48,674 nt of DNA from Candidatus Nitrosopumilus sp. (lineage in GTDB: Archaea; Thermoproteota; Nitrososphaeria; Nitrososphaerales; Nitrosopumilaceae): contig JAOMJV010000006.1 of assembly GCA_028351415.1 (NCBI GenBank), positions 1 to 48,674 of the forward strand, given 5' to 3'. Every line of letters begins with the position of its first letter. Within the stretch, counting starts at the first letter, position 1. This document shows, piece by piece, positions 1-48,674 of this stretch. The notes below the pieces were generated by a model, which did no database searches, was not told the DNA's origin, and was given only the letters and a program-made list of their open reading frames with translations. The position numbers and the translations under genes are program-made.

Positions 1-528
1 GAATGCTATGACATGGCAATCGAGGCAAACCCAAAATATGCAGCATCATATTTTAACAAGGGAGTGCTACTAGACAAACTTCAAGAACATGAAGAGGCAC
101 TAATTATATTAGAAAAAGCAATCTCCGTAGATTCAAGAAAACCAAATGCAATGGTCTACAAAGGAATTGTTTTAGGAAAAATGAAAAAACATGAAGAGGC
201 ACTAAATTGTTTTCAAAATATTTGTAAAAAATATCCAAACAACCAGGATGCATTTTTTCAAAAAGGAGTACAGTTGGCAGAATTAGGAAGACATGAAAAG
301 GCACTAGATGTGTTTGATGAGATTCTAAAAAAATACAAAGATAACGTAAATGTGATTTATGCAAAATCTAGAAGCAAGGCAGCATTAGAAGAATATCCAG
401 AAGCATTAGAGTTACTAAAACAAGCAATTTCAAGAAATCCAAAAATAATACGTACATGGGCAAAAGAAGAACCCATATTTACAAAATTACACAGTAATGA
501 TAAATTCAGAGCATTAGTAAAACTATAA
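1..528 (+). CDS. TPR-repeat protein, 5' end outside window
   Basis: The reading frame is open from the first base and the codons before the first ATG (position 13) continue the repeat pattern, so the gene starts upstream and only its C-terminal part is seen. It consists of tetratricopeptide repeats of about 34 residues with the usual pattern (A-x-Y-x-K-G, then H-E-E-A-L and Y-P-x-N/D between helices), four or more units, ending in a short helical cap. TPR arrays are protein-protein interaction scaffolds; the partner cannot be inferred. No signal peptide is visible in the part seen. The 3' end overlaps the convergent next gene by 6 bases. Confidence 0.85.
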   Translation, partial: ECYDMAIEANPKYAASYFNKGVLLDKLQEHEEALIILEKAISVDSRKPNAMVYKGIVLGKMKKHEEALNCFQNICKKYPNNQDAFFQKGVQLAELGRHEKALDVFDEILKKYKDNVNVIYAKSRSKAALEEYPEALELLKQAISRNPKIIRTWAKEEPIFTKLHSNDKFRALVKL

Positions 529-1254
529 AATTTTGTTGCGTACAGCATCTATTCTAATTATAGCAATTTTCTTTTTTGGTCCAATCAATCTTGCCTCATA
601 AATCGGGACATATACCTCGCTAATTTCACGCAATACAAATTCTTCTTCAAGTTTTCGCACATCGTCTTGTAAAGGTTTTTTTAAAAAAGATTGAAGTTTT
701 TCAATCGCATCATCGTAAGATAGTTCTGTTTTTTTTACATTGGCCAAATTTTTTTCTAGTATTTGGTTTGGATAATTTTCAGTTGTTTTTGAATTTAGTT
801 TAAAAGGAAATTTAATTTCCCTCCCGTGATGATCAAATGACAATTCATCCTCATTTTCAACAAACACATGTTCTTCTAATTTTAAATTAATTTTGTTTTT
901 TCCACGTTTCCCAACAAGTGTTTTTTTTAAATTAGACTTGGTTTGAACTGGAAAAATACCATCGCCTAAAACAATCTCAGATACGTTAGAGTCAACAGAA
1001 ATAGAATGAGTTGCGGCTCTAAAATAATTTGCCACATACTTACCAGATATATTCAAGATACACTCATAGTGTAATTTCATAGAATGAATGTGAATATCAC
1101 TATTTTTTGGACGTGAAAGTAGAGATTTGAACAAAGAAGATTTCTTATCGTCAACAATTTCCAATACTTCATTTTCATCAATTTTTTTTCGTAAAACGGT
1201 TATTTTGGGATCGAATTTATTTTTCAAAACTAACCAAGTTATACAAGTCATCAT
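523..1254 (-). CDS. Conserved-looking protein of unknown function
   Basis: A protein of about 243 residues that I do not recognise. It begins with a short hydrophobic stretch (ITWLVLKNKF), has charged middle segments and ends with a compact motif in which a predicted strand (VYVPIYEARLIG) leads into KKKIAIIRIDAVRNK, which looks like a beta-rich C-terminal domain. Two ATGs lie next to each other at the start (1254 and 1251). A TATA-like AT block at about 1269-1279 on this strand suits a leaderless or nearly leaderless transcript. It is convergent with the TPR gene (6-base overlap) and divergent from the cupin gene. Codon use matches its neighbours. Confidence 0.7.
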   Translation of the reverse strand: MMTCITWLVLKNKFDPKITVLRKKIDENEVLEIVDDKKSSLFKSLLSRPKNSDIHIHSMKLHYECILNISGKYVANYFRAATHSISVDSNVSEIVLGDGIFPVQTKSNLKKTLVGKRGKNKINLKLEEHVFVENEDELSFDHHGREIKFPFKLNSKTTENYPNQILEKNLANVKKTELSYDDAIEKLQSFLKKPLQDDVRKLEEEFVLREISEVYVPIYEARLIGPKKKIAIIRIDAVRNKIL

Positions 1255-1364
1255 ATTAAACCAATTCCAATTTAAAAATAAACAGGTAGTAAAATGTTTT
1301 AAAAAAAGGTCTTCAAAATAAAAATTCCAAAGAAAGAAAAGGAGCTAATTTTGATTAAAAAGAG

Positions 1365-1820
1365 ATGAAAAAATCCAACATTAATGGGCATGCAGATAAA
1401 AGAAAAGTGAATCCAGAATGGTTTACAGATAAAACATGGATGAAAGTTCTTTCAGATAAAATTAAATCAAAAGATCAAGATATCTACCACGTACATTTTG
1501 AAAATGGTTCTAGAACTAAACTTCATTTTCACAACGGAAATCAAGTCTTAATGGCAGTAAAAGGAAAAGGCAGTTTAGAACTTTTTAAAAAATTTGGTTC
1601 AAAAAAAACAGAATTTAAAATTAAAAGAATCGAAAGAATTAGCCTTAATGAGGGAGATATTGTACATATTCCAGCAAAAACATTTCATACTCATGGATCA
1701 ATTAATAAAAATAAAGAATTCTCACATATCGCAATCAACATATTGCCTAAAAAAAATTCAATATACAAAACAACATGGTATGAATCAGATTTTAAAAATA
1801 AAGTGACAAAAATGATTTAG
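1365..1820 (+). CDS. Cupin-domain protein
   Basis: A 151-residue single-domain cupin. Motif 1 is the H-x-H around H54/H56 (KLHFHNGNQ) followed by a G-x-G strand-turn (VKGKGSLEL); motif 2 has G-D-I-V-H-I-P then H108 and H110. These are the usual metal-binding positions of the RmlC-like beta barrel, so metal binding is likely. Substrate is unknown; small cupins range from sugar epimerases to dioxygenases and storage-like proteins. The ATG at 1365 is the only good start. It is followed 5 bases later by a second cupin gene, so the two are probably cotranscribed. Confidence 0.8.
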   Translation: MKKSNINGHADKRKVNPEWFTDKTWMKVLSDKIKSKDQDIYHVHFENGSRTKLHFHNGNQVLMAVKGKGSLELFKKFGSKKTEFKIKRIERISLNEGDIVHIPAKTFHTHGSINKNKEFSHIAINILPKKNSIYKTTWYESDFKNKVTKMI

Positions 1821-1825
1821 AAACA

Positions 1826-2191
1826 ATGTCAGTAATACAAAATTCAAAAATAGATTCTATTGAAGGTGGTGAAGGAGTAAAAATAAAAGAATATTTTAAT
1901 CCAGATAACACATCAAATCAGATTAATTACAGCATAGTGCAATGTTCATTAGGAGTTGGAAAGAAAACTAAACTTCACAAAATTAAGTCATCAGAAATAT
2001 ATTATATTTTAGAAGGTAAAGGCAATTTAAAAATAAATGAAGATGTGTTTTATTTAGGAAAAAATGATTCAGCACATGTTCCACCAAATTCAAAACAATT
2101 TATTGAAAATATTGGATCAGAGAATTTGAGTTTTTTATGCATCGTAGAACCAGCATGGAAAGCAGAAGATGATGAAATTTTAGAAAAATAG
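1826..2191 (+). CDS. Second small cupin, partly degenerate metal site
   Basis: A 121-residue cupin directly downstream of another cupin (5-base gap). Motif 1 reads KLHKIKSSEIYYILEGKG: one histidine (H51) and the glutamate (E57) are kept but the second histidine of the H-x-H pair is lysine. In motif 2 the expected histidine position is replaced by Q91 (PPNSKQFIENIG), although H84 lies close by. Metal binding is therefore uncertain. The two cupins are too different to be a recent duplication and may act together. A shared promoter ahead of the first gene is the simplest reading. Confidence 0.8.
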   Translation: MSVIQNSKIDSIEGGEGVKIKEYFNPDNTSNQINYSIVQCSLGVGKKTKLHKIKSSEIYYILEGKGNLKINEDVFYLGKNDSAHVPPNSKQFIENIGSENLSFLCIVEPAWKAEDDEILEK

Positions 2192-2211
2192 TACATTATA
2201 TGATGTAATTA

Positions 2212-2218
2212 TTTTTAA
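2212..2218 (+). promoter_or_regulatory. TATA-like box for the DnaJ-ferredoxin gene
   Basis: The block tttttaa is centred 26 nt before the ATG at 2241. This is the archaeal TATA-to-transcription-start distance, so the mRNA would begin at or beside the start codon (leaderless). Confidence 0.45.
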
Positions 2219-2240
2219 CGTATGCAGAATTAGAAGTATT

Positions 2241-2912
2241 ATGGATAGACGAGAGGCCTTAACCATACTAAATGTTAAGCAGAATTCATCACAAGAAGAA
2301 ATTAAGGCATCATATAGAAAAATGGCACTAGAATTGCATCCAGATAAAAATAAAGAGAATTATGAAGATGCAGAATTTAAAAAAATTACAGAGGCATATA
2401 ATTTTCTAAAAAAAAATAAAGTTGACAATACAATACATCAGCAAACAAAGAAAAATCCAGGTAATCAGAGAGCTGCAAGACCTAAACCGCAATGGGGTGC
2501 ACCTGATAATGGAAACATCCCAGAACAAGATTGGGGTAAATATACACGTGAATTTGAAGAAGGTGATCCAGCTTTTTGGAAAGAGTATGAAAAAAAATTT
2601 TGGGAGGATTATAATGCACGAATACGAGCAGATGGTAAAAACGGAGAATATGATAAAGCAAAAGAACCAGATCAACAGCCAAATCTTCAGGTAGAGGTAG
2701 ACAAATCTTTGTGCATTGGTTGTTGTAGTTGTGAAATTATTGCACCAGAGGTATTTGAAATAGATAAACAAAGTAGAACAAACCCAAAATCAAAAGTAAT
2801 TAATCAAAAAGGTGCAGGTGTGAATAAAATAATGAATGCCGCACAAACATGTCCAACAAAAGCAATAAGTGTAGAAAATATTAGAACAAAAGAAAAATTA
2901 TTCCCGTATTAA
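2241..2912 (+). CDS. J-domain/ferredoxin fusion protein (DnaJ-Fer)
   Basis: A 223-residue two-domain protein. Residues 1-60 form a J domain with the H33-P34-D35 tripeptide that stimulates Hsp70 (DnaK) ATPase activity. A charged aromatic-rich linker (about 61-145) follows, then a C-terminal 4Fe-4S ferredoxin domain with C158-x2-C161-x2-C164 and a fourth cysteine C204 followed by proline. C162 is extra. Single-cluster bacterial-type ferredoxins have this spacing. From memory, such DnaJ-Fer fusions have been reported in Thaumarchaeota and in green plants and algae. A role in cluster-dependent or redox-linked chaperoning is inference. The 3' end overlaps the convergent HIT gene by 4 bases. Confidence 0.9.
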   Translation: MDRREALTILNVKQNSSQEEIKASYRKMALELHPDKNKENYEDAEFKKITEAYNFLKKNKVDNTIHQQTKKNPGNQRAARPKPQWGAPDNGNIPEQDWGKYTREFEEGDPAFWKEYEKKFWEDYNARIRADGKNGEYDKAKEPDQQPNLQVEVDKSLCIGCCSCEIIAPEVFEIDKQSRTNPKSKVINQKGAGVNKIMNAAQTCPTKAISVENIRTKEKLFPY

Positions 2913-3316
2913 ATTTTTAATAAGTTATAGTATTTTTCGATTTCAGAATCTGATAAATTTAATGAAGAATTGAACATACTATGAATAGGTCCAGCTGAAT
3001 CAGATTTACTTCTAGGAACTAAGTGTACATGAACATGAGGTACCTCCTGGCCAGCAGTTTCACCATTATGAATTGCAATCAAAGTTGAACCAGTGATAGA
3101 ATCAACTTTAGACATCATAACATAAACTAAAGAAAATAAATCAGAATTTTCACTACTACTCATGTCCTGAATTTTTTTATGGTGATTTTTTGGAATTACT
3201 AGTACATGTCCTTTTGTAAGTGGAAATGCATCCAAAAAACATATCGAATGGGGTGTTTCATTAAGGATTTTAGCAGGGATTTGTCTAGAAACAATTTTAC
3301 AAAAAATACAGTCCAT
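2909..3316 (-). CDS. HIT-family nucleotide hydrolase
   Basis: A 135-residue histidine-triad protein of normal size. The catalytic triad H94-V-H96-V-H98 (followed by LVP) is intact. The N-terminal C-x2-C (residues 3 and 6) often binds zinc in this family. HIT proteins hydrolyse AMP-lysine, AMP-NH2 or dinucleoside polyphosphates; exact substrate is not predictable here. The conserved LTKGHVLVIPK segment is present. The start is a clear ATG with an AT-rich TATA-like block about 20-25 nt upstream (about 3333-3340). Confidence 0.9.
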   Translation of the reverse strand: MDCIFCKIVSRQIPAKILNETPHSICFLDAFPLTKGHVLVIPKNHHKKIQDMSSSENSDLFSLVYVMMSKVDSITGSTLIAIHNGETAGQEVPHVHVHLVPRSKSDSAGPIHSMFNSSLNLSDSEIEKYYNLLKI

Positions 3317-3353
3317 GAGTACAAATTAAATTTTTAAAATATCAAAGTATCTA

Positions 3354-3632
3354 TTACGGAGTAACAATATCAGCCCATGCCAAATCCTTTCCAAATTTTA
3401 TTGTAACCTCATCACCAGGGTTTAATTCGCAATTTTCAATAATTTTAGGAACAGCATCAATTGTTTCCACATAGCAAGTACCATCATCATTATTCAAAAT
3501 AATAACATCCTCAAAGACATCCTCTCGAATTAAGTGCCAAAACGGAAACACCATTGTGGATAAAACTATCCCAACAGCCAAAAAAGCACATGCAAAAACC
3601 AATCCTTGTTGTTGACTAGAACTTAACTTCAT
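3354..3632 (-). CDS. Small membrane-anchored protein, unknown function
   Basis: A protein of about 92 residues starting with MKLSSSQQQG. Residues about 9-32 form one hydrophobic helix (ACAFLAVGIVLSTMVFPFW), after which a soluble C-terminal domain of about 60 residues follows, with predicted beta strands and the phrase LNPGDEVTIKFG, reminiscent of small OB/SH3-like barrels. I chose the ATG at 3632 because it places the membrane segment near the N terminus and lies just 1 base after the upstream zinc-finger gene. A longer frame reaching 3689 would run inside that gene and is unlikely. Function unknown. Confidence 0.65.
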   Translation of the reverse strand: MKLSSSQQQGLVFACAFLAVGIVLSTMVFPFWHLIREDVFEDVIILNNDDGTCYVETIDAVPKIIENCELNPGDEVTIKFGKDLAWADIVTP

Positions 3633-3633
3633 T

Positions 3634-3798
3634 TTACCATAGGCCGCCGTCCCCACCAGCATCGGGTTTTTTGGCAGGTACGTTACCATGAGCTTTTTTC
3701 ATGTGTCTTTTTAGTTTCTCAGGATCATGCAATTCAGTTCCACATGTATCACATTTGGTTTTATTGTCATCATCCTTGTTGCGTTTGAATAAGCCCAT
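3634..3798 (-). CDS. Small C2H2 zinc-finger protein
   Basis: A 54-residue protein starting MGLFKRNKDDD, with one C2H2 finger: C-x2-C (CDTC), a leucine-containing spacer and H-x4-H (HMKKAH). Thaumarchaeal genomes hold many such tiny zinc fingers, which may bind nucleic acid or proteins. The C-terminal tail is glycine-rich. The ATG at 3798 lies 26-29 nt from a TATAA block and gives a leaderless mRNA; an upstream extension to 3849 would overlap the divergent gene. It is the first gene of a two-gene unit with the membrane protein. Its first residues resemble those of the unrelated zinc protein at 5808 (MGLFTRK). Confidence 0.7.
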   Translation of the reverse strand: MGLFKRNKDDDNKTKCDTCGTELHDPEKLKRHMKKAHGNVPAKKPDAGGDGGLW

Positions 3799-3823
3799 AA
3801 TATCACAATGATGAAGAAATACG

Positions 3824-3830
3824 TTATAAA
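3824..3830. promoter_or_regulatory. Shared palindromic TATA box between divergent genes
   Basis: The hexamer ttataa is its own reverse complement. It is centred about 26 nt before ATG 3853 on the + strand and about 28 nt before ATG 3798 on the - strand. One TATA box could therefore serve both directions, each giving a leaderless transcript. Confidence 0.45.
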
Positions 3831-3852
3831 GGATACTGAATTGCATCAAAAC

Positions 3853-4992
3853 ATGTTAGTAAAAAATATCACAGTTTTAGGTTCAGGAGTAATGGGTCAC
3901 GGAATTGCCCAAGTATCAGCAACTGCAGGGTACAATGTAGTGTTGCGAGACATCAAACAAGAATTTTTGGATAAAGCAATGGAGAAAATAAAATGGAGTT
4001 TAGATAAACTAGTTTCTAAAGAAAAAATATCAAAAGAAAAAGCTGATTCGATTTTTTCAAGAATAGTTCCAATTGTAGATTTGAAGGAAGCTGTAAAGAA
4101 TGCAGAAATGATAATCGAGGTTGTTCCAGAAATAATGGAATTAAAGAAAAAAGTGTATGCAGAATTGGATGCAGTTGCAGGACCAGATGTAATATTTGCA
4201 TCAAATACAAGCACATTACCAATTACAGAAATAGCAAATACGACATCACGTCCAGAAAAATTCATAGGAATTCATTTTTTCAATCCGCCACAATTAATGA
4301 AATTAGTTGAGATAATTCCAGGAGAAAAAACAACTCAAGCAATTACAGATTTGACTCAAGAATATGTAAAATCAGTAAATAAACAAGCTGTGCTATGTAG
4401 AAAAGATGTTCCAGGATTCATTATCAACAGATTATTCATTCCAATGGTTCATGAAGCATGCTATGCTCAAAACAGAACTAATGCGACACTTGAAGAAATT
4501 GATTCTGCAGTAAAATTTAAGCTAGGTTTTCCAATGGGGATTTTTGAGTTAGCAGATTTTACAGGCATGGACGTAATTCACAAAGCGACTGTGGAAATGC
4601 ACTTACGGGATAAAAAAGTAATCAACCCACATCCAACAATACAAAAAATGTTTGATGAAAAGAAATTGGGTCAAAAATCAGGTGAAGGCTATTACAAATA
4701 TTCTGATGATAAATATGAAAGAGTTGCATTATCCGCAGAGTTAGCAGAAAAATTCAATCCAATTCAACTTGTAGCAAATATTCTAAACAATGCAGCATGG
4801 TTAATTACAAACGGTGCAAGCGACATCAGTGAAATTGAAAAAGCAGCACAACTAGGATTAGGGTTAAGAAAACCATTATTTGAAACTGCAAAAGAAATTG
4901 GAATTAAAAATATTGTAGATGAATTAAACAGACTTGAAAAAGAACATGGTGAGTTTTACAAGCCAGATCCTTTACTAATTTCTATGCTGTAA
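3853..4992 (+). CDS. 3-hydroxyacyl-CoA (3-hydroxybutyryl-CoA) dehydrogenase
   Basis: A 379-residue NAD-dependent L-3-hydroxyacyl-CoA dehydrogenase. The N-terminal Rossmann motif is G10-x-G12-x2-G15 (VLGSGVMGHG). The catalytic histidine lies in IGIHFFNPP and its partner glutamate in LVEIIPG. A C-terminal helical dimerisation domain follows, partly duplicated. In Nitrosopumilus the orthologue is assigned to 3-hydroxybutyryl-CoA oxidation to acetoacetyl-CoA in the HP/HB carbon-fixation cycle; that role is taken from knowledge of the family. Unlike the Sulfolobales enzyme it has no fused crotonase domain. ATG 3853 is preferred over ATG 3808 because the TATA box lies between them. Confidence 0.92.
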   Translation: MLVKNITVLGSGVMGHGIAQVSATAGYNVVLRDIKQEFLDKAMEKIKWSLDKLVSKEKISKEKADSIFSRIVPIVDLKEAVKNAEMIIEVVPEIMELKKKVYAELDAVAGPDVIFASNTSTLPITEIANTTSRPEKFIGIHFFNPPQLMKLVEIIPGEKTTQAITDLTQEYVKSVNKQAVLCRKDVPGFIINRLFIPMVHEACYAQNRTNATLEEIDSAVKFKLGFPMGIFELADFTGMDVIHKATVEMHLRDKKVINPHPTIQKMFDEKKLGQKSGEGYYKYSDDKYERVALSAELAEKFNPIQLVANILNNAAWLITNGASDISEIEKAAQLGLGLRKPLFETAKEIGIKNIVDELNRLEKEHGEFYKPDPLLISML

Positions 4993-5491
4993 TTAATTCT
5001 AAAATTTTTTCAACAGCCTCTTTTGCAGTATCAGCACCAATAATTTTTACATTCTTTCTATGATCTACATATCCATCAATGTATGGGGTGATAGAACTTT
5101 CAATTCCACGAATTGCAACCATGGGTTTTTTGCTCATATATGCTGCACATACCTCAGATAAAGTTCCAGAGCCACCACCGACAATTATTACACCATCAGC
5201 AGATAATGCATTAAGAAAATCACGTGTAAAACCCATTCCAGAAGGGATCACAATATCACAGTAATCATTAGCAAATTTAGGATCATCTTGAGGCAATATT
5301 CCAAGGGTAATTCCATCACCATCTTTTGCACCATGAGAACAGGCATTCATCACACCGCCTAAACCACCAGTAATTAAAACAGAGTTAGATTTTGCAATTT
5401 CAAGTCCAATATCATATGCCATTTTTTCATGTTTAGGAGTACATCCATTAGTATTATTTCCAATAACTAAGATCTGTATTTTCTTTACCAC
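4982..5491 (-). CDS. TIGR00725/LOG-like Rossmann protein (SLOG superfamily)
   Basis: A 169-residue protein with a Rossmann-like fold: N-terminal strand IQILVIGNN, the GGLGGVMNACSHGAKD segment, and GGGSGTLSEV, which corresponds to the GGxGTxxE motif of lysine-decarboxylase-like/LOG proteins. That superfamily binds nucleotides or releases cytokinin bases, and some members bind molybdenum cofactor; the actual ligand here is unknown. The start is GTG (5491); a nearby ATG is out of frame. It is convergent with the dehydrogenase gene and overlaps it by 11 bases. Confidence 0.8.
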   Translation of the reverse strand: MVKKIQILVIGNNTNGCTPKHEKMAYDIGLEIAKSNSVLITGGLGGVMNACSHGAKDGDGITLGILPQDDPKFANDYCDIVIPSGMGFTRDFLNALSADGVIIVGGGSGTLSEVCAAYMSKKPMVAIRGIESSITPYIDGYVDHRKNVKIIGADTAKEAVEKILELITA

Positions 5492-5565
5492 AACATAACT
5501 AAAAGAAACGGTTTGAAATATGTTCGTAGAGAAAAAGATATTAGTGAATTATATGAAATATTATT

Positions 5566-5688
5566 ATGAAAACACGTTCAATGCCAGTATGTTTTAGTGA
5601 AAAACAATACAAAATGATTGAAGAATTTGCCAAGAAAAATGGCATGCTTAATGCAAGTCAAGCTCTTGAAAAAATCCTCAAGCAATAA
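5566..5688 (+). CDS. Tiny ribbon-helix-helix-like protein
   Basis: A 40-residue reading frame beginning ATG AAA ACA CGT. The order is a short predicted strand (RSMPVCFSE), a helix (KQYKMIEEFAKKNG) and a second helix (NASQALEKILKQ), which is the pattern of ribbon-helix-helix (CopG/Arc-like) DNA-binding proteins. It stands alone in a gap between a convergent and a co-directional gene and has no toxin partner beside it, so an antitoxin role is not supported. A dimeric DNA-binding regulator is plausible. Expression is unproven; the TATA region ahead (about 5537-5545) is weak. Confidence 0.5.
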   Translation: MKTRSMPVCFSEKQYKMIEEFAKKNGMLNASQALEKILKQ

Positions 5689-5798
5689 TTAGTTTTTATA
5701 ATTTTTAATTATTTTTATTATTTAACGTAGTTTAGGGTCTTTTTACCAACAGTTTGAATCAGTTGTTTACATTTAATAATTAAATATTTTAAAATTAA

Positions 5799-6218
5799 AT
5801 GAAAAGTATGGGACTATTTACTAGAAAACCAGCATATTGTGTAGTTTGCAACAAGGAATTAACCCACAAGCATAAACCAAAAAAAGAATGGAATTTGAAA
5901 GGAGTATTATGCGGGGATTGTCATTTCGATAAATCAAAAGAATACTACGAAGGTCAAGTAAGACAACCATGTGTAAAATGTAAGACAACACGGAAAATTA
6001 CAGATTTGTGGGAACCAAGATGGCAATGGGATATGGAGGGATTACTATGTAAGAATTGTTTTGATCAAAAAGAAAAAGATTTTGCACAAAAGAAAAATTT
6101 TTGTTCGTTATGTGATACAAAAATGGGATTAATCAGGCATAATCCAAAAAACCATTGGAAAATAGAAGGTCAATTGTGTAGAAAGTGCTGGGATAAAAAG
6201 AAATCCGAGTTTGGATGA
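5799..6218 (+). CDS. Zinc protein with three tandem CxxC...CxxC modules
   Basis: A 139-residue protein made of three repeats of about 40-44 residues. Each has C-x2-C, then a tryptophan, a short turn with G-x-L-C-x2-C, and a basic helix. The cysteines are 14/17 with 38/41, 58/61 with 84/87, and 102/105 with 127/130. Four cysteines per module suggest one zinc each. I cannot assign it to a named family; LIM-like or treble-clef folds are possible. Either ATG 5799 or ATG 5808 (MGLFTRK) may start it; both lie behind an AT block at 5772-5790. The end overlaps the next gene as ATGA, so the two are translationally coupled. Confidence 0.75.
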   Translation: MKSMGLFTRKPAYCVVCNKELTHKHKPKKEWNLKGVLCGDCHFDKSKEYYEGQVRQPCVKCKTTRKITDLWEPRWQWDMEGLLCKNCFDQKEKDFAQKKNFCSLCDTKMGLIRHNPKNHWKIEGQLCRKCWDKKKSEFG

Positions 6219-6418
6219 AAGTGAATTTTTTTAAAAAATATCAATGTGATGATTGCAATAAAAAATTTTCAAAACAAGAAGAATTTATGAATCATAAACA
6301 AATTGTACATGGAAAAGACACACAATACGATTGTAAAGAATGTGACAAAGAATTTTCTAATATGGAAGATATGAGAACACACCTACAGAGAAAACATAGT
6401 TACAAAAAAGACAGATAG
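6215..6418 (+). CDS. Two-finger C2H2 zinc-finger protein
   Basis: A 67-residue protein with two canonical fingers, both C-x2-C-x12-H-x4-H: CDDC...H..H at about residues 11-32 and CKEC...H..H at about 40-61, joined by a short linker. Basic tails on both sides favour nucleic-acid binding. It starts inside the stop codon of the three-module zinc protein (ATGA), so the two products are made together. This is a eukaryote-like finger spacing, which is common in thaumarchaeal small proteins. Target unknown. Confidence 0.8.
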   Translation: MKVNFFKKYQCDDCNKKFSKQEEFMNHKQIVHGKDTQYDCKECDKEFSNMEDMRTHLQRKHSYKKDR

Positions 6419-6625
6419 TTAAATTGCCTTTATTGTTTTAACCACTGGAGGTCTATTTTTAGTGAATACTCTAAAACCACAAATACATTTGATTTCAGGT
6501 AACCGAGATAATTCCGTATTTGAAACAATAGTTCCACATCTCAAGCAAGCATAATTTACATCAAATACTTCAGCAGATGTTTCCTCTACTTCTTCAGTTA
6601 TTTCTTCAGTTATTTCTTCAGTCAT
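6419..6625 (-). CDS. rpoP: RNA polymerase subunit P (Rpo12)
   Basis: The C-terminal 45 residues match archaeal Rpo12: YACLRCG, then CICGFRVFTKNRPP. Its C-x2-C and C-x-C-G zinc-ribbon cysteines and the basic end contact the polymerase Rpo3/Rpo10 platform. It is a small essential subunit. Unusually it carries an acidic N-terminal extension of about 20 residues built from the repeat ITEE. I place the start at ATG 6625 because a TATA-like block (6645-6653) sits about 24-26 nt ahead; ATG 6634 would add three residues. The gene follows the uS10 gene on the same strand but seems to have its own promoter in the gap. Confidence 0.85.
   Translation of the reverse strand: MTEEITEEITEEVEETSAEVFDVNYACLRCGTIVSNTELSRLPEIKCICGFRVFTKNRPPVVKTIKAI
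6590..6625 (-). repeat. Three 12-bp tandem repeats at the start of rpoP
   Basis: On the + strand the unit ttcttcagttat occurs at 6590-6601 and 6602-6613, and with one change at 6614-6625, where it contains the start codon. The units encode the acidic ITEE repeats of the Rpo12 N terminus. Copy number could vary by slippage without breaking the frame. Confidence 0.85.
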
Positions 6626-6644
6626 GTTTATCATCAATAATTTC

Positions 6645-6653
6645 TATAATTTA
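6645..6653 (-). promoter_or_regulatory. TATA-like box for rpoP
   Basis: Reads taaattata on the minus strand, centred 24-26 nt upstream of ATG 6625. It suggests that rpoP is transcribed separately from the upstream uS10/EF-1alpha unit. Confidence 0.45.
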
Positions 6654-6664
6654 AGGATACCAAA

Positions 6665-6973
6665 TCAAGTTAAAGATAATTCAATGTAAACGTCATCAGG
6701 AATCTTTAATCGCATTAGCTGTCTGATGGCTTTATCATCTGCACTAATGTTGATTATTCTTCTATGCATTCTCATCTCCCATTTCTCATAAGTTTCAGTA
6801 CCGCTGCCACAAGGGGATTTTCTTGTAGCAATGTGTAATCGTTTTACAGGAAGTGGAGTTGGACCTTTGACTTTAACACCAGTTTTTTTACCAATACCCA
6901 TTATCTCATCACAAACAGTATCCAATTTGGGAAGACTGATAGATGTGAGTTTAACACGGGCAGTTTGTGTCAT
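6665..6973 (-). CDS. rpsJ: Ribosomal protein uS10
   Basis: A 102-residue protein of standard archaeal S10 length. Landmarks are the N-terminal ARVKLTSISLPKLD strand-helix, the GPTPLPVKRLHIATRKSPCG loop, which enters the 30S head, and the C-terminal RLKIPDDVYIELSL strand. It lies 8 bases downstream of the EF-1alpha gene, the classical archaeal tuf-rps10 arrangement, so cotranscription is expected. Confidence 0.97.
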   Translation of the reverse strand: MTQTARVKLTSISLPKLDTVCDEIMGIGKKTGVKVKGPTPLPVKRLHIATRKSPCGSGTETYEKWEMRMHRRIINISADDKAIRQLMRLKIPDDVYIELSLT

Positions 6974-6981
6974 AAAAACGC

Positions 6982-8280
6982 CTATGGTTTATGCTCTTCG
7001 GTAATTTCCTTAACAATACCTGCTGCGATTGTTGCACCCATATCTCTAAGTGCGAATCTTCCCATTTCTGGGAATTCTTCGAATGTTTCGATACAAGTTG
7101 GTCTCACCGGTCTAATTTTTACAATTGCTGCATCGCCTACTTTAAGGAATTTTGGATTCTCTTCCTCAACTGCACCAGTTGCTGGGTTGATTTTTTGAAG
7201 GAACTCAGTAACAGTTGCTGCAACTTGTGTTGTGTGTGCGTGCATAACTGGAGTATATCCAGGGGCAATTGCTGTTGGGTGGTGAATAACAATAATTTGG
7301 GCTTTGAATTCTTTTGCTACATTTGGTGGGGCATCAGGGGTACCAAGGACATCTCCTCTTTTGATGTCTTTCTTTTCAATACCTCTTAGGTTGAAACCAA
7401 TGTTGTCACCTGCTTCTGCAGTTGGCATTTCTGTATGGTGTGTTTCAATAGATTTAATCTCACCGAGTGCACCAGAAGGCATTACAATAATTTTTTGTGC
7501 TGCTTTCATAATACCGGTCTCTACTCTACCAACAGGTACAGTTCCTACACCAGTAATTGTGTAAACGTCTTGAATTGGAACACGTAATGGTTTACCAGTT
7601 GGTTTTGGTTCTACTGTAAAGTCATCAAATGCTTCAAGTAGTGTTTTACCAGAATACCATGGCATGTTCTCAGTTTTCTTAACTAAATTATCTCCTTTCC
7701 ATCCAGAAACTGGAATGACAGGAACATCTTCTAGTTTGTAACCAACAGATCTTACTAATTTCTCACCTTTCTCTTTGGCTGCATTGAAGGCATCTTCTTT
7801 GTAGTCAACTGCATCCATCTTGTTGATTGCAACAATAATTTGTTTTACACCTAGTGTTTTAAGCAAAAATGCGTGTTCTCTTGCTTGTCCACCAGCTGCA
7901 GTTGCAGTATCAGTTTCACCTTCTTTTGCTGAAAGTACTAAGATAGCAGCATCTGCTTCAGATGCTCCAGTAATCATATTTTTAATGAAGTCCCTGTGAC
8001 CAGGAGCGTCAATTAATGTGAAGAAGTATTTGTTAGATTCAAATTTTTGGAATGCTAAATCTATTGTAATTCCTCTTTCTCTTTCATCTTTAATGTTATC
8101 CATAACCCATGCATACTTGAAAGTATCACCTTTTCCGGTCTTCTCGGATTCGGCTCCGTGTGCTGCGATAGTTCTCTCATCCACAACACCAAGATCCATT
8201 AAGAAATGACCCATAGTTGTAGATTTTCCGTTATCAATATGACCGGTTACGATCATGTTTAAGTGTGGTTTATCTGCCAT
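6982..8280 (-). CDS. tuf: Translation elongation factor 1-alpha (aEF1A)
   Basis: A 432-residue GTPase that carries aminoacyl-tRNA to the ribosome. G1 is GHIDNGKST (residues 13-21; the usual H of GHVDHGKS is N here, as in several archaea), G3 DAPGHRDF, G4 NKMD, and G5 in VIPVSGWKG. Domains 2 and 3 (beta barrels) follow and are full length. It heads the tuf-rpsJ operon with a TATA box 25 nt before the ATG, giving a leaderless transcript, and is divergent from the FBP aldolase/phosphatase gene. G+C is locally higher than in its neighbours, as expected for a highly expressed gene. Confidence 0.98.
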   Translation of the reverse strand: MADKPHLNMIVTGHIDNGKSTTMGHFLMDLGVVDERTIAAHGAESEKTGKGDTFKYAWVMDNIKDERERGITIDLAFQKFESNKYFFTLIDAPGHRDFIKNMITGASEADAAILVLSAKEGETDTATAAGGQAREHAFLLKTLGVKQIIVAINKMDAVDYKEDAFNAAKEKGEKLVRSVGYKLEDVPVIPVSGWKGDNLVKKTENMPWYSGKTLLEAFDDFTVEPKPTGKPLRVPIQDVYTITGVGTVPVGRVETGIMKAAQKIIVMPSGALGEIKSIETHHTEMPTAEAGDNIGFNLRGIEKKDIKRGDVLGTPDAPPNVAKEFKAQIIVIHHPTAIAPGYTPVMHAHTTQVAATVTEFLQKINPATGAVEEENPKFLKVGDAAIVKIRPVRPTCIETFEEFPEMGRFALRDMGATIAAGIVKEITEEHKP

Positions 8281-8301
8281 ATCGTGTTCGACGTCAAGGG
8301 G

Positions 8302-8308
8302 ATATATT
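8302..8308 (-). promoter_or_regulatory. TATA box of the tuf-rpsJ operon
   Basis: The block atatatt is centred 25 nt upstream of the EF-1alpha ATG at 8280. The spacing predicts a leaderless mRNA. Confidence 0.6.
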
Positions 8309-8380
8309 ACTGTAATGAATTTTTTTAATTAAAATTATTTTTTTAATTTATTTTAGAAGTTATGACTTTACTAAAAGCAC

Positions 8381-8386
8381 ATAAAT
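8381..8386 (+). promoter_or_regulatory. TATA-like box of the FBP aldolase/phosphatase gene
   Basis: The block ataaat is centred 26 nt upstream of ATG 8409. The match is modest but the spacing agrees with other promoters in this window. Confidence 0.35.
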
Positions 8387-8408
8387 CAAAGAAGAAAAAA
8401 ATAGATAT

Positions 8409-9548
8409 ATGAAAATTACAGTTTCAGTTATCAAAGCAGATGTCGGCGGAATTGGCGGACATACAAAACCAAGTGACGGACTAATCAAAGCAATTAGAGA
8501 TACCGTTGAAAACTCAGGAGATTTACTTATCGATCATTACATAGGGTATTGCGGTGACGATACACACATCGTAATGACACATAGACATGGTGTAGATAAT
8601 GAAAAAATTCACAAATTAGCATGGGATGCATTCATGGCAGGAACACAAGTAGCAAAAGATGAGGGACTATACGGTGCAGGCCAAGATTTGTTAAAAGATT
8701 CTTTTTCAGGAAATGTAAAAGGGATGGGTCCAGGTGTTGCGGAATTAGAGTTTGAAGAAAGACCTAATGAAGCATTTACAGTTTTTGCAGCTGATAAAAC
8801 AGAACCAGGTGCATTCAACTATCCAATATACAGAATGTTTGTAGATGCACTAAGCAATACAGCATTAATTGTAAACAAATCTCTTGCAAGCGGAGTAGTG
8901 ATGAACATCATGGATGTAGAAAAAGCAGAAATTGCAGAACTACGCTTATGGGAAGACAAGCCAACCATAGAAGCAGCATTAATGTATCCAGGAAGATACG
9001 TTGTAGATTCAGTTTACACAAAGGAAGGTGAACCAATTCTAGACGCATCTACAGATAGATTGCACAACATTGCAGGAACATATGTTGGAAAAGATGATCC
9101 AATAATGTTAGTAAGAACACAAAAGAATTTTCCAGCAACAGAAGAAGTTGGAAGTATGTTTAACAATCCACACTTTGTTGCAGGAAACACAAGAGGAAGT
9201 CATAACATGCCATTGATGCCAGTGAAATTAAACTCAGCAGCATCAATCAACTTTTGTATTCCAATTGTAGAAGCATTAGTCTTTAGTATGCACAATGGTA
9301 AATTGGTAGGACCATTTGACGGATTCTCCACACCAGATTGGGATTACATTAGAGAAATTGCAACGAAAAAAGCAATTACAATCAGAAGTCAAGGATTCAT
9401 TCATCCAGCAACCCTAGTACCATCAGAATTAGAATATGCTGAGGGATACAAAGCAAGAATGAGTGTTCTTGAATCAAAAATGAAACCAATGAAAAAAGAA
9501 GACATATCCAATACAGATAGAAAAGAAAACTACGAAGATCCAGACTAG
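8409..9548 (+). CDS. fbp: Fructose-1,6-bisphosphate aldolase/phosphatase
   Basis: A 379-residue bifunctional gluconeogenic enzyme (FBPase class V), which condenses triose phosphates to FBP and dephosphorylates it to fructose 6-phosphate in one active site. The start KITVSVIKADVGGIGGH, the acidic metal-binding positions (D12, D53, D54 in YCGDDTH), the lysine/tyrosine loop region (NYPIYRMFVDAL), and the GPFDGFSTPDWDY segment are all typical, and the length is normal. The enzyme makes gluconeogenesis irreversible in autotrophic archaea, which fits a carbon-fixing host. It is divergent from tuf, with its own promoter. Confidence 0.97.
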   Translation: MKITVSVIKADVGGIGGHTKPSDGLIKAIRDTVENSGDLLIDHYIGYCGDDTHIVMTHRHGVDNEKIHKLAWDAFMAGTQVAKDEGLYGAGQDLLKDSFSGNVKGMGPGVAELEFEERPNEAFTVFAADKTEPGAFNYPIYRMFVDALSNTALIVNKSLASGVVMNIMDVEKAEIAELRLWEDKPTIEAALMYPGRYVVDSVYTKEGEPILDASTDRLHNIAGTYVGKDDPIMLVRTQKNFPATEEVGSMFNNPHFVAGNTRGSHNMPLMPVKLNSAASINFCIPIVEALVFSMHNGKLVGPFDGFSTPDWDYIREIATKKAITIRSQGFIHPATLVPSELEYAEGYKARMSVLESKMKPMKKEDISNTDRKENYEDPD

Positions 9549-9612
9549 AGATCTCGTATTTTCACAATCTTACGAAATAGTTAAATGAAAAAGACTACAG
9601 TAAGGGACAGGT

Positions 9613-10023
9613 ATGAATACCTTCCTGAAAATATTTGATTGGAAGACGTATGTTTTCACAGTGTTAGCAATAAGTTCATTTTCAAGTTTTCTAGTAGTAT
9701 TATTTGGGGAAACTATACCAGGAATAATTTTAACATTTTTTAAAATGGCTGGAGAATATGTAATTTTAGGTACAGTGTTAGTTTTTGCATTTACATGGTT
9801 TCTTAGAGCTAGACCACATAATCGTCCAAAAGATTACAGAATAGTTCCATTAGATGTATTCGGTAAGAAAAGTGAAATCGATGGAATTAGAACGGAATTT
9901 AAAACACATGATGTAGCATGGAGTTTTATGAAACAGTACAAGCAAACATACCCACTACATAATTTTGCGCTAGTATCAGATCTTGGAAATTCAGATAAGC
10001 CGACAATTTTTAGATATATTTAG
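9613..10023 (+). CDS. Two-helix membrane protein of unknown function
   Basis: A 136-residue protein with two membrane segments at about residues 13-36 and 45-66, a short basic loop (RARPHNRPKDYR), and a C-terminal cytoplasmic domain of about 60 residues that includes THDVAWSFMKQYKQTYP and ends FRYI. No catalytic motif is visible and I do not recognise the family. The ATG at 9613 lies about 27 nt behind an AT block (agttaaat). It ends 37 bases before the DNA ligase gene; cotranscription is possible but each seems to have its own TATA-like site. Confidence 0.75.
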   Translation: MNTFLKIFDWKTYVFTVLAISSFSSFLVVLFGETIPGIILTFFKMAGEYVILGTVLVFAFTWFLRARPHNRPKDYRIVPLDVFGKKSEIDGIRTEFKTHDVAWSFMKQYKQTYPLHNFALVSDLGNSDKPTIFRYI

Positions 10024-10060
10024 ATTCAGACTTTTATTCAGGAAAAGATAGAATCAGATT

Positions 10061-11827
10061 ATGCAGTATTCTATTTTAGCAGAGGCTTTTGAAAATATGG
10101 AATCAACAAGAAAGAGATTAGAGTTAACACAGCATCTAGTAGAATTATTTGAAAAAACACCACAGGATGTAATTTCAAAAATCACATACCTTCTTCAAGG
10201 AAAATTAAGACCAGATTTTGAAGGGGTTGAATTAGGAGTTGCAGAAAAACTAGCAATGAGAGCAATTTCAAAATCATCAGGAATAGCAATTAAAAAGATT
10301 GAAGATGAATATAACAAAGGAGGAGATCTAGGTCATGCTGCAGCAAAAATTCTAGAACAAAAAACACAAACAACTTTTCTTGTTGAAAATATTACGGTAG
10401 AGAGAGTGTATGAAACATTATTCAAAATTGCAAGGTTGGAAGGTTCAAAATCTCAAGATATGAAAATTAAATATATATCGAGTTTACTAAATGATGCAAA
10501 TCCATTAGAAGCAACTTATATTTTAAAAATATTACTTGGAACTTTAAGATTAGGAGTTGCAGAAAATACAGTGATGGACGCATTAGCAATAGCATATTCA
10601 GGAAATAAAGAGAATAGAAAAATGTTAGAGCATGCGTATAATGTTTCAAGTGATTTAGGAAAAGTTGCACAAATAATAGCAACAGAAGGGATAAAAGGTA
10701 TTGAAGAATTTAAAATAGAATTATTCAATCCAATTCGCCCTATGCTTGCAGACAGAGTAAAGAGTGAAAATGAGGTAATTGAAAAAATGGGAAATAAGTT
10801 TGCAATAGAGTACAAATTAGATGGAGAAAGGGTACAAATTCACATCGAAGGAGACAAAATAGAATTATTTTCTAGAAGCTTAGAAAAAATTTCAAATTAT
10901 TATCCAGACATCATTGAAAAAATTCCAAAAATATTTGAAGCAGAAAATGCAATACTGGAAGCAGAAATAGTAGCAATAAATGAAAACACAGGAGATTTTC
11001 TACCATTTCAAGAATTAATGCACCGAAGAAGAAAATATAAAATTGAAAAAGCAGTAAAAGAATATCCCATCACAGTTAATTTTTTTGATGTGCTGTATTG
11101 TAATGGAAAAAATTGTACAGAATTAAGCTATCATGAAAGAAGGAAGAAGCTAGAAAAAATAGTAAAAGAAAATGAATTTGCAAAATACATACCAATGACA
11201 ATAGCAGAAACAGAAAACGAAATTGAGGAATTTTTTGAAAATAGTATCAATGCAGGAAGTGAAGGATTAATGCTAAAAATGTTAGACAAGCCATATCAAG
11301 CAGGATCAAGAGGAAGTCATTGGCTAAAATTAAAAAGAGAATATCGAAATGAATTAGGAGATAGTTTAGACCTTGTCGTAATTGGCGGGTTTTTTGGAAA
11401 AGGTAGAAGAACAGGCAGTTATGGCACATTGTTACTTGCAACATATGATGAAAATACAGATACATTTCCAAGTATTTGTAAAGTAGGTACAGGGTTTACG
11501 GATGAAAGTTTAGATCAACTATATCAAATTTTAAATCCAAAAATTACAATTAAAAAAAACCCTCGTATCAATAGTGAAATGGAAGCAGATGTGTGGTTTG
11601 AACCAGAGTTAGTAATTGAAGTAGTAGCATCAGAAATTACTCTAAGCCCAATTCATAAAACTGCAATAAATGAAATAAGAAAAGATGCAGGGTTAGCATT
11701 AAGATTTCCAAAATTTACAGGGAAAATTAGAGTAGAGAAAATAGTTGAAGATGCATCGACAGATGAAGAAGTAATATCATTATACAAAGGACAGAATAAG
11801 GCAGCACATGATAAAAATTTGATGTAA
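10061..11827 (+). CDS. lig: ATP-dependent DNA ligase
   Basis: A 588-residue archaeal replicative ligase. An all-alpha DNA-binding domain (about 1-220) is followed by the adenylation domain with the nucleophilic lysine K252 in K-L-D-G-E-R and the conserved motifs ending in W-L-K-L-K-R-E, and a C-terminal OB fold (about 430-575). The length matches archaeal ligase I. It seals Okazaki fragments and repair nicks, probably with PCNA; a clear PIP box is not evident to me. It is followed by a PhoU-like gene with its own promoter. Confidence 0.96.
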   Translation: MQYSILAEAFENMESTRKRLELTQHLVELFEKTPQDVISKITYLLQGKLRPDFEGVELGVAEKLAMRAISKSSGIAIKKIEDEYNKGGDLGHAAAKILEQKTQTTFLVENITVERVYETLFKIARLEGSKSQDMKIKYISSLLNDANPLEATYILKILLGTLRLGVAENTVMDALAIAYSGNKENRKMLEHAYNVSSDLGKVAQIIATEGIKGIEEFKIELFNPIRPMLADRVKSENEVIEKMGNKFAIEYKLDGERVQIHIEGDKIELFSRSLEKISNYYPDIIEKIPKIFEAENAILEAEIVAINENTGDFLPFQELMHRRRKYKIEKAVKEYPITVNFFDVLYCNGKNCTELSYHERRKKLEKIVKENEFAKYIPMTIAETENEIEEFFENSINAGSEGLMLKMLDKPYQAGSRGSHWLKLKREYRNELGDSLDLVVIGGFFGKGRRTGSYGTLLLATYDENTDTFPSICKVGTGFTDESLDQLYQILNPKITIKKNPRINSEMEADVWFEPELVIEVVASEITLSPIHKTAINEIRKDAGLALRFPKFTGKIRVEKIVEDASTDEEVISLYKGQNKAAHDKNLM

Positions 11828-11860
11828 TTATACTCAAAAAATATCAAAAACCATAGAGGA

Positions 11861-11867
11861 TTTAAAT
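11861..11867 (+). promoter_or_regulatory. TATA box of the PhoU-like gene
   Basis: The block tttaaat is centred about 30 nt before ATG 11894, in the gap behind the ligase gene. Confidence 0.5.
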
Positions 11868-11893
11868 TACCACGAGGTCTTTTACTTTATGTT

Positions 11894-12547
11894 ATGTATA
11901 GCGGAGAACTTGAAGTTCAAGCAAAAAGAAAGGCTATAGCAGTTTTACAAGATGAGATCAATAGAATTCTAAACGCATCCAGAGAACTTGGAACGCTAAC
12001 TGAATCTTTAATGAAAAAAGACAAGAAAGCAGTAAAAAATACTTTAGAACAAATCTCAACCATAGAAGAAGAAGTAGAAAATCTGAGAAGAAAAATTACA
12101 CGAGAAGTTGCAGATGTAGGTGGATTAATCATGAACAGAGAAAATCTCCTAAACACATCTTATACAATGGATGAAATAGCTGGTTACATTACAGGTATTG
12201 CATTCAAACTTTCGAATGTAAATATAGCTACGCTGAAAAGTTCAAAACTTGACAAAGATATTTCAGAACTAATTTCATTAGTTGTGGATGAAGTCTACAA
12301 ACTAAATGAAATTATTAGAAGTCTCAATACAAATACAGCCAACGCAATTGAATTGGCTCAAGAAACACAAACCATAGAAAGACAGATAGATATCAAGTAT
12401 AGAGAAGCCACAATAAAACTTCTAGATCAAGTAAAAGATCCTAAGGAATTGTTGTTAATCAAAGATGTCATAGAAGGTATTGAGGAAATGTCAGACAAAT
12501 GTCAGAAAGTTTCAGATTCATTCATACTGCTAGCATTAAGCCTATAG
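11894..12547 (+). CDS. DUF47/PhoU-like phosphate-transport accessory protein
   Basis: A 217-residue all-helical protein with the two three-helix bundles typical of PhoU/DUF47 (TIGR00153-like) proteins. Acidic metal-binding positions are suggested by ISTIEEEVENLRRKI and IERQIDIKYREA. DUF47 proteins are usually encoded beside Pit phosphate transporters and are thought to modulate them, but no transporter gene is next to it here. It is soluble, without a signal peptide. Assignment is by pattern only. Confidence 0.75.
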   Translation: MYSGELEVQAKRKAIAVLQDEINRILNASRELGTLTESLMKKDKKAVKNTLEQISTIEEEVENLRRKITREVADVGGLIMNRENLLNTSYTMDEIAGYITGIAFKLSNVNIATLKSSKLDKDISELISLVVDEVYKLNEIIRSLNTNTANAIELAQETQTIERQIDIKYREATIKLLDQVKDPKELLLIKDVIEGIEEMSDKCQKVSDSFILLALSL

Positions 12548-12581
12548 TAAAAAATAATTTTAATTCTATTTTATTTTTAAT

Positions 12582-12597
12582 ATCCATGACCATGGAT
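12582..12597. repeat. Near-perfect palindrome upstream of endA
   Basis: atccatg and catggat form a 7-bp inverted repeat with a 2-base centre, 43 nt before the endA start. It could be an operator or a hairpin ending the preceding transcript. It happens to include an NcoI-like site. Confidence 0.5.
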
Positions 12598-12639
12598 CCG
12601 CACTATAGAATTCATATACATATAATATATTATTAAGAT

Positions 12640-13176
12640 ATGAAAAGTGAGTTAATAGAAAATAGAATAATAGTATGGAGTATTGAGGACTCGAGAAAAC
12701 TTTTCAGTCAAGGGTATTATGGAAAACCAATTGGCATTCCAAAACCAAAAATTGAAGAAATAGATGCACCGTTAGTTTTAGATCTAATTGAAGGATTGTA
12801 TCTTTTAAAAAATAAAAAAATTACAATTAATAAATTAAAAAAGAAAATAACAATTGAAGAATTAATTGAAATAGGTAAAAATGCTTATTTTGATTTTGAA
12901 AATAAATATCAAGTTTACAAACATTTTCGGGACAAAGGATACATAATTAATCCAGGAATAAAATTTGGATGTGATTTTGCAGTTTATGAAAAAGGTCCAG
13001 GGATTGATCATTCACCATATTTGATCCAAGTGTACGATAGAAACGAGACGATTCCAGCAACAGAAATTACAATTACAGGGAGACTTGCATCATCAGTTAG
13101 AAAACAATTCATTTTTGCAATTCCTAAAGGAAAAGACAAAGTGGACTTTATTGGATTAGATTGGTGGAAAGCTTAA
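12640..13176 (+). CDS. endA: tRNA-splicing endonuclease
   Basis: A 178-residue endonuclease that cuts the bulge-helix-bulge motif of archaeal pre-tRNAs. The catalytic triad is Y116 (DFAVYEKGPG), H124 (GIDHSP) and K155 (VRKQF), all in the C-terminal domain after the N-terminal alpha/beta domain. The length fits the short single-domain-pair form that assembles as a homo- or heterotetramer. A TATA-like run (catataca/tataatat) lies about 20-30 nt ahead of the ATG. The last 4 bases overlap the convergent unknown gene. Confidence 0.93.
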   Translation: MKSELIENRIIVWSIEDSRKLFSQGYYGKPIGIPKPKIEEIDAPLVLDLIEGLYLLKNKKITINKLKKKITIEELIEIGKNAYFDFENKYQVYKHFRDKGYIINPGIKFGCDFAVYEKGPGIDHSPYLIQVYDRNETIPATEITITGRLASSVRKQFIFAIPKGKDKVDFIGLDWWKA

Positions 13177-13550
13177 ACAGATTTTATGTGTCCAGCAATT
13201 CTATCATAAATTTCAAAAAGTTCCGGAGTGATACCAAATGAAATATGATTATCCCATGTACCCCTTATTCTAACAGCAGTGTCAGTAGGTTCAACATAGA
13301 TGGTTGCACCCTTAACAGATTGTTTAGAAATCATATTATTTAGTTCATCATCAGCATTTAATTTTAAAGATAAACCACCATGGCCATTCCATTCAACTTT
13401 AGTAACAACCTTTGAAGCAAAATGACCTTGTGTATGAAGGCGGGTTTTAGCAGTATAATTTACAGCAGATGAGCCAACATTTTTTCGAACAATAAAATGT
13501 GCTTGAAATCTATCTTGTGCGCCCCATGGAAGTGGATTTGGATCTGGCAT
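13173..13550 (-). CDS. Unknown protein, second gene of a pair
   Basis: A 125-residue soluble protein that I do not recognise. It has alternating strands with a conserved-looking basic/aromatic patch (DRFQAHFIVRKN, VEWNGHGGLSLKL) and a C-terminal helix after FGITPELFEIYD. It starts 2 bases after the stop of the gene at 13553-13789, so the two form an operon and may act together. It is convergent with endA with a 4-base overlap. No cysteine cluster, signal peptide or membrane segment is seen. Confidence 0.7.
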   Translation of the reverse strand: MPDPNPLPWGAQDRFQAHFIVRKNVGSSAVNYTAKTRLHTQGHFASKVVTKVEWNGHGGLSLKLNADDELNNMISKQSVKGATIYVEPTDTAVRIRGTWDNHISFGITPELFEIYDRIAGHIKSV

Positions 13551-13552
13551 GA

Positions 13553-13789
13553 TTATCCCTTTTGAATAATTTGTACGACGTCAATGTTAGAATTTTTAAT
13601 ATCAATACACCCCTTGTTAGTAACCATCCTGGCAGTTTGAGAAAAATATCCACTGTAGTAATCATCAGTTTCAACAGCATCAGTTGCAATATCTTTAGAC
13701 TCAGAATCTACACCGATCTCTTTTAACATGGCGCTAAATTTTTCAGGCCATGTTTGATAGATGAATGTGTCAGATTCGGTATCATGCAT
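13553..13789 (-). CDS. Unknown protein, first gene of a pair
   Basis: A 78-residue acidic protein (start MHDTESDTF) that I cannot assign to a family. It contains YQTWPEKFSAML, a central acidic stretch with DDYYSGYF, and a short C-terminal beta-like tail. I chose ATG 13789 over a GTG at 13801 because a TATA-like box at 13813-13819 is centred 27 nt ahead. The next gene follows after 2 bases. The gene is divergent from the SDR gene with about 100 bases between the starts. Confidence 0.65.
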   Translation of the reverse strand: MHDTESDTFIYQTWPEKFSAMLKEIGVDSESKDIATDAVETDDYYSGYFSQTARMVTNKGCIDIKNSNIDVVQIIQKG

Positions 13790-13812
13790 AAAAAACTTCA
13801 CATCATACCCAC

Positions 13813-13819
13813 AAATAAA
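13813..13819 (-). promoter_or_regulatory. TATA-like box for the unknown two-gene operon
   Basis: Reads tttattt on the minus strand, centred 27 nt before ATG 13789. Confidence 0.4.
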
Positions 13820-13853
13820 GATATCAAGAAAAAAAGCAGGTAAAGATCAATCC

Positions 13854-13863
13854 AAATAAATAT
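13854..13863 (+). promoter_or_regulatory. TATA-like box for the SDR-MaoC operon
   Basis: The block aaataaatat is centred about 29 nt before ATG 13888, predicting a very short or absent leader. Confidence 0.45.
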
Positions 13864-13887
13864 CACAAAAGATTTGGCAAATTACTT

Positions 13888-15660
13888 ATGTTAAAATTTC
13901 AAAATAAAACATCTTTAATCACAGGGAGCGGTACAGGAATAGGTCAAGCCATTGCCAAAAAATTTGTGGAAAATGGTGCAAGTGTCATCATACTAGGGCG
14001 AAGAAGAGAGCCATTAGATGAAACATCTAAAATGTTAGAGTCAATTATTGCAGAAAAACAGAGCGGTGCAAGTGTTAGAATTTTTTCAGGCGTAGATGTA
14101 AGTGATGAAAATGCAATGAATAAGATGTTTGAGGATTTAAAGAATGATAACGTAACAGTAGATAATATTGTCAATAATGCAGGTGTTTCAGGTCCAGTCA
14201 CATGTTTTCCTAATGCATCATTAGATGAATTCAAAAGCACAATTGGAATTCATCTTACAGGTACATTTTGGGGATCAGTTCAAGCACTCAAAGTAATGAA
14301 AGAAGGAGGAAAAATTATTACGATTTCAACATTTTTTACAGAAGAAAAGCCACTAGAACAAAGACCGTATAGATTTAGAAGCCCATATACTGCAGCACAA
14401 GGTGCAAAGAATAGATTAGCAGAATTAATGTCATGGGAGTTAACAGATAAAGGAATTATTTCAATTGCAACAAATCCAGGTCCAGTTCATTCAGATAGAA
14501 TTTACAAAACAGTATATCCAAAAGCAGCAGCAGAATTTATGAGAGTTGGCGGATTTGAAGATCTTAATCCAACAGAAGTAGATGCTGCAAACAAAGAATT
14601 ACTTTCACTATTGGGAGAAGATGACTCAGTTATCAAAGAAGGAATTGCAAATGCTGCAACAAAATTAGCAAATGGAAAAGATGTTGTTAAATTAGCCGAG
14701 ACATTAACTAATCTATTAAATAAAATACAAACAATTGCAGAAAAAGTTCAAAATAATACTTCGCATATGATTGCAAATAAAGAATTCTTAACTCAAGGAC
14801 AAGTGGCAGAAACAGTTCTAAATTTGTGTGATGATGAAATTGCAAAAATTGTTAATGGTAAAGTAATTCCAGGAGACAGAGTATTTTATCCAGTCAAACC
14901 ACATATTGGAACTACAGCACCAGGAGTGCATCAACCAAATTTTACGGGAAAGGCAGTTGTATTTACAATTGATGCAACAGACAAAATAGATGCAGAGCGC
15001 GTAGAATTTTTAGCACAACATGTTGAAAAGAACGGAGGAAAAGTTGCATGCTTCATATCACAAACAACACCAACTGATCTTCAAGAATATATCAGTAGTA
15101 AATTCCACTCACACATAGTAGACATTAAAAATCCTGAAGAAGTTCAAAAATGGTTAAACACAGCACGAACAAACATTGGAGAGATTTTAGGGGTAATACA
15201 CATAACAGGAAAATTACCAGAAATTGAAAAATTAACTGAATTAACTAGACCAGCATGGGAAGAATTAACTGAGAAATTTATATCAACTCCTGCAACAGTT
15301 GCACAAAGAGCACTTGAGCAATTTGTACCAGGAGGTAAAGAAGATCCGCGTCTGTATAAAGATGCAAAAGGAGCAATCATGATTATCGGTCCAGATTTAC
15401 CAATAGGAAGAAAAGTAACAGGAACGCAAAGAGCCCAAGTGGAAGTTTTCAGAGGAGCATTAAGACCATTCACCACCACAGTTAATCAAGAACTAAGTGA
15501 TGTGTTAAAATCAAAAATCAGAATGTTTACAATTTTCCCAGGTTCAGTTACAGGTTCAGAACCGAACAATCAAAGAATAGCAGACGCATTTAATTTTCTA
15601 GTTACAGAAAATGCACTTTTATCTGCAGAAGTAACATTCTGTGTTGACGAAACAAGATAA
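13888..15660 (+). CDS. Double-domain SDR resembling one half of malonyl-CoA reductase
   Basis: A 590-residue protein, twice the size of a normal short-chain dehydrogenase. Residues 1-250 form an SDR domain with G13-x3-G17-x-G19, N96-N97-A98-G99, S147, Y167 and an NPGP segment (196-199) followed by HSDRIYKT. Residues about 350-590 form a second, degenerate Rossmann-like domain with conserved-looking VTGTQRAQVEVFRGALRPF. An SDR followed by a degenerate SDR, and the S-T-F-F-x2-E-K...R-P-Y loop, resemble one half of the bifunctional Chloroflexus-type malonyl-CoA reductase as I remember it. The Y-x3-K lysine is Q171, so catalysis may be altered; K174 is close. Malonyl-CoA or malonic-semialdehyde reduction is only a hypothesis. 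Confidence 0.8.
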   Translation: MLKFQNKTSLITGSGTGIGQAIAKKFVENGASVIILGRRREPLDETSKMLESIIAEKQSGASVRIFSGVDVSDENAMNKMFEDLKNDNVTVDNIVNNAGVSGPVTCFPNASLDEFKSTIGIHLTGTFWGSVQALKVMKEGGKIITISTFFTEEKPLEQRPYRFRSPYTAAQGAKNRLAELMSWELTDKGIISIATNPGPVHSDRIYKTVYPKAAAEFMRVGGFEDLNPTEVDAANKELLSLLGEDDSVIKEGIANAATKLANGKDVVKLAETLTNLLNKIQTIAEKVQNNTSHMIANKEFLTQGQVAETVLNLCDDEIAKIVNGKVIPGDRVFYPVKPHIGTTAPGVHQPNFTGKAVVFTIDATDKIDAERVEFLAQHVEKNGGKVACFISQTTPTDLQEYISSKFHSHIVDIKNPEEVQKWLNTARTNIGEILGVIHITGKLPEIEKLTELTRPAWEELTEKFISTPATVAQRALEQFVPGGKEDPRLYKDAKGAIMIIGPDLPIGRKVTGTQRAQVEVFRGALRPFTTTVNQELSDVLKSKIRMFTIFPGSVTGSEPNNQRIADAFNFLVTENALLSAEVTFCVDETR

Positions 15661-15662
15661 GA

Positions 15663-16115
15663 TTGAAGAAATTTTCAGAATTTATAGTCGGCGAATCATT
15701 CTATTCCACATGCAGTATTTCAAATAATGAATTAGAATCATATCTAAAATTTTCAAGAATTAAAAATATATTTTTAGAAAATAAAATTAAAGAAAAACAG
15801 CAAATAATTTCAGGAAGAGCAACATTATCAAGAATGGAAGGGGAATTTACAAGGTTAGAACAAATTTATGGAAATCATATTATTTTTCTTGGAACAGACG
15901 GAGACGCAGAATGGGGGAACAGAAACACTCGATTTCTAAAACCACACTATACAGAGCAAGTATTAAAATTAAAATTTACAATTACAAAAAAAGAAGACAT
16001 AGACAAAGAATTTGGAAAAATTACAATAGATTATGAAGCAAGTACACAAGATAACGAGTTAGTAGTAATTTCAAAAAAAAATATTTACAGAATTAGAAAA
16101 GAGTTAGAACAGTAA
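15663..16115 (+). CDS. MaoC-like hot-dog dehydratase family protein
   Basis: A 150-residue single hot-dog protein. The N terminus reads FSEFIVGESFYSTCSIS, the usual MaoC opening (G-E-x-F, then a T/S-containing strand). A helix follows with LESYLKFSRIKNIFLE and IISGRATLSRMEG, where MaoC proteins have the A...G...hydratase loop. The classic D-x4-H catalytic pair is not clear, so this may not be an active enoyl-CoA hydratase. The only start is TTG at 15663, 2 bases after the SDR stop, so translation is coupled. Its partner suggests an acyl-CoA pathway step. Confidence 0.65.
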   Translation: MKKFSEFIVGESFYSTCSISNNELESYLKFSRIKNIFLENKIKEKQQIISGRATLSRMEGEFTRLEQIYGNHIIFLGTDGDAEWGNRNTRFLKPHYTEQVLKLKFTITKKEDIDKEFGKITIDYEASTQDNELVVISKKNIYRIRKELEQ

Positions 16116-16132
16116 TTTATAAAATAATACTA

Positions 16133-16176
16133 AGGAGCCGACTTGTCTCCTCAGCCATTAGATTAAAAATCTAATG
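16133..16176. other. Two small hairpins in a convergent gap
   Basis: The first has aggag (16133-16137) pairing with ctcct (16147-16151). The second is a perfect 9-bp stem, cattagatt (16156-16164) with aatctaatg (16168-16176) around an aaa loop. They lie between two converging genes, so a bidirectional transcription stop is the simplest role. A TATA-like tttataaaat at 16116-16125 could instead start a small RNA near 16146. Confidence 0.5.
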
Positions 16177-16226
16177 AACACCATATATCAAAAAATTAGT
16201 ATAAAAGTACGAATAATTATTTGAGG

Positions 16227-17000
16227 CTAAAAAATTAAAGAAAAATAACCATTATTCAAAGAATCAAAAAATAGTTTTGCAGCTGTTAATAGAAGTACAA
16301 CAGATATTAGAATTTTTAAATTTCTCTCTTTTACACTTAAAGATAATTTTGCACCAACCAATCCACCAAAAAATGAGCCAATAGCTAAAAATCCCGATTG
16401 AAGAAAATCAGGGTGGCCCAAAATACTATGAACTATTATTCCAGATAATGATGCAAATAATAAAATTAATTGTGAAGTGGGTGCAGCTTTTTTCATAGAC
16501 ATTCCCATCCCAACCACCATCAAAGGTACAAAAATAATTCCTCCGCCAATTCCAAAAAAGGATGAAACAATTCCTGCAAAAAAACTTATTCCAATTGTAA
16601 AAATAATTAATTGTTTAGAAATTATCTTGTCTCTAGATTCAATTTGTTTTCTTAAAAAAATATAAACAGAAGAAGCAATTAAAATAAATCCAAATAAAAT
16701 TTTAAAAAGATCAGGGGCAACGTCAGTAGAAATGATTGCGCCCAAGATAGTTCCAGGAATTGCGAGTAATCCAAGTTTCAATCCCAAAGAATATTCAATT
16801 CTTTTTTGTTTGGAGTAAGAAATCGTAGATGCAACAGAGTTACTAAACGCTGCAAAAAGACTATTACTTGCAGCAACAGTAGGCGGAAAACCAAATAATG
16901 TTAAAATTGGAACAATGATTATTCCACCTCCAAGTCCAATCATAGAACCCAACATACCAGCAGCGAATCCCAAAGGAATCAACCATAATTGATCAATCAT
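16227..17000 (-). CDS. TauE/SafE-family membrane exporter
   Basis: A 257-residue protein with about eight membrane helices in two similar halves. Each half has the family signature around a glycine-rich pair: GSMIGLGGGIIIVPIL near residue 20 and SSFFGIGGGIIFVPLM near 145. Family members export sulfite, sulfoacetate or other organosulfonates, or take up small anions; substrate is not predictable here. A single ATG (17000) fits. It lies upstream of no obvious operon partner, followed by the convergent hairpin region. Confidence 0.9.
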   Translation of the reverse strand: MIDQLWLIPLGFAAGMLGSMIGLGGGIIIVPILTLFGFPPTVAASNSLFAAFSNSVASTISYSKQKRIEYSLGLKLGLLAIPGTILGAIISTDVAPDLFKILFGFILIASSVYIFLRKQIESRDKIISKQLIIFTIGISFFAGIVSSFFGIGGGIIFVPLMVVGMGMSMKKAAPTSQLILLFASLSGIIVHSILGHPDFLQSGFLAIGSFFGGLVGAKLSLSVKERNLKILISVVLLLTAAKLFFDSLNNGYFSLIF

Positions 17001-17040
17001 GGGAATCTCAAATTAAATAATTTCATAATACACAATCAAA

Positions 17041-17670
17041 TTACTTTATAAGAATTAAAGTCCATAAGTAGGAGTTATTTTTAGACGTAATCTCAAGAAT
17101 TAATGTTTCATCACCAAGTCCAGTAATTGTAGATTTTAGAGGAATAGTTTGAGAAGATTCATCGTATTTTATTTTAGCAGCATCTATCCAGGCGTCAACA
17201 GATTCAAAGCCACCAGGTTGTTTCTCATCCCAGCAATCACAAACTAAAGTTTCAACCATAATTTCAAAAATAATTCCAATTTCATCAGATTTTGAATCTA
17301 AAAATGGAGATGATTCAACTAACGCAATAGCCATTATAGGATTATCAGGACTCCCACCCATGCTAATATTCCCAAGAGATTTTCCATCGGGACCTTGAAT
17401 AGCAGTTGTAGTACAATAGTTAATAGTAGATAGAACGTCATCATGGATTGCACAGTAATTTTTGATAGTATGATCTGTGACGGGGGTAGGAATAGACATG
17501 AAAATATTTTGTTCAGATAAAGACATTTTTATCTTTTCAACATCATAAAAAGTAAAACCGTCTTGATAGAGATTTTCTGATGAAGGCATAGAAGAGTTTT
17601 CAGGAATTAAAAGAATCGTAGCAAAGGATATTGTAATAACGATAATAGAAATAGGAATTATTTTATTCAT
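17041..17670 (-). CDS. Membrane-anchored or secreted protein, unknown function
   Basis: A 209-residue protein. Residues 5-23 form an uncleaved-looking signal anchor (IIPISIIVITISFATILLI), so the rest is probably outside the cytoplasm. The outer domain has cysteines (NYCAIHDD, NYCTTT, and CDCWDE) that could form disulfides and a C-terminal beta-rich end. No lipobox is seen. I do not recognise a family. It is the middle of three consecutive minus-strand genes for membrane or secreted proteins (exporter, this one, DUF192). Confidence 0.7.
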   Translation of the reverse strand: MNKIIPISIIVITISFATILLIPENSSMPSSENLYQDGFTFYDVEKIKMSLSEQNIFMSIPTPVTDHTIKNYCAIHDDVLSTINYCTTTAIQGPDGKSLGNISMGGSPDNPIMAIALVESSPFLDSKSDEIGIIFEIMVETLVCDCWDEKQPGGFESVDAWIDAAKIKYDESSQTIPLKSTITGLGDETLILEITSKNNSYLWTLILIK

Positions 17671-17711
17671 AAATTATCAGTCAATATATTATAAGATAAG
17701 GTTTTGCAATT

Positions 17712-18206
17712 TTAAATGGAGATAATTTCAAGAATAGAATCTTTTGTAATATTATATTGTTCAACAAAACCAGATGTAACTTCAAGGATATATGTGGCTT
17801 CACCACTAGGTACAAAGCTTGGACATCCTGCAGCAATTTCAATAGGAATTACACATGGCGGAACGTTTTTTTCAATGTGTATAACTGCACCATCACCATC
17901 AAACCAAATCATATCTATTGGAAATTGCATATTGAGCATCCACAAAGAATACAATCCAGATTCAGGAAATACAAAAAGCATGCCTTGATCAAAAGGTAAT
18001 TCATCTTGAAACATCAATCCACGAACACGGGTGGGTTCAGTATCTGCAATTTGAACTTCAAGAGGAATGTCATTGACTTTAATCACACCCCTAGGAAATT
18101 CTACCTGTTGTAGCTTAATTTCACTCGGCAAAGTTAGTAATCCAATAGAGCCAATAATTACAGCAGCAATGAAAATAGGAATTAATGCTTGAGATCTACT
18201 AGTCAT
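17712..18206 (-). CDS. DUF192 protein with N-terminal membrane anchor
   Basis: A 164-residue protein with one N-terminal membrane helix (about 9-27) and an exported DUF192 domain. Signature segments are RVRGLMFQDELPFDQGMLFVF, LYSLWMLNMQFPIDMIWFDGDG and the C-terminal ATYILEV. DUF192 is a small beta-barrel domain found across bacteria and archaea; its function is not established. The gene is 41 bases upstream of the unknown secreted protein, so cotranscription is possible. Confidence 0.88.
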   Translation of the reverse strand: MTSRSQALIPIFIAAVIIGSIGLLTLPSEIKLQQVEFPRGVIKVNDIPLEVQIADTEPTRVRGLMFQDELPFDQGMLFVFPESGLYSLWMLNMQFPIDMIWFDGDGAVIHIEKNVPPCVIPIEIAAGCPSFVPSGEATYILEVTSGFVEQYNITKDSILEIISI

Positions 18207-18240
18207 AAATTCAGTTGGTAGAGTCCTTTTAAAAATTGAT

Positions 18241-18594
18241 TTATGAGATTAAAGAATTCTTAAAATCAGCAATTGAGGAAATATTACTTTTAGTATGATG
18301 TCCAACATCATGAAGGGTAGAACTATTGTATTTTTTGTCCAAATATCTTCCAGCAATTATCATAGGCGCACCTATTGCGCAGGTTACTCCCGTAGGCTCA
18401 GGTATCCATAACATCAAAAAACCAATTTTTTGTAATTTTTTACCAGGTGCAGGTGCTTTTTGAAGAACGTCAAGAGATCTAGTAGGGGTGGAACCACCTA
18501 TTTTTGCAATATCAGTATACAAATTTGCTCTACGCTTAGCAGAATCAGAGAATTTCTGCAAATTTGCTAGTCGTTGTTTTAGAGGATCTATCAT
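18241..18594 (-). CDS. Unknown protein with one possible membrane segment
   Basis: A 117-residue protein. The N-terminal 45 residues are basic and helical (DPLKQRLANLQKFSDSAKRR); residues about 57-82 (IGFLMLWIPEPTGVTCAIGAPMII) are hydrophobic, perhaps one membrane helix or hairpin, followed by a polar histidine-rich tail (LHDVGHHTKS). I know no family for it. The single ATG at 18594 fits. It lies 35 bases before the DUF192 gene on the same strand, in the middle of a group of envelope proteins. Confidence 0.6.
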   Translation of the reverse strand: MIDPLKQRLANLQKFSDSAKRRANLYTDIAKIGGSTPTRSLDVLQKAPAPGKKLQKIGFLMLWIPEPTGVTCAIGAPMIIAGRYLDKKYNSSTLHDVGHHTKSNISSIADFKNSLIS

Positions 18595-18696
18595 TCTAAC
18601 ATAAATTTAAAAAAAAACAATTAACAGGAAAAGATCAACAATGGTTACACTCAAGTCAACAAAGAATAGCTAAGATGTACCAACAGACATTCAATT

Positions 18697-18703
18697 ATTA
18701 TAG
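18697..18703 (+). promoter_or_regulatory. TATA box of the DtxR-type regulator
   Basis: The block attatag is centred 28 nt before ATG 18728, predicting a leaderless mRNA. The upstream gap (18595-18696) holds no gene I can support. Confidence 0.5.
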
Positions 18704-18727
18704 ATTTAATTAACTAACAAAGAACAG

Positions 18728-19192
18728 ATGAAATCAAAAAATTCTGAAAGACTAGAATCAATTAAGGCAGCACATGCAGTGGAAAAAACACGTTCTAGTT
18801 CTAGAATGGAGGATTATCTAGAAATCATAGGGGAGTTGGTAGAACTAAAAGGGTATGCAACTACATTAGACATTTCAAGATACATGAATGTGAGTGCTCC
18901 AAGTGTAACTAAAATGCTACAAAGGTTAGATGAAGGAGGATTCTTAGAATATGAAAAATATCACGGAATAAATCTTACAAAAAAAGGAGTACAAATTGCA
19001 GAAGGGATTCGTCAAAAACATGGGATATTATTAGAATTTTTTGAAATATTAGGAGTAGGTTATGATACTGCAAATCAAGATACAGAAGGAATAGAGCATC
19101 ACCTAAATCCTAAAACAATAAAACAATTAAGAAAATTCATTACTTTTCTAAAAGCAAATCCAAAAATTATTGATAATTTTAAAAATATTTAA
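18728..19192 (+). CDS. DtxR/MntR-type metal-dependent transcription regulator
   Basis: A 154-residue protein. A winged helix-turn-helix spans about residues 26-90 (RMEDYLEIIGELVE, TTLDISRYMNVSAPSVTKMLQRLDEGGFLEYEKYHGINLTKKG in separate helices), followed by a metal-binding/dimerisation domain with conserved H and E residues (KHGILLEFFEILGV, EGIEHHLNP). Such regulators sense iron or manganese and repress metal uptake genes. A C-terminal SH3 domain is absent, as in MntR. The 25-residue N-terminal leader is charged. No metal transporter gene is adjacent. Confidence 0.9.
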   Translation: MKSKNSERLESIKAAHAVEKTRSSSRMEDYLEIIGELVELKGYATTLDISRYMNVSAPSVTKMLQRLDEGGFLEYEKYHGINLTKKGVQIAEGIRQKHGILLEFFEILGVGYDTANQDTEGIEHHLNPKTIKQLRKFITFLKANPKIIDNFKNI

Positions 19193-19218
19193 TTGACCTA
19201 TTGTGATGCGATTATTGT

Positions 19219-19566
19219 ATGACTGGAACTATACTAGACCTCCCTGAAAATGGAATAGTAGACACGTCAATTACATCTAAGCTTAGAACAGATTTTGTAA
19301 GAATTCGCAAAAGAACAATCCCTAGACTTGCTAACCTAAAAGATAATGAGATGAAACAGATTCTTGAGAATTATCAACAAGAGTACAAAAAAATTCTTGA
19401 ACTGCATGTTGATGAAAAAATATCTAAAGAAGAAAATATTTCAGCTTTAATGGACCTTAGTCGCTTAAGAGAGGAAATACTATTACTAATAATTAGAGGC
19501 TATAGAATCATCAACGATAGAATAGAAAAAAATAAGAAAATATCCAAAGAACGACAAAAAAGATAG
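19219..19566 (+). CDS. Small helical protein, unknown function
   Basis: A 115-residue, highly charged, almost entirely helical protein (for example RIRKRTIPRLANLKDNEM and LREEILLLIIRGYRIIND), with a basic C-terminal tail. It has no recognisable domain. It follows the DtxR-type regulator by 26 bases on the same strand, so it may be in the same transcript; a functional link is unproven. The ATG at 19219 is the natural start. Confidence 0.65.
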   Translation: MTGTILDLPENGIVDTSITSKLRTDFVRIRKRTIPRLANLKDNEMKQILENYQQEYKKILELHVDEKISKEENISALMDLSRLREEILLLIIRGYRIINDRIEKNKKISKERQKR

Positions 19567-19603
19567 GTAAGGAATATTGTTCTAAATATTCAAAATGAAT
19601 AAA

Positions 19604-21427
19604 TTAAAAATCTTTAAGAAATAACTGAATATCATTTTCTGAACTAGTAGAGTTTAGTAAGTTTCTTCCAATATCAGAACGTTTTAAAATTTTAATTTGT
19701 CCTTTTTTACCAACTCTAACTGTAGCAAAGAATTTTTCATTAGCATGAATGTCAACATACATGGAAGTGTATTCTCTGTTAACAGTAAACAGCAATCCAG
19801 TTTTTGATTCTGAAAAAGTAAAAGAAACATCATTTGGCGTTAATGATAGTAATTCAGAATCCTTAGCAACAATATCAATGTGAACATTTAGAAATTTTTC
19901 AATTTCATTAATGTTGACTCCACCTCTACCAATAATGGATGCGATACGATCTTCATTTACAATTACTTTAACACGATTTGCAGATAAAATTTCAACTAGT
20001 GCATTAGAATCATATTTTTTAAAATAATCTTTAATTTTATCCTCGGCTAATTTTTCAATACCTGCTTTTTCCCCATGTTTTACAACAGGTACAATTACAT
20101 TTTCTTCTCCAAAAGTGTAAATTTCATGCTCTAAAACATTATCTTCAAAATTTCTTATCTCAATTACAGGTCTAGCCAAATCAGATTCAGTCATACCAGT
20201 AGGAACTTTTACTTTTAATTCTAAATCATACACTTTCTCAATATCACCATTGTTTACAAACACAACAGTGTCCAAAACATTAGGAATAATTCCAAGTTCA
20301 ATTTTACCAATAAATCTCTGAATAGCATCCAAAGGTGAATTGGCATGAATTACACCAATCATACCAACTCCAGTTAGTCGTAAATCGGAAAAAGTTGTGA
20401 AATCTTCTCTTCGTCTTACTTCATCAAAAATAGTGTAGTCAGGACGAACTAATAATAAAATATCAGCAGTGTTATCAAAACTTCCATCTAATTTACTATA
20501 TTGTGTAATCCCATCATTAACTTGTAAGTCACGAGGAGATTCAAATGTTTTAACAATACTGCCTCTACCATGATAAAAATTTGCCAAACCTGAAGCCAAG
20601 GTACTTTTTCCAGAACCAGGAGCACCAGAAATTAAAATTCCTTCAGCGCGATCAGTTAAACGTTTCATTAATGCTTCAGAAATAGTATAATCTTCAAGAG
20701 ATAAGTTCACAGTAGGGTGTACAATTGTTATTTCGTAGGATTCAGAGAATGGAGGATAAGTAATTACAATACGATAATCATCATGTTGAATAACAGATGC
20801 CCCAGTTTTAGAAATTTCAATATTACTAGAATCAGAAATATTTGTGGTAGACAATATTTGAGAAGAAATCATTTTTAGATAATCTCTAGAAAGAACATCC
20901 TCTCCAATTTTAGTAAGTAAAAAATTACCAGGTTTTCCTTTTTTGCCAAGAGGGTATTGGTTTTCTTTAAGATGTATGCTCATAGTATCATTATCAAAAA
21001 ATTTTAAGAATTCAAGTGTCTCAGATATAATTTTAGGTCTTAAAAATACGGTTTGTACATCTTCGGCTGCTGCAACTAAATGCTGCACATTATCAGAAGT
21101 ATAAAGAATAGCATTATTTTGTTTGGCCATATCAATGATTAAAGCATCAATTCTGCCACTAGCAGCAAATTTAATATCATCAATGGAAGGATGTGAGCCT
21201 TTTAAAATAATTTTTAAACCGAAACTACCAGATAATTTATTTAGTTTTTGAATTTGCTCTAATCCAATAAATCCCTGCTGTTTATGATTAGAAGCTTGAG
21301 ATTGTAGTTCATCAAATACAGCTTGGGGAATTATAACTTCAGAATTTCTAATAGAACCGGATTCAATTTGATCAGCAAGATACCCATTAATTATAACACT
21401 AGTATCGGCAACTATTACAGAAGTCAT
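19604..21427 (-). CDS. PIN domain - AAA/PilT-type ATPase - KH domain protein
   Basis: A 607-residue protein of three parts. Residues 1-130 form a PIN nuclease domain with acidic positions D7, E40, D94, D99 and D112, consistent with four-acid catalysis. Residues about 215-430 form a PilT/GspE-like ATPase with Walker A G268-A-P-G-S-G-K-S-T276. Residues about 480-560 include a KH-type RNA-binding segment with IIGRGGVNI. Such proteins are conserved in archaea, and an RNA-processing or ribosome-related role is inferred from PIN plus KH. It is full length and transcribed alone. Confidence 0.92.
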   Translation of the reverse strand: MTSVIVADTSVIINGYLADQIESGSIRNSEVIIPQAVFDELQSQASNHKQQGFIGLEQIQKLNKLSGSFGLKIILKGSHPSIDDIKFAASGRIDALIIDMAKQNNAILYTSDNVQHLVAAAEDVQTVFLRPKIISETLEFLKFFDNDTMSIHLKENQYPLGKKGKPGNFLLTKIGEDVLSRDYLKMISSQILSTTNISDSSNIEISKTGASVIQHDDYRIVITYPPFSESYEITIVHPTVNLSLEDYTISEALMKRLTDRAEGILISGAPGSGKSTLASGLANFYHGRGSIVKTFESPRDLQVNDGITQYSKLDGSFDNTADILLLVRPDYTIFDEVRRREDFTTFSDLRLTGVGMIGVIHANSPLDAIQRFIGKIELGIIPNVLDTVVFVNNGDIEKVYDLELKVKVPTGMTESDLARPVIEIRNFEDNVLEHEIYTFGEENVIVPVVKHGEKAGIEKLAEDKIKDYFKKYDSNALVEILSANRVKVIVNEDRIASIIGRGGVNINEIEKFLNVHIDIVAKDSELLSLTPNDVSFTFSESKTGLLFTVNREYTSMYVDIHANEKFFATVRVGKKGQIKILKRSDIGRNLLNSTSSENDIQLFLKDF

Positions 21428-21545
21428 AAAATTTGATCAATACCTCAGTATAAAAAATATTCAATAGATTTAGCTAAAGAAAACAAACAGTCTAGATCAA
21501 AATGACTCACTCTCATTAAAAAATTTGAATATAGATACAAAAAGC

Positions 21546-21689
21546 ATGCAGCAAGAAATAAGAAAAAATATGGAATTTTATCAAAATTGTACTCAGTATT
21601 TTGAATTTTTAAGAAAAAAGAGTTCAGCAGATTTTAATTTTGAGGACGAATATTACTTTACCATGCCTGCAATATCCAATCATCAATAG
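21546..21689 (+). CDS. Possible small protein (47 residues)
   Basis: A short frame from ATG 21546, sequence beginning MQQEIRKNMEFYQNC and rich in aromatic residues (QYFEFL, DEYYFT). It fills half of the 298-base gap between the PIN-ATPase gene and tldD, and an AT-rich TATA-like stretch (attaaaaaattt, 21515-21526) is centred about 26 nt ahead. No family is recognised. I take it as a candidate gene only; the rest of the gap (21428-21545 and 21690-21725) holds no gene I can see. Confidence 0.4.
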   Translation: MQQEIRKNMEFYQNCTQYFEFLRKKSSADFNFEDEYYFTMPAISNHQ

Positions 21690-21725
21690 TACAAGATTTA
21701 GAAATAACTAGAACAATCACACATC

Positions 21726-23138
21726 ATGGACCAAGATCTTCAAGATATTGCAGATAAAATAATAAAATACCTAGATCAAAAAAATGTACAGTATTCCGAT
21801 GTTAGAGCAGACCAGCAGATAAAAAAGTCAGCATTGATTGAAAATAAGGACATCGAACACATAAAAAATAATGAAAATAAAGGAGTTGGAGTCAGATTAA
21901 TTAAAAATGGAACATGGAGTTTTTGCTCAATAACAAATCCAAATTCATTTGATAAGATAAAAAATATTTTAGATAACACAATAAAAAATTCAGATTATAG
22001 AAACATAAAAAATAAAAAAATTAAACTTCGCAGTAATCCAGTTAATAAAAGAGAAATTAATTTTCCAGTTTTAAAAAAAACAGACATAGAAGAATTAATA
22101 AAAATAGGGTTGGAATGTAATAAAATAATTAGCAGTACTCCAAAAATAATTAAGTCGATTACTCATGCATCATATACAACTAATTCAAAATATTTTGTAA
22201 ATAGTGAAGGTTCAGAGATTTTACAAAATTTTACAGACATAATTATGGAAATGGTTGCAACTGCACATGAATCAGGTCAAACACAATCAGTAAACTTAAC
22301 AGAAGGAGGGAGAGGGGGATTAGAATTAATTACAAATAAAATTCAACAAAGTGCAAAAGAAATTTCAAAAAAAGCATCAGAACTAATCTATGCAAAACCA
22401 GTAAAAGAAGAAAAAGCGACGGTCGTAATGAATCCAGATTTTGTATCATTACTTACACATGAAATACTAGGGCACCCATCAGAAGCAGATAGAGTGTTAG
22501 GTAAAGAAATGGCATGGGCAGGAGGTGCATGGTGGAAAGGAAAAATTGGAGAAAAAATAGGCTCAGAAAAATTAAACGTGTTTGATGATCCAACAATCAA
22601 AGAAAGTTTAGGATGGTATTATTTTGATGATGAAGGAGTTGAAACTAAAAAAACAACCCTAGTAGAAAAAGGTGTTTTAAAAAATCATATGCAAAATAGA
22701 GAAACCTCAGAAATATTCAACACAATGCCAACTGGAAATATGAGAGCAACAGATTATCGGTTCATGCCATTAATTCGCATGGCATGTACATGTATTGGCA
22801 ACGGAGATCAAAACGTAAATGAAATAATTAAAGACGTAAAAAATGGATACTATATTTCAAACATGAAAGTTCCATCAATTGACATGAATCGATATAATTG
22901 GAATATTTCATGCCAGTATGCACAAAAAATTGAAAATGGAGAAATTACAAATTTACTTAGAGATGTTATTGTGATGGGAACTGCACCAGAATTTTTTAAT
23001 TCAATTGATGCATGTGGAAATGACTTCACAGTGAGACCAATAACTAATTGTGGTAAAGGTGATCCAATGCAATCGATGATGATGGGAAATGGAGGACCAA
23101 CAATTAGAGGAACAGCAATAGTAAAAAGTGTAAATTAG
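21726..23138 (+). CDS. tldD: TldD-family metalloprotease
   Basis: A 470-residue TldD-type zinc protease (PMBA/TldD superfamily). The HExxxH metal motif is H245-E246-I-L-G-H250 (HEILGHPSEAD), followed by the glycine-rich GNMRATDYRFMPL segment and CTCIGNGD, where the family has its C-terminal cysteine ligand. TldD normally pairs with TldE (PmbA) to clear peptides; no tldE lies in this window. It is followed after 1 base by the uracil-DNA glycosylase gene, so the two are co-expressed. Confidence 0.92.
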   Translation: MDQDLQDIADKIIKYLDQKNVQYSDVRADQQIKKSALIENKDIEHIKNNENKGVGVRLIKNGTWSFCSITNPNSFDKIKNILDNTIKNSDYRNIKNKKIKLRSNPVNKREINFPVLKKTDIEELIKIGLECNKIISSTPKIIKSITHASYTTNSKYFVNSEGSEILQNFTDIIMEMVATAHESGQTQSVNLTEGGRGGLELITNKIQQSAKEISKKASELIYAKPVKEEKATVVMNPDFVSLLTHEILGHPSEADRVLGKEMAWAGGAWWKGKIGEKIGSEKLNVFDDPTIKESLGWYYFDDEGVETKKTTLVEKGVLKNHMQNRETSEIFNTMPTGNMRATDYRFMPLIRMACTCIGNGDQNVNEIIKDVKNGYYISNMKVPSIDMNRYNWNISCQYAQKIENGEITNLLRDVIVMGTAPEFFNSIDACGNDFTVRPITNCGKGDPMQSMMMGNGGPTIRGTAIVKSVN

Positions 23139-23139
23139 T

Positions 23140-23733
23140 ATGGAAAAAAAATTACAAAGAATCAAAAAAAAGGTTGTAGAATGTACAAAATGTGAACTAA
23201 GTGCAACACGAAATAATGCAGTTCCAGGAAAAGGAAATTACAAATCAGAGGTAATTTTTGTAGGAGAAGCACCAGGTAAGAACGAAGATACGAAAGGAGA
23301 GCCATTCATAGGAGTTGCCGGAAATAAATTATCTGCTGCCCTTGAAAGTGCAGGAATTAGTCGAGATGAGGTGTATATAACAAATATCGTAAAATGTAGA
23401 CCTCCAAAAAATAGAGTTCCAACAACAATTGAAAGAAACACATGCCAGAATTACCTTAAAAAAGAAATAGAGATAATTAAACCAAAAATAATTTGTGTTT
23501 TAGGTAATACAGCATTTAATTCACTACTAGATGGAAAAGAAATTATAAAATTTAGAGGAAAAATAGTTAGAAAAAATAATCAGTTATATTTTTTAACAAT
23601 TCATCCAGCTGCAACAATTTATAATCAAAAATTAATTAGTGTACTAAAAAAAGATATAAAAAAATTATTTAAATTAATAAAAAAAATAAAAGAAGGTGAA
23701 AAAATTAAGATAGACATTGAACATGCATCATAA
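23140..23733 (+). CDS. udg: Fe-S uracil-DNA glycosylase (type 4-like)
   Basis: A 197-residue DNA repair enzyme removing uracil. The four cysteines for a 4Fe-4S cluster are C15, C18, C86 and C102. Active-site motif 1 is GEAPGKNEDTKGEPF (about 42-56) and motif 3 is H155-P-A-A. The length equals that of archaeal type 4 enzymes, followed by a lysine-rich tail. It begins 1 base after the tldD stop. In an organism exposed to cytosine deamination this is a core repair activity. Confidence 0.93.
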   Translation: MEKKLQRIKKKVVECTKCELSATRNNAVPGKGNYKSEVIFVGEAPGKNEDTKGEPFIGVAGNKLSAALESAGISRDEVYITNIVKCRPPKNRVPTTIERNTCQNYLKKEIEIIKPKIICVLGNTAFNSLLDGKEIIKFRGKIVRKNNQLYFLTIHPAATIYNQKLISVLKKDIKKLFKLIKKIKEGEKIKIDIEHAS

Positions 23734-23807
23734 ATAATTTTATTAAATAAAAATAAACATAAAAATATTTTAGAAAAAATACTGACGGATTTTATCAAAT
23801 ATAAAAA

Positions 23808-24452
23808 TTATTTATCTAATTGATCATCATTATTCTCATCTAATGTCCAAGGTAAAAATTTTCCAAGAATTCTAGCCCAATCTAATCTTAAAAGAAGAAC
23901 AATGACAAGAGTCATCATTATTCCAAAAACTACAACTCCAATATAGATTGGAGTTGCATCATCAAGATCTTTTACAAGTGGTTCAACTACAGATAATCCC
24001 AAATAGTGATATAGAAAAACTATAGAATAGCTAAGAACAATTTTTCCGACAAGGGTAGAAATAAAAAATCTTTTTGGATTGTATTTTGCCAATCCTAAAG
24101 GTACAAAAATAATATCATCAGGCATGGGAGTTGCAGCTGCAACAAATGCTGCGGCTGCACCATATTTTGTAACTAATCTTTGAAATGGACGCATTCTTTT
24201 TAGAGTTTTTTTACTAATTATTTTTCTGCCTTTAAAACTAACATAAAATATAATTTGCTTTGCAGCAGTAGCTGAAACTGCTGAAACTAATGCCAAAATA
24301 TGTAAATCATATTCATTTCCAATAGACATTGTAGCAAGTAACAAAAAACCAGGAAGAGGAACAAAGGGAATAAGAGAACCAAAAAAATTTACAAGTGCTA
24401 AAATAATATACCCATCACCAACAGCAAATGGAAAAATATCAGTAAAATCCAT
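23808..24452 (-). CDS. VTT-domain (DedA/SNARE-associated type) membrane protein
   Basis: A 214-residue membrane protein with about five or six hydrophobic segments. Characteristic pieces are VPLPGFLLLATMSIG near residues 32-46, a loop with GRKIISKKTLKRMRPF, AAATPMPDDIIFVPLGLA and KIVLSYSIVFLYHY. It is followed by an acidic tail. The proline-acidic membrane loops suit the VTT/DedA superfamily, linked to lipid scrambling and membrane homeostasis. It is divergent from a second, frameshifted member of the same superfamily. Confidence 0.75.
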   Translation of the reverse strand: MDFTDIFPFAVGDGYIILALVNFFGSLIPFVPLPGFLLLATMSIGNEYDLHILALVSAVSATAAKQIIFYVSFKGRKIISKKTLKRMRPFQRLVTKYGAAAAFVAAATPMPDDIIFVPLGLAKYNPKRFFISTLVGKIVLSYSIVFLYHYLGLSVVEPLVKDLDDATPIYIGVVVFGIMMTLVIVLLLRLDWARILGKFLPWTLDENNDDQLDK

Positions 24453-24539
24453 TAATAAAATGAATTTTAGGCAGTATTTAATTAAAACGAACTATTTTCA
24501 AATGAAAGTGAATAATAAAGATAGTAGAAGTGCATATTC

Positions 24540-25065
24540 ATGAGTTATGAGTTATTCATGGAATATTATCTGCAAGCCCAAGAAATTCTAGCTAATAACA
24601 CATTTCAAGAATATGGCATAATTGGTTTATTTTTAAATTCATTATTAGCAGCTACGGCACTACCGTTACCAACAGAAATTTTAACCTCAGCATTATTGAT
24701 AGGAGGAGAAAATATTTTTCTTGTGGCGATAGCATTAATCACAGGATCAGTTATCGGAGGAATTTTAAATTATTCTATAGGGTTTGGAGGAAGTAAATTA
24801 TTTAAAAAAATTGGAAGAAAATCAAACACAGAAGAACCTGTAAAAGAAAATAAAGAAAAACAGGAAAAAAAAACACCACAGATTATTGAATAGATTTGGA
24901 TGGGGTGCAATATTTTTCGCAGCATGGATTCCAGTAGTAGGGGATTTGATGTTGATTACAGCAGGTGTAAAAAAAATGAAATTTAGAAAATTTTTAATTG
25001 TTATGATATCAGGTAAAATAGTCAAAACAAGTATTGTTGTACTAGGATTAGGAACACTATTTTAA
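24540..25065 (+). CDS. DedA/YqaA-like membrane protein, interrupted by a +1 frameshift
   Basis: The frame from ATG 24540 encodes the N-terminal half (PLPTEILTSALLIGG, GSVIGGILNYSIGFGGSK) and a lysine-rich linker, then ends at 24893. The next frame continues without a gap: RLLNRFGWGAIFFAAWIPVVGDLM and IVKTSIVVLGLGTLF, ending at 25065. The two join if one A is removed from the run of nine A at 24865-24873, giving 174 residues, the normal VTT size. It could be a homopolymer sequencing error, a slippage-decoded gene or a fresh pseudogene. A TATA-like gaataataaa lies about 26 nt before the start. Confidence 0.7.
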
Positions 25066-25141
25066 AAAAACACTGTAATAATTTAAAAATAAATAAGAAT
25101 TAACAATATGATTAAAATACAATCAAGATTCAAGAAACAAC

Positions 25142-25516
25142 ATGACAGTAAAAAAATTTGAATTGATTTGTAAACACATCCTTGCAATTAGTCCATTCAT
25201 CAGATTTGTAGGCGTCATAGGTGAAAGAGGGGAATTAATTACACATGATAGAAGACATGAATTAATACCATTATTAGATCAAAAAAATACACACTACCAA
25301 TTTTCACATATTGCCATGAAGACAGATTTAGAAGGATTTTTTGATAAAAATTTAGGAGAAGTAGAATTTGTTTGGGAAGAAAGGAAGAAAGTACAAACAA
25401 TATCATTTGCAATAAAAAAATCAAGAGTGTGGGTTTCAATAGATAAAAAAGCTATTAGATCAGAAATGTTAAGAATAATAGATTCATGCCTACCAATTGT
25501 AAAAAAGCATTCATAA
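25142..25516 (+). CDS. Unknown protein (Roadblock-like fold possible)
   Basis: A 124-residue soluble protein. It alternates short helices and strands: FELICKHILAISPFIRFVGVIGERGELITHD, then a histidine-rich region, and a C-terminal EERKKVQTISFAIKKSRVWVSI. The strand-helix order FVGVIGERGELI...RKKVQTISFAIKK resembles small sensor or Roadblock-type domains, which is only a guess. A TATA-like gattaaaata (about 25109-25120) precedes the ATG. Neighbours do not indicate a role. Confidence 0.6.
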   Translation: MTVKKFELICKHILAISPFIRFVGVIGERGELITHDRRHELIPLLDQKNTHYQFSHIAMKTDLEGFFDKNLGEVEFVWEERKKVQTISFAIKKSRVWVSIDKKAIRSEMLRIIDSCLPIVKKHS

Positions 25517-25529
25517 AAGTAGAAACATC

Positions 25530-25625
25530 TTGAAATGCACATATTGTGAAATAAATTTAGATTCACTTAGCATGACAGACGGCTTAAAACACATTTTAGA
25601 ACACAAAAAAGAAATACAAAAATAA
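25530..25625 (+). CDS. Possible micro-protein with one zinc finger
   Basis: A 31-residue frame from TTG 25530, beginning MKCTYCEINLDS with C-x2-C, x14, H-x3-H (KHILEHKKE), so one zinc-binding site. It starts 13 bases after the preceding gene. It is short and has no ATG; kept because the zinc motif is complete and small zinc fingers are common here. Confidence 0.35.
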   Translation: MKCTYCEINLDSLSMTDGLKHILEHKKEIQK

Positions 25626-25649
25626 CACACATGCTGAAAAAATGGAAAT

Positions 25650-25937
25650 ATGGATTCAGTAGAAGATATTAAAAAATTAATCAATGAAATTAATTTGAGA
25701 AAACCTAAAAATTATGAAAAAATGAAAATAGAAGAAATAAGTAAAGAATTACACAACATAATGGAATTTGAACAAAACATATTAAAAAAAATCGAAACAT
25801 GTGAAGTACAGCATCAAGATCCAGATTTAATAAAATATGCAAAAATAATTTCTAGAAAAATTATAGAAAGAGAGACAAAATTAATTCAAGAAATATATTT
25901 AAAAAAAATTGATTCAGAATATCTTAATTTAAAATAA
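25650..25937 (+). CDS. Small helical protein, unknown function
   Basis: A 95-residue, strongly helical and charged protein (DIKKLINEINLRKPKNYEKM, ISRKIIERETKLIQEIYLKK). The pattern suits a coiled-coil or two-helix hairpin. No domain is recognised. It lies between the small zinc-finger frame and the convergent ABC ATPase gene, 5 bases from the end of the latter. Confidence 0.6.
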   Translation: MDSVEDIKKLINEINLRKPKNYEKMKIEEISKELHNIMEFEQNILKKIETCEVQHQDPDLIKYAKIISRKIIERETKLIQEIYLKKIDSEYLNLK

Positions 25938-25942
25938 AATTA

Positions 25943-26878
25943 TTATTTATCTTCATAAAGCCAGCACCTAACATATCCACTATCAGTTTTAAATTTAGGT
26001 GGAAGTTGTTTACATTTTTCGATTGCCAAAGGGCATCTAGCAATAAATCTACATTCAGTTGGAGCGTCAAGTAAGCTTGGAGGGGTTCCAGGAATATACT
26101 TTGGAGTATTTCCTTTTAGTGTCGGAATAGATTCCAGAAGTCCTTGTGTATATGGGTGCTTAGGATTACTGTAGATTTCTTTAGAAGAACCAAATTCAAC
26201 CATTTGACCACCATACATTATACCAATTTTATCTGCAATTTCAGATAAAACAGCTAAGTCATGTGTAATTAGCATAAAAGACATTCCATCTTTTTTTAAT
26301 ATTTTTAGTAGATTGATTATTTGTGCTTGAATTAAAACATCAAGTGCAGTGGTAGGCTCATCTGCAATTACAAATTGAGGTTTAAGAATTAAAGCCATTG
26401 CAATGATCACTCTTTGTTTCATTCCACCACTTAATTCATGAGGATATTTTTTTAAAATATTTTTATCCAAATAAACAGAATTAATTGAATCTAAAATTAG
26501 ATTATCAATATCACCGTCAAAATTATGTTGTTTTAAAATTTCAACAAATTGCTGCTTAATAGTAAAAACAGGATCCAGAGAATTCATAGCACCTTGAAAA
26601 ATCATGGATATTTTTTTCCAACGAAATTGATTATCAAAATCAGATTCAGAAAGATCTAAAATAGAATCTCCGTTAAATACAACTTTACCAAAACTCTTAC
26701 CACCAGAAAGCATTCTAATTAACGATAATCCTAAAGTGCTTTTTCCACATGCACTTTCTCCTGCAATTCCAATAGATTCGCCAGAATTTAATTCAAAGTC
26801 AACATCATCAACAGCGTAAACAAGTCCTTGTGATGAGGAATATCTAGAAAATAATCCACTAATTGATAGAAATGCCAT
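25943..26878 (-). CDS. Opp/Dpp-type ABC transporter ATPase (lone)
   Basis: A 311-residue nucleotide-binding subunit of the oligopeptide/dipeptide importer family. Walker A is GESACGKST, the signature LSGGMKQR, and Walker B FVIADEPTTALD. The C terminus has the typical oligo_HPY region with RFIARCPLAIEKCKQLPP and a late cysteine (RCWLY). I start at ATG 26878, which has a TATA-like attata about 23-28 nt ahead; a GTG at 26917 would add 13 residues. No permease or binding-protein gene lies next to it, so its partners are elsewhere. Confidence 0.9.
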   Translation of the reverse strand: MAFLSISGLFSRYSSSQGLVYAVDDVDFELNSGESIGIAGESACGKSTLGLSLIRMLSGGKSFGKVVFNGDSILDLSESDFDNQFRWKKISMIFQGAMNSLDPVFTIKQQFVEILKQHNFDGDIDNLILDSINSVYLDKNILKKYPHELSGGMKQRVIIAMALILKPQFVIADEPTTALDVLIQAQIINLLKILKKDGMSFMLITHDLAVLSEIADKIGIMYGGQMVEFGSSKEIYSNPKHPYTQGLLESIPTLKGNTPKYIPGTPPSLLDAPTECRFIARCPLAIEKCKQLPPKFKTDSGYVRCWLYEDK

Positions 26879-26924
26879 ATTTTTTCTTAGATCCAAACTA
26901 TAATTTTTGTTTTGCACTAAGGGA

Positions 26925-26930
26925 TATAAA
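26925..26930 (+). promoter_or_regulatory. TATA box for the KH protein-aspS operon
   Basis: The sequence tataaa is centred about 34 nt before ATG 26962, giving a leader of a few bases. The same AT patch may also serve the divergent ABC gene. Confidence 0.4.
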
Positions 26931-26961
26931 CAACAATATCAGAATGAAGAAATCGATTTAA

Positions 26962-27468
26962 ATGATATTTCCAATTTGTGGCTTTGATGCAAAAAATAAT
27001 GTACTTTGCCCTCAATGTGAGGGAAAAGTGGATACAGGCGTATTAACCAAAGCAGATGTAGAAGCATCAGTAACATTAGCAAAAATTGCAAAAACAACTA
27101 AAGAAATAGAAAATTTTTCGCTTTATTCCTGTAAAGAATTTGAAGGCAATTTTATTTTATCATTAGCAAAAAATGACATAATGATCATTAGGCAAAGTAG
27201 AACAATATACAGACTATTACAAGATAATTTTAAACAAAAGATTTGGCTAGTAGAAGCAGATGAAACAGATAAAAAATTCATTGAAGATTTATTTTTTCCA
27301 ACAAAAATTTTAGCAATTAATGTGGTTTGGTCAAAAGGAATTGAAAAAACTAAAGCCATAGTTTCAGGCAAATGGACTCCAAAATTCCCCATAGATACCA
27401 AAAAAGTCATAGAAATCGTGAAAAATATCCGAAACCTTGACATTGACATAGATTTTGAGGATAAATAA
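26962..27468 (+). CDS. Archaeal Zn-ribbon/KH (NusA-like) RNA-binding protein
   Basis: A 168-residue protein. An N-terminal zinc-binding stretch (C6, C16, C19 in VLCPQCEGK; the usual fourth ligand is D9) is followed by a KH-like domain whose helix-loop-helix region reads IIRQSRTIYRLLQDNFKQKIWLVE. The glycines of the KH GxxG loop are replaced (IRQSR), so nucleic-acid contact may differ. The C-terminal segment PTKILAINVVWSKGIEKTK matches the archaeal family near aspartyl-tRNA synthetase. It lies 5 bases upstream of aspS and is probably cotranscribed. Confidence 0.75.
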   Translation: MIFPICGFDAKNNVLCPQCEGKVDTGVLTKADVEASVTLAKIAKTTKEIENFSLYSCKEFEGNFILSLAKNDIMIIRQSRTIYRLLQDNFKQKIWLVEADETDKKFIEDLFFPTKILAINVVWSKGIEKTKAIVSGKWTPKFPIDTKKVIEIVKNIRNLDIDIDFEDK

Positions 27469-27473
27469 CAGAT

Positions 27474-28760
27474 ATGGCCTTTGTAAAAACTCACGATATT
27501 TCAGAATTAAACGAAGAACTAATTGGAAAACAAGTAGTGCTAGGAGGATGGATTGAGGATCTTAGAAAATTAGGAAAAATGTCATTTATCACACTTAGAG
27601 ATATTTCAGGAATATCCCAAGTAATAGTAAAAGGGGAATTAAACGACAATCTAGGAGAAATAAATCGTCAAAGTGCAGTCATCGTTAAAGGAATAGTTCA
27701 AGAAACTAAAGCAAGAGATTTTGCATTTGAAGTAAAGGCAGAACAAATAGAAGTTTTAGCAAAAGCTGTTCATCCATTGCCAGTAGATCCAATTGGACGA
27801 ATAGAAAGTAATATCGATACAAGATTAAATCACCGCGCATTAGATATGAGAAATCAAAAAACAGCTTCAATTTTCAAACTAAGACATCATGTATTGCAAG
27901 CATTACGTAAAACATTAGTAGAAAAAAAATTTATTGAGATTACAACACCAAAAATAATAGGAAGTGCAAGTGAGGGAGGAGCAGATTTATTTTCATTAGA
28001 TTATTTTGGAAAGACAGCATATCTTGCACAAAGTCCTCAATTATACAAAGAACAAATGACAATTGGATTAGAAAGAGTATTTGAAATTTCAAATTTTTAC
28101 AGAGCAGAAAACTCACATACAGGAAGACATCTAACAGAATTCACCAGTATCGATATCGAAGCAGCATTTATGGATTATAATGACGTCATGGAAATTCTAG
28201 AAGCACTAGTTATTGCAGTATACAAGTTTGCAGCAGAAAATTGTAAAAAAGAACAAGAAGCCATTGATCACACAATAGAAGTTCCATCAGCACCGTTTGA
28301 AAGAATAACATACACTCAATGTGTGGAGGAATTAAAACAAGCAGGGGAAAAAGTAGAATTTGGAGATGATTTGCTAGATGCACATCTTAGAATAATTGGG
28401 AATAATCATCCAGGATTTTACTTTTTAACAGATTGGCCAATGAAACTAAAGCCATTTTACATTAGAGAGAAAGATGAAGATTCAACACTTTCACGCTCAT
28501 TTGATTTGCAGTACGGATATCTAGAATTATCATCAGGCGGAACTAGACTTCATGATTCAGAGTTACTAAAAGCCAGGTTATCAGAACAAGGTTTAGATCC
28601 GGCACAATTTGAGGATCATCTCAAAACATTTGATTGGGGAATGCCGCCACATTCAGGTTGGGGAATGGGCTTGGACAGATTAATCACTACATTGATTGGT
28701 ATTGATAATGTTCGTGAAGTGGTACTATACCCAAGAGATCCAGATAGATTATCACCTTAA
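27474..28760 (+). CDS. aspS: Aspartyl-tRNA synthetase (archaeal type)
   Basis: A 428-residue class IIb synthetase. It has an N-terminal OB anticodon-binding domain (LGGWIEDLRKLGKMSFITLRD), motif 2 around FYRAENSHTGRHLTEF and motif 3 GWGMGLDRL near the C terminus. No bacterial insertion domain is present. Archaeal enzymes of this type are often non-discriminating, charging both tRNA-Asp and tRNA-Asn; whether this one is cannot be told from sequence alone. It follows the KH protein gene and is the core of the local operon. Confidence 0.96.
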   Translation: MAFVKTHDISELNEELIGKQVVLGGWIEDLRKLGKMSFITLRDISGISQVIVKGELNDNLGEINRQSAVIVKGIVQETKARDFAFEVKAEQIEVLAKAVHPLPVDPIGRIESNIDTRLNHRALDMRNQKTASIFKLRHHVLQALRKTLVEKKFIEITTPKIIGSASEGGADLFSLDYFGKTAYLAQSPQLYKEQMTIGLERVFEISNFYRAENSHTGRHLTEFTSIDIEAAFMDYNDVMEILEALVIAVYKFAAENCKKEQEAIDHTIEVPSAPFERITYTQCVEELKQAGEKVEFGDDLLDAHLRIIGNNHPGFYFLTDWPMKLKPFYIREKDEDSTLSRSFDLQYGYLELSSGGTRLHDSELLKARLSEQGLDPAQFEDHLKTFDWGMPPHSGWGMGLDRLITTLIGIDNVREVVLYPRDPDRLSP

Positions 28761-28771
28761 TTGACATAGAC

Positions 28772-29074
28772 ATGGATGAAGCATCACTTTCAAAATTAGA
28801 CGATAAAGGAGTTTTTACCATTGTGAAAGTTGAAAATGTTGAAAAAAAAATTGGAAAAGAAACAATTACTGAAATAAACATTGAGACCGAAGAGGAATTT
28901 GATAAGATAAAAAAATTCTATACTTCAAGAAAGATGATTGTTACAAAATTTTACAACGAAGGCAAGCCAACCACACTAACTCGAGACATTCAAAAAGGTA
29001 AAAAATACAGAGTGAAGATAATCACACAGAAATTCAGTAATGGAAAAGAAGACTATGACATTGCAAAATCCTAG
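28772..29074 (+). CDS. Small unknown protein
   Basis: A 100-residue protein, 11 bases behind aspS. It has a helix-strand mixture with GVFTIVKVENVEKKIGKE and a lysine-rich C-terminal strand region (KGKKYRVKIITQKFSNGKEDYD), suggestive of a small beta barrel or OB-like fold. No family is recognised. Its position makes cotranscription with aspS likely. Confidence 0.65.
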   Translation: MDEASLSKLDDKGVFTIVKVENVEKKIGKETITEINIETEEEFDKIKKFYTSRKMIVTKFYNEGKPTTLTRDIQKGKKYRVKIITQKFSNGKEDYDIAKS

Positions 29075-29133
29075 TCGATGCACATTTCTTAAAAAAACTC
29101 AGATTTTTATTGTAACAAATTCAACCCAAGGTA

Positions 29134-29382
29134 ATGATTAATCAAGAAGAGGCAAAGAAGGTTGTGGAAGTGATTGGAAATAACTTGATAGGAGTTTCAC
29201 ATGATTCAAACAGTTTTCAAAAATTACCAGATTCATTTTGGGGGTATTTTGCAAGAGGACACGATAAAAAAGGAACATTTGGAGTAATTATCACATATTC
29301 TGAAGATGGAAAGGATGTGGACGAATTAATGAAAATGTATGAGGAATGGGCAAAACAAAACAAGCCTGCTGAATCAAAATAA
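29134..29382 (+). CDS. Small unknown protein
   Basis: An 82-residue acidic protein with an N-terminal helix (QEEAKKVVEVIGNNLIG), a middle with FWGYFARGHDKKGTFGVIITYS, and a C-terminal helix ending WAKQNKPAESK. I do not know the family. A TATA-like tttttat is centred about 27 nt before the ATG at 29134, so it has its own leaderless promoter. The 178-base gap after it (29383-29560) holds no gene I can support. Confidence 0.65.
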   Translation: MINQEEAKKVVEVIGNNLIGVSHDSNSFQKLPDSFWGYFARGHDKKGTFGVIITYSEDGKDVDELMKMYEEWAKQNKPAESK

Positions 29383-29560
29383 TATACTTTGTTTGCAGTC
29401 AACGTTGTCAAAGACATTCAGGTACAATGTCCATTTTTACATTTAATTACCAAAAATAATTCTAATTTTAAAAAAGATATTATGCTTTACGCTACGCATT
29501 GTTAAGACGGAGTGTATTTGTTTACAATTTCCTTAAATTCTGTATTTTAGAAATAAAATT

Positions 29561-29914
29561 ATGACTTGGGCTTCACTTTTTTATGTGTCATCACAAGATT
29601 TTGACGGGGACATAAAATCCCTAAAAACAGTTTTTTCCCAATTTGAAAAGCAGATTCATCAAAAAAATGGTTATAGATTCAGTCCAGATGCTGAATTTGC
29701 GATGGGATGGTATTTTTACACAATTTACGTCAAGATTGGTTTTATAAAAAAACTTGTAGAGTATAATCACATACGTGATCCTAAAGTTAAAGATGAGAAA
29801 GCAATTCTAAAGATTGTTCAAAACTATCTAAAAGTGCAAAAGAGTAAAGCTAGGGTAAAGTTTGATAGAGACAAACCAACGTTTGGAGGATACCATCATT
29901 GGTTACTGAGATAA
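29561..29914 (+). CDS. Unknown aromatic-rich protein
   Basis: A 117-residue protein with many aromatic residues (FAMGWYFYTIYVKIGFIKKLVEYNH) around a possible amphipathic helix, then a basic C-terminal part ending TFGGYHHWLLR. No domain is recognised. A TATA-like ccttaaattc block (29531-29540) lies about 25 nt ahead of the ATG. It stands alone between a plus-strand and a minus-strand gene. Confidence 0.6.
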   Translation: MTWASLFYVSSQDFDGDIKSLKTVFSQFEKQIHQKNGYRFSPDAEFAMGWYFYTIYVKIGFIKKLVEYNHIRDPKVKDEKAILKIVQNYLKVQKSKARVKFDRDKPTFGGYHHWLLR

Positions 29915-29954
29915 GCATTTTTTCCCTTGGCGTATTCTATAGACAAATAAATTA

Positions 29955-30086
29955 CTATTTTGTTTCTTTCAAGAGTTTTCTATAACCGTCACATTCCTTG
30001 CAAAGAGGTTTACCTTTGTATGCAGGATTGCCATCCTTAATTTTTAATGTGCCAGGAGCAACTTTACAAATACAACAAACTGCCAT
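29955..30086 (-). CDS. Small zinc-ribbon protein (43 residues)
   Basis: A short frame from ATG 30086 to TAG: MAVCCICKVAPG, a glycine-rich loop, then PLCKECDGYRKLL. The C-x2-C pair (5 and 7 or 4 and 7) and C-x2-C pair (29 and 32) form a four-cysteine zinc ribbon, with a basic helix at the end. A TATA-like block (30111-30120, minus strand) is centred about 30 nt ahead. It lies downstream of leuB on the same strand but has its own promoter-like site. Such tiny ribbons are frequent in thaumarchaea. Confidence 0.6.
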   Translation of the reverse strand: MAVCCICKVAPGTLKIKDGNPAYKGKPLCKECDGYRKLLKETK

Positions 30087-30127
30087 GTAAAATTAGTAAA
30101 ATATGCAACTAATAAAAATTGGCAATG

Positions 30128-31144
30128 TTAGAGGTTATCAGTAATTTGTTTTGTAAATTCAGAAGTGGTACTATCACCCCCAATATCTTTAGTTTTAATC
30201 CCAGATTTGACTAAATCAAATATAGTAGATTCTAATTTTGCAGCTACTTCAAAACATGTTGGATCATTGTGTTTTGCACCAAGCCAGTCAAGCATCATTT
30301 TAATTGAAAGTAAAAAGGATGACGGGTTTGCAATATTTTGTCCAGCAATGTCAAATGCAGCACCATGAACAGGTTCAAACAATGCAAAATTATCGCCAAG
30401 ATTTGCAGCAGGTGCCATTCCCAATCCACCAACAACTTGAGAAGATTCATCAGATAAAATGTCGCCAAATAGATTTGTTGTAACTATTACATCAAATTGT
30501 TCGGGTTGACGAATTAAATTCATTGCACATGCATCTACATACATTTGTTCAAAAGTAATATCAGGATAGTCTTTTGAAACTTCAGTACATGCTTTGACAA
30601 ATAATCCATCAGTTATTCGCAACACATTAGATTTGTGAACACATGTTACTTTTTTCATAGAATTGCGTTGTTTTGCAGTTTCAAAAGCATATTTTGCAAT
30701 TCTTTTAGATGCATCTTCAGAAATAACTCTCAAAGCTACTGCAGAATTACCAAGACTAAATTCCTTACCAATGTAAAGATCTTCGGTGTTTTCACGAACA
30801 ATTACCATGTCAATATCATCACGTAATGCAGGCATGTGTGGATATGATTTTGCGGGTCTTATGTTAGCATAAAGATCAAGAATTCGTCTCAAAACTACAA
30901 TAACATCAGCAGCACTCTCACCAACAGGTGCCTTCAAACAAACATCAGAATTTTTGATAGTATCAATGACATTTTCAGGAAGAGCATTACCAGTTTCTTC
31001 TAACGCCTTATCACCTGCAGATAATTTTGTAATTTCAAATTTTAAATCAAATTTATCATTAATTGCATTCAATATAGAAACAGCAGATTCAGATAATTCA
31101 GGACCAATTCCATCTCCAGTAATTAATGAGATTTTATACGTCAT
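30128..31144 (-). CDS. leuB: 3-isopropylmalate dehydrogenase
   Basis: A 338-residue beta-decarboxylating dehydrogenase. Landmarks are the N-terminal ISLITGDGIGPEL, MVIVRENTEDLYIGKE, the NAD-binding and metal-binding NLFGDILSDE segment and FEPVHGAAFDIAG. The RENTED pattern also occurs in isocitrate and homoisocitrate dehydrogenases, but the place, last in an ilvB-ilvN-leuA transcription unit, argues for leucine synthesis. The product, 2-oxoisocaproate, gives leucine. It follows leuA by 19 bases. leuC and leuD are not in this window. Confidence 0.88.
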   Translation of the reverse strand: MTYKISLITGDGIGPELSESAVSILNAINDKFDLKFEITKLSAGDKALEETGNALPENVIDTIKNSDVCLKAPVGESAADVIVVLRRILDLYANIRPAKSYPHMPALRDDIDMVIVRENTEDLYIGKEFSLGNSAVALRVISEDASKRIAKYAFETAKQRNSMKKVTCVHKSNVLRITDGLFVKACTEVSKDYPDITFEQMYVDACAMNLIRQPEQFDVIVTTNLFGDILSDESSQVVGGLGMAPAANLGDNFALFEPVHGAAFDIAGQNIANPSSFLLSIKMMLDWLGAKHNDPTCFEVAAKLESTIFDLVKSGIKTKDIGGDSTTSEFTKQITDNL

Positions 31145-31163
31145 ATCATATCAACAATAAAAT

Positions 31164-32678
31164 TTAGTTTATTTGTTTTTCTTTAAGCATTTGTTTAAGC
31201 ATAATTCTATTGATACCATCAATAACAGATTGTACGCTGGTAGTAACAATATCCTCACCAATAGATTTTGCAGAAACACTATTTCCGTGTGTATCTTCAA
31301 CAGTAATTGTAACTTCACACAATGCATTAGCGCCACCAGAAATAGATGCCAACCCATAATCAGTTATTTTTAATTCTGAAACCTTGCCGGTAATTTTTTG
31401 AATTGCATTTAATGCTGCATCCACAGGACCAACACCATAATCAGTTCCAATAAAATCTTCGCCATCAATATTTAATTTTACAAATGCATAAGGCATTATT
31501 CCAATTCCAGTGGATACGGAAAATCCAGATAACTGTACAATTTTTTTAATTCCTTCTTCACCCAGGACATCACTTGCAATAGAAAGTAATTCAACATCGG
31601 TGATTTGTTTCCCTTGATCACCTAAAACTTTAATTTTTTCAAGGATTTGTTTTGATTGATCCTCATTGGTTTTGACTCCAAATTCCCCAAGCATTGCATT
31701 CATCCCATGAATTCCAGCATGTTTTCCAATACGAAGTTGTCTTGTTCTACCAACTAATTCAGGACTAATGGGTTCGTAAGTAAGAGGATTGTTTAAAACT
31801 CCATGAGTATGAATTCCAGACTCATGTCCAAATGCATTATCACCGACAATAGCCTTGTTTGGTTGAACTTTAATTCCTACGATTTTTGAAATATATCTTG
31901 AAGTGTCATAAATTAATTCAGATTTGATATTAGTTTCATATTTTTGATCCTGAGGCAAACATTGTAAGGCCATAGAAAGTTCTTCCAACGAAGCATTTCC
32001 AGCACGTTCTCCTATACCATTAATTGTAACATGAGCACATGCTGCGCCAACATGAATTCCAGATAATGCATTTGCAACAGCCAATCCAAAATCATTATGA
32101 CAATGAACACTCACAGGAAGTTTTGTTGCAATAATTGTGTCCCTAGTAATCTCTGCAATGTATTCAGGGGTAGAATATCCAACAGTATCAGGAATATCTA
32201 CTCTATCAGCTCCAGCTTTTGCAACTTCACCAAATACTTTTTTCAAAAATTCCCTATCAGTTCTAGTAGCATCTTCAGCTGAGAATTCAACTTGTAATCC
32301 ACGAGATTTTCCATATTCAACTGCCTCAATTGCTTTTTCAAGGGCTTGATCCCTAGTCATTTGAAGTTTATACTGTAAGTGAATATCAGAAGTTGCAATG
32401 AATGCATGAATTGAATTTAATCCAGCATCAACTGCAGCATCAATATCACCTTTGATAGTTCTAGTTAATCCTACAATCTCACAAGATAATCCCGCACTAG
32501 TAATCATCTTGACTGCTTTTGCCTCACCATCAGAAATCACAGGGAATCCAGCCTCAATAGCGTCTACACCAAGTTCATCAAGTTTTTTAGCAATAGATAA
32601 TTTTTGATCCGGTGATAAAGATACACCAATAGTTTGTTCGCCGTCTCTTAATGTTGTATCAAATATTCTAACTTTCAA
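31164..32678 (-). CDS. leuA: 2-isopropylmalate synthase (or citramalate synthase)
   Basis: A 504-residue DRE-TIM-family enzyme, condensing acetyl-CoA with 2-oxoisovalerate. It has the start motif DTTLRDGEQ, HCHNDFG (metal histidines), and GIGERAGNA, then the C-terminal regulatory LeuA domain (about 380-490; ALCEVTITVEDTHGN). Citramalate synthase differs only in subtle pocket residues, so the specificity is not certain, but the ilv/leu context favours LeuA. The start is TTG at 32678 and overlaps the ilvN stop as TTGA, so translation is coupled. Feedback control by leucine through the C-terminal domain is typical. Confidence 0.9.
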   Translation of the reverse strand: MKVRIFDTTLRDGEQTIGVSLSPDQKLSIAKKLDELGVDAIEAGFPVISDGEAKAVKMITSAGLSCEIVGLTRTIKGDIDAAVDAGLNSIHAFIATSDIHLQYKLQMTRDQALEKAIEAVEYGKSRGLQVEFSAEDATRTDREFLKKVFGEVAKAGADRVDIPDTVGYSTPEYIAEITRDTIIATKLPVSVHCHNDFGLAVANALSGIHVGAACAHVTINGIGERAGNASLEELSMALQCLPQDQKYETNIKSELIYDTSRYISKIVGIKVQPNKAIVGDNAFGHESGIHTHGVLNNPLTYEPISPELVGRTRQLRIGKHAGIHGMNAMLGEFGVKTNEDQSKQILEKIKVLGDQGKQITDVELLSIASDVLGEEGIKKIVQLSGFSVSTGIGIMPYAFVKLNIDGEDFIGTDYGVGPVDAALNAIQKITGKVSELKITDYGLASISGGANALCEVTITVEDTHGNSVSAKSIGEDIVTTSVQSVIDGINRIMLKQMLKEKQIN

Positions 32679-33157
32679 GCTCCGCTCCTTTGCAAAGCAG
32701 CAACACCAGTTCTTGCGACATCGATAATTCCAAAGGGTTTTGCTAATTCTTCAAATGCCTTGATTTGTGCAGGGGTGGCAGTTAATTCAACCATGAGTGA
32801 ATCCTTTTTTACATCATGAACTTTTCCACCATACGCATTAACTAATTTGTTAACTTCCATACTATCATTAGCACTACTTAGTTTTATGTTAAAAATACAT
32901 AATTCACGAAATAGTGTTTTATGTTCATCTAATTGCTTAACCTCAACAGTATCTATCATTTTATCAAGTTGTTTTACAATTTGTATAATTTGTTTATCAT
33001 CACCATACGTAGTAATGGTCATTCTAGAATAATTTTCATCTTCAGTAACTCCAACAGAAATGCTATCAATATTGAAATTTCTAGATCTAAAAAGATGAGT
33101 CACTTTAAACAAAATTCCTGGTTTGTTTTCAACTAAAATAGAAAGAATTGCCCACAT
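32675..33157 (-). CDS. ilvN: Acetolactate synthase small (regulatory) subunit
   Basis: A 160-residue two-ACT-domain protein. The first ACT domain starts WAILSILVENKPGILFKVTHLFRSRNFNIDS with the effector-binding N and G; the second spans about residues 75-150 (LCIFNIKL...VMVELTATP). It activates IlvB and mediates valine feedback. I start at ATG 33157; a TTG at 33163 would add two residues. The gap to ilvB is 9 bases, and leuA starts inside its stop codon. Confidence 0.93.
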   Translation of the reverse strand: MWAILSILVENKPGILFKVTHLFRSRNFNIDSISVGVTEDENYSRMTITTYGDDKQIIQIVKQLDKMIDTVEVKQLDEHKTLFRELCIFNIKLSSANDSMEVNKLVNAYGGKVHDVKKDSLMVELTATPAQIKAFEELAKPFGIIDVARTGVAALQRSGA

Positions 33158-33166
33158 AATCAATCA

Positions 33167-34855
33167 CTAAGAAGGTAAAATCATATCCGAAAGGGAAGTT
33201 CCAGGTGCTACAAATGGCAATACATCTTCTTCAGGATCAATTGGGATATCAATAACAGTTGCAACATCACTACTTAATGCAGATTTTATTGCCTTGTCAA
33301 GTTCATCCATAGATTGTGCTCTAATTCCCTGAGCGCCATAAGATTCAGCTAATTTAACATAATCAGGACATCCGCCTTGATCAACTCCAATCATTCTTCG
33401 ATCATAAAATGTTCTTTGCCACTGAGCAACCATACCCAATGTAGAATTATTTAAAACAAATACGATTACAGGTATATCTTCCAATACAGCAGTTGCAAGA
33501 GAGTTCTCAGTCATACTAAAACTTCCATCTCCAGCTATATCAACAACAGGTACATCAGGTCTTGCAACTTTTGCACCAATAGATGCAGGGAATCCCCAAC
33601 CCATAGTACCAAGACCAGTTGAACTAAAAAAAGTACCAGGTTGAATTACATCATAAAATAATGAAGCCCACATTTGATGTTGGCCCACTTCAGTAGTAAC
33701 TACAGATTCCTTTGGTAATAATTCTCTAAGTTTTCGTAAGATTTTTGCAGCCCCCATTTCACCAGGATGAATTTTCAAATTTTCTTTCCAATATTCTTTA
33801 GTTTCTCTAACGTGTTTGATCCAAACAGAATCTTCAGATTTTTTAAGTGATTTTTGTAAAAGTAATTTTACCATAATTCTAAGGGATGCACGAACATCTC
33901 CAACCACAGCTATGTTCGTAGTTTGATTTTTACCAATTTCAGCAGGATCGACATCCATGTGAATAATTTTCAAGCGTTTTTCAAATGCCTCAAAAGTTCC
34001 AACAGATCTATCAGAAAATCTAGTTCCAATAGCTAAAACACAATCAGATTCTGCCATCATTTTATTTGCTTCAGCATGACCATGCATTCCAATTGGACCC
34101 AAAGATAAAGGATGGTTTTCTGGGAATGCACCTTTTCCTTTGAAGGTTGTAACTACAGGAAGCATTAAAGTTTCAGCAACAGATTGTAATTCAGAAAATG
34201 CAGAAGAGATGATAGTTCCACCACCAGCTAAAATAATTGGTCTCTCAGAATTAACCAACATATCAACTGCTTTTTGAACAGAAGCAACATCAGGATCATT
34301 CCAAGGATGATAACCTTGTATTTTAAATTCATCAGGAAAATCCATAGGGGCTTCATTTTGTTGAACATCTTTTGGGATGTCAAGGAGTACAGGTCCAGGA
34401 CGTCCAGTTTCTGCAATGTAAAATCCTTTTCTTACAGCTTCAGGAACTTCTCCAGGTAATCTTGGTTGAAATGAATATTTAACAACGGGGTTTGCCATAC
34501 CAATAATATCACTTTCTTGGAATGCATCTTTTCCAATCATTGCAACAGGTACTTGACCAGTTACGGCAATCATAGGAGCTGAATCAGCTTGTGCAGTTGC
34601 AAGTCCGGTTAAAATATTGGTAGCACCAGGACCAGAAGTTGCAAAACAAACTCCAGGTTTTCTACTAACACGACCAAATCCATCAGCCATGTGTGCTGCA
34701 GATTGTTCATGCCTTACCAAAATATGTCTAATATCACATCTTGCAAATTCATCATACATTGGAAGATTTGCACCTCCAGGTAAACCAAATACTTGTTTAA
34801 CACCTTCTTTTTCCATAGCTGTCATCAAAGCTTTTGCACCGGTCATAGTTTCCAT
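33167..34855 (-). CDS. ilvB: Acetolactate synthase large (catalytic) subunit
   Basis: A 562-residue thiamine-diphosphate enzyme that makes 2-acetolactate (valine, leucine) or acetohydroxybutyrate (isoleucine). It has the N-terminal domain with the catalytic glutamate (RHEQSAAHMADG), GPGATNILTGLATA, and the ThDP-binding motif GDGSFSMTENSLATAV...NN near residue 450. FAD-domain segments are present in the middle. It is the first gene of ilvB-ilvN-leuA-leuB. A TATA-like block at 34881-34889 precedes it. The gap 34890-35050 to the next gene holds no gene that I can see. Confidence 0.96.
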   Translation of the reverse strand: METMTGAKALMTAMEKEGVKQVFGLPGGANLPMYDEFARCDIRHILVRHEQSAAHMADGFGRVSRKPGVCFATSGPGATNILTGLATAQADSAPMIAVTGQVPVAMIGKDAFQESDIIGMANPVVKYSFQPRLPGEVPEAVRKGFYIAETGRPGPVLLDIPKDVQQNEAPMDFPDEFKIQGYHPWNDPDVASVQKAVDMLVNSERPIILAGGGTIISSAFSELQSVAETLMLPVVTTFKGKGAFPENHPLSLGPIGMHGHAEANKMMAESDCVLAIGTRFSDRSVGTFEAFEKRLKIIHMDVDPAEIGKNQTTNIAVVGDVRASLRIMVKLLLQKSLKKSEDSVWIKHVRETKEYWKENLKIHPGEMGAAKILRKLRELLPKESVVTTEVGQHQMWASLFYDVIQPGTFFSSTGLGTMGWGFPASIGAKVARPDVPVVDIAGDGSFSMTENSLATAVLEDIPVIVFVLNNSTLGMVAQWQRTFYDRRMIGVDQGGCPDYVKLAESYGAQGIRAQSMDELDKAIKSALSSDVATVIDIPIDPEEDVLPFVAPGTSLSDMILPS

Positions 34856-34880
34856 ATTATTAATTTATTTTTTCACCATA

Positions 34881-34889
34881 ATTTAAAAT
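34881..34889 (-). promoter_or_regulatory. TATA box of the ilvB-ilvN-leuA-leuB operon
   Basis: The block atttaaaat is centred about 30 nt upstream of ATG 34855 on the minus strand. It is the only good promoter seen before the four-gene unit. Confidence 0.5.
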
Positions 34890-35050
34890 GTATTAAGGTG
34901 TGAATTTTGACTGCTTAACCTTGTAATTCTTGACTACAACATGACGTGACTAGAAAAAATGGCAAATGTATCAAAATTAGATATAGAGATAGACAAGCAA
35001 TCCTAATTCAATTGTAACAAGTAAAGGGAAAAACGTTCTGATAATAATGA

Positions 35051-35293
35051 TTAATCATCATAATGCTGATTGTATTCCTTGTCAACAGGGAATAACAGTT
35101 CTTTATCATCAAGTTCAGCATTTATGTATCGATCTACTCTTTGATGTATGTCAGCTCTAATCTCTTCCAAGTCTTCTTTTGAATAATTCAAGTCCATCAT
35201 ATCTCTAGTCAGAATTTTAATGGCCTTGTACAATTCCCGATGCTGACGGTCAACTCTATCCCTAATGTCTCTAATTTGTTCTTCAGATACCAT
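35051..35293 (-). CDS. Small acidic helical protein
   Basis: An 80-residue, highly charged helical protein (EEQIRDIRDRVDRQHRELYKAIK, YSKEDLEEIRADIHQRVDRY), with an acidic tail (DKEYNQHYDD). Heptad-like spacing suggests a coiled coil or helical hairpin; no domain is known to me. It stands alone upstream of the branched-chain operon and divergent from the NTF2-like gene. Confidence 0.6.
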   Translation of the reverse strand: MVSEEQIRDIRDRVDRQHRELYKAIKILTRDMMDLNYSKEDLEEIRADIHQRVDRYINAELDDKELLFPVDKEYNQHYDD

Positions 35294-35377
35294 TTTTCTA
35301 ATCTAATCTAATTTCATCAGAATACTTATGTTTCCTTCCAATACCGAAGACTTAAACAGATAATTTTTAGATTTCAA

Positions 35378-35791
35378 GTGATCATTTTGATAGATAATGA
35401 AGAAATCATTAAAGTAATTGAAACATTGTTTGAATCAGGAATTACAAAAGATCTAAGTAAACTAAGAGAAATTCATTTAGATGATCCTAAATTTTCAAGT
35501 TTTAGCGACTTGCCACCATATGATCTTAAAGATTATCAAACCACAATTGAGTTAGAAGAATTAAGATTCATTAGCATATCAGATTATAATTATGAAATAA
35601 AGAATCCAAAAATTAGTGTATTTGATAATTTTGCAATTGTAGCATTAGAATTAATGCAAAAAGGAATGCTAGTAGACAATAAAGCATTCACAGGGGAACA
35701 CATGATAATTAATGGGCGTGCAACTTTTGTATTAGTAAAAGAGGCAACATGGAAAATTGCACATATTCATTTATCAAAAATTGATAAGTAA
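35378..35791 (+). CDS. NTF2-like (SnoaL/DUF4440-type) protein
   Basis: A 137-residue protein with the order helix-rich N terminus (NEEIIKVIETLFESG), a conserved-looking pocket (REIHLDDPKFSSFSDLPPYDLKDY), then strands ending with ATFVLVKEATWKIAHIHLSKI, typical of NTF2-like folds with a final W-K-I-x-H-x-H/S strand. Enzyme or ligand-binding role is unknown. The start is GTG 35378, chosen because cttaaac (35351-35357) is centred about 25 nt ahead; a TTG at 35387 is the alternative. Confidence 0.7.
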   Translation: MIILIDNEEIIKVIETLFESGITKDLSKLREIHLDDPKFSSFSDLPPYDLKDYQTTIELEELRFISISDYNYEIKNPKISVFDNFAIVALELMQKGMLVDNKAFTGEHMIINGRATFVLVKEATWKIAHIHLSKIDK

Positions 35792-35801
35792 TTTTAAATT
35801 A

Positions 35802-36665
35802 TTATTTTGATTTGTTCTGGTTAGGGTTAGTGGATTTTTTTTGGTTAGGATTGTTTTGTTTTTTTGATTTGTTCTGGTTATCTTTGGCAGATAGTTTTTT
35901 GTAAAGACTGTAAGCCTGCTCAACATTAGAATTACCATGAATAATTGATCTTGCAGCTTGAATCATTGCAACAGGATGTTCAGATTGCCAAATATTTCTA
36001 CCCATGTCAAGGCCAACTGCACCAGCCTTAATTGCATTGTAAGTTAATTGTAATGCATCGCGTTCAGGTATTTTTTTTCCGCCTGCAACGATAATTGGAA
36101 CTGGACATGATTGAACAACTTTTTCAAAATTATCACAATAATATGTTTTAACAATATGTGCACCTTGTTCTGCAGCAACTCTACATGCCAATGAAAGGTA
36201 TCTTGCATCCTTACCTAGTTCTTTACCAACTGCAGTAACAGCTAGTACGGGCATCCCATATTTTTCTGCCTCGTTAACTAATTTTCCCAAATTTACAATA
36301 GTTTGATATTCATATTTTGAGCCAACAAAAATAGACATTGCAACTGCACTTGCATTTAGACGAATTGCTTCTTCAAGAGAAACTGTGATATCTTCTTGTG
36401 ATAAATCATCACCAATAATACTTGAACCACCGGATACTCTCAACACCATTGGAGTATCAGAAGTTGGAGATACAGATGTTCTTTGAACCCCTCGTGTAAC
36501 CATCAAGGAATCACAATATTTTAGAATTGGTGCAATAACTTTTTTAGGATTTTCTAATTTTTCAGTTGGACCAAGAAAATAACCGTGATCCACTGCCAAC
36601 ATTAGTGCTCTATTATTATGAGGTTTGATAATTCTAGATAATCTATTTTTTAATCCCCAATCCAT
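35802..36665 (-). CDS. Class I aldolase, DhnA/LsrF/ADTH-synthase family
   Basis: A 287-residue archaeal-type Schiff-base aldolase. N-terminal LMLAVDHGYFLGP, the lysine in HIVKTYYCDNF (Schiff base) and IIVAGGKK...DMGRNIWQ (phosphate binding) are typical. Family members act as FBP aldolase or as ADTH synthase for archaeal aromatic amino-acid synthesis; the first job may be covered by the bifunctional enzyme at 8409. The C-terminal 30 residues are low-complexity, rich in N, K, Q and S. It is followed upstream by the zinc dehydrogenase gene, 45 bases apart, probably one operon. Confidence 0.85.
   Translation of the reverse strand: MDWGLKNRLSRIIKPHNNRALMLAVDHGYFLGPTEKLENPKKVIAPILKYCDSLMVTRGVQRTSVSPTSDTPMVLRVSGGSSIIGDDLSQEDITVSLEEAIRLNASAVAMSIFVGSKYEYQTIVNLGKLVNEAEKYGMPVLAVTAVGKELGKDARYLSLACRVAAEQGAHIVKTYYCDNFEKVVQSCPVPIIVAGGKKIPERDALQLTYNAIKAGAVGLDMGRNIWQSEHPVAMIQAARSIIHGNSNVEQAYSLYKKLSAKDNQNKSKKQNNPNQKKSTNPNQNKSK
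35805..35880 (-). repeat. 19-bp direct repeat in the low-complexity aldolase tail
   Basis: The + strand sequence ttttgatttgttctggtta occurs at 35805-35823 and 35862-35880, 57 bp apart (19 codons). It encodes the repeated NQNKSK element of the aldolase C terminus. Recent in-frame expansion is likely. Confidence 0.8.
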
Positions 36666-36710
36666 ATTTGTACAATTTTGAAATAAAAAAAAACCCGTCT
36701 TAAGCCTTTC

Positions 36711-37739
36711 TTATTTAGTAATGATAATTTTCATGGCATTATCACCAGTACGTGCATGATCAAATGCTTTCTGGGAATCAGAAATAGAATATGTATGAGT
36801 AATGAGTTGTTTAACATCGATTTGTGAGGATTCAATTAATTTTAGTGCATCCTTAGTATCAGCCTCAGAAGCGGCATAACTTGTCACAAGAGTAATTTCT
36901 TTAGAGTATACTTTACTCATATCTAAATTAATCATGGCGCCCTTTGAAGGCACGCCAAACATCATAACAGTTCCACCCTTACGAACCATATCAATTGCAT
37001 CCTCAAGAGCTTTTAGACTGCTAGTTGCAACAATAGCAACATCCACACCTAGTCCATCAGTATTATCAAGAATCTTTTGTTTTCTATTTTTATCCATGGA
37101 ATTAATGGATTCTGTGATATGAAATTTTTTTGCAAACTCTAATCTAAAATCATTTAAATCAAAACAGAAAATTTTTGAGAATTTTTTTGCATTTGCAAGC
37201 ATCACATGCATCATTCCAGTGGGACCAACTCCAAATATTGCAGCAGAATCACCTTCTTGATAAAAACATTTTTTCCAAGATCTGACACAACATGCCAATG
37301 GTTCAATCATTGCAGCTTCTTCAAAACTTAGAGAGTCAGAAATTTTTAAAACGCCGCCATGAGAAACATTCCATGCTGGTACAACATATTCTTCAGACAA
37401 ACCACAGGGGGACAAATTAGTTTCAGAATATTTTTTACACATTGTTTCATTACCGTGATTACAAAAACTACAATCATAGCAAGAAACATGATGATGAGTG
37501 AATACCCTATCACCTTTTTTAAAATTAATTACATCAGAAGCAACATCCAAAATTATTCCTGCAGGTTCATGACCAAGACGCATTGAAGGTTGACCATAGT
37601 GACCAAATACTTTTTCCAAATCAGAACCACAAATACCACATGCATGCATTTGAACTAAAATTTCACCAGAAGCCAAAATAGGTTTTTGAGTATCATCAAC
37701 GGAAATAACAGATGGTTCTTTTACAGAAGCAGTTTTCAT
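36711..37739 (-). CDS. Zinc-dependent medium-chain alcohol dehydrogenase
   Basis: A 342-residue MDR protein. Catalytic zinc ligands are the cysteine in CGICGSD, the histidine in GHEPAG and the glutamate pair region after them; structural zinc is the C-x2-C-x2-C-x7-C cluster in CYDCSFCNHGNETMC. The Rossmann motif is GVGPTG. It resembles threonine or polyol dehydrogenases; the substrate is not known. It lies 45 bases upstream of the aldolase on the same strand, suggesting a joint sugar- or aromatic-precursor pathway. Confidence 0.9.
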   Translation of the reverse strand: MKTASVKEPSVISVDDTQKPILASGEILVQMHACGICGSDLEKVFGHYGQPSMRLGHEPAGIILDVASDVINFKKGDRVFTHHHVSCYDCSFCNHGNETMCKKYSETNLSPCGLSEEYVVPAWNVSHGGVLKISDSLSFEEAAMIEPLACCVRSWKKCFYQEGDSAAIFGVGPTGMMHVMLANAKKFSKIFCFDLNDFRLEFAKKFHITESINSMDKNRKQKILDNTDGLGVDVAIVATSSLKALEDAIDMVRKGGTVMMFGVPSKGAMINLDMSKVYSKEITLVTSYAASEADTKDALKLIESSQIDVKQLITHTYSISDSQKAFDHARTGDNAMKIIITK

Positions 37740-37788
37740 GGTATAACATTAAGAAATTGGGTATAAGATGTTTAAGTTGTATAGGGCA

Positions 37789-38082
37789 TTAGACGCCGAG
37801 GATCTTCTTTAACATTAATCTATAATCAACTTCAGTTTTTTCACTTCCTGCAGCAGGTAATGCAAAGACAAGAGTTGATTTTTCTGCTCTAAGGGCAGTT
37901 AATTCATCATTGATTGATGATGTAATATCATCACTAACTAAAACTAATCCAACATCGGAATCATCAGTTAATTTTGTTATTTCCACTAAAGCCTCATTAG
38001 GAGTTTCAGTAATTATACCAGGAATTCCTGCAAATTGGAAACTAGTTACAAAGGATTTACTGCCAACAGTAAATATTTTCAT
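37789..38082 (-). CDS. atpF: A-type ATP synthase subunit F
   Basis: A 97-residue protein with the alternating alpha/beta pattern of archaeal/vacuolar subunit F: KIFTVGSKSFVTSFQFAGI, the GLVLVSDDITSSI strand-helix, and STLVFALPAAG near the end. Subunit F sits in the central stalk and regulates ATP hydrolysis. No other ATPase subunit gene lies beside it in this window. ATG 38082 is clear. It is 49 bases upstream of the zinc dehydrogenase gene on the same strand. Confidence 0.85.
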   Translation of the reverse strand: MKIFTVGSKSFVTSFQFAGIPGIITETPNEALVEITKLTDDSDVGLVLVSDDITSSINDELTALRAEKSTLVFALPAAGSEKTEVDYRLMLKKILGV

Positions 38083-38170
38083 AGTTAAAATTTTCTTTAT
38101 TCTAATTTAACCCTTTTTGGAGCACAATAGATCAGGAAAGGTTGATTTAGTTTAAAAATTTAGTAATTTC

Positions 38171-38473
38171 ATGACAGAAATCGATACACAAAAGGATTTT
38201 TTTCTTTTTCCGCATGGAAATATGGGTCTCAAACAAAAGGTAACTGATGTTTTGATTGCAAAAGGATGTTCTGAAGCAAAGATCACCATGGGAGTGGGAA
38301 CAAAAGTCGGTAATGTAGGAGATTACATGGTTCAACTATGGCCACCAGGACCAAAACCAAATCAAATCAAGATTCAACTAATAACTAAAGTTGAAGAGGT
38401 AGAACCTGAAGGCATGGTTGGATTATGGAAAGGTGTTTCAAAAGAAGATGTTGAGTCTATTCCATTGGAATAA
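38171..38473 (+). CDS. Small unknown protein
   Basis: A 100-residue protein with a conserved-looking centre (GNMGLKQKVTDVLIAKGCSEAKITMGVGTKVGNVGDYMVQLWPPGP, in pieces) and an acidic tail. The phrase VGTKVGNVGDYMVQLW suggests a beta-rich domain. I do not recognise it. It is convergent with the next small gene; the ends are 2 bases apart. Confidence 0.65.
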   Translation: MTEIDTQKDFFLFPHGNMGLKQKVTDVLIAKGCSEAKITMGVGTKVGNVGDYMVQLWPPGPKPNQIKIQLITKVEEVEPEGMVGLWKGVSKEDVESIPLE

Positions 38474-38475
38474 GA

Positions 38476-38727
38476 TCAACTAAATCCAGCACCAAAATCA
38501 GTGCCTTGTTTTAAGACATCACTGGATTCTGAACTTTTTAATTTTCTATAAAGTAATGTTTCATAAACAATTTTCATTGCTTCTTCATCTTCAACATTAC
38601 AATCAGATTTAATTTGATTTTTGTATTTTTCTAATTTTACAGTGTCCTGTTCATCAGCAGAAATATCATCATGCACCATTAGATTTGCAATTTTTTCAAT
38701 TTCTAAATTTTGTTTGTACTCATCCAT
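38476..38727 (-). CDS. Small acidic helical protein
   Basis: An 83-residue acidic protein with helices such as LEIEKIANLMVHDD and EEAMKIVYETLLYRKL, and a tail DFGAGFS. No domain is recognised and the charge pattern suggests a soluble helical bundle or partner protein. Two nearby minus-strand genes (38775 on) follow the same direction but have separate AT-rich gaps. Confidence 0.6.
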   Translation of the reverse strand: MDEYKQNLEIEKIANLMVHDDISADEQDTVKLEKYKNQIKSDCNVEDEEAMKIVYETLLYRKLKSSESSDVLKQGTDFGAGFS

Positions 38728-38774
38728 ATTATTAGATAGAATTTCTAGTTATTATACATTTTAAAAATAAATAA

Positions 38775-39077
38775 TTATAAATCAGAAATTAGACCAGATA
38801 AAAAATCAGTAAATTCATCATCAGAAAAAATAATTTGTTCAATTTTATTTTCATGTTTAGCAAATTGTGCAGATTCTAAATGATAACAAGAAGTTTTACC
38901 ATGTAAATCACCAAAATAAAATCCAGGACAAGAACAAAAACCACCGACAGGATCAATCCAATGTTCCTCTCCTTTTCCAACTACAGTCCAAATTTGTCTT
39001 TGACTAGGCTCAAAAATATGTAGCTTTACACGTTTTTCAGAAACTAATAATTCAATTCTATCCGGATCCTTGCTCAC
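38775..39077 (-). CDS. Small SWIM-type zinc-finger protein
   Basis: A 100-residue protein with the SWIM pattern C-x-C-x(n)-C-x-H: C48-S-C50-P...C64-Y-H66-L, preceded by EEHWIDPVGG. SWIM domains bind DNA or proteins. The start is GTG 39077, since no other in-frame start would keep the N-terminal strand (RIELLVSEKRVKLHIF). It lies upstream of no partner; the next gene downstream is separate. Confidence 0.8.
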   Translation of the reverse strand: MSKDPDRIELLVSEKRVKLHIFEPSQRQIWTVVGKGEEHWIDPVGGFCSCPGFYFGDLHGKTSCYHLESAQFAKHENKIEQIIFSDDEFTDFLSGLISDL

Positions 39078-39164
39078 ACTACTTTATCATATAGCACAGG
39101 TATAACCTTGATGTTTTAAAAATAATAGTTTTCAAAAAATAAAAATATAAAATATTAAAAACGA

Positions 39165-42100
39165 TTAATCAAACGCATCATATGGTTCAATAGATTCCAC
39201 AGTAGTTTTATTATCTTTAATCCACTCCAGAGTTTTTACAAAAGAATCTGCAAGTTCAATTGTAGTTAACACAGGAATACCTAATTCTAAAGATTTTCGT
39301 CTAATTTGATACTCATCATCTAACATTCCAACATATTTTTCTAAAGTTGAAGTACTAGGAATATTAATTATAAAATCAATTTTTCGATCATAAAGTAAAT
39401 CAGAGATATTGGGTTTTCTTTCAGGTTCTGAGATTTTATGAACAATTTCAACTTCACCTATTTTTTCTTCAAAAAATTCTGCAGTATGTTCAGTTGCTAA
39501 AATTCTAAATCCTAAATGTTTAAGTTTTGCAATTGATGATAGTAATTTTTCTTTATTTTCAGAACCTCCAACAGTTACAAGTGCAGATCCTTTACTAGGT
39601 AAATTATAGCCTACAGAAGTTAGTCCCTTAGATAGTGCATCATAGAAACTATTTCCAAAACATGCGGCTTCTCCAGTGGATTGCATTTCAACACCCAATG
39701 CAATATCTGCACCTTCTAGTTGCATAAAAGAAAATTGAGGAACTTTAATTCCATAATTAGTAATTTTTTGCCATTTATTTTCAGGTATTTTAGGCAGAGG
39801 TTTATTCAAGATAGCCTTAGATGCCAAAGAAATTAAGTTTAATTTCACAAGTTTAGAAACAAAAGGCATTGACCGTGATGCTCTAATATTAAGTTCAATC
39901 ACATAAACATGATCATCATAAACTAAAAATTGAAGATTAAATGGTCCACGGACATTAAACGTTAATGCAATTTTTTTTGTATATTCAGTTATAGTTTCAA
40001 TTATCTTATTACTTAATCTCCAAGGTGGAATCACCATCATAGCATCACCAGAATGAACTCCCGCACTATCAATATGTTCAACAATTGCACCAATTACAAC
40101 TTGTTCGCCATTACTAACTCCATCCACATCAACTTCAAGTGAATTTAACATGAATTTGGAAATAACAACAGGATGATCAGGAGATACATCAGTAGCTTCT
40201 TTGACATATGTTTTTAATTCATCTTGGGACCAAACAACTTTCATTGCAGCTCCAGATAAAACATATGAGGGTCTAACAAGCACAGGGAATTCAACATCTT
40301 GTGCAAAAGTTTTAGCTTCATTAAGATTTGAAAATGCTTGCCAACGAGGTTGTGGAATGTGAAGCTTATCAAGTTCAGCACTAAATTTTGAACGATCTTC
40401 AGCTCTATCAACATCATGTGCACTAGTTCCCAAAATTTCTATGCCATGTTGTGCAAGTCCAGGAGTAAGATTATTTGCAGTTTGTCCACCAACACATGTA
40501 ATGATACCTTTTGGATTTTCAAATTCAGTGATATCTAAAATTCTTTCTTGAGTTAACTCTTCAAAGTAAAGTCTTGTACAAATATCATAATCAGTTGAAA
40601 CAGTTTCAGGATTACAATTTACTACACAAACATTTTTTTCGCCGTTTTCCTGTAGCCCCCAAACCATGTTGACAGTGCCCCAATCAAATTCAACACTACT
40701 TCCAATTCGATATGGACCTGCACCAAGTACAATTATTGCTTTTTCATCTTCAGGTATTGTGACATCATTAGAATGTCCACCATAAGTCAAGTACAGGTAA
40801 TTAGTAACTGCAGGCCACTCAGCAGCAAGAGTATCAATTTGTTTTACAGATGGAATTACGCCTAAATTTTTTCGTAGTGTGCGTATTTCATCAGGAGTTG
40901 TATCTTTTGCACGTGCAATTTGTTTATCAGCAAAACCCATTTTTTTAGCCTCCCAGAGTAGTGATTCATCAAGATCTGAATTTTTTAATTTATCTTCAAT
41001 ATCTACAATGTTTTGAATTTTTTCTATAAACCAAGGATCAACTGTAGATAATGCATAAATCCGTTTTACTGAAATTTTCATTTTAAGTGCAATTGCAACA
41101 TGATAAAGGATATGATCATCATGATGAGAAAGTTTGTGTTCAATTTCTTCCTCAGTATATGTAACACCAGTATTACGATTCAAAACCAAACCATCGTTTC
41201 CAATATCTAACATTCGAATTGCTTTTTGAAATGATTCCTCAAAAGTTCTACCAATAGCCATAACCTCACCAACAGATTTCATAGTAGGTCCTAGTCTTCG
41301 ATTTACAAGTTCAAACTTTTCAAAATCCCATCTAGGATGTTTGCATACAACATAATCTAACGAAGGTTCAAAACAAGCAGTGGTATTTTGTGTAATTCGA
41401 TTTACAAGTTCAGATAAATTGTATCCCAATCCAATCTTTGCAGACATGTATGCCAACGGATATCCAGTTGCCTTACTTGCAAGTGCAGATGAACGTGAAA
41501 GGCGAGGATTAATTTCAATTGCAACATACCTATCAGAATCAGGATCAAGAGCATATTGAATATTACATTCTCCAACAATTCCAACATGTTTTGTTGCACG
41601 TAATGCAGCAGTACGCAACATATGGTATTCATGATTATCAATAGTTTGAGATGGCGCAACTACAATGTTATCACCAGTATGTACTTTCATAGAAAGGACA
41701 TTCTCCATATTACAAACAATCACATTGTTTCCATCATAATCTTGCATTACCTCATATTCAATCTGTTTCCAATGACCAATGTATTCCTCAACTAGTACTT
41801 GGTTAACGAGGCTAGCCTTTAGACCTCGTTCAACAATTTCATGAAGTTCAATTTCATTATATGCAACACCACCGCCTCGACCGCCCAAAGTATATGCAAC
41901 TCTGACAATTACAGGATAGGATAATTCTTCTGCAGTCTTTTTTGCATCCTCAAAATTATTCACGGTGCGACTTTTCAACACAGGCATCCCGCATTGTTTC
42001 ATGGAGTCCTTGAAGAGTTGCCTATCTTCAGTATTTTTAATTCCAGGAATTTGAGTTCCAAGTACTTTAACACCATATTTTTGTAAAATTCCAGAATCAT

Positions 42101-42407
42101 CAAGATTTACCCCACAATTTAGTGCAGTTTGGCCACCATATGCCAACATAATTCCATCTGGTCTTTCTTTTTCAATAATTGATTCAACATATTCAGCATT
42201 TACAGGAAGTAAGTACACTTTATCTGCAAATCTAGTATCAGTTTGTATTGTAGCAACATTTGGGTTTATCAGTACACTATTGATTCCATCTTCATGTATT
42301 GCTTTAAGACATTGACTTCCAGAATAATCAAATTCACCAGCTTCTCCAATTTTGATTGGACCGCTTCCAAGTACAAGTATCTTTTTTAGAGATTCATTCT
42401 TAGGCAA
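39165..42407 (-). CDS. carB: Carbamoyl-phosphate synthase large subunit
   Basis: A 1080-residue enzyme of standard length with two ATP-grasp halves (about 1-550 and 551-940), and a C-terminal allosteric MGS-like domain. N-terminal KILVLGSGPIKIGEAGEFDYSG and second-half AIIVLGAGPYRIGSSVEFDW mark the repeats. It makes carbamoyl phosphate for arginine and pyrimidines from ammonia delivered by CarA. The start is TTG 42407, 8 bases inside the end of carA, so translation is coupled. Confidence 0.97.
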   Translation of the reverse strand: MPKNESLKKILVLGSGPIKIGEAGEFDYSGSQCLKAIHEDGINSVLINPNVATIQTDTRFADKVYLLPVNAEYVESIIEKERPDGIMLAYGGQTALNCGVNLDDSGILQKYGVKVLGTQIPGIKNTEDRQLFKDSMKQCGMPVLKSRTVNNFEDAKKTAEELSYPVIVRVAYTLGGRGGGVAYNEIELHEIVERGLKASLVNQVLVEEYIGHWKQIEYEVMQDYDGNNVIVCNMENVLSMKVHTGDNIVVAPSQTIDNHEYHMLRTAALRATKHVGIVGECNIQYALDPDSDRYVAIEINPRLSRSSALASKATGYPLAYMSAKIGLGYNLSELVNRITQNTTACFEPSLDYVVCKHPRWDFEKFELVNRRLGPTMKSVGEVMAIGRTFEESFQKAIRMLDIGNDGLVLNRNTGVTYTEEEIEHKLSHHDDHILYHVAIALKMKISVKRIYALSTVDPWFIEKIQNIVDIEDKLKNSDLDESLLWEAKKMGFADKQIARAKDTTPDEIRTLRKNLGVIPSVKQIDTLAAEWPAVTNYLYLTYGGHSNDVTIPEDEKAIIVLGAGPYRIGSSVEFDWGTVNMVWGLQENGEKNVCVVNCNPETVSTDYDICTRLYFEELTQERILDITEFENPKGIITCVGGQTANNLTPGLAQHGIEILGTSAHDVDRAEDRSKFSAELDKLHIPQPRWQAFSNLNEAKTFAQDVEFPVLVRPSYVLSGAAMKVVWSQDELKTYVKEATDVSPDHPVVISKFMLNSLEVDVDGVSNGEQVVIGAIVEHIDSAGVHSGDAMMVIPPWRLSNKIIETITEYTKKIALTFNVRGPFNLQFLVYDDHVYVIELNIRASRSMPFVSKLVKLNLISLASKAILNKPLPKIPENKWQKITNYGIKVPQFSFMQLEGADIALGVEMQSTGEAACFGNSFYDALSKGLTSVGYNLPSKGSALVTVGGSENKEKLLSSIAKLKHLGFRILATEHTAEFFEEKIGEVEIVHKISEPERKPNISDLLYDRKIDFIINIPSTSTLEKYVGMLDDEYQIRRKSLELGIPVLTTIELADSFVKTLEWIKDNKTTVESIEPYDAFD

Positions 42408-43551
42408 TTTTTTTTGACTCCATTAAATTTTTTAATTCTTCAAAAATAAATTTGCAGTCATTAGGACCAGGGGCAGCTTCTGGATGAAATTGGACTGCAA
42501 AGCAATTTTGGTTTTTATGTTTTATTCCTTCAACGGTATTATCATCAGCATTTGTAAACCATAAATTAAAATCAGATTTTTCAAGAGATTCAGGAGTTAT
42601 ACCGTAACCATGGTTTTGGCTAGTTACATAGACTTGGTTGTTTTCAAGATTAACGCAAGGTTTGTTTTGTCCCCTATGCCCATACTTTAATTTGTAAGTT
42701 TCAGTATTTCCAGCAATACCAATAATTTGTGCACCTAAACATATACCCAATGTAGGAATGTTGTTTTCAATTAATTTTTTTACAGCAGTAATTGTGTCAG
42801 GACATTTTTGTGGATCACCAGGACCACTACTAAGTACAACTCCTTTTGGCTTGTAAGACATTATTTTTTCATAAGAAGTATTCCAAGGAACTAAAATTAC
42901 CTTATACCCAATTTCTCGAATGTTTCTTATAATTGCATTTTTCGCACCAGTGTCTACTACAACAACACACTGTTCCTGATCACCATAAATTTTCTCATGT
43001 TCTGTAGATACAACATCCATAAATTGTTCAGAGTCATAATGAGTTGCAGACGCAAGTTGTTTTTTTATATCTTCAACATTAATTTCAGAATCAGATACAA
43101 CTAATGCAGCCATCATAACACCACTATTTCGAAGCTTCATAGTTAATTCACGAGTATCGATTCCAGAAATTCCAGGAATTTTTTCATTATACATCCACTC
43201 ATCCAAGGTCATCGATAAATTCCAGTGACTTGCAGTTAGAGATAATTCATGAACTACCAATCCACGAACTTGGATTTTGTTTGATTCAAAAAATTTAGAA
43301 ACTCCATCTTCATCATTAATCGAAGGATCAGGAACTCCATAATTTCCAACTAGCGGATATGTTAAAGTCAGTAGTTGGCCATTGTATGAGGGGTCAGTAA
43401 GAGCTTCAGTATAACCCACCATTCCAGTATTAAATACAATTTCGCCAAAAGTTGTTGTGGAAAAACCAAATCCTTCGCCATCAAGAACAGTTCCATCGTC
43501 AAAAATTAGCTTTCCAAACTTTTTTGCGTGATTTGATTTTTTTGTAGTAAT
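42400..43551 (-). CDS. carA: Carbamoyl-phosphate synthase small subunit, non-standard start
   Basis: A glutamine amidotransferase subunit of about 383 residues. Its C-terminal half has the catalytic cysteine (LGICLGAQIIG) and late histidine/glutamate (QFHPEAAPG). The frame with the conserved N-terminal KLIFDDGTVLDGEGFGFSTTTFGEIVFNTGMVGY (in pieces) extends well upstream of the first ATG at 43422, but no ATG, GTG or TTG exists in frame as far as the stop near 43627. An ATT at 43551 (protein then starts I/M-TTKKS) is the best candidate. A TATA-like box at 43582-43590 lies about 35 nt ahead. Confidence 0.88.
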   Translation of the reverse strand: MTTKKSNHAKKFGKLIFDDGTVLDGEGFGFSTTTFGEIVFNTGMVGYTEALTDPSYNGQLLTLTYPLVGNYGVPDPSINDEDGVSKFFESNKIQVRGLVVHELSLTASHWNLSMTLDEWMYNEKIPGISGIDTRELTMKLRNSGVMMAALVVSDSEINVEDIKKQLASATHYDSEQFMDVVSTEHEKIYGDQEQCVVVVDTGAKNAIIRNIREIGYKVILVPWNTSYEKIMSYKPKGVVLSSGPGDPQKCPDTITAVKKLIENNIPTLGICLGAQIIGIAGNTETYKLKYGHRGQNKPCVNLENNQVYVTSQNHGYGITPESLEKSDFNLWFTNADDNTVEGIKHKNQNCFAVQFHPEAAPGPNDCKFIFEELKNLMESKKIA

Positions 43552-43581
43552 TGTGAACCCTCGTAAAGTCCTAATCGAAGT

Positions 43582-43590
43582 GAATTTAAG
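43582..43590 (-). promoter_or_regulatory. TATA-like box of the carAB operon
   Basis: Reads cttaaattc on the minus strand. It predicts a transcription start near 43560, about 9 nt upstream of the proposed ATT start codon of carA. Confidence 0.4.
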
Positions 43591-43642
43591 TTTTATGTGA
43601 AATACAGATAAAAATATTTGATCGCACTAAAAAGTCAAATAA

Positions 43643-44836
43643 TCAGAGTGCTTGGAACTCTTCGCTCCATTTATGATAAGCGCGAATCATCTCAGTAGAA
43701 ACACTTGGTTTTCTCCTAGACATGATGTCTTTGAAATCAGCTGTGGTGAGTTCTCGTGGCTGTATTGGATCTTCACCCTCAACAGGTTCATGGTAATTAG
43801 GGGCATTAAAAATTTCATGAACAGTCTTGATTTGTGCTGCCTGACAAACATCCTTGATGTCACTTGCACTGTATCCATCAAATAATTTGGCAAGTTGAGT
43901 GTTATCAAGATTGTAGTTTTTATTTAGAGGTGCAGTGTATTGTGAAAAAAGACTTTCTCTAGCTTCCAGTGTAGGTAATGAAACATAAATTCTCTTTTGG
44001 AATCTTCTAAGGAAAGGTGTATCGAGACTCCAAGGTTTGTTAGTAGCTCCAACAACATAAAGCATCAATTGTTTCCCTTTACCATTTACACCATCCATCT
44101 CAGTAAGGAACTGATTTCTAGATCTAACTTCTCCGCCAACTTCACTATTTCTAGCACCAAGCAGGGAATCAACTTCATCAACAAATAAAATTACAGGTTT
44201 GCCTTCTTTCTCAGCATATTGCCTGGCCATAGCAAATAATTTTGAAACATTTTTTTCAGCTTCTCCTAACCATTTACTCATCAAAGAAGACGCATCAACA
44301 TTAATGAAATAACCATCCATCTCATTTGCAGTTGCAGCTGCAAGCATAGTTTTTCCAGTGCCAGGTGGGCCATAGAGCAACATGCCTTTTGGCCATCCAA
44401 GAGGAAATAGATCAGGTCTTTTTGTAGGATAGACAATAGATTCACGTAGTGCACTTTTAGCCTCATCTAATCCAATAACTTGGTCCCAAGTTACATCAGG
44501 TTTTTCTTTCATCACAAGATCTTCAAAATCATTTTCATTTTCTTGTCTTTTTACAGATGCTTTTTGGTCAGATTCAGAAGCTTTAGGATCTACTGCAGGC
44601 TCTACACCATGTGCTTGTTGTAATGCACCAATTCTACTATGGTAAGAATTGCATCTATCTTTGTAGATATTATTTAATTTACTATTTGGATATAATTGTA
44701 ATAATTTTACAAGAGCGTCTATTGCATGTTGATAATGAGTGATAGCCATTCCACGTGCGCCTTGGGAATCAAATTTTATTGCCTCAGAAGCATATTTGCT
44801 TGCTGTATTTTCTAATTCTTGCGGTGCTAAACTCAT
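43643..44836 (-). CDS. cdvC: CdvC, Vps4-type AAA ATPase of cell division
   Basis: A 397-residue AAA ATPase. Residues 1-75 form an MIT domain, which binds CdvB/ESCRT-III tails; an acidic linker follows; Walker A is G156-P-P-G-T-G-K-T163 and Walker B ILFVDEVD (216-223). A C-terminal helix resembling the Vps4 C-terminal helix is present (STEMIRAYHKWSEEF). CdvC disassembles ESCRT-III polymers in cytokinesis. It is third in a tight operon behind two genes at 44842-45896, with a 5-base gap, so those two probably act with it. Confidence 0.95.
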   Translation of the reverse strand: MSLAPQELENTASKYASEAIKFDSQGARGMAITHYQHAIDALVKLLQLYPNSKLNNIYKDRCNSYHSRIGALQQAHGVEPAVDPKASESDQKASVKRQENENDFEDLVMKEKPDVTWDQVIGLDEAKSALRESIVYPTKRPDLFPLGWPKGMLLYGPPGTGKTMLAAATANEMDGYFINVDASSLMSKWLGEAEKNVSKLFAMARQYAEKEGKPVILFVDEVDSLLGARNSEVGGEVRSRNQFLTEMDGVNGKGKQLMLYVVGATNKPWSLDTPFLRRFQKRIYVSLPTLEARESLFSQYTAPLNKNYNLDNTQLAKLFDGYSASDIKDVCQAAQIKTVHEIFNAPNYHEPVEGEDPIQPRELTTADFKDIMSRRKPSVSTEMIRAYHKWSEEFQAL

Positions 44837-44841
44837 ATCAA

Positions 44842-45330
44842 TTACCTTGTATTATGTTCTGAAGAATTTTGTTGGTATTCTACAGTGTTAATCTCTGTAA
44901 CAAAATTGGTTAAATTAATTCCACCTGTTTCATTATGACTGTAGTCAGGACCATCACAGTAATTTTTTTTAAGGTTCGATTCATCATCAATGCGCATATG
45001 CAGATCTTTGACTTTGTTAATAGAATCTTCAGCTGAAAGGATTAATTCAGAAATTTCATCATCCAAATTACTCATAGAATTAGCCGTATCTGTAATAATA
45101 GATGTAAAATACTCTAAAATTGAACGCATTTCCTTCTTATCAGCATATTTGCACAGCATAAAATCAGCAATTCCAACAATCTTGTCTAAATCTTGTAATT
45201 CATCTAAAGTTAATTTATCAACATTGTTACTATCTGAGGGTTTTACTTCAGATAGTTTTTTATCAATGATTGAAGAAAGTGAGCGAATACGTTCAATATC
45301 TTTTAAAAAATTACGTTTAGAATTTAGCAT
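44842..45330 (-). CDS. Unknown helical protein upstream of cdvC
   Basis: A 162-residue protein with long predicted helices (NFLKDIERIRSLSSIIDKKL, EMRSILEYFTSIITDTANSM, EISELILSAEDSINKVKDLH) and a polar, unstructured C-terminal tail of about 45 residues with several N and T. It is 2 bases behind the ESCRT-III-like gene and 5 bases ahead of cdvC. A helical core plus flexible tail is compatible with an ESCRT-III-like or adaptor protein, but I see no direct family match. No MIM-like proline motif is evident. Confidence 0.6.
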   Translation of the reverse strand: MLNSKRNFLKDIERIRSLSSIIDKKLSEVKPSDSNNVDKLTLDELQDLDKIVGIADFMLCKYADKKEMRSILEYFTSIITDTANSMSNLDDEISELILSAEDSINKVKDLHMRIDDESNLKKNYCDGPDYSHNETGGINLTNFVTEINTVEYQQNSSEHNTR

Positions 45331-45332
45331 TA

Positions 45333-45896
45333 TCAGACATTAGATAATTTAAAAAAATCAACAAGAGGGTACTGCTTATTTAATTTAGAGTCTGCCATCA
45401 ATTTTACTTCATCAAGTAACATTGCAGATTTATCATTACATTTACTAAAATCAAATCTTGCCTTAGTAAGAGCAGCAGAATCCAATACAATACTACCCAA
45501 ATGTACAGATAATTCAGATAGTTTTTGACTAGAAATAGGAGAAATAACAAATAATTTAGCACTGACAGTTCTAATCATAGGAATAGAAGAAGGTAAAATT
45601 TTAGGAATGCTATGTATTCCAGAGATAGAACCAATTTGATTTTTAATTTGAAGTAATACATCCAAAGAAAAAACTATCAGTTGTTCCATTCTCATACTTT
45701 TGAGATGGGAGTTATCCATCTCATCAAAATCAGTAACAAGGTATTGGTTTAAATTTTTTAAATCAGTTCTATGTTTTTCAAGAACGTCAATAATGCCAGC
45801 GAGTAAATTAATAGAATAATCTAATCGAGGTACAAGGGTTACAGAATGAGAAATATTTTCAAATCCTAGTGTATCAATACTACATTTTACTAACAT
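45333..45896 (-). CDS. Divergent ESCRT-III/CdvB-like protein
   Basis: A 187-residue helical protein heading the cdvC operon. Its layout follows the thaumarchaeal CdvB core as I remember it: an N-terminal PRL followed by a long first helix (DYSINLLAGIIDVLEKHRTDL), a second helix, a third region with RMEQLIVFSLDVLLQIKNQIG, a hinge with IPKILPSSIPMIRTVS, and a helix with LSELSVHLGSIVLDSAAL, ending DEVKLMADSKLNKQYP. Clear MIM2 tail is lacking. Sequence identity to CdvB looks low, so this is pattern-based inference. Its ATG follows an AT-rich promoter region at 45913-45925. Confidence 0.6.
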   Translation of the reverse strand: MLVKCSIDTLGFENISHSVTLVPRLDYSINLLAGIIDVLEKHRTDLKNLNQYLVTDFDEMDNSHLKSMRMEQLIVFSLDVLLQIKNQIGSISGIHSIPKILPSSIPMIRTVSAKLFVISPISSQKLSELSVHLGSIVLDSAALTKARFDFSKCNDKSAMLLDEVKLMADSKLNKQYPLVDFFKLSNV

Positions 45897-45932
45897 GTCA
45901 CATTGTTAAACCATATTTTGTATTTGAGGGCA

Positions 45933-45965
45933 GTGTAACAATTATTTTAGTAACCATAGTTACAC
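45933..45965. promoter_or_regulatory. Inverted repeat between the cdvC operon and trmB-like gene
   Basis: gtgtaac (45933-45939) and gttacac (45959-45965) are perfect reverse complements. The right arm also pairs with a closer gtaac at 45950-45954, giving gtaac-cata-gttac. It lies upstream of the divergent starts at 45896 and 46056, where a regulator such as the TrmB-type protein could bind. The role is inferred from position only. Confidence 0.5.
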
Positions 45966-46055
45966 CTACCAAGGGATACAATTTTAAAAAAAATTAAGCA
46001 ATTGTGTAAAGGAATTTAGCTCTCAATTTTACCTAATAAGAAATCAAGGAAAAAC

Positions 46056-47216
46056 ATGGTAAATGAACAAGTATTAACAGTCAGTTTAGAGGAATTTGGG
46101 CTCAGTAAATATGAATCTCAGGCATACGTAGCATTAATCTCCAAAGGAACCATTTCAGCAAGTGAGTTAGCATATTATTCAGAAGTTCCAAGGACAAAAA
46201 TTTATCCAACTTTGTTAAAATTAGAAAATAAAAAATTAGCCATCATATCAAAAAGTAAGCCAATAATGTGTACTGCAATTTCACCAGAGGATGCATTTGA
46301 TGGAGTGATTCATGAACAAATTAACAAAATTAATGCCATGAATACACTAGTATCTAATTTAAAAAAAACAAGTGAAGAAAGTAGAAAGTCAAGAGGATCA
46401 GAAGAAAAAAGATATTTCCACATTAGTGCAAACAAAGTTTTAACTCAACTTCAAACAATGATCGAAGGATCAAAATTGTCAATTAAAATAATGACGGACC
46501 AAGGAGGGTTCGGATTACTAGCTGAATGTAAAGAACAACTGGTAGGAGTAATTCGTAGAAATCTAGATGTCAAAGTAATTATTCCATCAACACAAATTTG
46601 TTCAGAATCGTATAGATCAATTCCAGACGGGGTGGAAATTAAAACATCAGACATTACACAAAATTGTTTTATTTTTGATGAAACTGAATTATTAATGATA
46701 AATAATGACAACGGGAAAGGAGCAATATTTTCATCAACAGAAATATTAGGAATTAATCAAGAAAAAGTATTTTCAAATATTTGGAAAAATTCAGTTAAAA
46801 CAAAGGTTGTAGCAGATATGACAAAAGCAGATGCACAGGAAATTTATAAAATTATAAAAATAATTAATGAAACAGGTTTAAGATATATTCTAAATTCTAC
46901 AAGGGAATCAAAAAAAATAGAAATAGACTTTCTAAAATTATTAGAAAAAAACGGAATACAATTGAAAGCAAAATCACTAGACGATATTATTGAAATAATG
47001 GATGCAATTATACAAATCACATGTTCAGGACATGTTAATTTTGAAGCAAATACAAAAAATATTACGATAGAATCAAAACTGAATAACGGATATTCACTAC
47101 CATGGGTTTCAATTTTAGAAGGATATTTACAAAAACAAGGTTACAAAACAAGAACGGTATACCAAAATAATTCTAGTAAAGGGGAAAAAACACACATAAA
47201 AATAAGTAAAAACTAA
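46056..47216 (+). CDS. TrmB-family transcription regulator
   Basis: A 386-residue protein. An N-terminal TrmB winged helix-turn-helix (LEEFGLSKYESQAYVALISKGTISASELAYYSEVPRTKIYPTLLKLE, in pieces, about 9-60) is followed by a coiled linker, a PLD-like/TrmB-regulatory middle domain (IKIMTDQGGFG, VKVIIPSTQ, about 140-250) and an extra C-terminal region of about 110 residues. Family members sense sugars or metabolites and act as repressors or activators. It is divergent from the cdvC operon, sharing about 160 bases of control region, which suggests it may regulate that operon or itself. Confidence 0.85.
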   Translation: MVNEQVLTVSLEEFGLSKYESQAYVALISKGTISASELAYYSEVPRTKIYPTLLKLENKKLAIISKSKPIMCTAISPEDAFDGVIHEQINKINAMNTLVSNLKKTSEESRKSRGSEEKRYFHISANKVLTQLQTMIEGSKLSIKIMTDQGGFGLLAECKEQLVGVIRRNLDVKVIIPSTQICSESYRSIPDGVEIKTSDITQNCFIFDETELLMINNDNGKGAIFSSTEILGINQEKVFSNIWKNSVKTKVVADMTKADAQEIYKIIKIINETGLRYILNSTRESKKIEIDFLKLLEKNGIQLKAKSLDDIIEIMDAIIQITCSGHVNFEANTKNITIESKLNNGYSLPWVSILEGYLQKQGYKTRTVYQNNSSKGEKTHIKISKN

Positions 47217-47236
47217 AATCAGCCTCAAAAAATGAC

Positions 47237-47698
47237 ATGATATTGATTGAAGAAAAATTAAAAACACTAGAAATCACACTTCCAACCCCTCCAACTCCAG
47301 CAGGATCATATGTTCCTGCAATAAAAACAGGGAATTTACTATTCATCTCTGGACAAATTCCGATGGAAGAGGGTAAAGTGATCTTTACAGGAAAAGTTAC
47401 AGATGATAATATAGAAACAGCTAAAAAATCAGCAAAAATGTGTGCAATTAATCTTTTAGCTCAAATGAAAAGAGAATTAGGTAGTTTAGATAAAGTTACA
47501 AAAATTGTCAGAATATCAGGATTTGTAAATTCAGATCCAGAGTTCTATCAGCATCCTAAAATAATTAATGCAGCGTCAGATCTATTCTTTGAAATATTTG
47601 GAGATAAAGGAAAGCATTCTAGAATTGCAGTTGGAGTATCCGTTTTACCATTAAATTCCATGACAGAAATAGATGCCATAGTTGAATTTTCAGAATAA
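47237..47698 (+). CDS. RidA-family (YjgF/YER057c) protein
   Basis: A 153-residue protein with the Rid fold: PAGSYVPAIKTGNLLFISGQIP, the central helix, KIVRISGFVNSDPEFYQHPKIINAASDLFFEIFGD, and HSRIAVGVSVLPLNSMTEIDAIVEF. Conserved R in SRIAVGVSVLP is the family's active-site arginine. Rid proteins hydrolyse reactive enamine/imine intermediates of PLP enzymes. It has a slightly long N terminus (about 20 residues) and follows the TrmB gene by 20 bases on the same strand. Confidence 0.9.
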   Translation: MILIEEKLKTLEITLPTPPTPAGSYVPAIKTGNLLFISGQIPMEEGKVIFTGKVTDDNIETAKKSAKMCAINLLAQMKRELGSLDKVTKIVRISGFVNSDPEFYQHPKIINAASDLFFEIFGDKGKHSRIAVGVSVLPLNSMTEIDAIVEFSE

Positions 47699-47738
47699 AG
47701 TAAAACTTAATTTAAAAATTAACAAATAATTAGAAAAA

Positions 47739-48674
47739 TTATTTCACTTTTTTATTTAATTCAGTGATAAATTTCTTAATTTTTGGTTTTGGAACTACTG
47801 CGCCACATGCTTTATCATGTCCACCGCCAGAACCACCCAGACTAGTAGCTAAAAGATTGACAATTCTACCCAAGTGAACTTTACAGTTTTTAGAACCCCG
47901 AACAGATACAGCATAAATTCCATGATCAACTCTTTCTTTGTATGCAACGCCAACATCCTTTCCAGATAAACCCATTACAAAATTAACAGCACCACTTGCA
48001 CCAGAATCTAAAATTTCCATATGACCAAGATTGCTCATTGTTTTCATTCCTTTTTTGACTTTAGCTATAATTTGAGATAGTTTTTCTACCTGAATCTGTG
48101 CAAATTCAAAAGTGTTAGGAATGTCATGGGGGAATTTAGAATCTGCTAATTCTTCAACCAAATATTGTAAGTAATCAGGTTCTCTTTGATGTCCAACAAT
48201 ATTGTATGTCATGGTAGTTGCACTAATCAAAGCAAATTGTCTATCATAAATTTGAAGTAATTTTGAACCTAGAGGTCTATCTTCCATATAATCAGTGATA
48301 GCAGCACATGTTGCTACAAAAGAAGCATGATCATTTAATTTTGTTTTGTATGTAGCGTATACTTGAACAGTAGTGCATTCATTGATATCGTGAATAACTT
48401 TTACTTTGAGTTTTTTCAAAGCCGTTACAACAGTCGGATCAATATCATGATGATCAATGTAAGTTACAGAAACTTTATTTTTTCTAAGTCGACTCATGAT
48501 ATCAATAAATTCATCTTGTGTTTTTTTACTTAAACCTAAATCACAGATGAATAAAGATTTTAATTTTTCATCAGATACTACTTGGTTTAACGCTTCCATT
48601 TGACCAGGATAATCTACTAAAATAGAATCACCGCCAAAAGCTTGTCGAATTAATGCAGCTGAACTAATTCCATC
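47739..48674 (-). CDS. DHH-family phosphoesterase, 5' end outside window
   Basis: The frame stays open to the edge of the window and reads DGISSAALIRQAFGGDSILVDYPGQMEAL in its N-terminal part (in pieces), the DHH-family opening, followed by IDHHDID with the DHH metal motif. A C-terminal DHHA1 domain ends with GGSGGGHDKACGA. At least 312 codons are seen. Archaeal DHH-DHHA1 proteins are nano-RNases, cyclic-di-AMP hydrolases or RecJ-like nucleases; which one cannot be told here. The start lies upstream of 48674. It is convergent with the RidA gene. Confidence 0.9.
   Translation of the reverse strand, partial: DGISSAALIRQAFGGDSILVDYPGQMEALNQVVSDEKLKSLFICDLGLSKKTQDEFIDIMSRLRKNKVSVTYIDHHDIDPTVVTALKKLKVKVIHDINECTTVQVYATYKTKLNDHASFVATCAAITDYMEDRPLGSKLLQIYDRQFALISATTMTYNIVGHQREPDYLQYLVEELADSKFPHDIPNTFEFAQIQVEKLSQIIAKVKKGMKTMSNLGHMEILDSGASGAVNFVMGLSGKDVGVAYKERVDHGIYAVSVRGSKNCKVHLGRIVNLLATSLGGSGGGHDKACGAVVPKPKIKKFITELNKKVK

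Follow-up and report, generated by a model that had tools for sequence, protein, structure and literature searches.

Malonyl-CoA reductases and the AOA cycle

The malonyl-CoA reductase (MCR) of Sulfolobales derives from the aspartate-semialdehyde dehydrogenase family. The bifunctional MCR of Roseiflexus is built from SDR domains, and its YxxRxxY motif, which is conserved in SDR1 and SDR3, binds the malonate moiety, the last Tyr being catalytic; a Tyr743-Arg746 pair has been proposed to protonate in the malonyl-CoA step, and Thr165-Tyr178-Lys182 to act in the semialdehyde step (PMC10470521).

Ammonia-oxidising archaea (AOA) make up much of the dark-ocean microbial plankton and fix CO2 via the thaumarchaeal 3-hydroxypropionate/4-hydroxybutyrate (HP/HB) cycle, for which they must reduce both malonyl-CoA and succinyl-CoA to the semialdehydes. 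The MCR gene of Nitrosopumilus was listed as unidentified in 2018 and 2020 (PMC6038301, PMC6964070), in agreement with an earlier note on the DNA studied here, which had treated the thaumarchaeal enzyme as not clearly assigned. Likewise, the acryloyl-CoA reductase has no assigned gene in Nitrosopumilus (PMC6038301). Malonic semialdehyde reductase activity is provided in Nitrosopumilus by an iron-type alcohol dehydrogenase, and for Nitrosocaldus cavascurensis only SDRs of about 30% identity to the Chloroflexus enzyme are mentioned, as semialdehyde reductase candidates (PMC5797428). Our literature search found the 590-aa protein described below nowhere named as an MCR candidate, and an earlier proposal may exist.

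The locus, its predicted fold and its active site

The window, a stretch of 48,674 nucleotides from Candidatus Nitrosopumilus sp. (contig JAOMJV010000006.1), has Nitrosopumilus MAGs as its closest database loci (95-99% identity). It contains an ORF of 590 aa with an ATG start, which is uninterrupted in >100 related loci, and 2 bases past its stop an ORF of 150 aa begins with TTG (Table 1); the earlier note had described both correctly, the first as a double-SDR protein and the second as MaoC-like. Divergent to the SDR gene lie the genes of two small proteins, at 13173-13550 (-) and 13553-13801 (-); a Pfam search of the two gave nothing over the cut-off, and both families recur in 10 of the 21 AOA regions compared. 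Since no HP/HB-cycle gene was recognised beside the SDR gene in the AOA neighbourhoods compared, operon logic was dropped as an argument for an MCR function.

Table 1. Features of the locus, with positions in the window
Feature	Position	Strand	Basis
MCR-half-like double-SDR protein, 590 aa	13888..15660	+	ORF; intact orthologues; AlphaFold model and Foldseek
N-terminal active-type SDR domain with helical insertion, residues 1 to about 335	13888..14892	+	PF00106 1e-35; model
TGSGTGIG dinucleotide-binding loop, residues 12-19	13921..13944	+	T12, G13, G15, G17, I18 and G19 invariant
GRR, residues 37-39, NADP-type signature after beta 2	13996..14004	+	invariant in 25 diverse orthologues
His122 at catalytic Asn position of SDR tetrad	14251..14253	+	H in 111/113 (2 are X); N in 54/67 ordinary SDRs
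Thr148 at catalytic Ser/Thr position (Thr165 of Roseiflexus MCR SDR1)	14329..14331	+	113/113; PMC10470521
YRFRSPYTAAQ, residues 161-171: YxxRxxY ending in catalytic Tyr167, then Gln171	14368..14400	+	113/113; motif role PMC10470521
GPVHSDR, residues 198-204	14479..14499	+	motif in 113/113 orthologues, 4/4 MCR, 0/67 ordinary SDRs
Helical insertion between beta 6 and beta 7, residues 205-325	14500..14862	+	model secondary structure; invariant columns
C-terminal degenerate SDR domain, residues 345-590	14920..15657	+	profile matches to SDRs; alignment; full-length Foldseek
MaoC-fold (hot-dog) protein, 150 aa, TTG start, without hydratase Asp/His	15663..16115	+	model; Foldseek; motif; patchy presence

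The first SDR domain is the only domain that Pfam detects in the 590-aa protein; it has the Rossmann fold with invariant TGxxxGxG and NNAG that is typical of classical SDRs, and the GRR signature suggests a preference for NADP. The degenerate second SDR domain is detected only by profile (3edm, E 1.8e-6) and in the structural model, and it carries the conserved stretch GP..P.GKK..G..RAR.EVFRGALRP..T.NQEL. An AlphaFold2 model calculated with 25 diverse orthologues as input had a pLDDT of 87.9 and a pTM of 0.88. When this model was compared with the PDB by Foldseek, the best 25 matches (E 8e-26 to 7e-19) were without exception MCRs, whole or as halves, namely those of Chloroflexus and Roseiflexus and the bacterial enzyme 6k8s/6k8v, with a TM of about 0.7 over the whole chain and of 0.78 normalised to MCR-N 8aew. 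They were followed by MFE-2 (2et6) with 3e-18 and an rmsd of 18, and then by single SDRs from 6e-14. Thus, the two SDR domains, the active-type one first and the degenerate one second, are arranged as in MCR, and the layout of one MCR half that the earlier note had seen is borne out; two fused halves for two steps are absent, the protein being a single half.

In sequence, the picture is different. The SDR domain alone scored 85 and 75 bits against MCR domains versus 94 for 4iuy and 91 for FabG, and a profile search with the C-terminal domain matched general SDRs, with no specific link to MCR SDR2 or SDR4. Since the first domain is not specially close and the second has no specific relative, it is the arrangement and the active-site motifs that link the protein to MCR, rather than its sequence as a whole.

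We counted these motifs in 113 distinct orthologues, 4 MCR SDR domains (sequences taken from HMMER alignments, a search of plasmids for MCR-like DNA having yielded nothing of use) and 67 ordinary archaeal SDRs. YxxRxxY and GPxx[SG][DE]R were each present in all 113 orthologues and all 4 MCR domains but in none of the 67 ordinary SDRs; their sharing is not due to chance. Indeed, the (S/T)FF..EK...PY..R..Y loop and the GPVHSDRI segment, which had been noted before as common with MCR, are both found in the 590-aa protein, and their core motifs occur in both MCR halves. Arg204 of GPVHSDR aligns with Arg773 of Chloroflexus MCR-C, and the R773A/Q variants of that enzyme (8aeo/8aeq) were among the Foldseek matches. 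The sequence IYKTVYPKAA.EF.R (window 14500-14544, residues 205-219), which opens the helical insertion, is near-invariant across AOA in a region where SDRs usually vary most; it is probably a substrate lid.

The Asn-Ser-Tyr-Lys tetrad of classical SDRs was not matched, His-Thr-Tyr-Gln being found instead. Of the Ser/Thr-Tyr-Lys triad, Thr148 and Tyr167 are retained and Lys is replaced by Gln171, which occupies the place of the YxxxK Lys in 113/113 orthologues; the ordinary SDRs aligned at this position have Lys (53/53). Therefore, canonical SDR chemistry should not be assumed. Moreover, the Roseiflexus enzyme cannot do without Lys753 in MCR-C or Lys182 in MCR-N, and because their exchange for Ala severely impairs or abolishes activity in both halves (PMC10470521), the altered tetrad is the strongest reason for caution. 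By strict standards the protein falls outside the MCRs, since the Lys of the triad is absent and the organisation is that of a single half. Thr148, Tyr161, Arg164, Tyr167, Gln171, Lys174 and Arg204 are identical in the 113 sequences, even where overall identity falls to about 45%, and from this alignment we read the active site as altered but conserved.

Distribution, kinship and the MaoC-like neighbour

Strong matches (E < 1e-30) to the 590-aa protein were found, among 400 Nitrososphaeria genomes searched, only in families f1, f2, f3 and f5, where about 269 of 291 genomes had one (counted by hand); the 22 without one are for the most part incomplete assemblies. None of the 109 genomes of the other 20 Nitrososphaeria families had a full-length orthologue, their best matches being ordinary SDRs that scored no more than about 67 bits. 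Archaeal amoA (PF12942) was likewise present in families f1, f2, f3 and f5 only (249 genomes); labels such as Nitrosocaldaceae-like for f2, and that of f3, were inferred, partly from amoA. A profile search of 300 Thermoproteota genomes gave nothing comparable outside AOA. The protein is specific to AOA, and nearly all AOA have it. Three genomes (G067 and G137 of f2, G112 of f5) had amoA and the double SDR and no strong iron-type alcohol dehydrogenase (PF00465) of the sort that reduces malonic semialdehyde.

Trees of the SDR domains placed the orthologues and MCR apart from ordinary archaeal SDRs with support of 95/63 when both MCR halves were included, on long branches and with archaeal outgroups only. 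For the same split, support was 99/92 with MCR-C only and 100/96 with MCR-N only, again with long-branch warnings. The ordinary SDRs were all archaeal, and the trees are support for a kinship with MCR, not proof of it.

The model of the 150-aa neighbour (pLDDT 88.8) has a MaoC-type hot-dog fold (Foldseek, 1q6w, 9.2e-8), as the earlier note had suspected, and a Pfam search did not recognise MaoC in it. Its start codon is ATG in 82 and TTG in 11 of 95 relatives. The catalytic Asp and His of (S/G)DxNPxH are absent; 50 relatives aligned by eye have F-S-R-(I/V)-(K/R)-N or close variants. The gene lies directly downstream of the SDR gene in many Nitrosopumilaceae and is missing, or reduced to a C-terminal tail, in others. 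It is absent from Nitrosocaldaceae-like genomes and from the SDR neighbourhood in Nitrososphaeraceae-like genomes; a few of the latter carry a distant copy at another site. In three loci (L008, L011, L038), only the C-terminal codons of the MaoC-like gene (NIYRIKK) seem to be left right after the SDR gene, a loss that appears to be recent and inside Nitrosopumilus.

An obligate partnership of the two proteins was ruled out, since several Nitrosopumilus have only the tail of the MaoC-like gene or none of it, and most other AOA lineages lack it. The dehydratase of the cycle is already known (Nmar_1308; PMC7845616). Because the hydratase Asp and His are gone, many AOA that retain the SDR protein lack the neighbour and the dehydratase step is taken, the acyl-CoA redox/dehydration pair proposed earlier is not supported. 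The MaoC-like protein is dispensable and an accessory at most.

Proposed function and comparison with known systems

We give an even chance to the reading, drawn from sequence and model, that the 590-aa protein works by itself, much as an MCR half would, as an NADPH-dependent, CoA-acylating reductase of a dicarboxylic acyl-CoA, with malonyl-CoA reduction in the HP/HB cycle of AOA as its most likely task; the candidate may also act on succinyl-CoA. The link to this enzyme had been drawn before, and the AOA-specific, near-universal distribution, the motifs, the fold, the SDR-domain trees, the absence of a spare alternative from the AOA genomes tested and the documented gap in gene assignment speak for it, but the change of the tetrad to H-T-Y-Q had been left out.

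If the protein, like MCR-N, were instead a reductase of a dicarboxylic semialdehyde (malonic or succinic) or a 3-oxo acid and not CoA-acylating, the resemblance of Thr148 and GPxxSDRI to MCR-N would be explained. Moreover, families f2 and f5 are without a strong iron-type alcohol dehydrogenase, and therefore another enzyme must reduce malonic semialdehyde there. However, the Lys of the Thr-Tyr-Lys triad that is used for aldehyde reduction is missing, the loop EEK...PY..R..Y is closer to MCR-C than to MCR-N, and Nitrosopumilaceae and Nitrososphaeraceae retain the 590-aa protein despite having the alcohol dehydrogenase. We regard a semialdehyde reductase as unlikely.

A similarly low probability is assigned to the possibility that the single aspartate-semialdehyde dehydrogenase of AOA doubles as MCR and that the 590-aa protein catalyzes some other AOA-specific carboxylate reaction. 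An asd_EA-type protein is indeed present in AOA genomes, and it belongs to the family that gave rise to the MCR of Sulfolobales. In each of 12 AOA genomes tested, exactly two proteins were over the cut-off for Semialdhyde_dh (PF01118); those examined were of housekeeping type, namely ArgC/LysY, with a lysine/arginine-type neighbourhood, and the archaeal aspartate-semialdehyde dehydrogenase (asd). No additional paralogue of the Sulfolobales MCR type was found in these 12 genomes, so that AOA, unlike Sulfolobales, have no duplicated copy, and this possibility leaves the AOA-specificity of an MCR-like protein with a malonate motif unexplained. An aldehyde dehydrogenase was ruled out as the conserved MCR of AOA because two near-complete single-contig genomes (G046 and G103) have no member of the family (PF00171). 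The AOA genomes tested hold no spare alternative for malonyl-CoA reduction.

Still less probable is a catalytically inert or regulatory protein that binds NADPH or acyl-CoA. That every orthologue departs from the tetrad at two of its four positions would suit such a pseudoenzyme, but identity of seven active-site residues across the 113 sequences would be unusual for a dead site, and polyketide ketoreductases with Asn and Lys of the tetrad exchanged are active. Finally, an assignment as the acryloyl-CoA reductase still lacking a gene in Nitrosopumilus (PMC6038301), with a FabI-like Tyr-x6-Lys pair formed by the invariant Tyr167 and Lys174, is very improbable, since the helix register fixed by YxxRxxY puts Gln171 and not Lys174 at the position of the catalytic Lys, enoyl-ACP reductases are not among the best matches and acryloyl-CoA offers the YxxRxxY site no free carboxylate.

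For the malonyl-CoA reductase reading, we infer an activity, a substrate and roles for His122, Gln171, Arg204 and the second domain as follows. NADPH would be bound by the first SDR domain (TGSGTGIG and GRR), and the substrate carboxylate would be gripped by Tyr161, Arg164 and Tyr167 of YxxRxxY; Arg204 would sit in the lid. The thioester carbonyl, placed beside Thr148, would take the hydride, and the proton would come from the Tyr161-Arg164 pair, as proposed for SDR3 of bacterial MCR. His122 and Gln171, which stand in the places of Asn and Lys, could have exchanged roles by analogy to the Asn/Lys swap of the polyketide ketoreductases. The degenerate second domain would be a scaffold for the first and offer basic residues for CoA, and malonic semialdehyde would be handed to a separate reductase (Nmar_1110 in Nitrosopumilus). 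More tentatively, and we think it rather doubtful, a single-half relative of bacterial MCR with an exchanged tetrad would serve AOA as one promiscuous malonyl-/succinyl-CoA reductase that stops at the semialdehyde, would fill two steps of the cycle that have no assigned gene and would have common ancestry with the Chloroflexus enzyme. Since the protein is conserved, AOA-specific and equipped with the malonate site known from bacterial MCR, a single expression construct makes the MCR gap testable. If the malonyl-CoA reductase reading is true, one enzyme family would connect two carbon-fixation cycles thought to be independent, and acyl-CoA reduction would have a further, new active-site solution.

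Among known systems, MaoC-like hydratases (1q6w, 4ffu, PhaJ) share the hot-dog fold of the 150-aa neighbour, which lacks the catalytic Asp and His of hydratase 2. The malonyl-/succinyl-CoA reductase of Sulfolobales, a member of the aspartate-semialdehyde dehydrogenase superfamily, would catalyze the same reaction in the same cycle but has an unrelated fold, and AOA have no extra copy of its family. Peroxisomal MFE-2, in its (3R)-hydroxyacyl-CoA dehydrogenase part (2et6), also consists of two fused SDRs with a MaoC hot-dog partner (hydratase 2), but its fit is much poorer (TM 0.55, rmsd 18), both of its SDRs are catalytic and it has no malonate motif, whereas the archaeal hot-dog protein is separate, inactive-looking and dispensable. 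The bifunctional MCR of Chloroflexus and Roseiflexus (MCR-N and MCR-C; PDB 8hjw, 8hi4, 8aew, 8a8t) differs from the archaeal protein in having two halves in about 1220 aa instead of one in 590 aa; the archaeal protein has Gln for Lys and His for Asn, and identity in the structural alignment is low, at 16-20%. In length, the archaeal helical insertion appears to lie between MCR-N and the MCR-C extra domain. Common to both are an SDR and a degenerate SDR in the same arrangement, YxxRxxY, GPxx[SG][DE]R, the active-site Ser/Thr and Tyr and the NADP-type loop.
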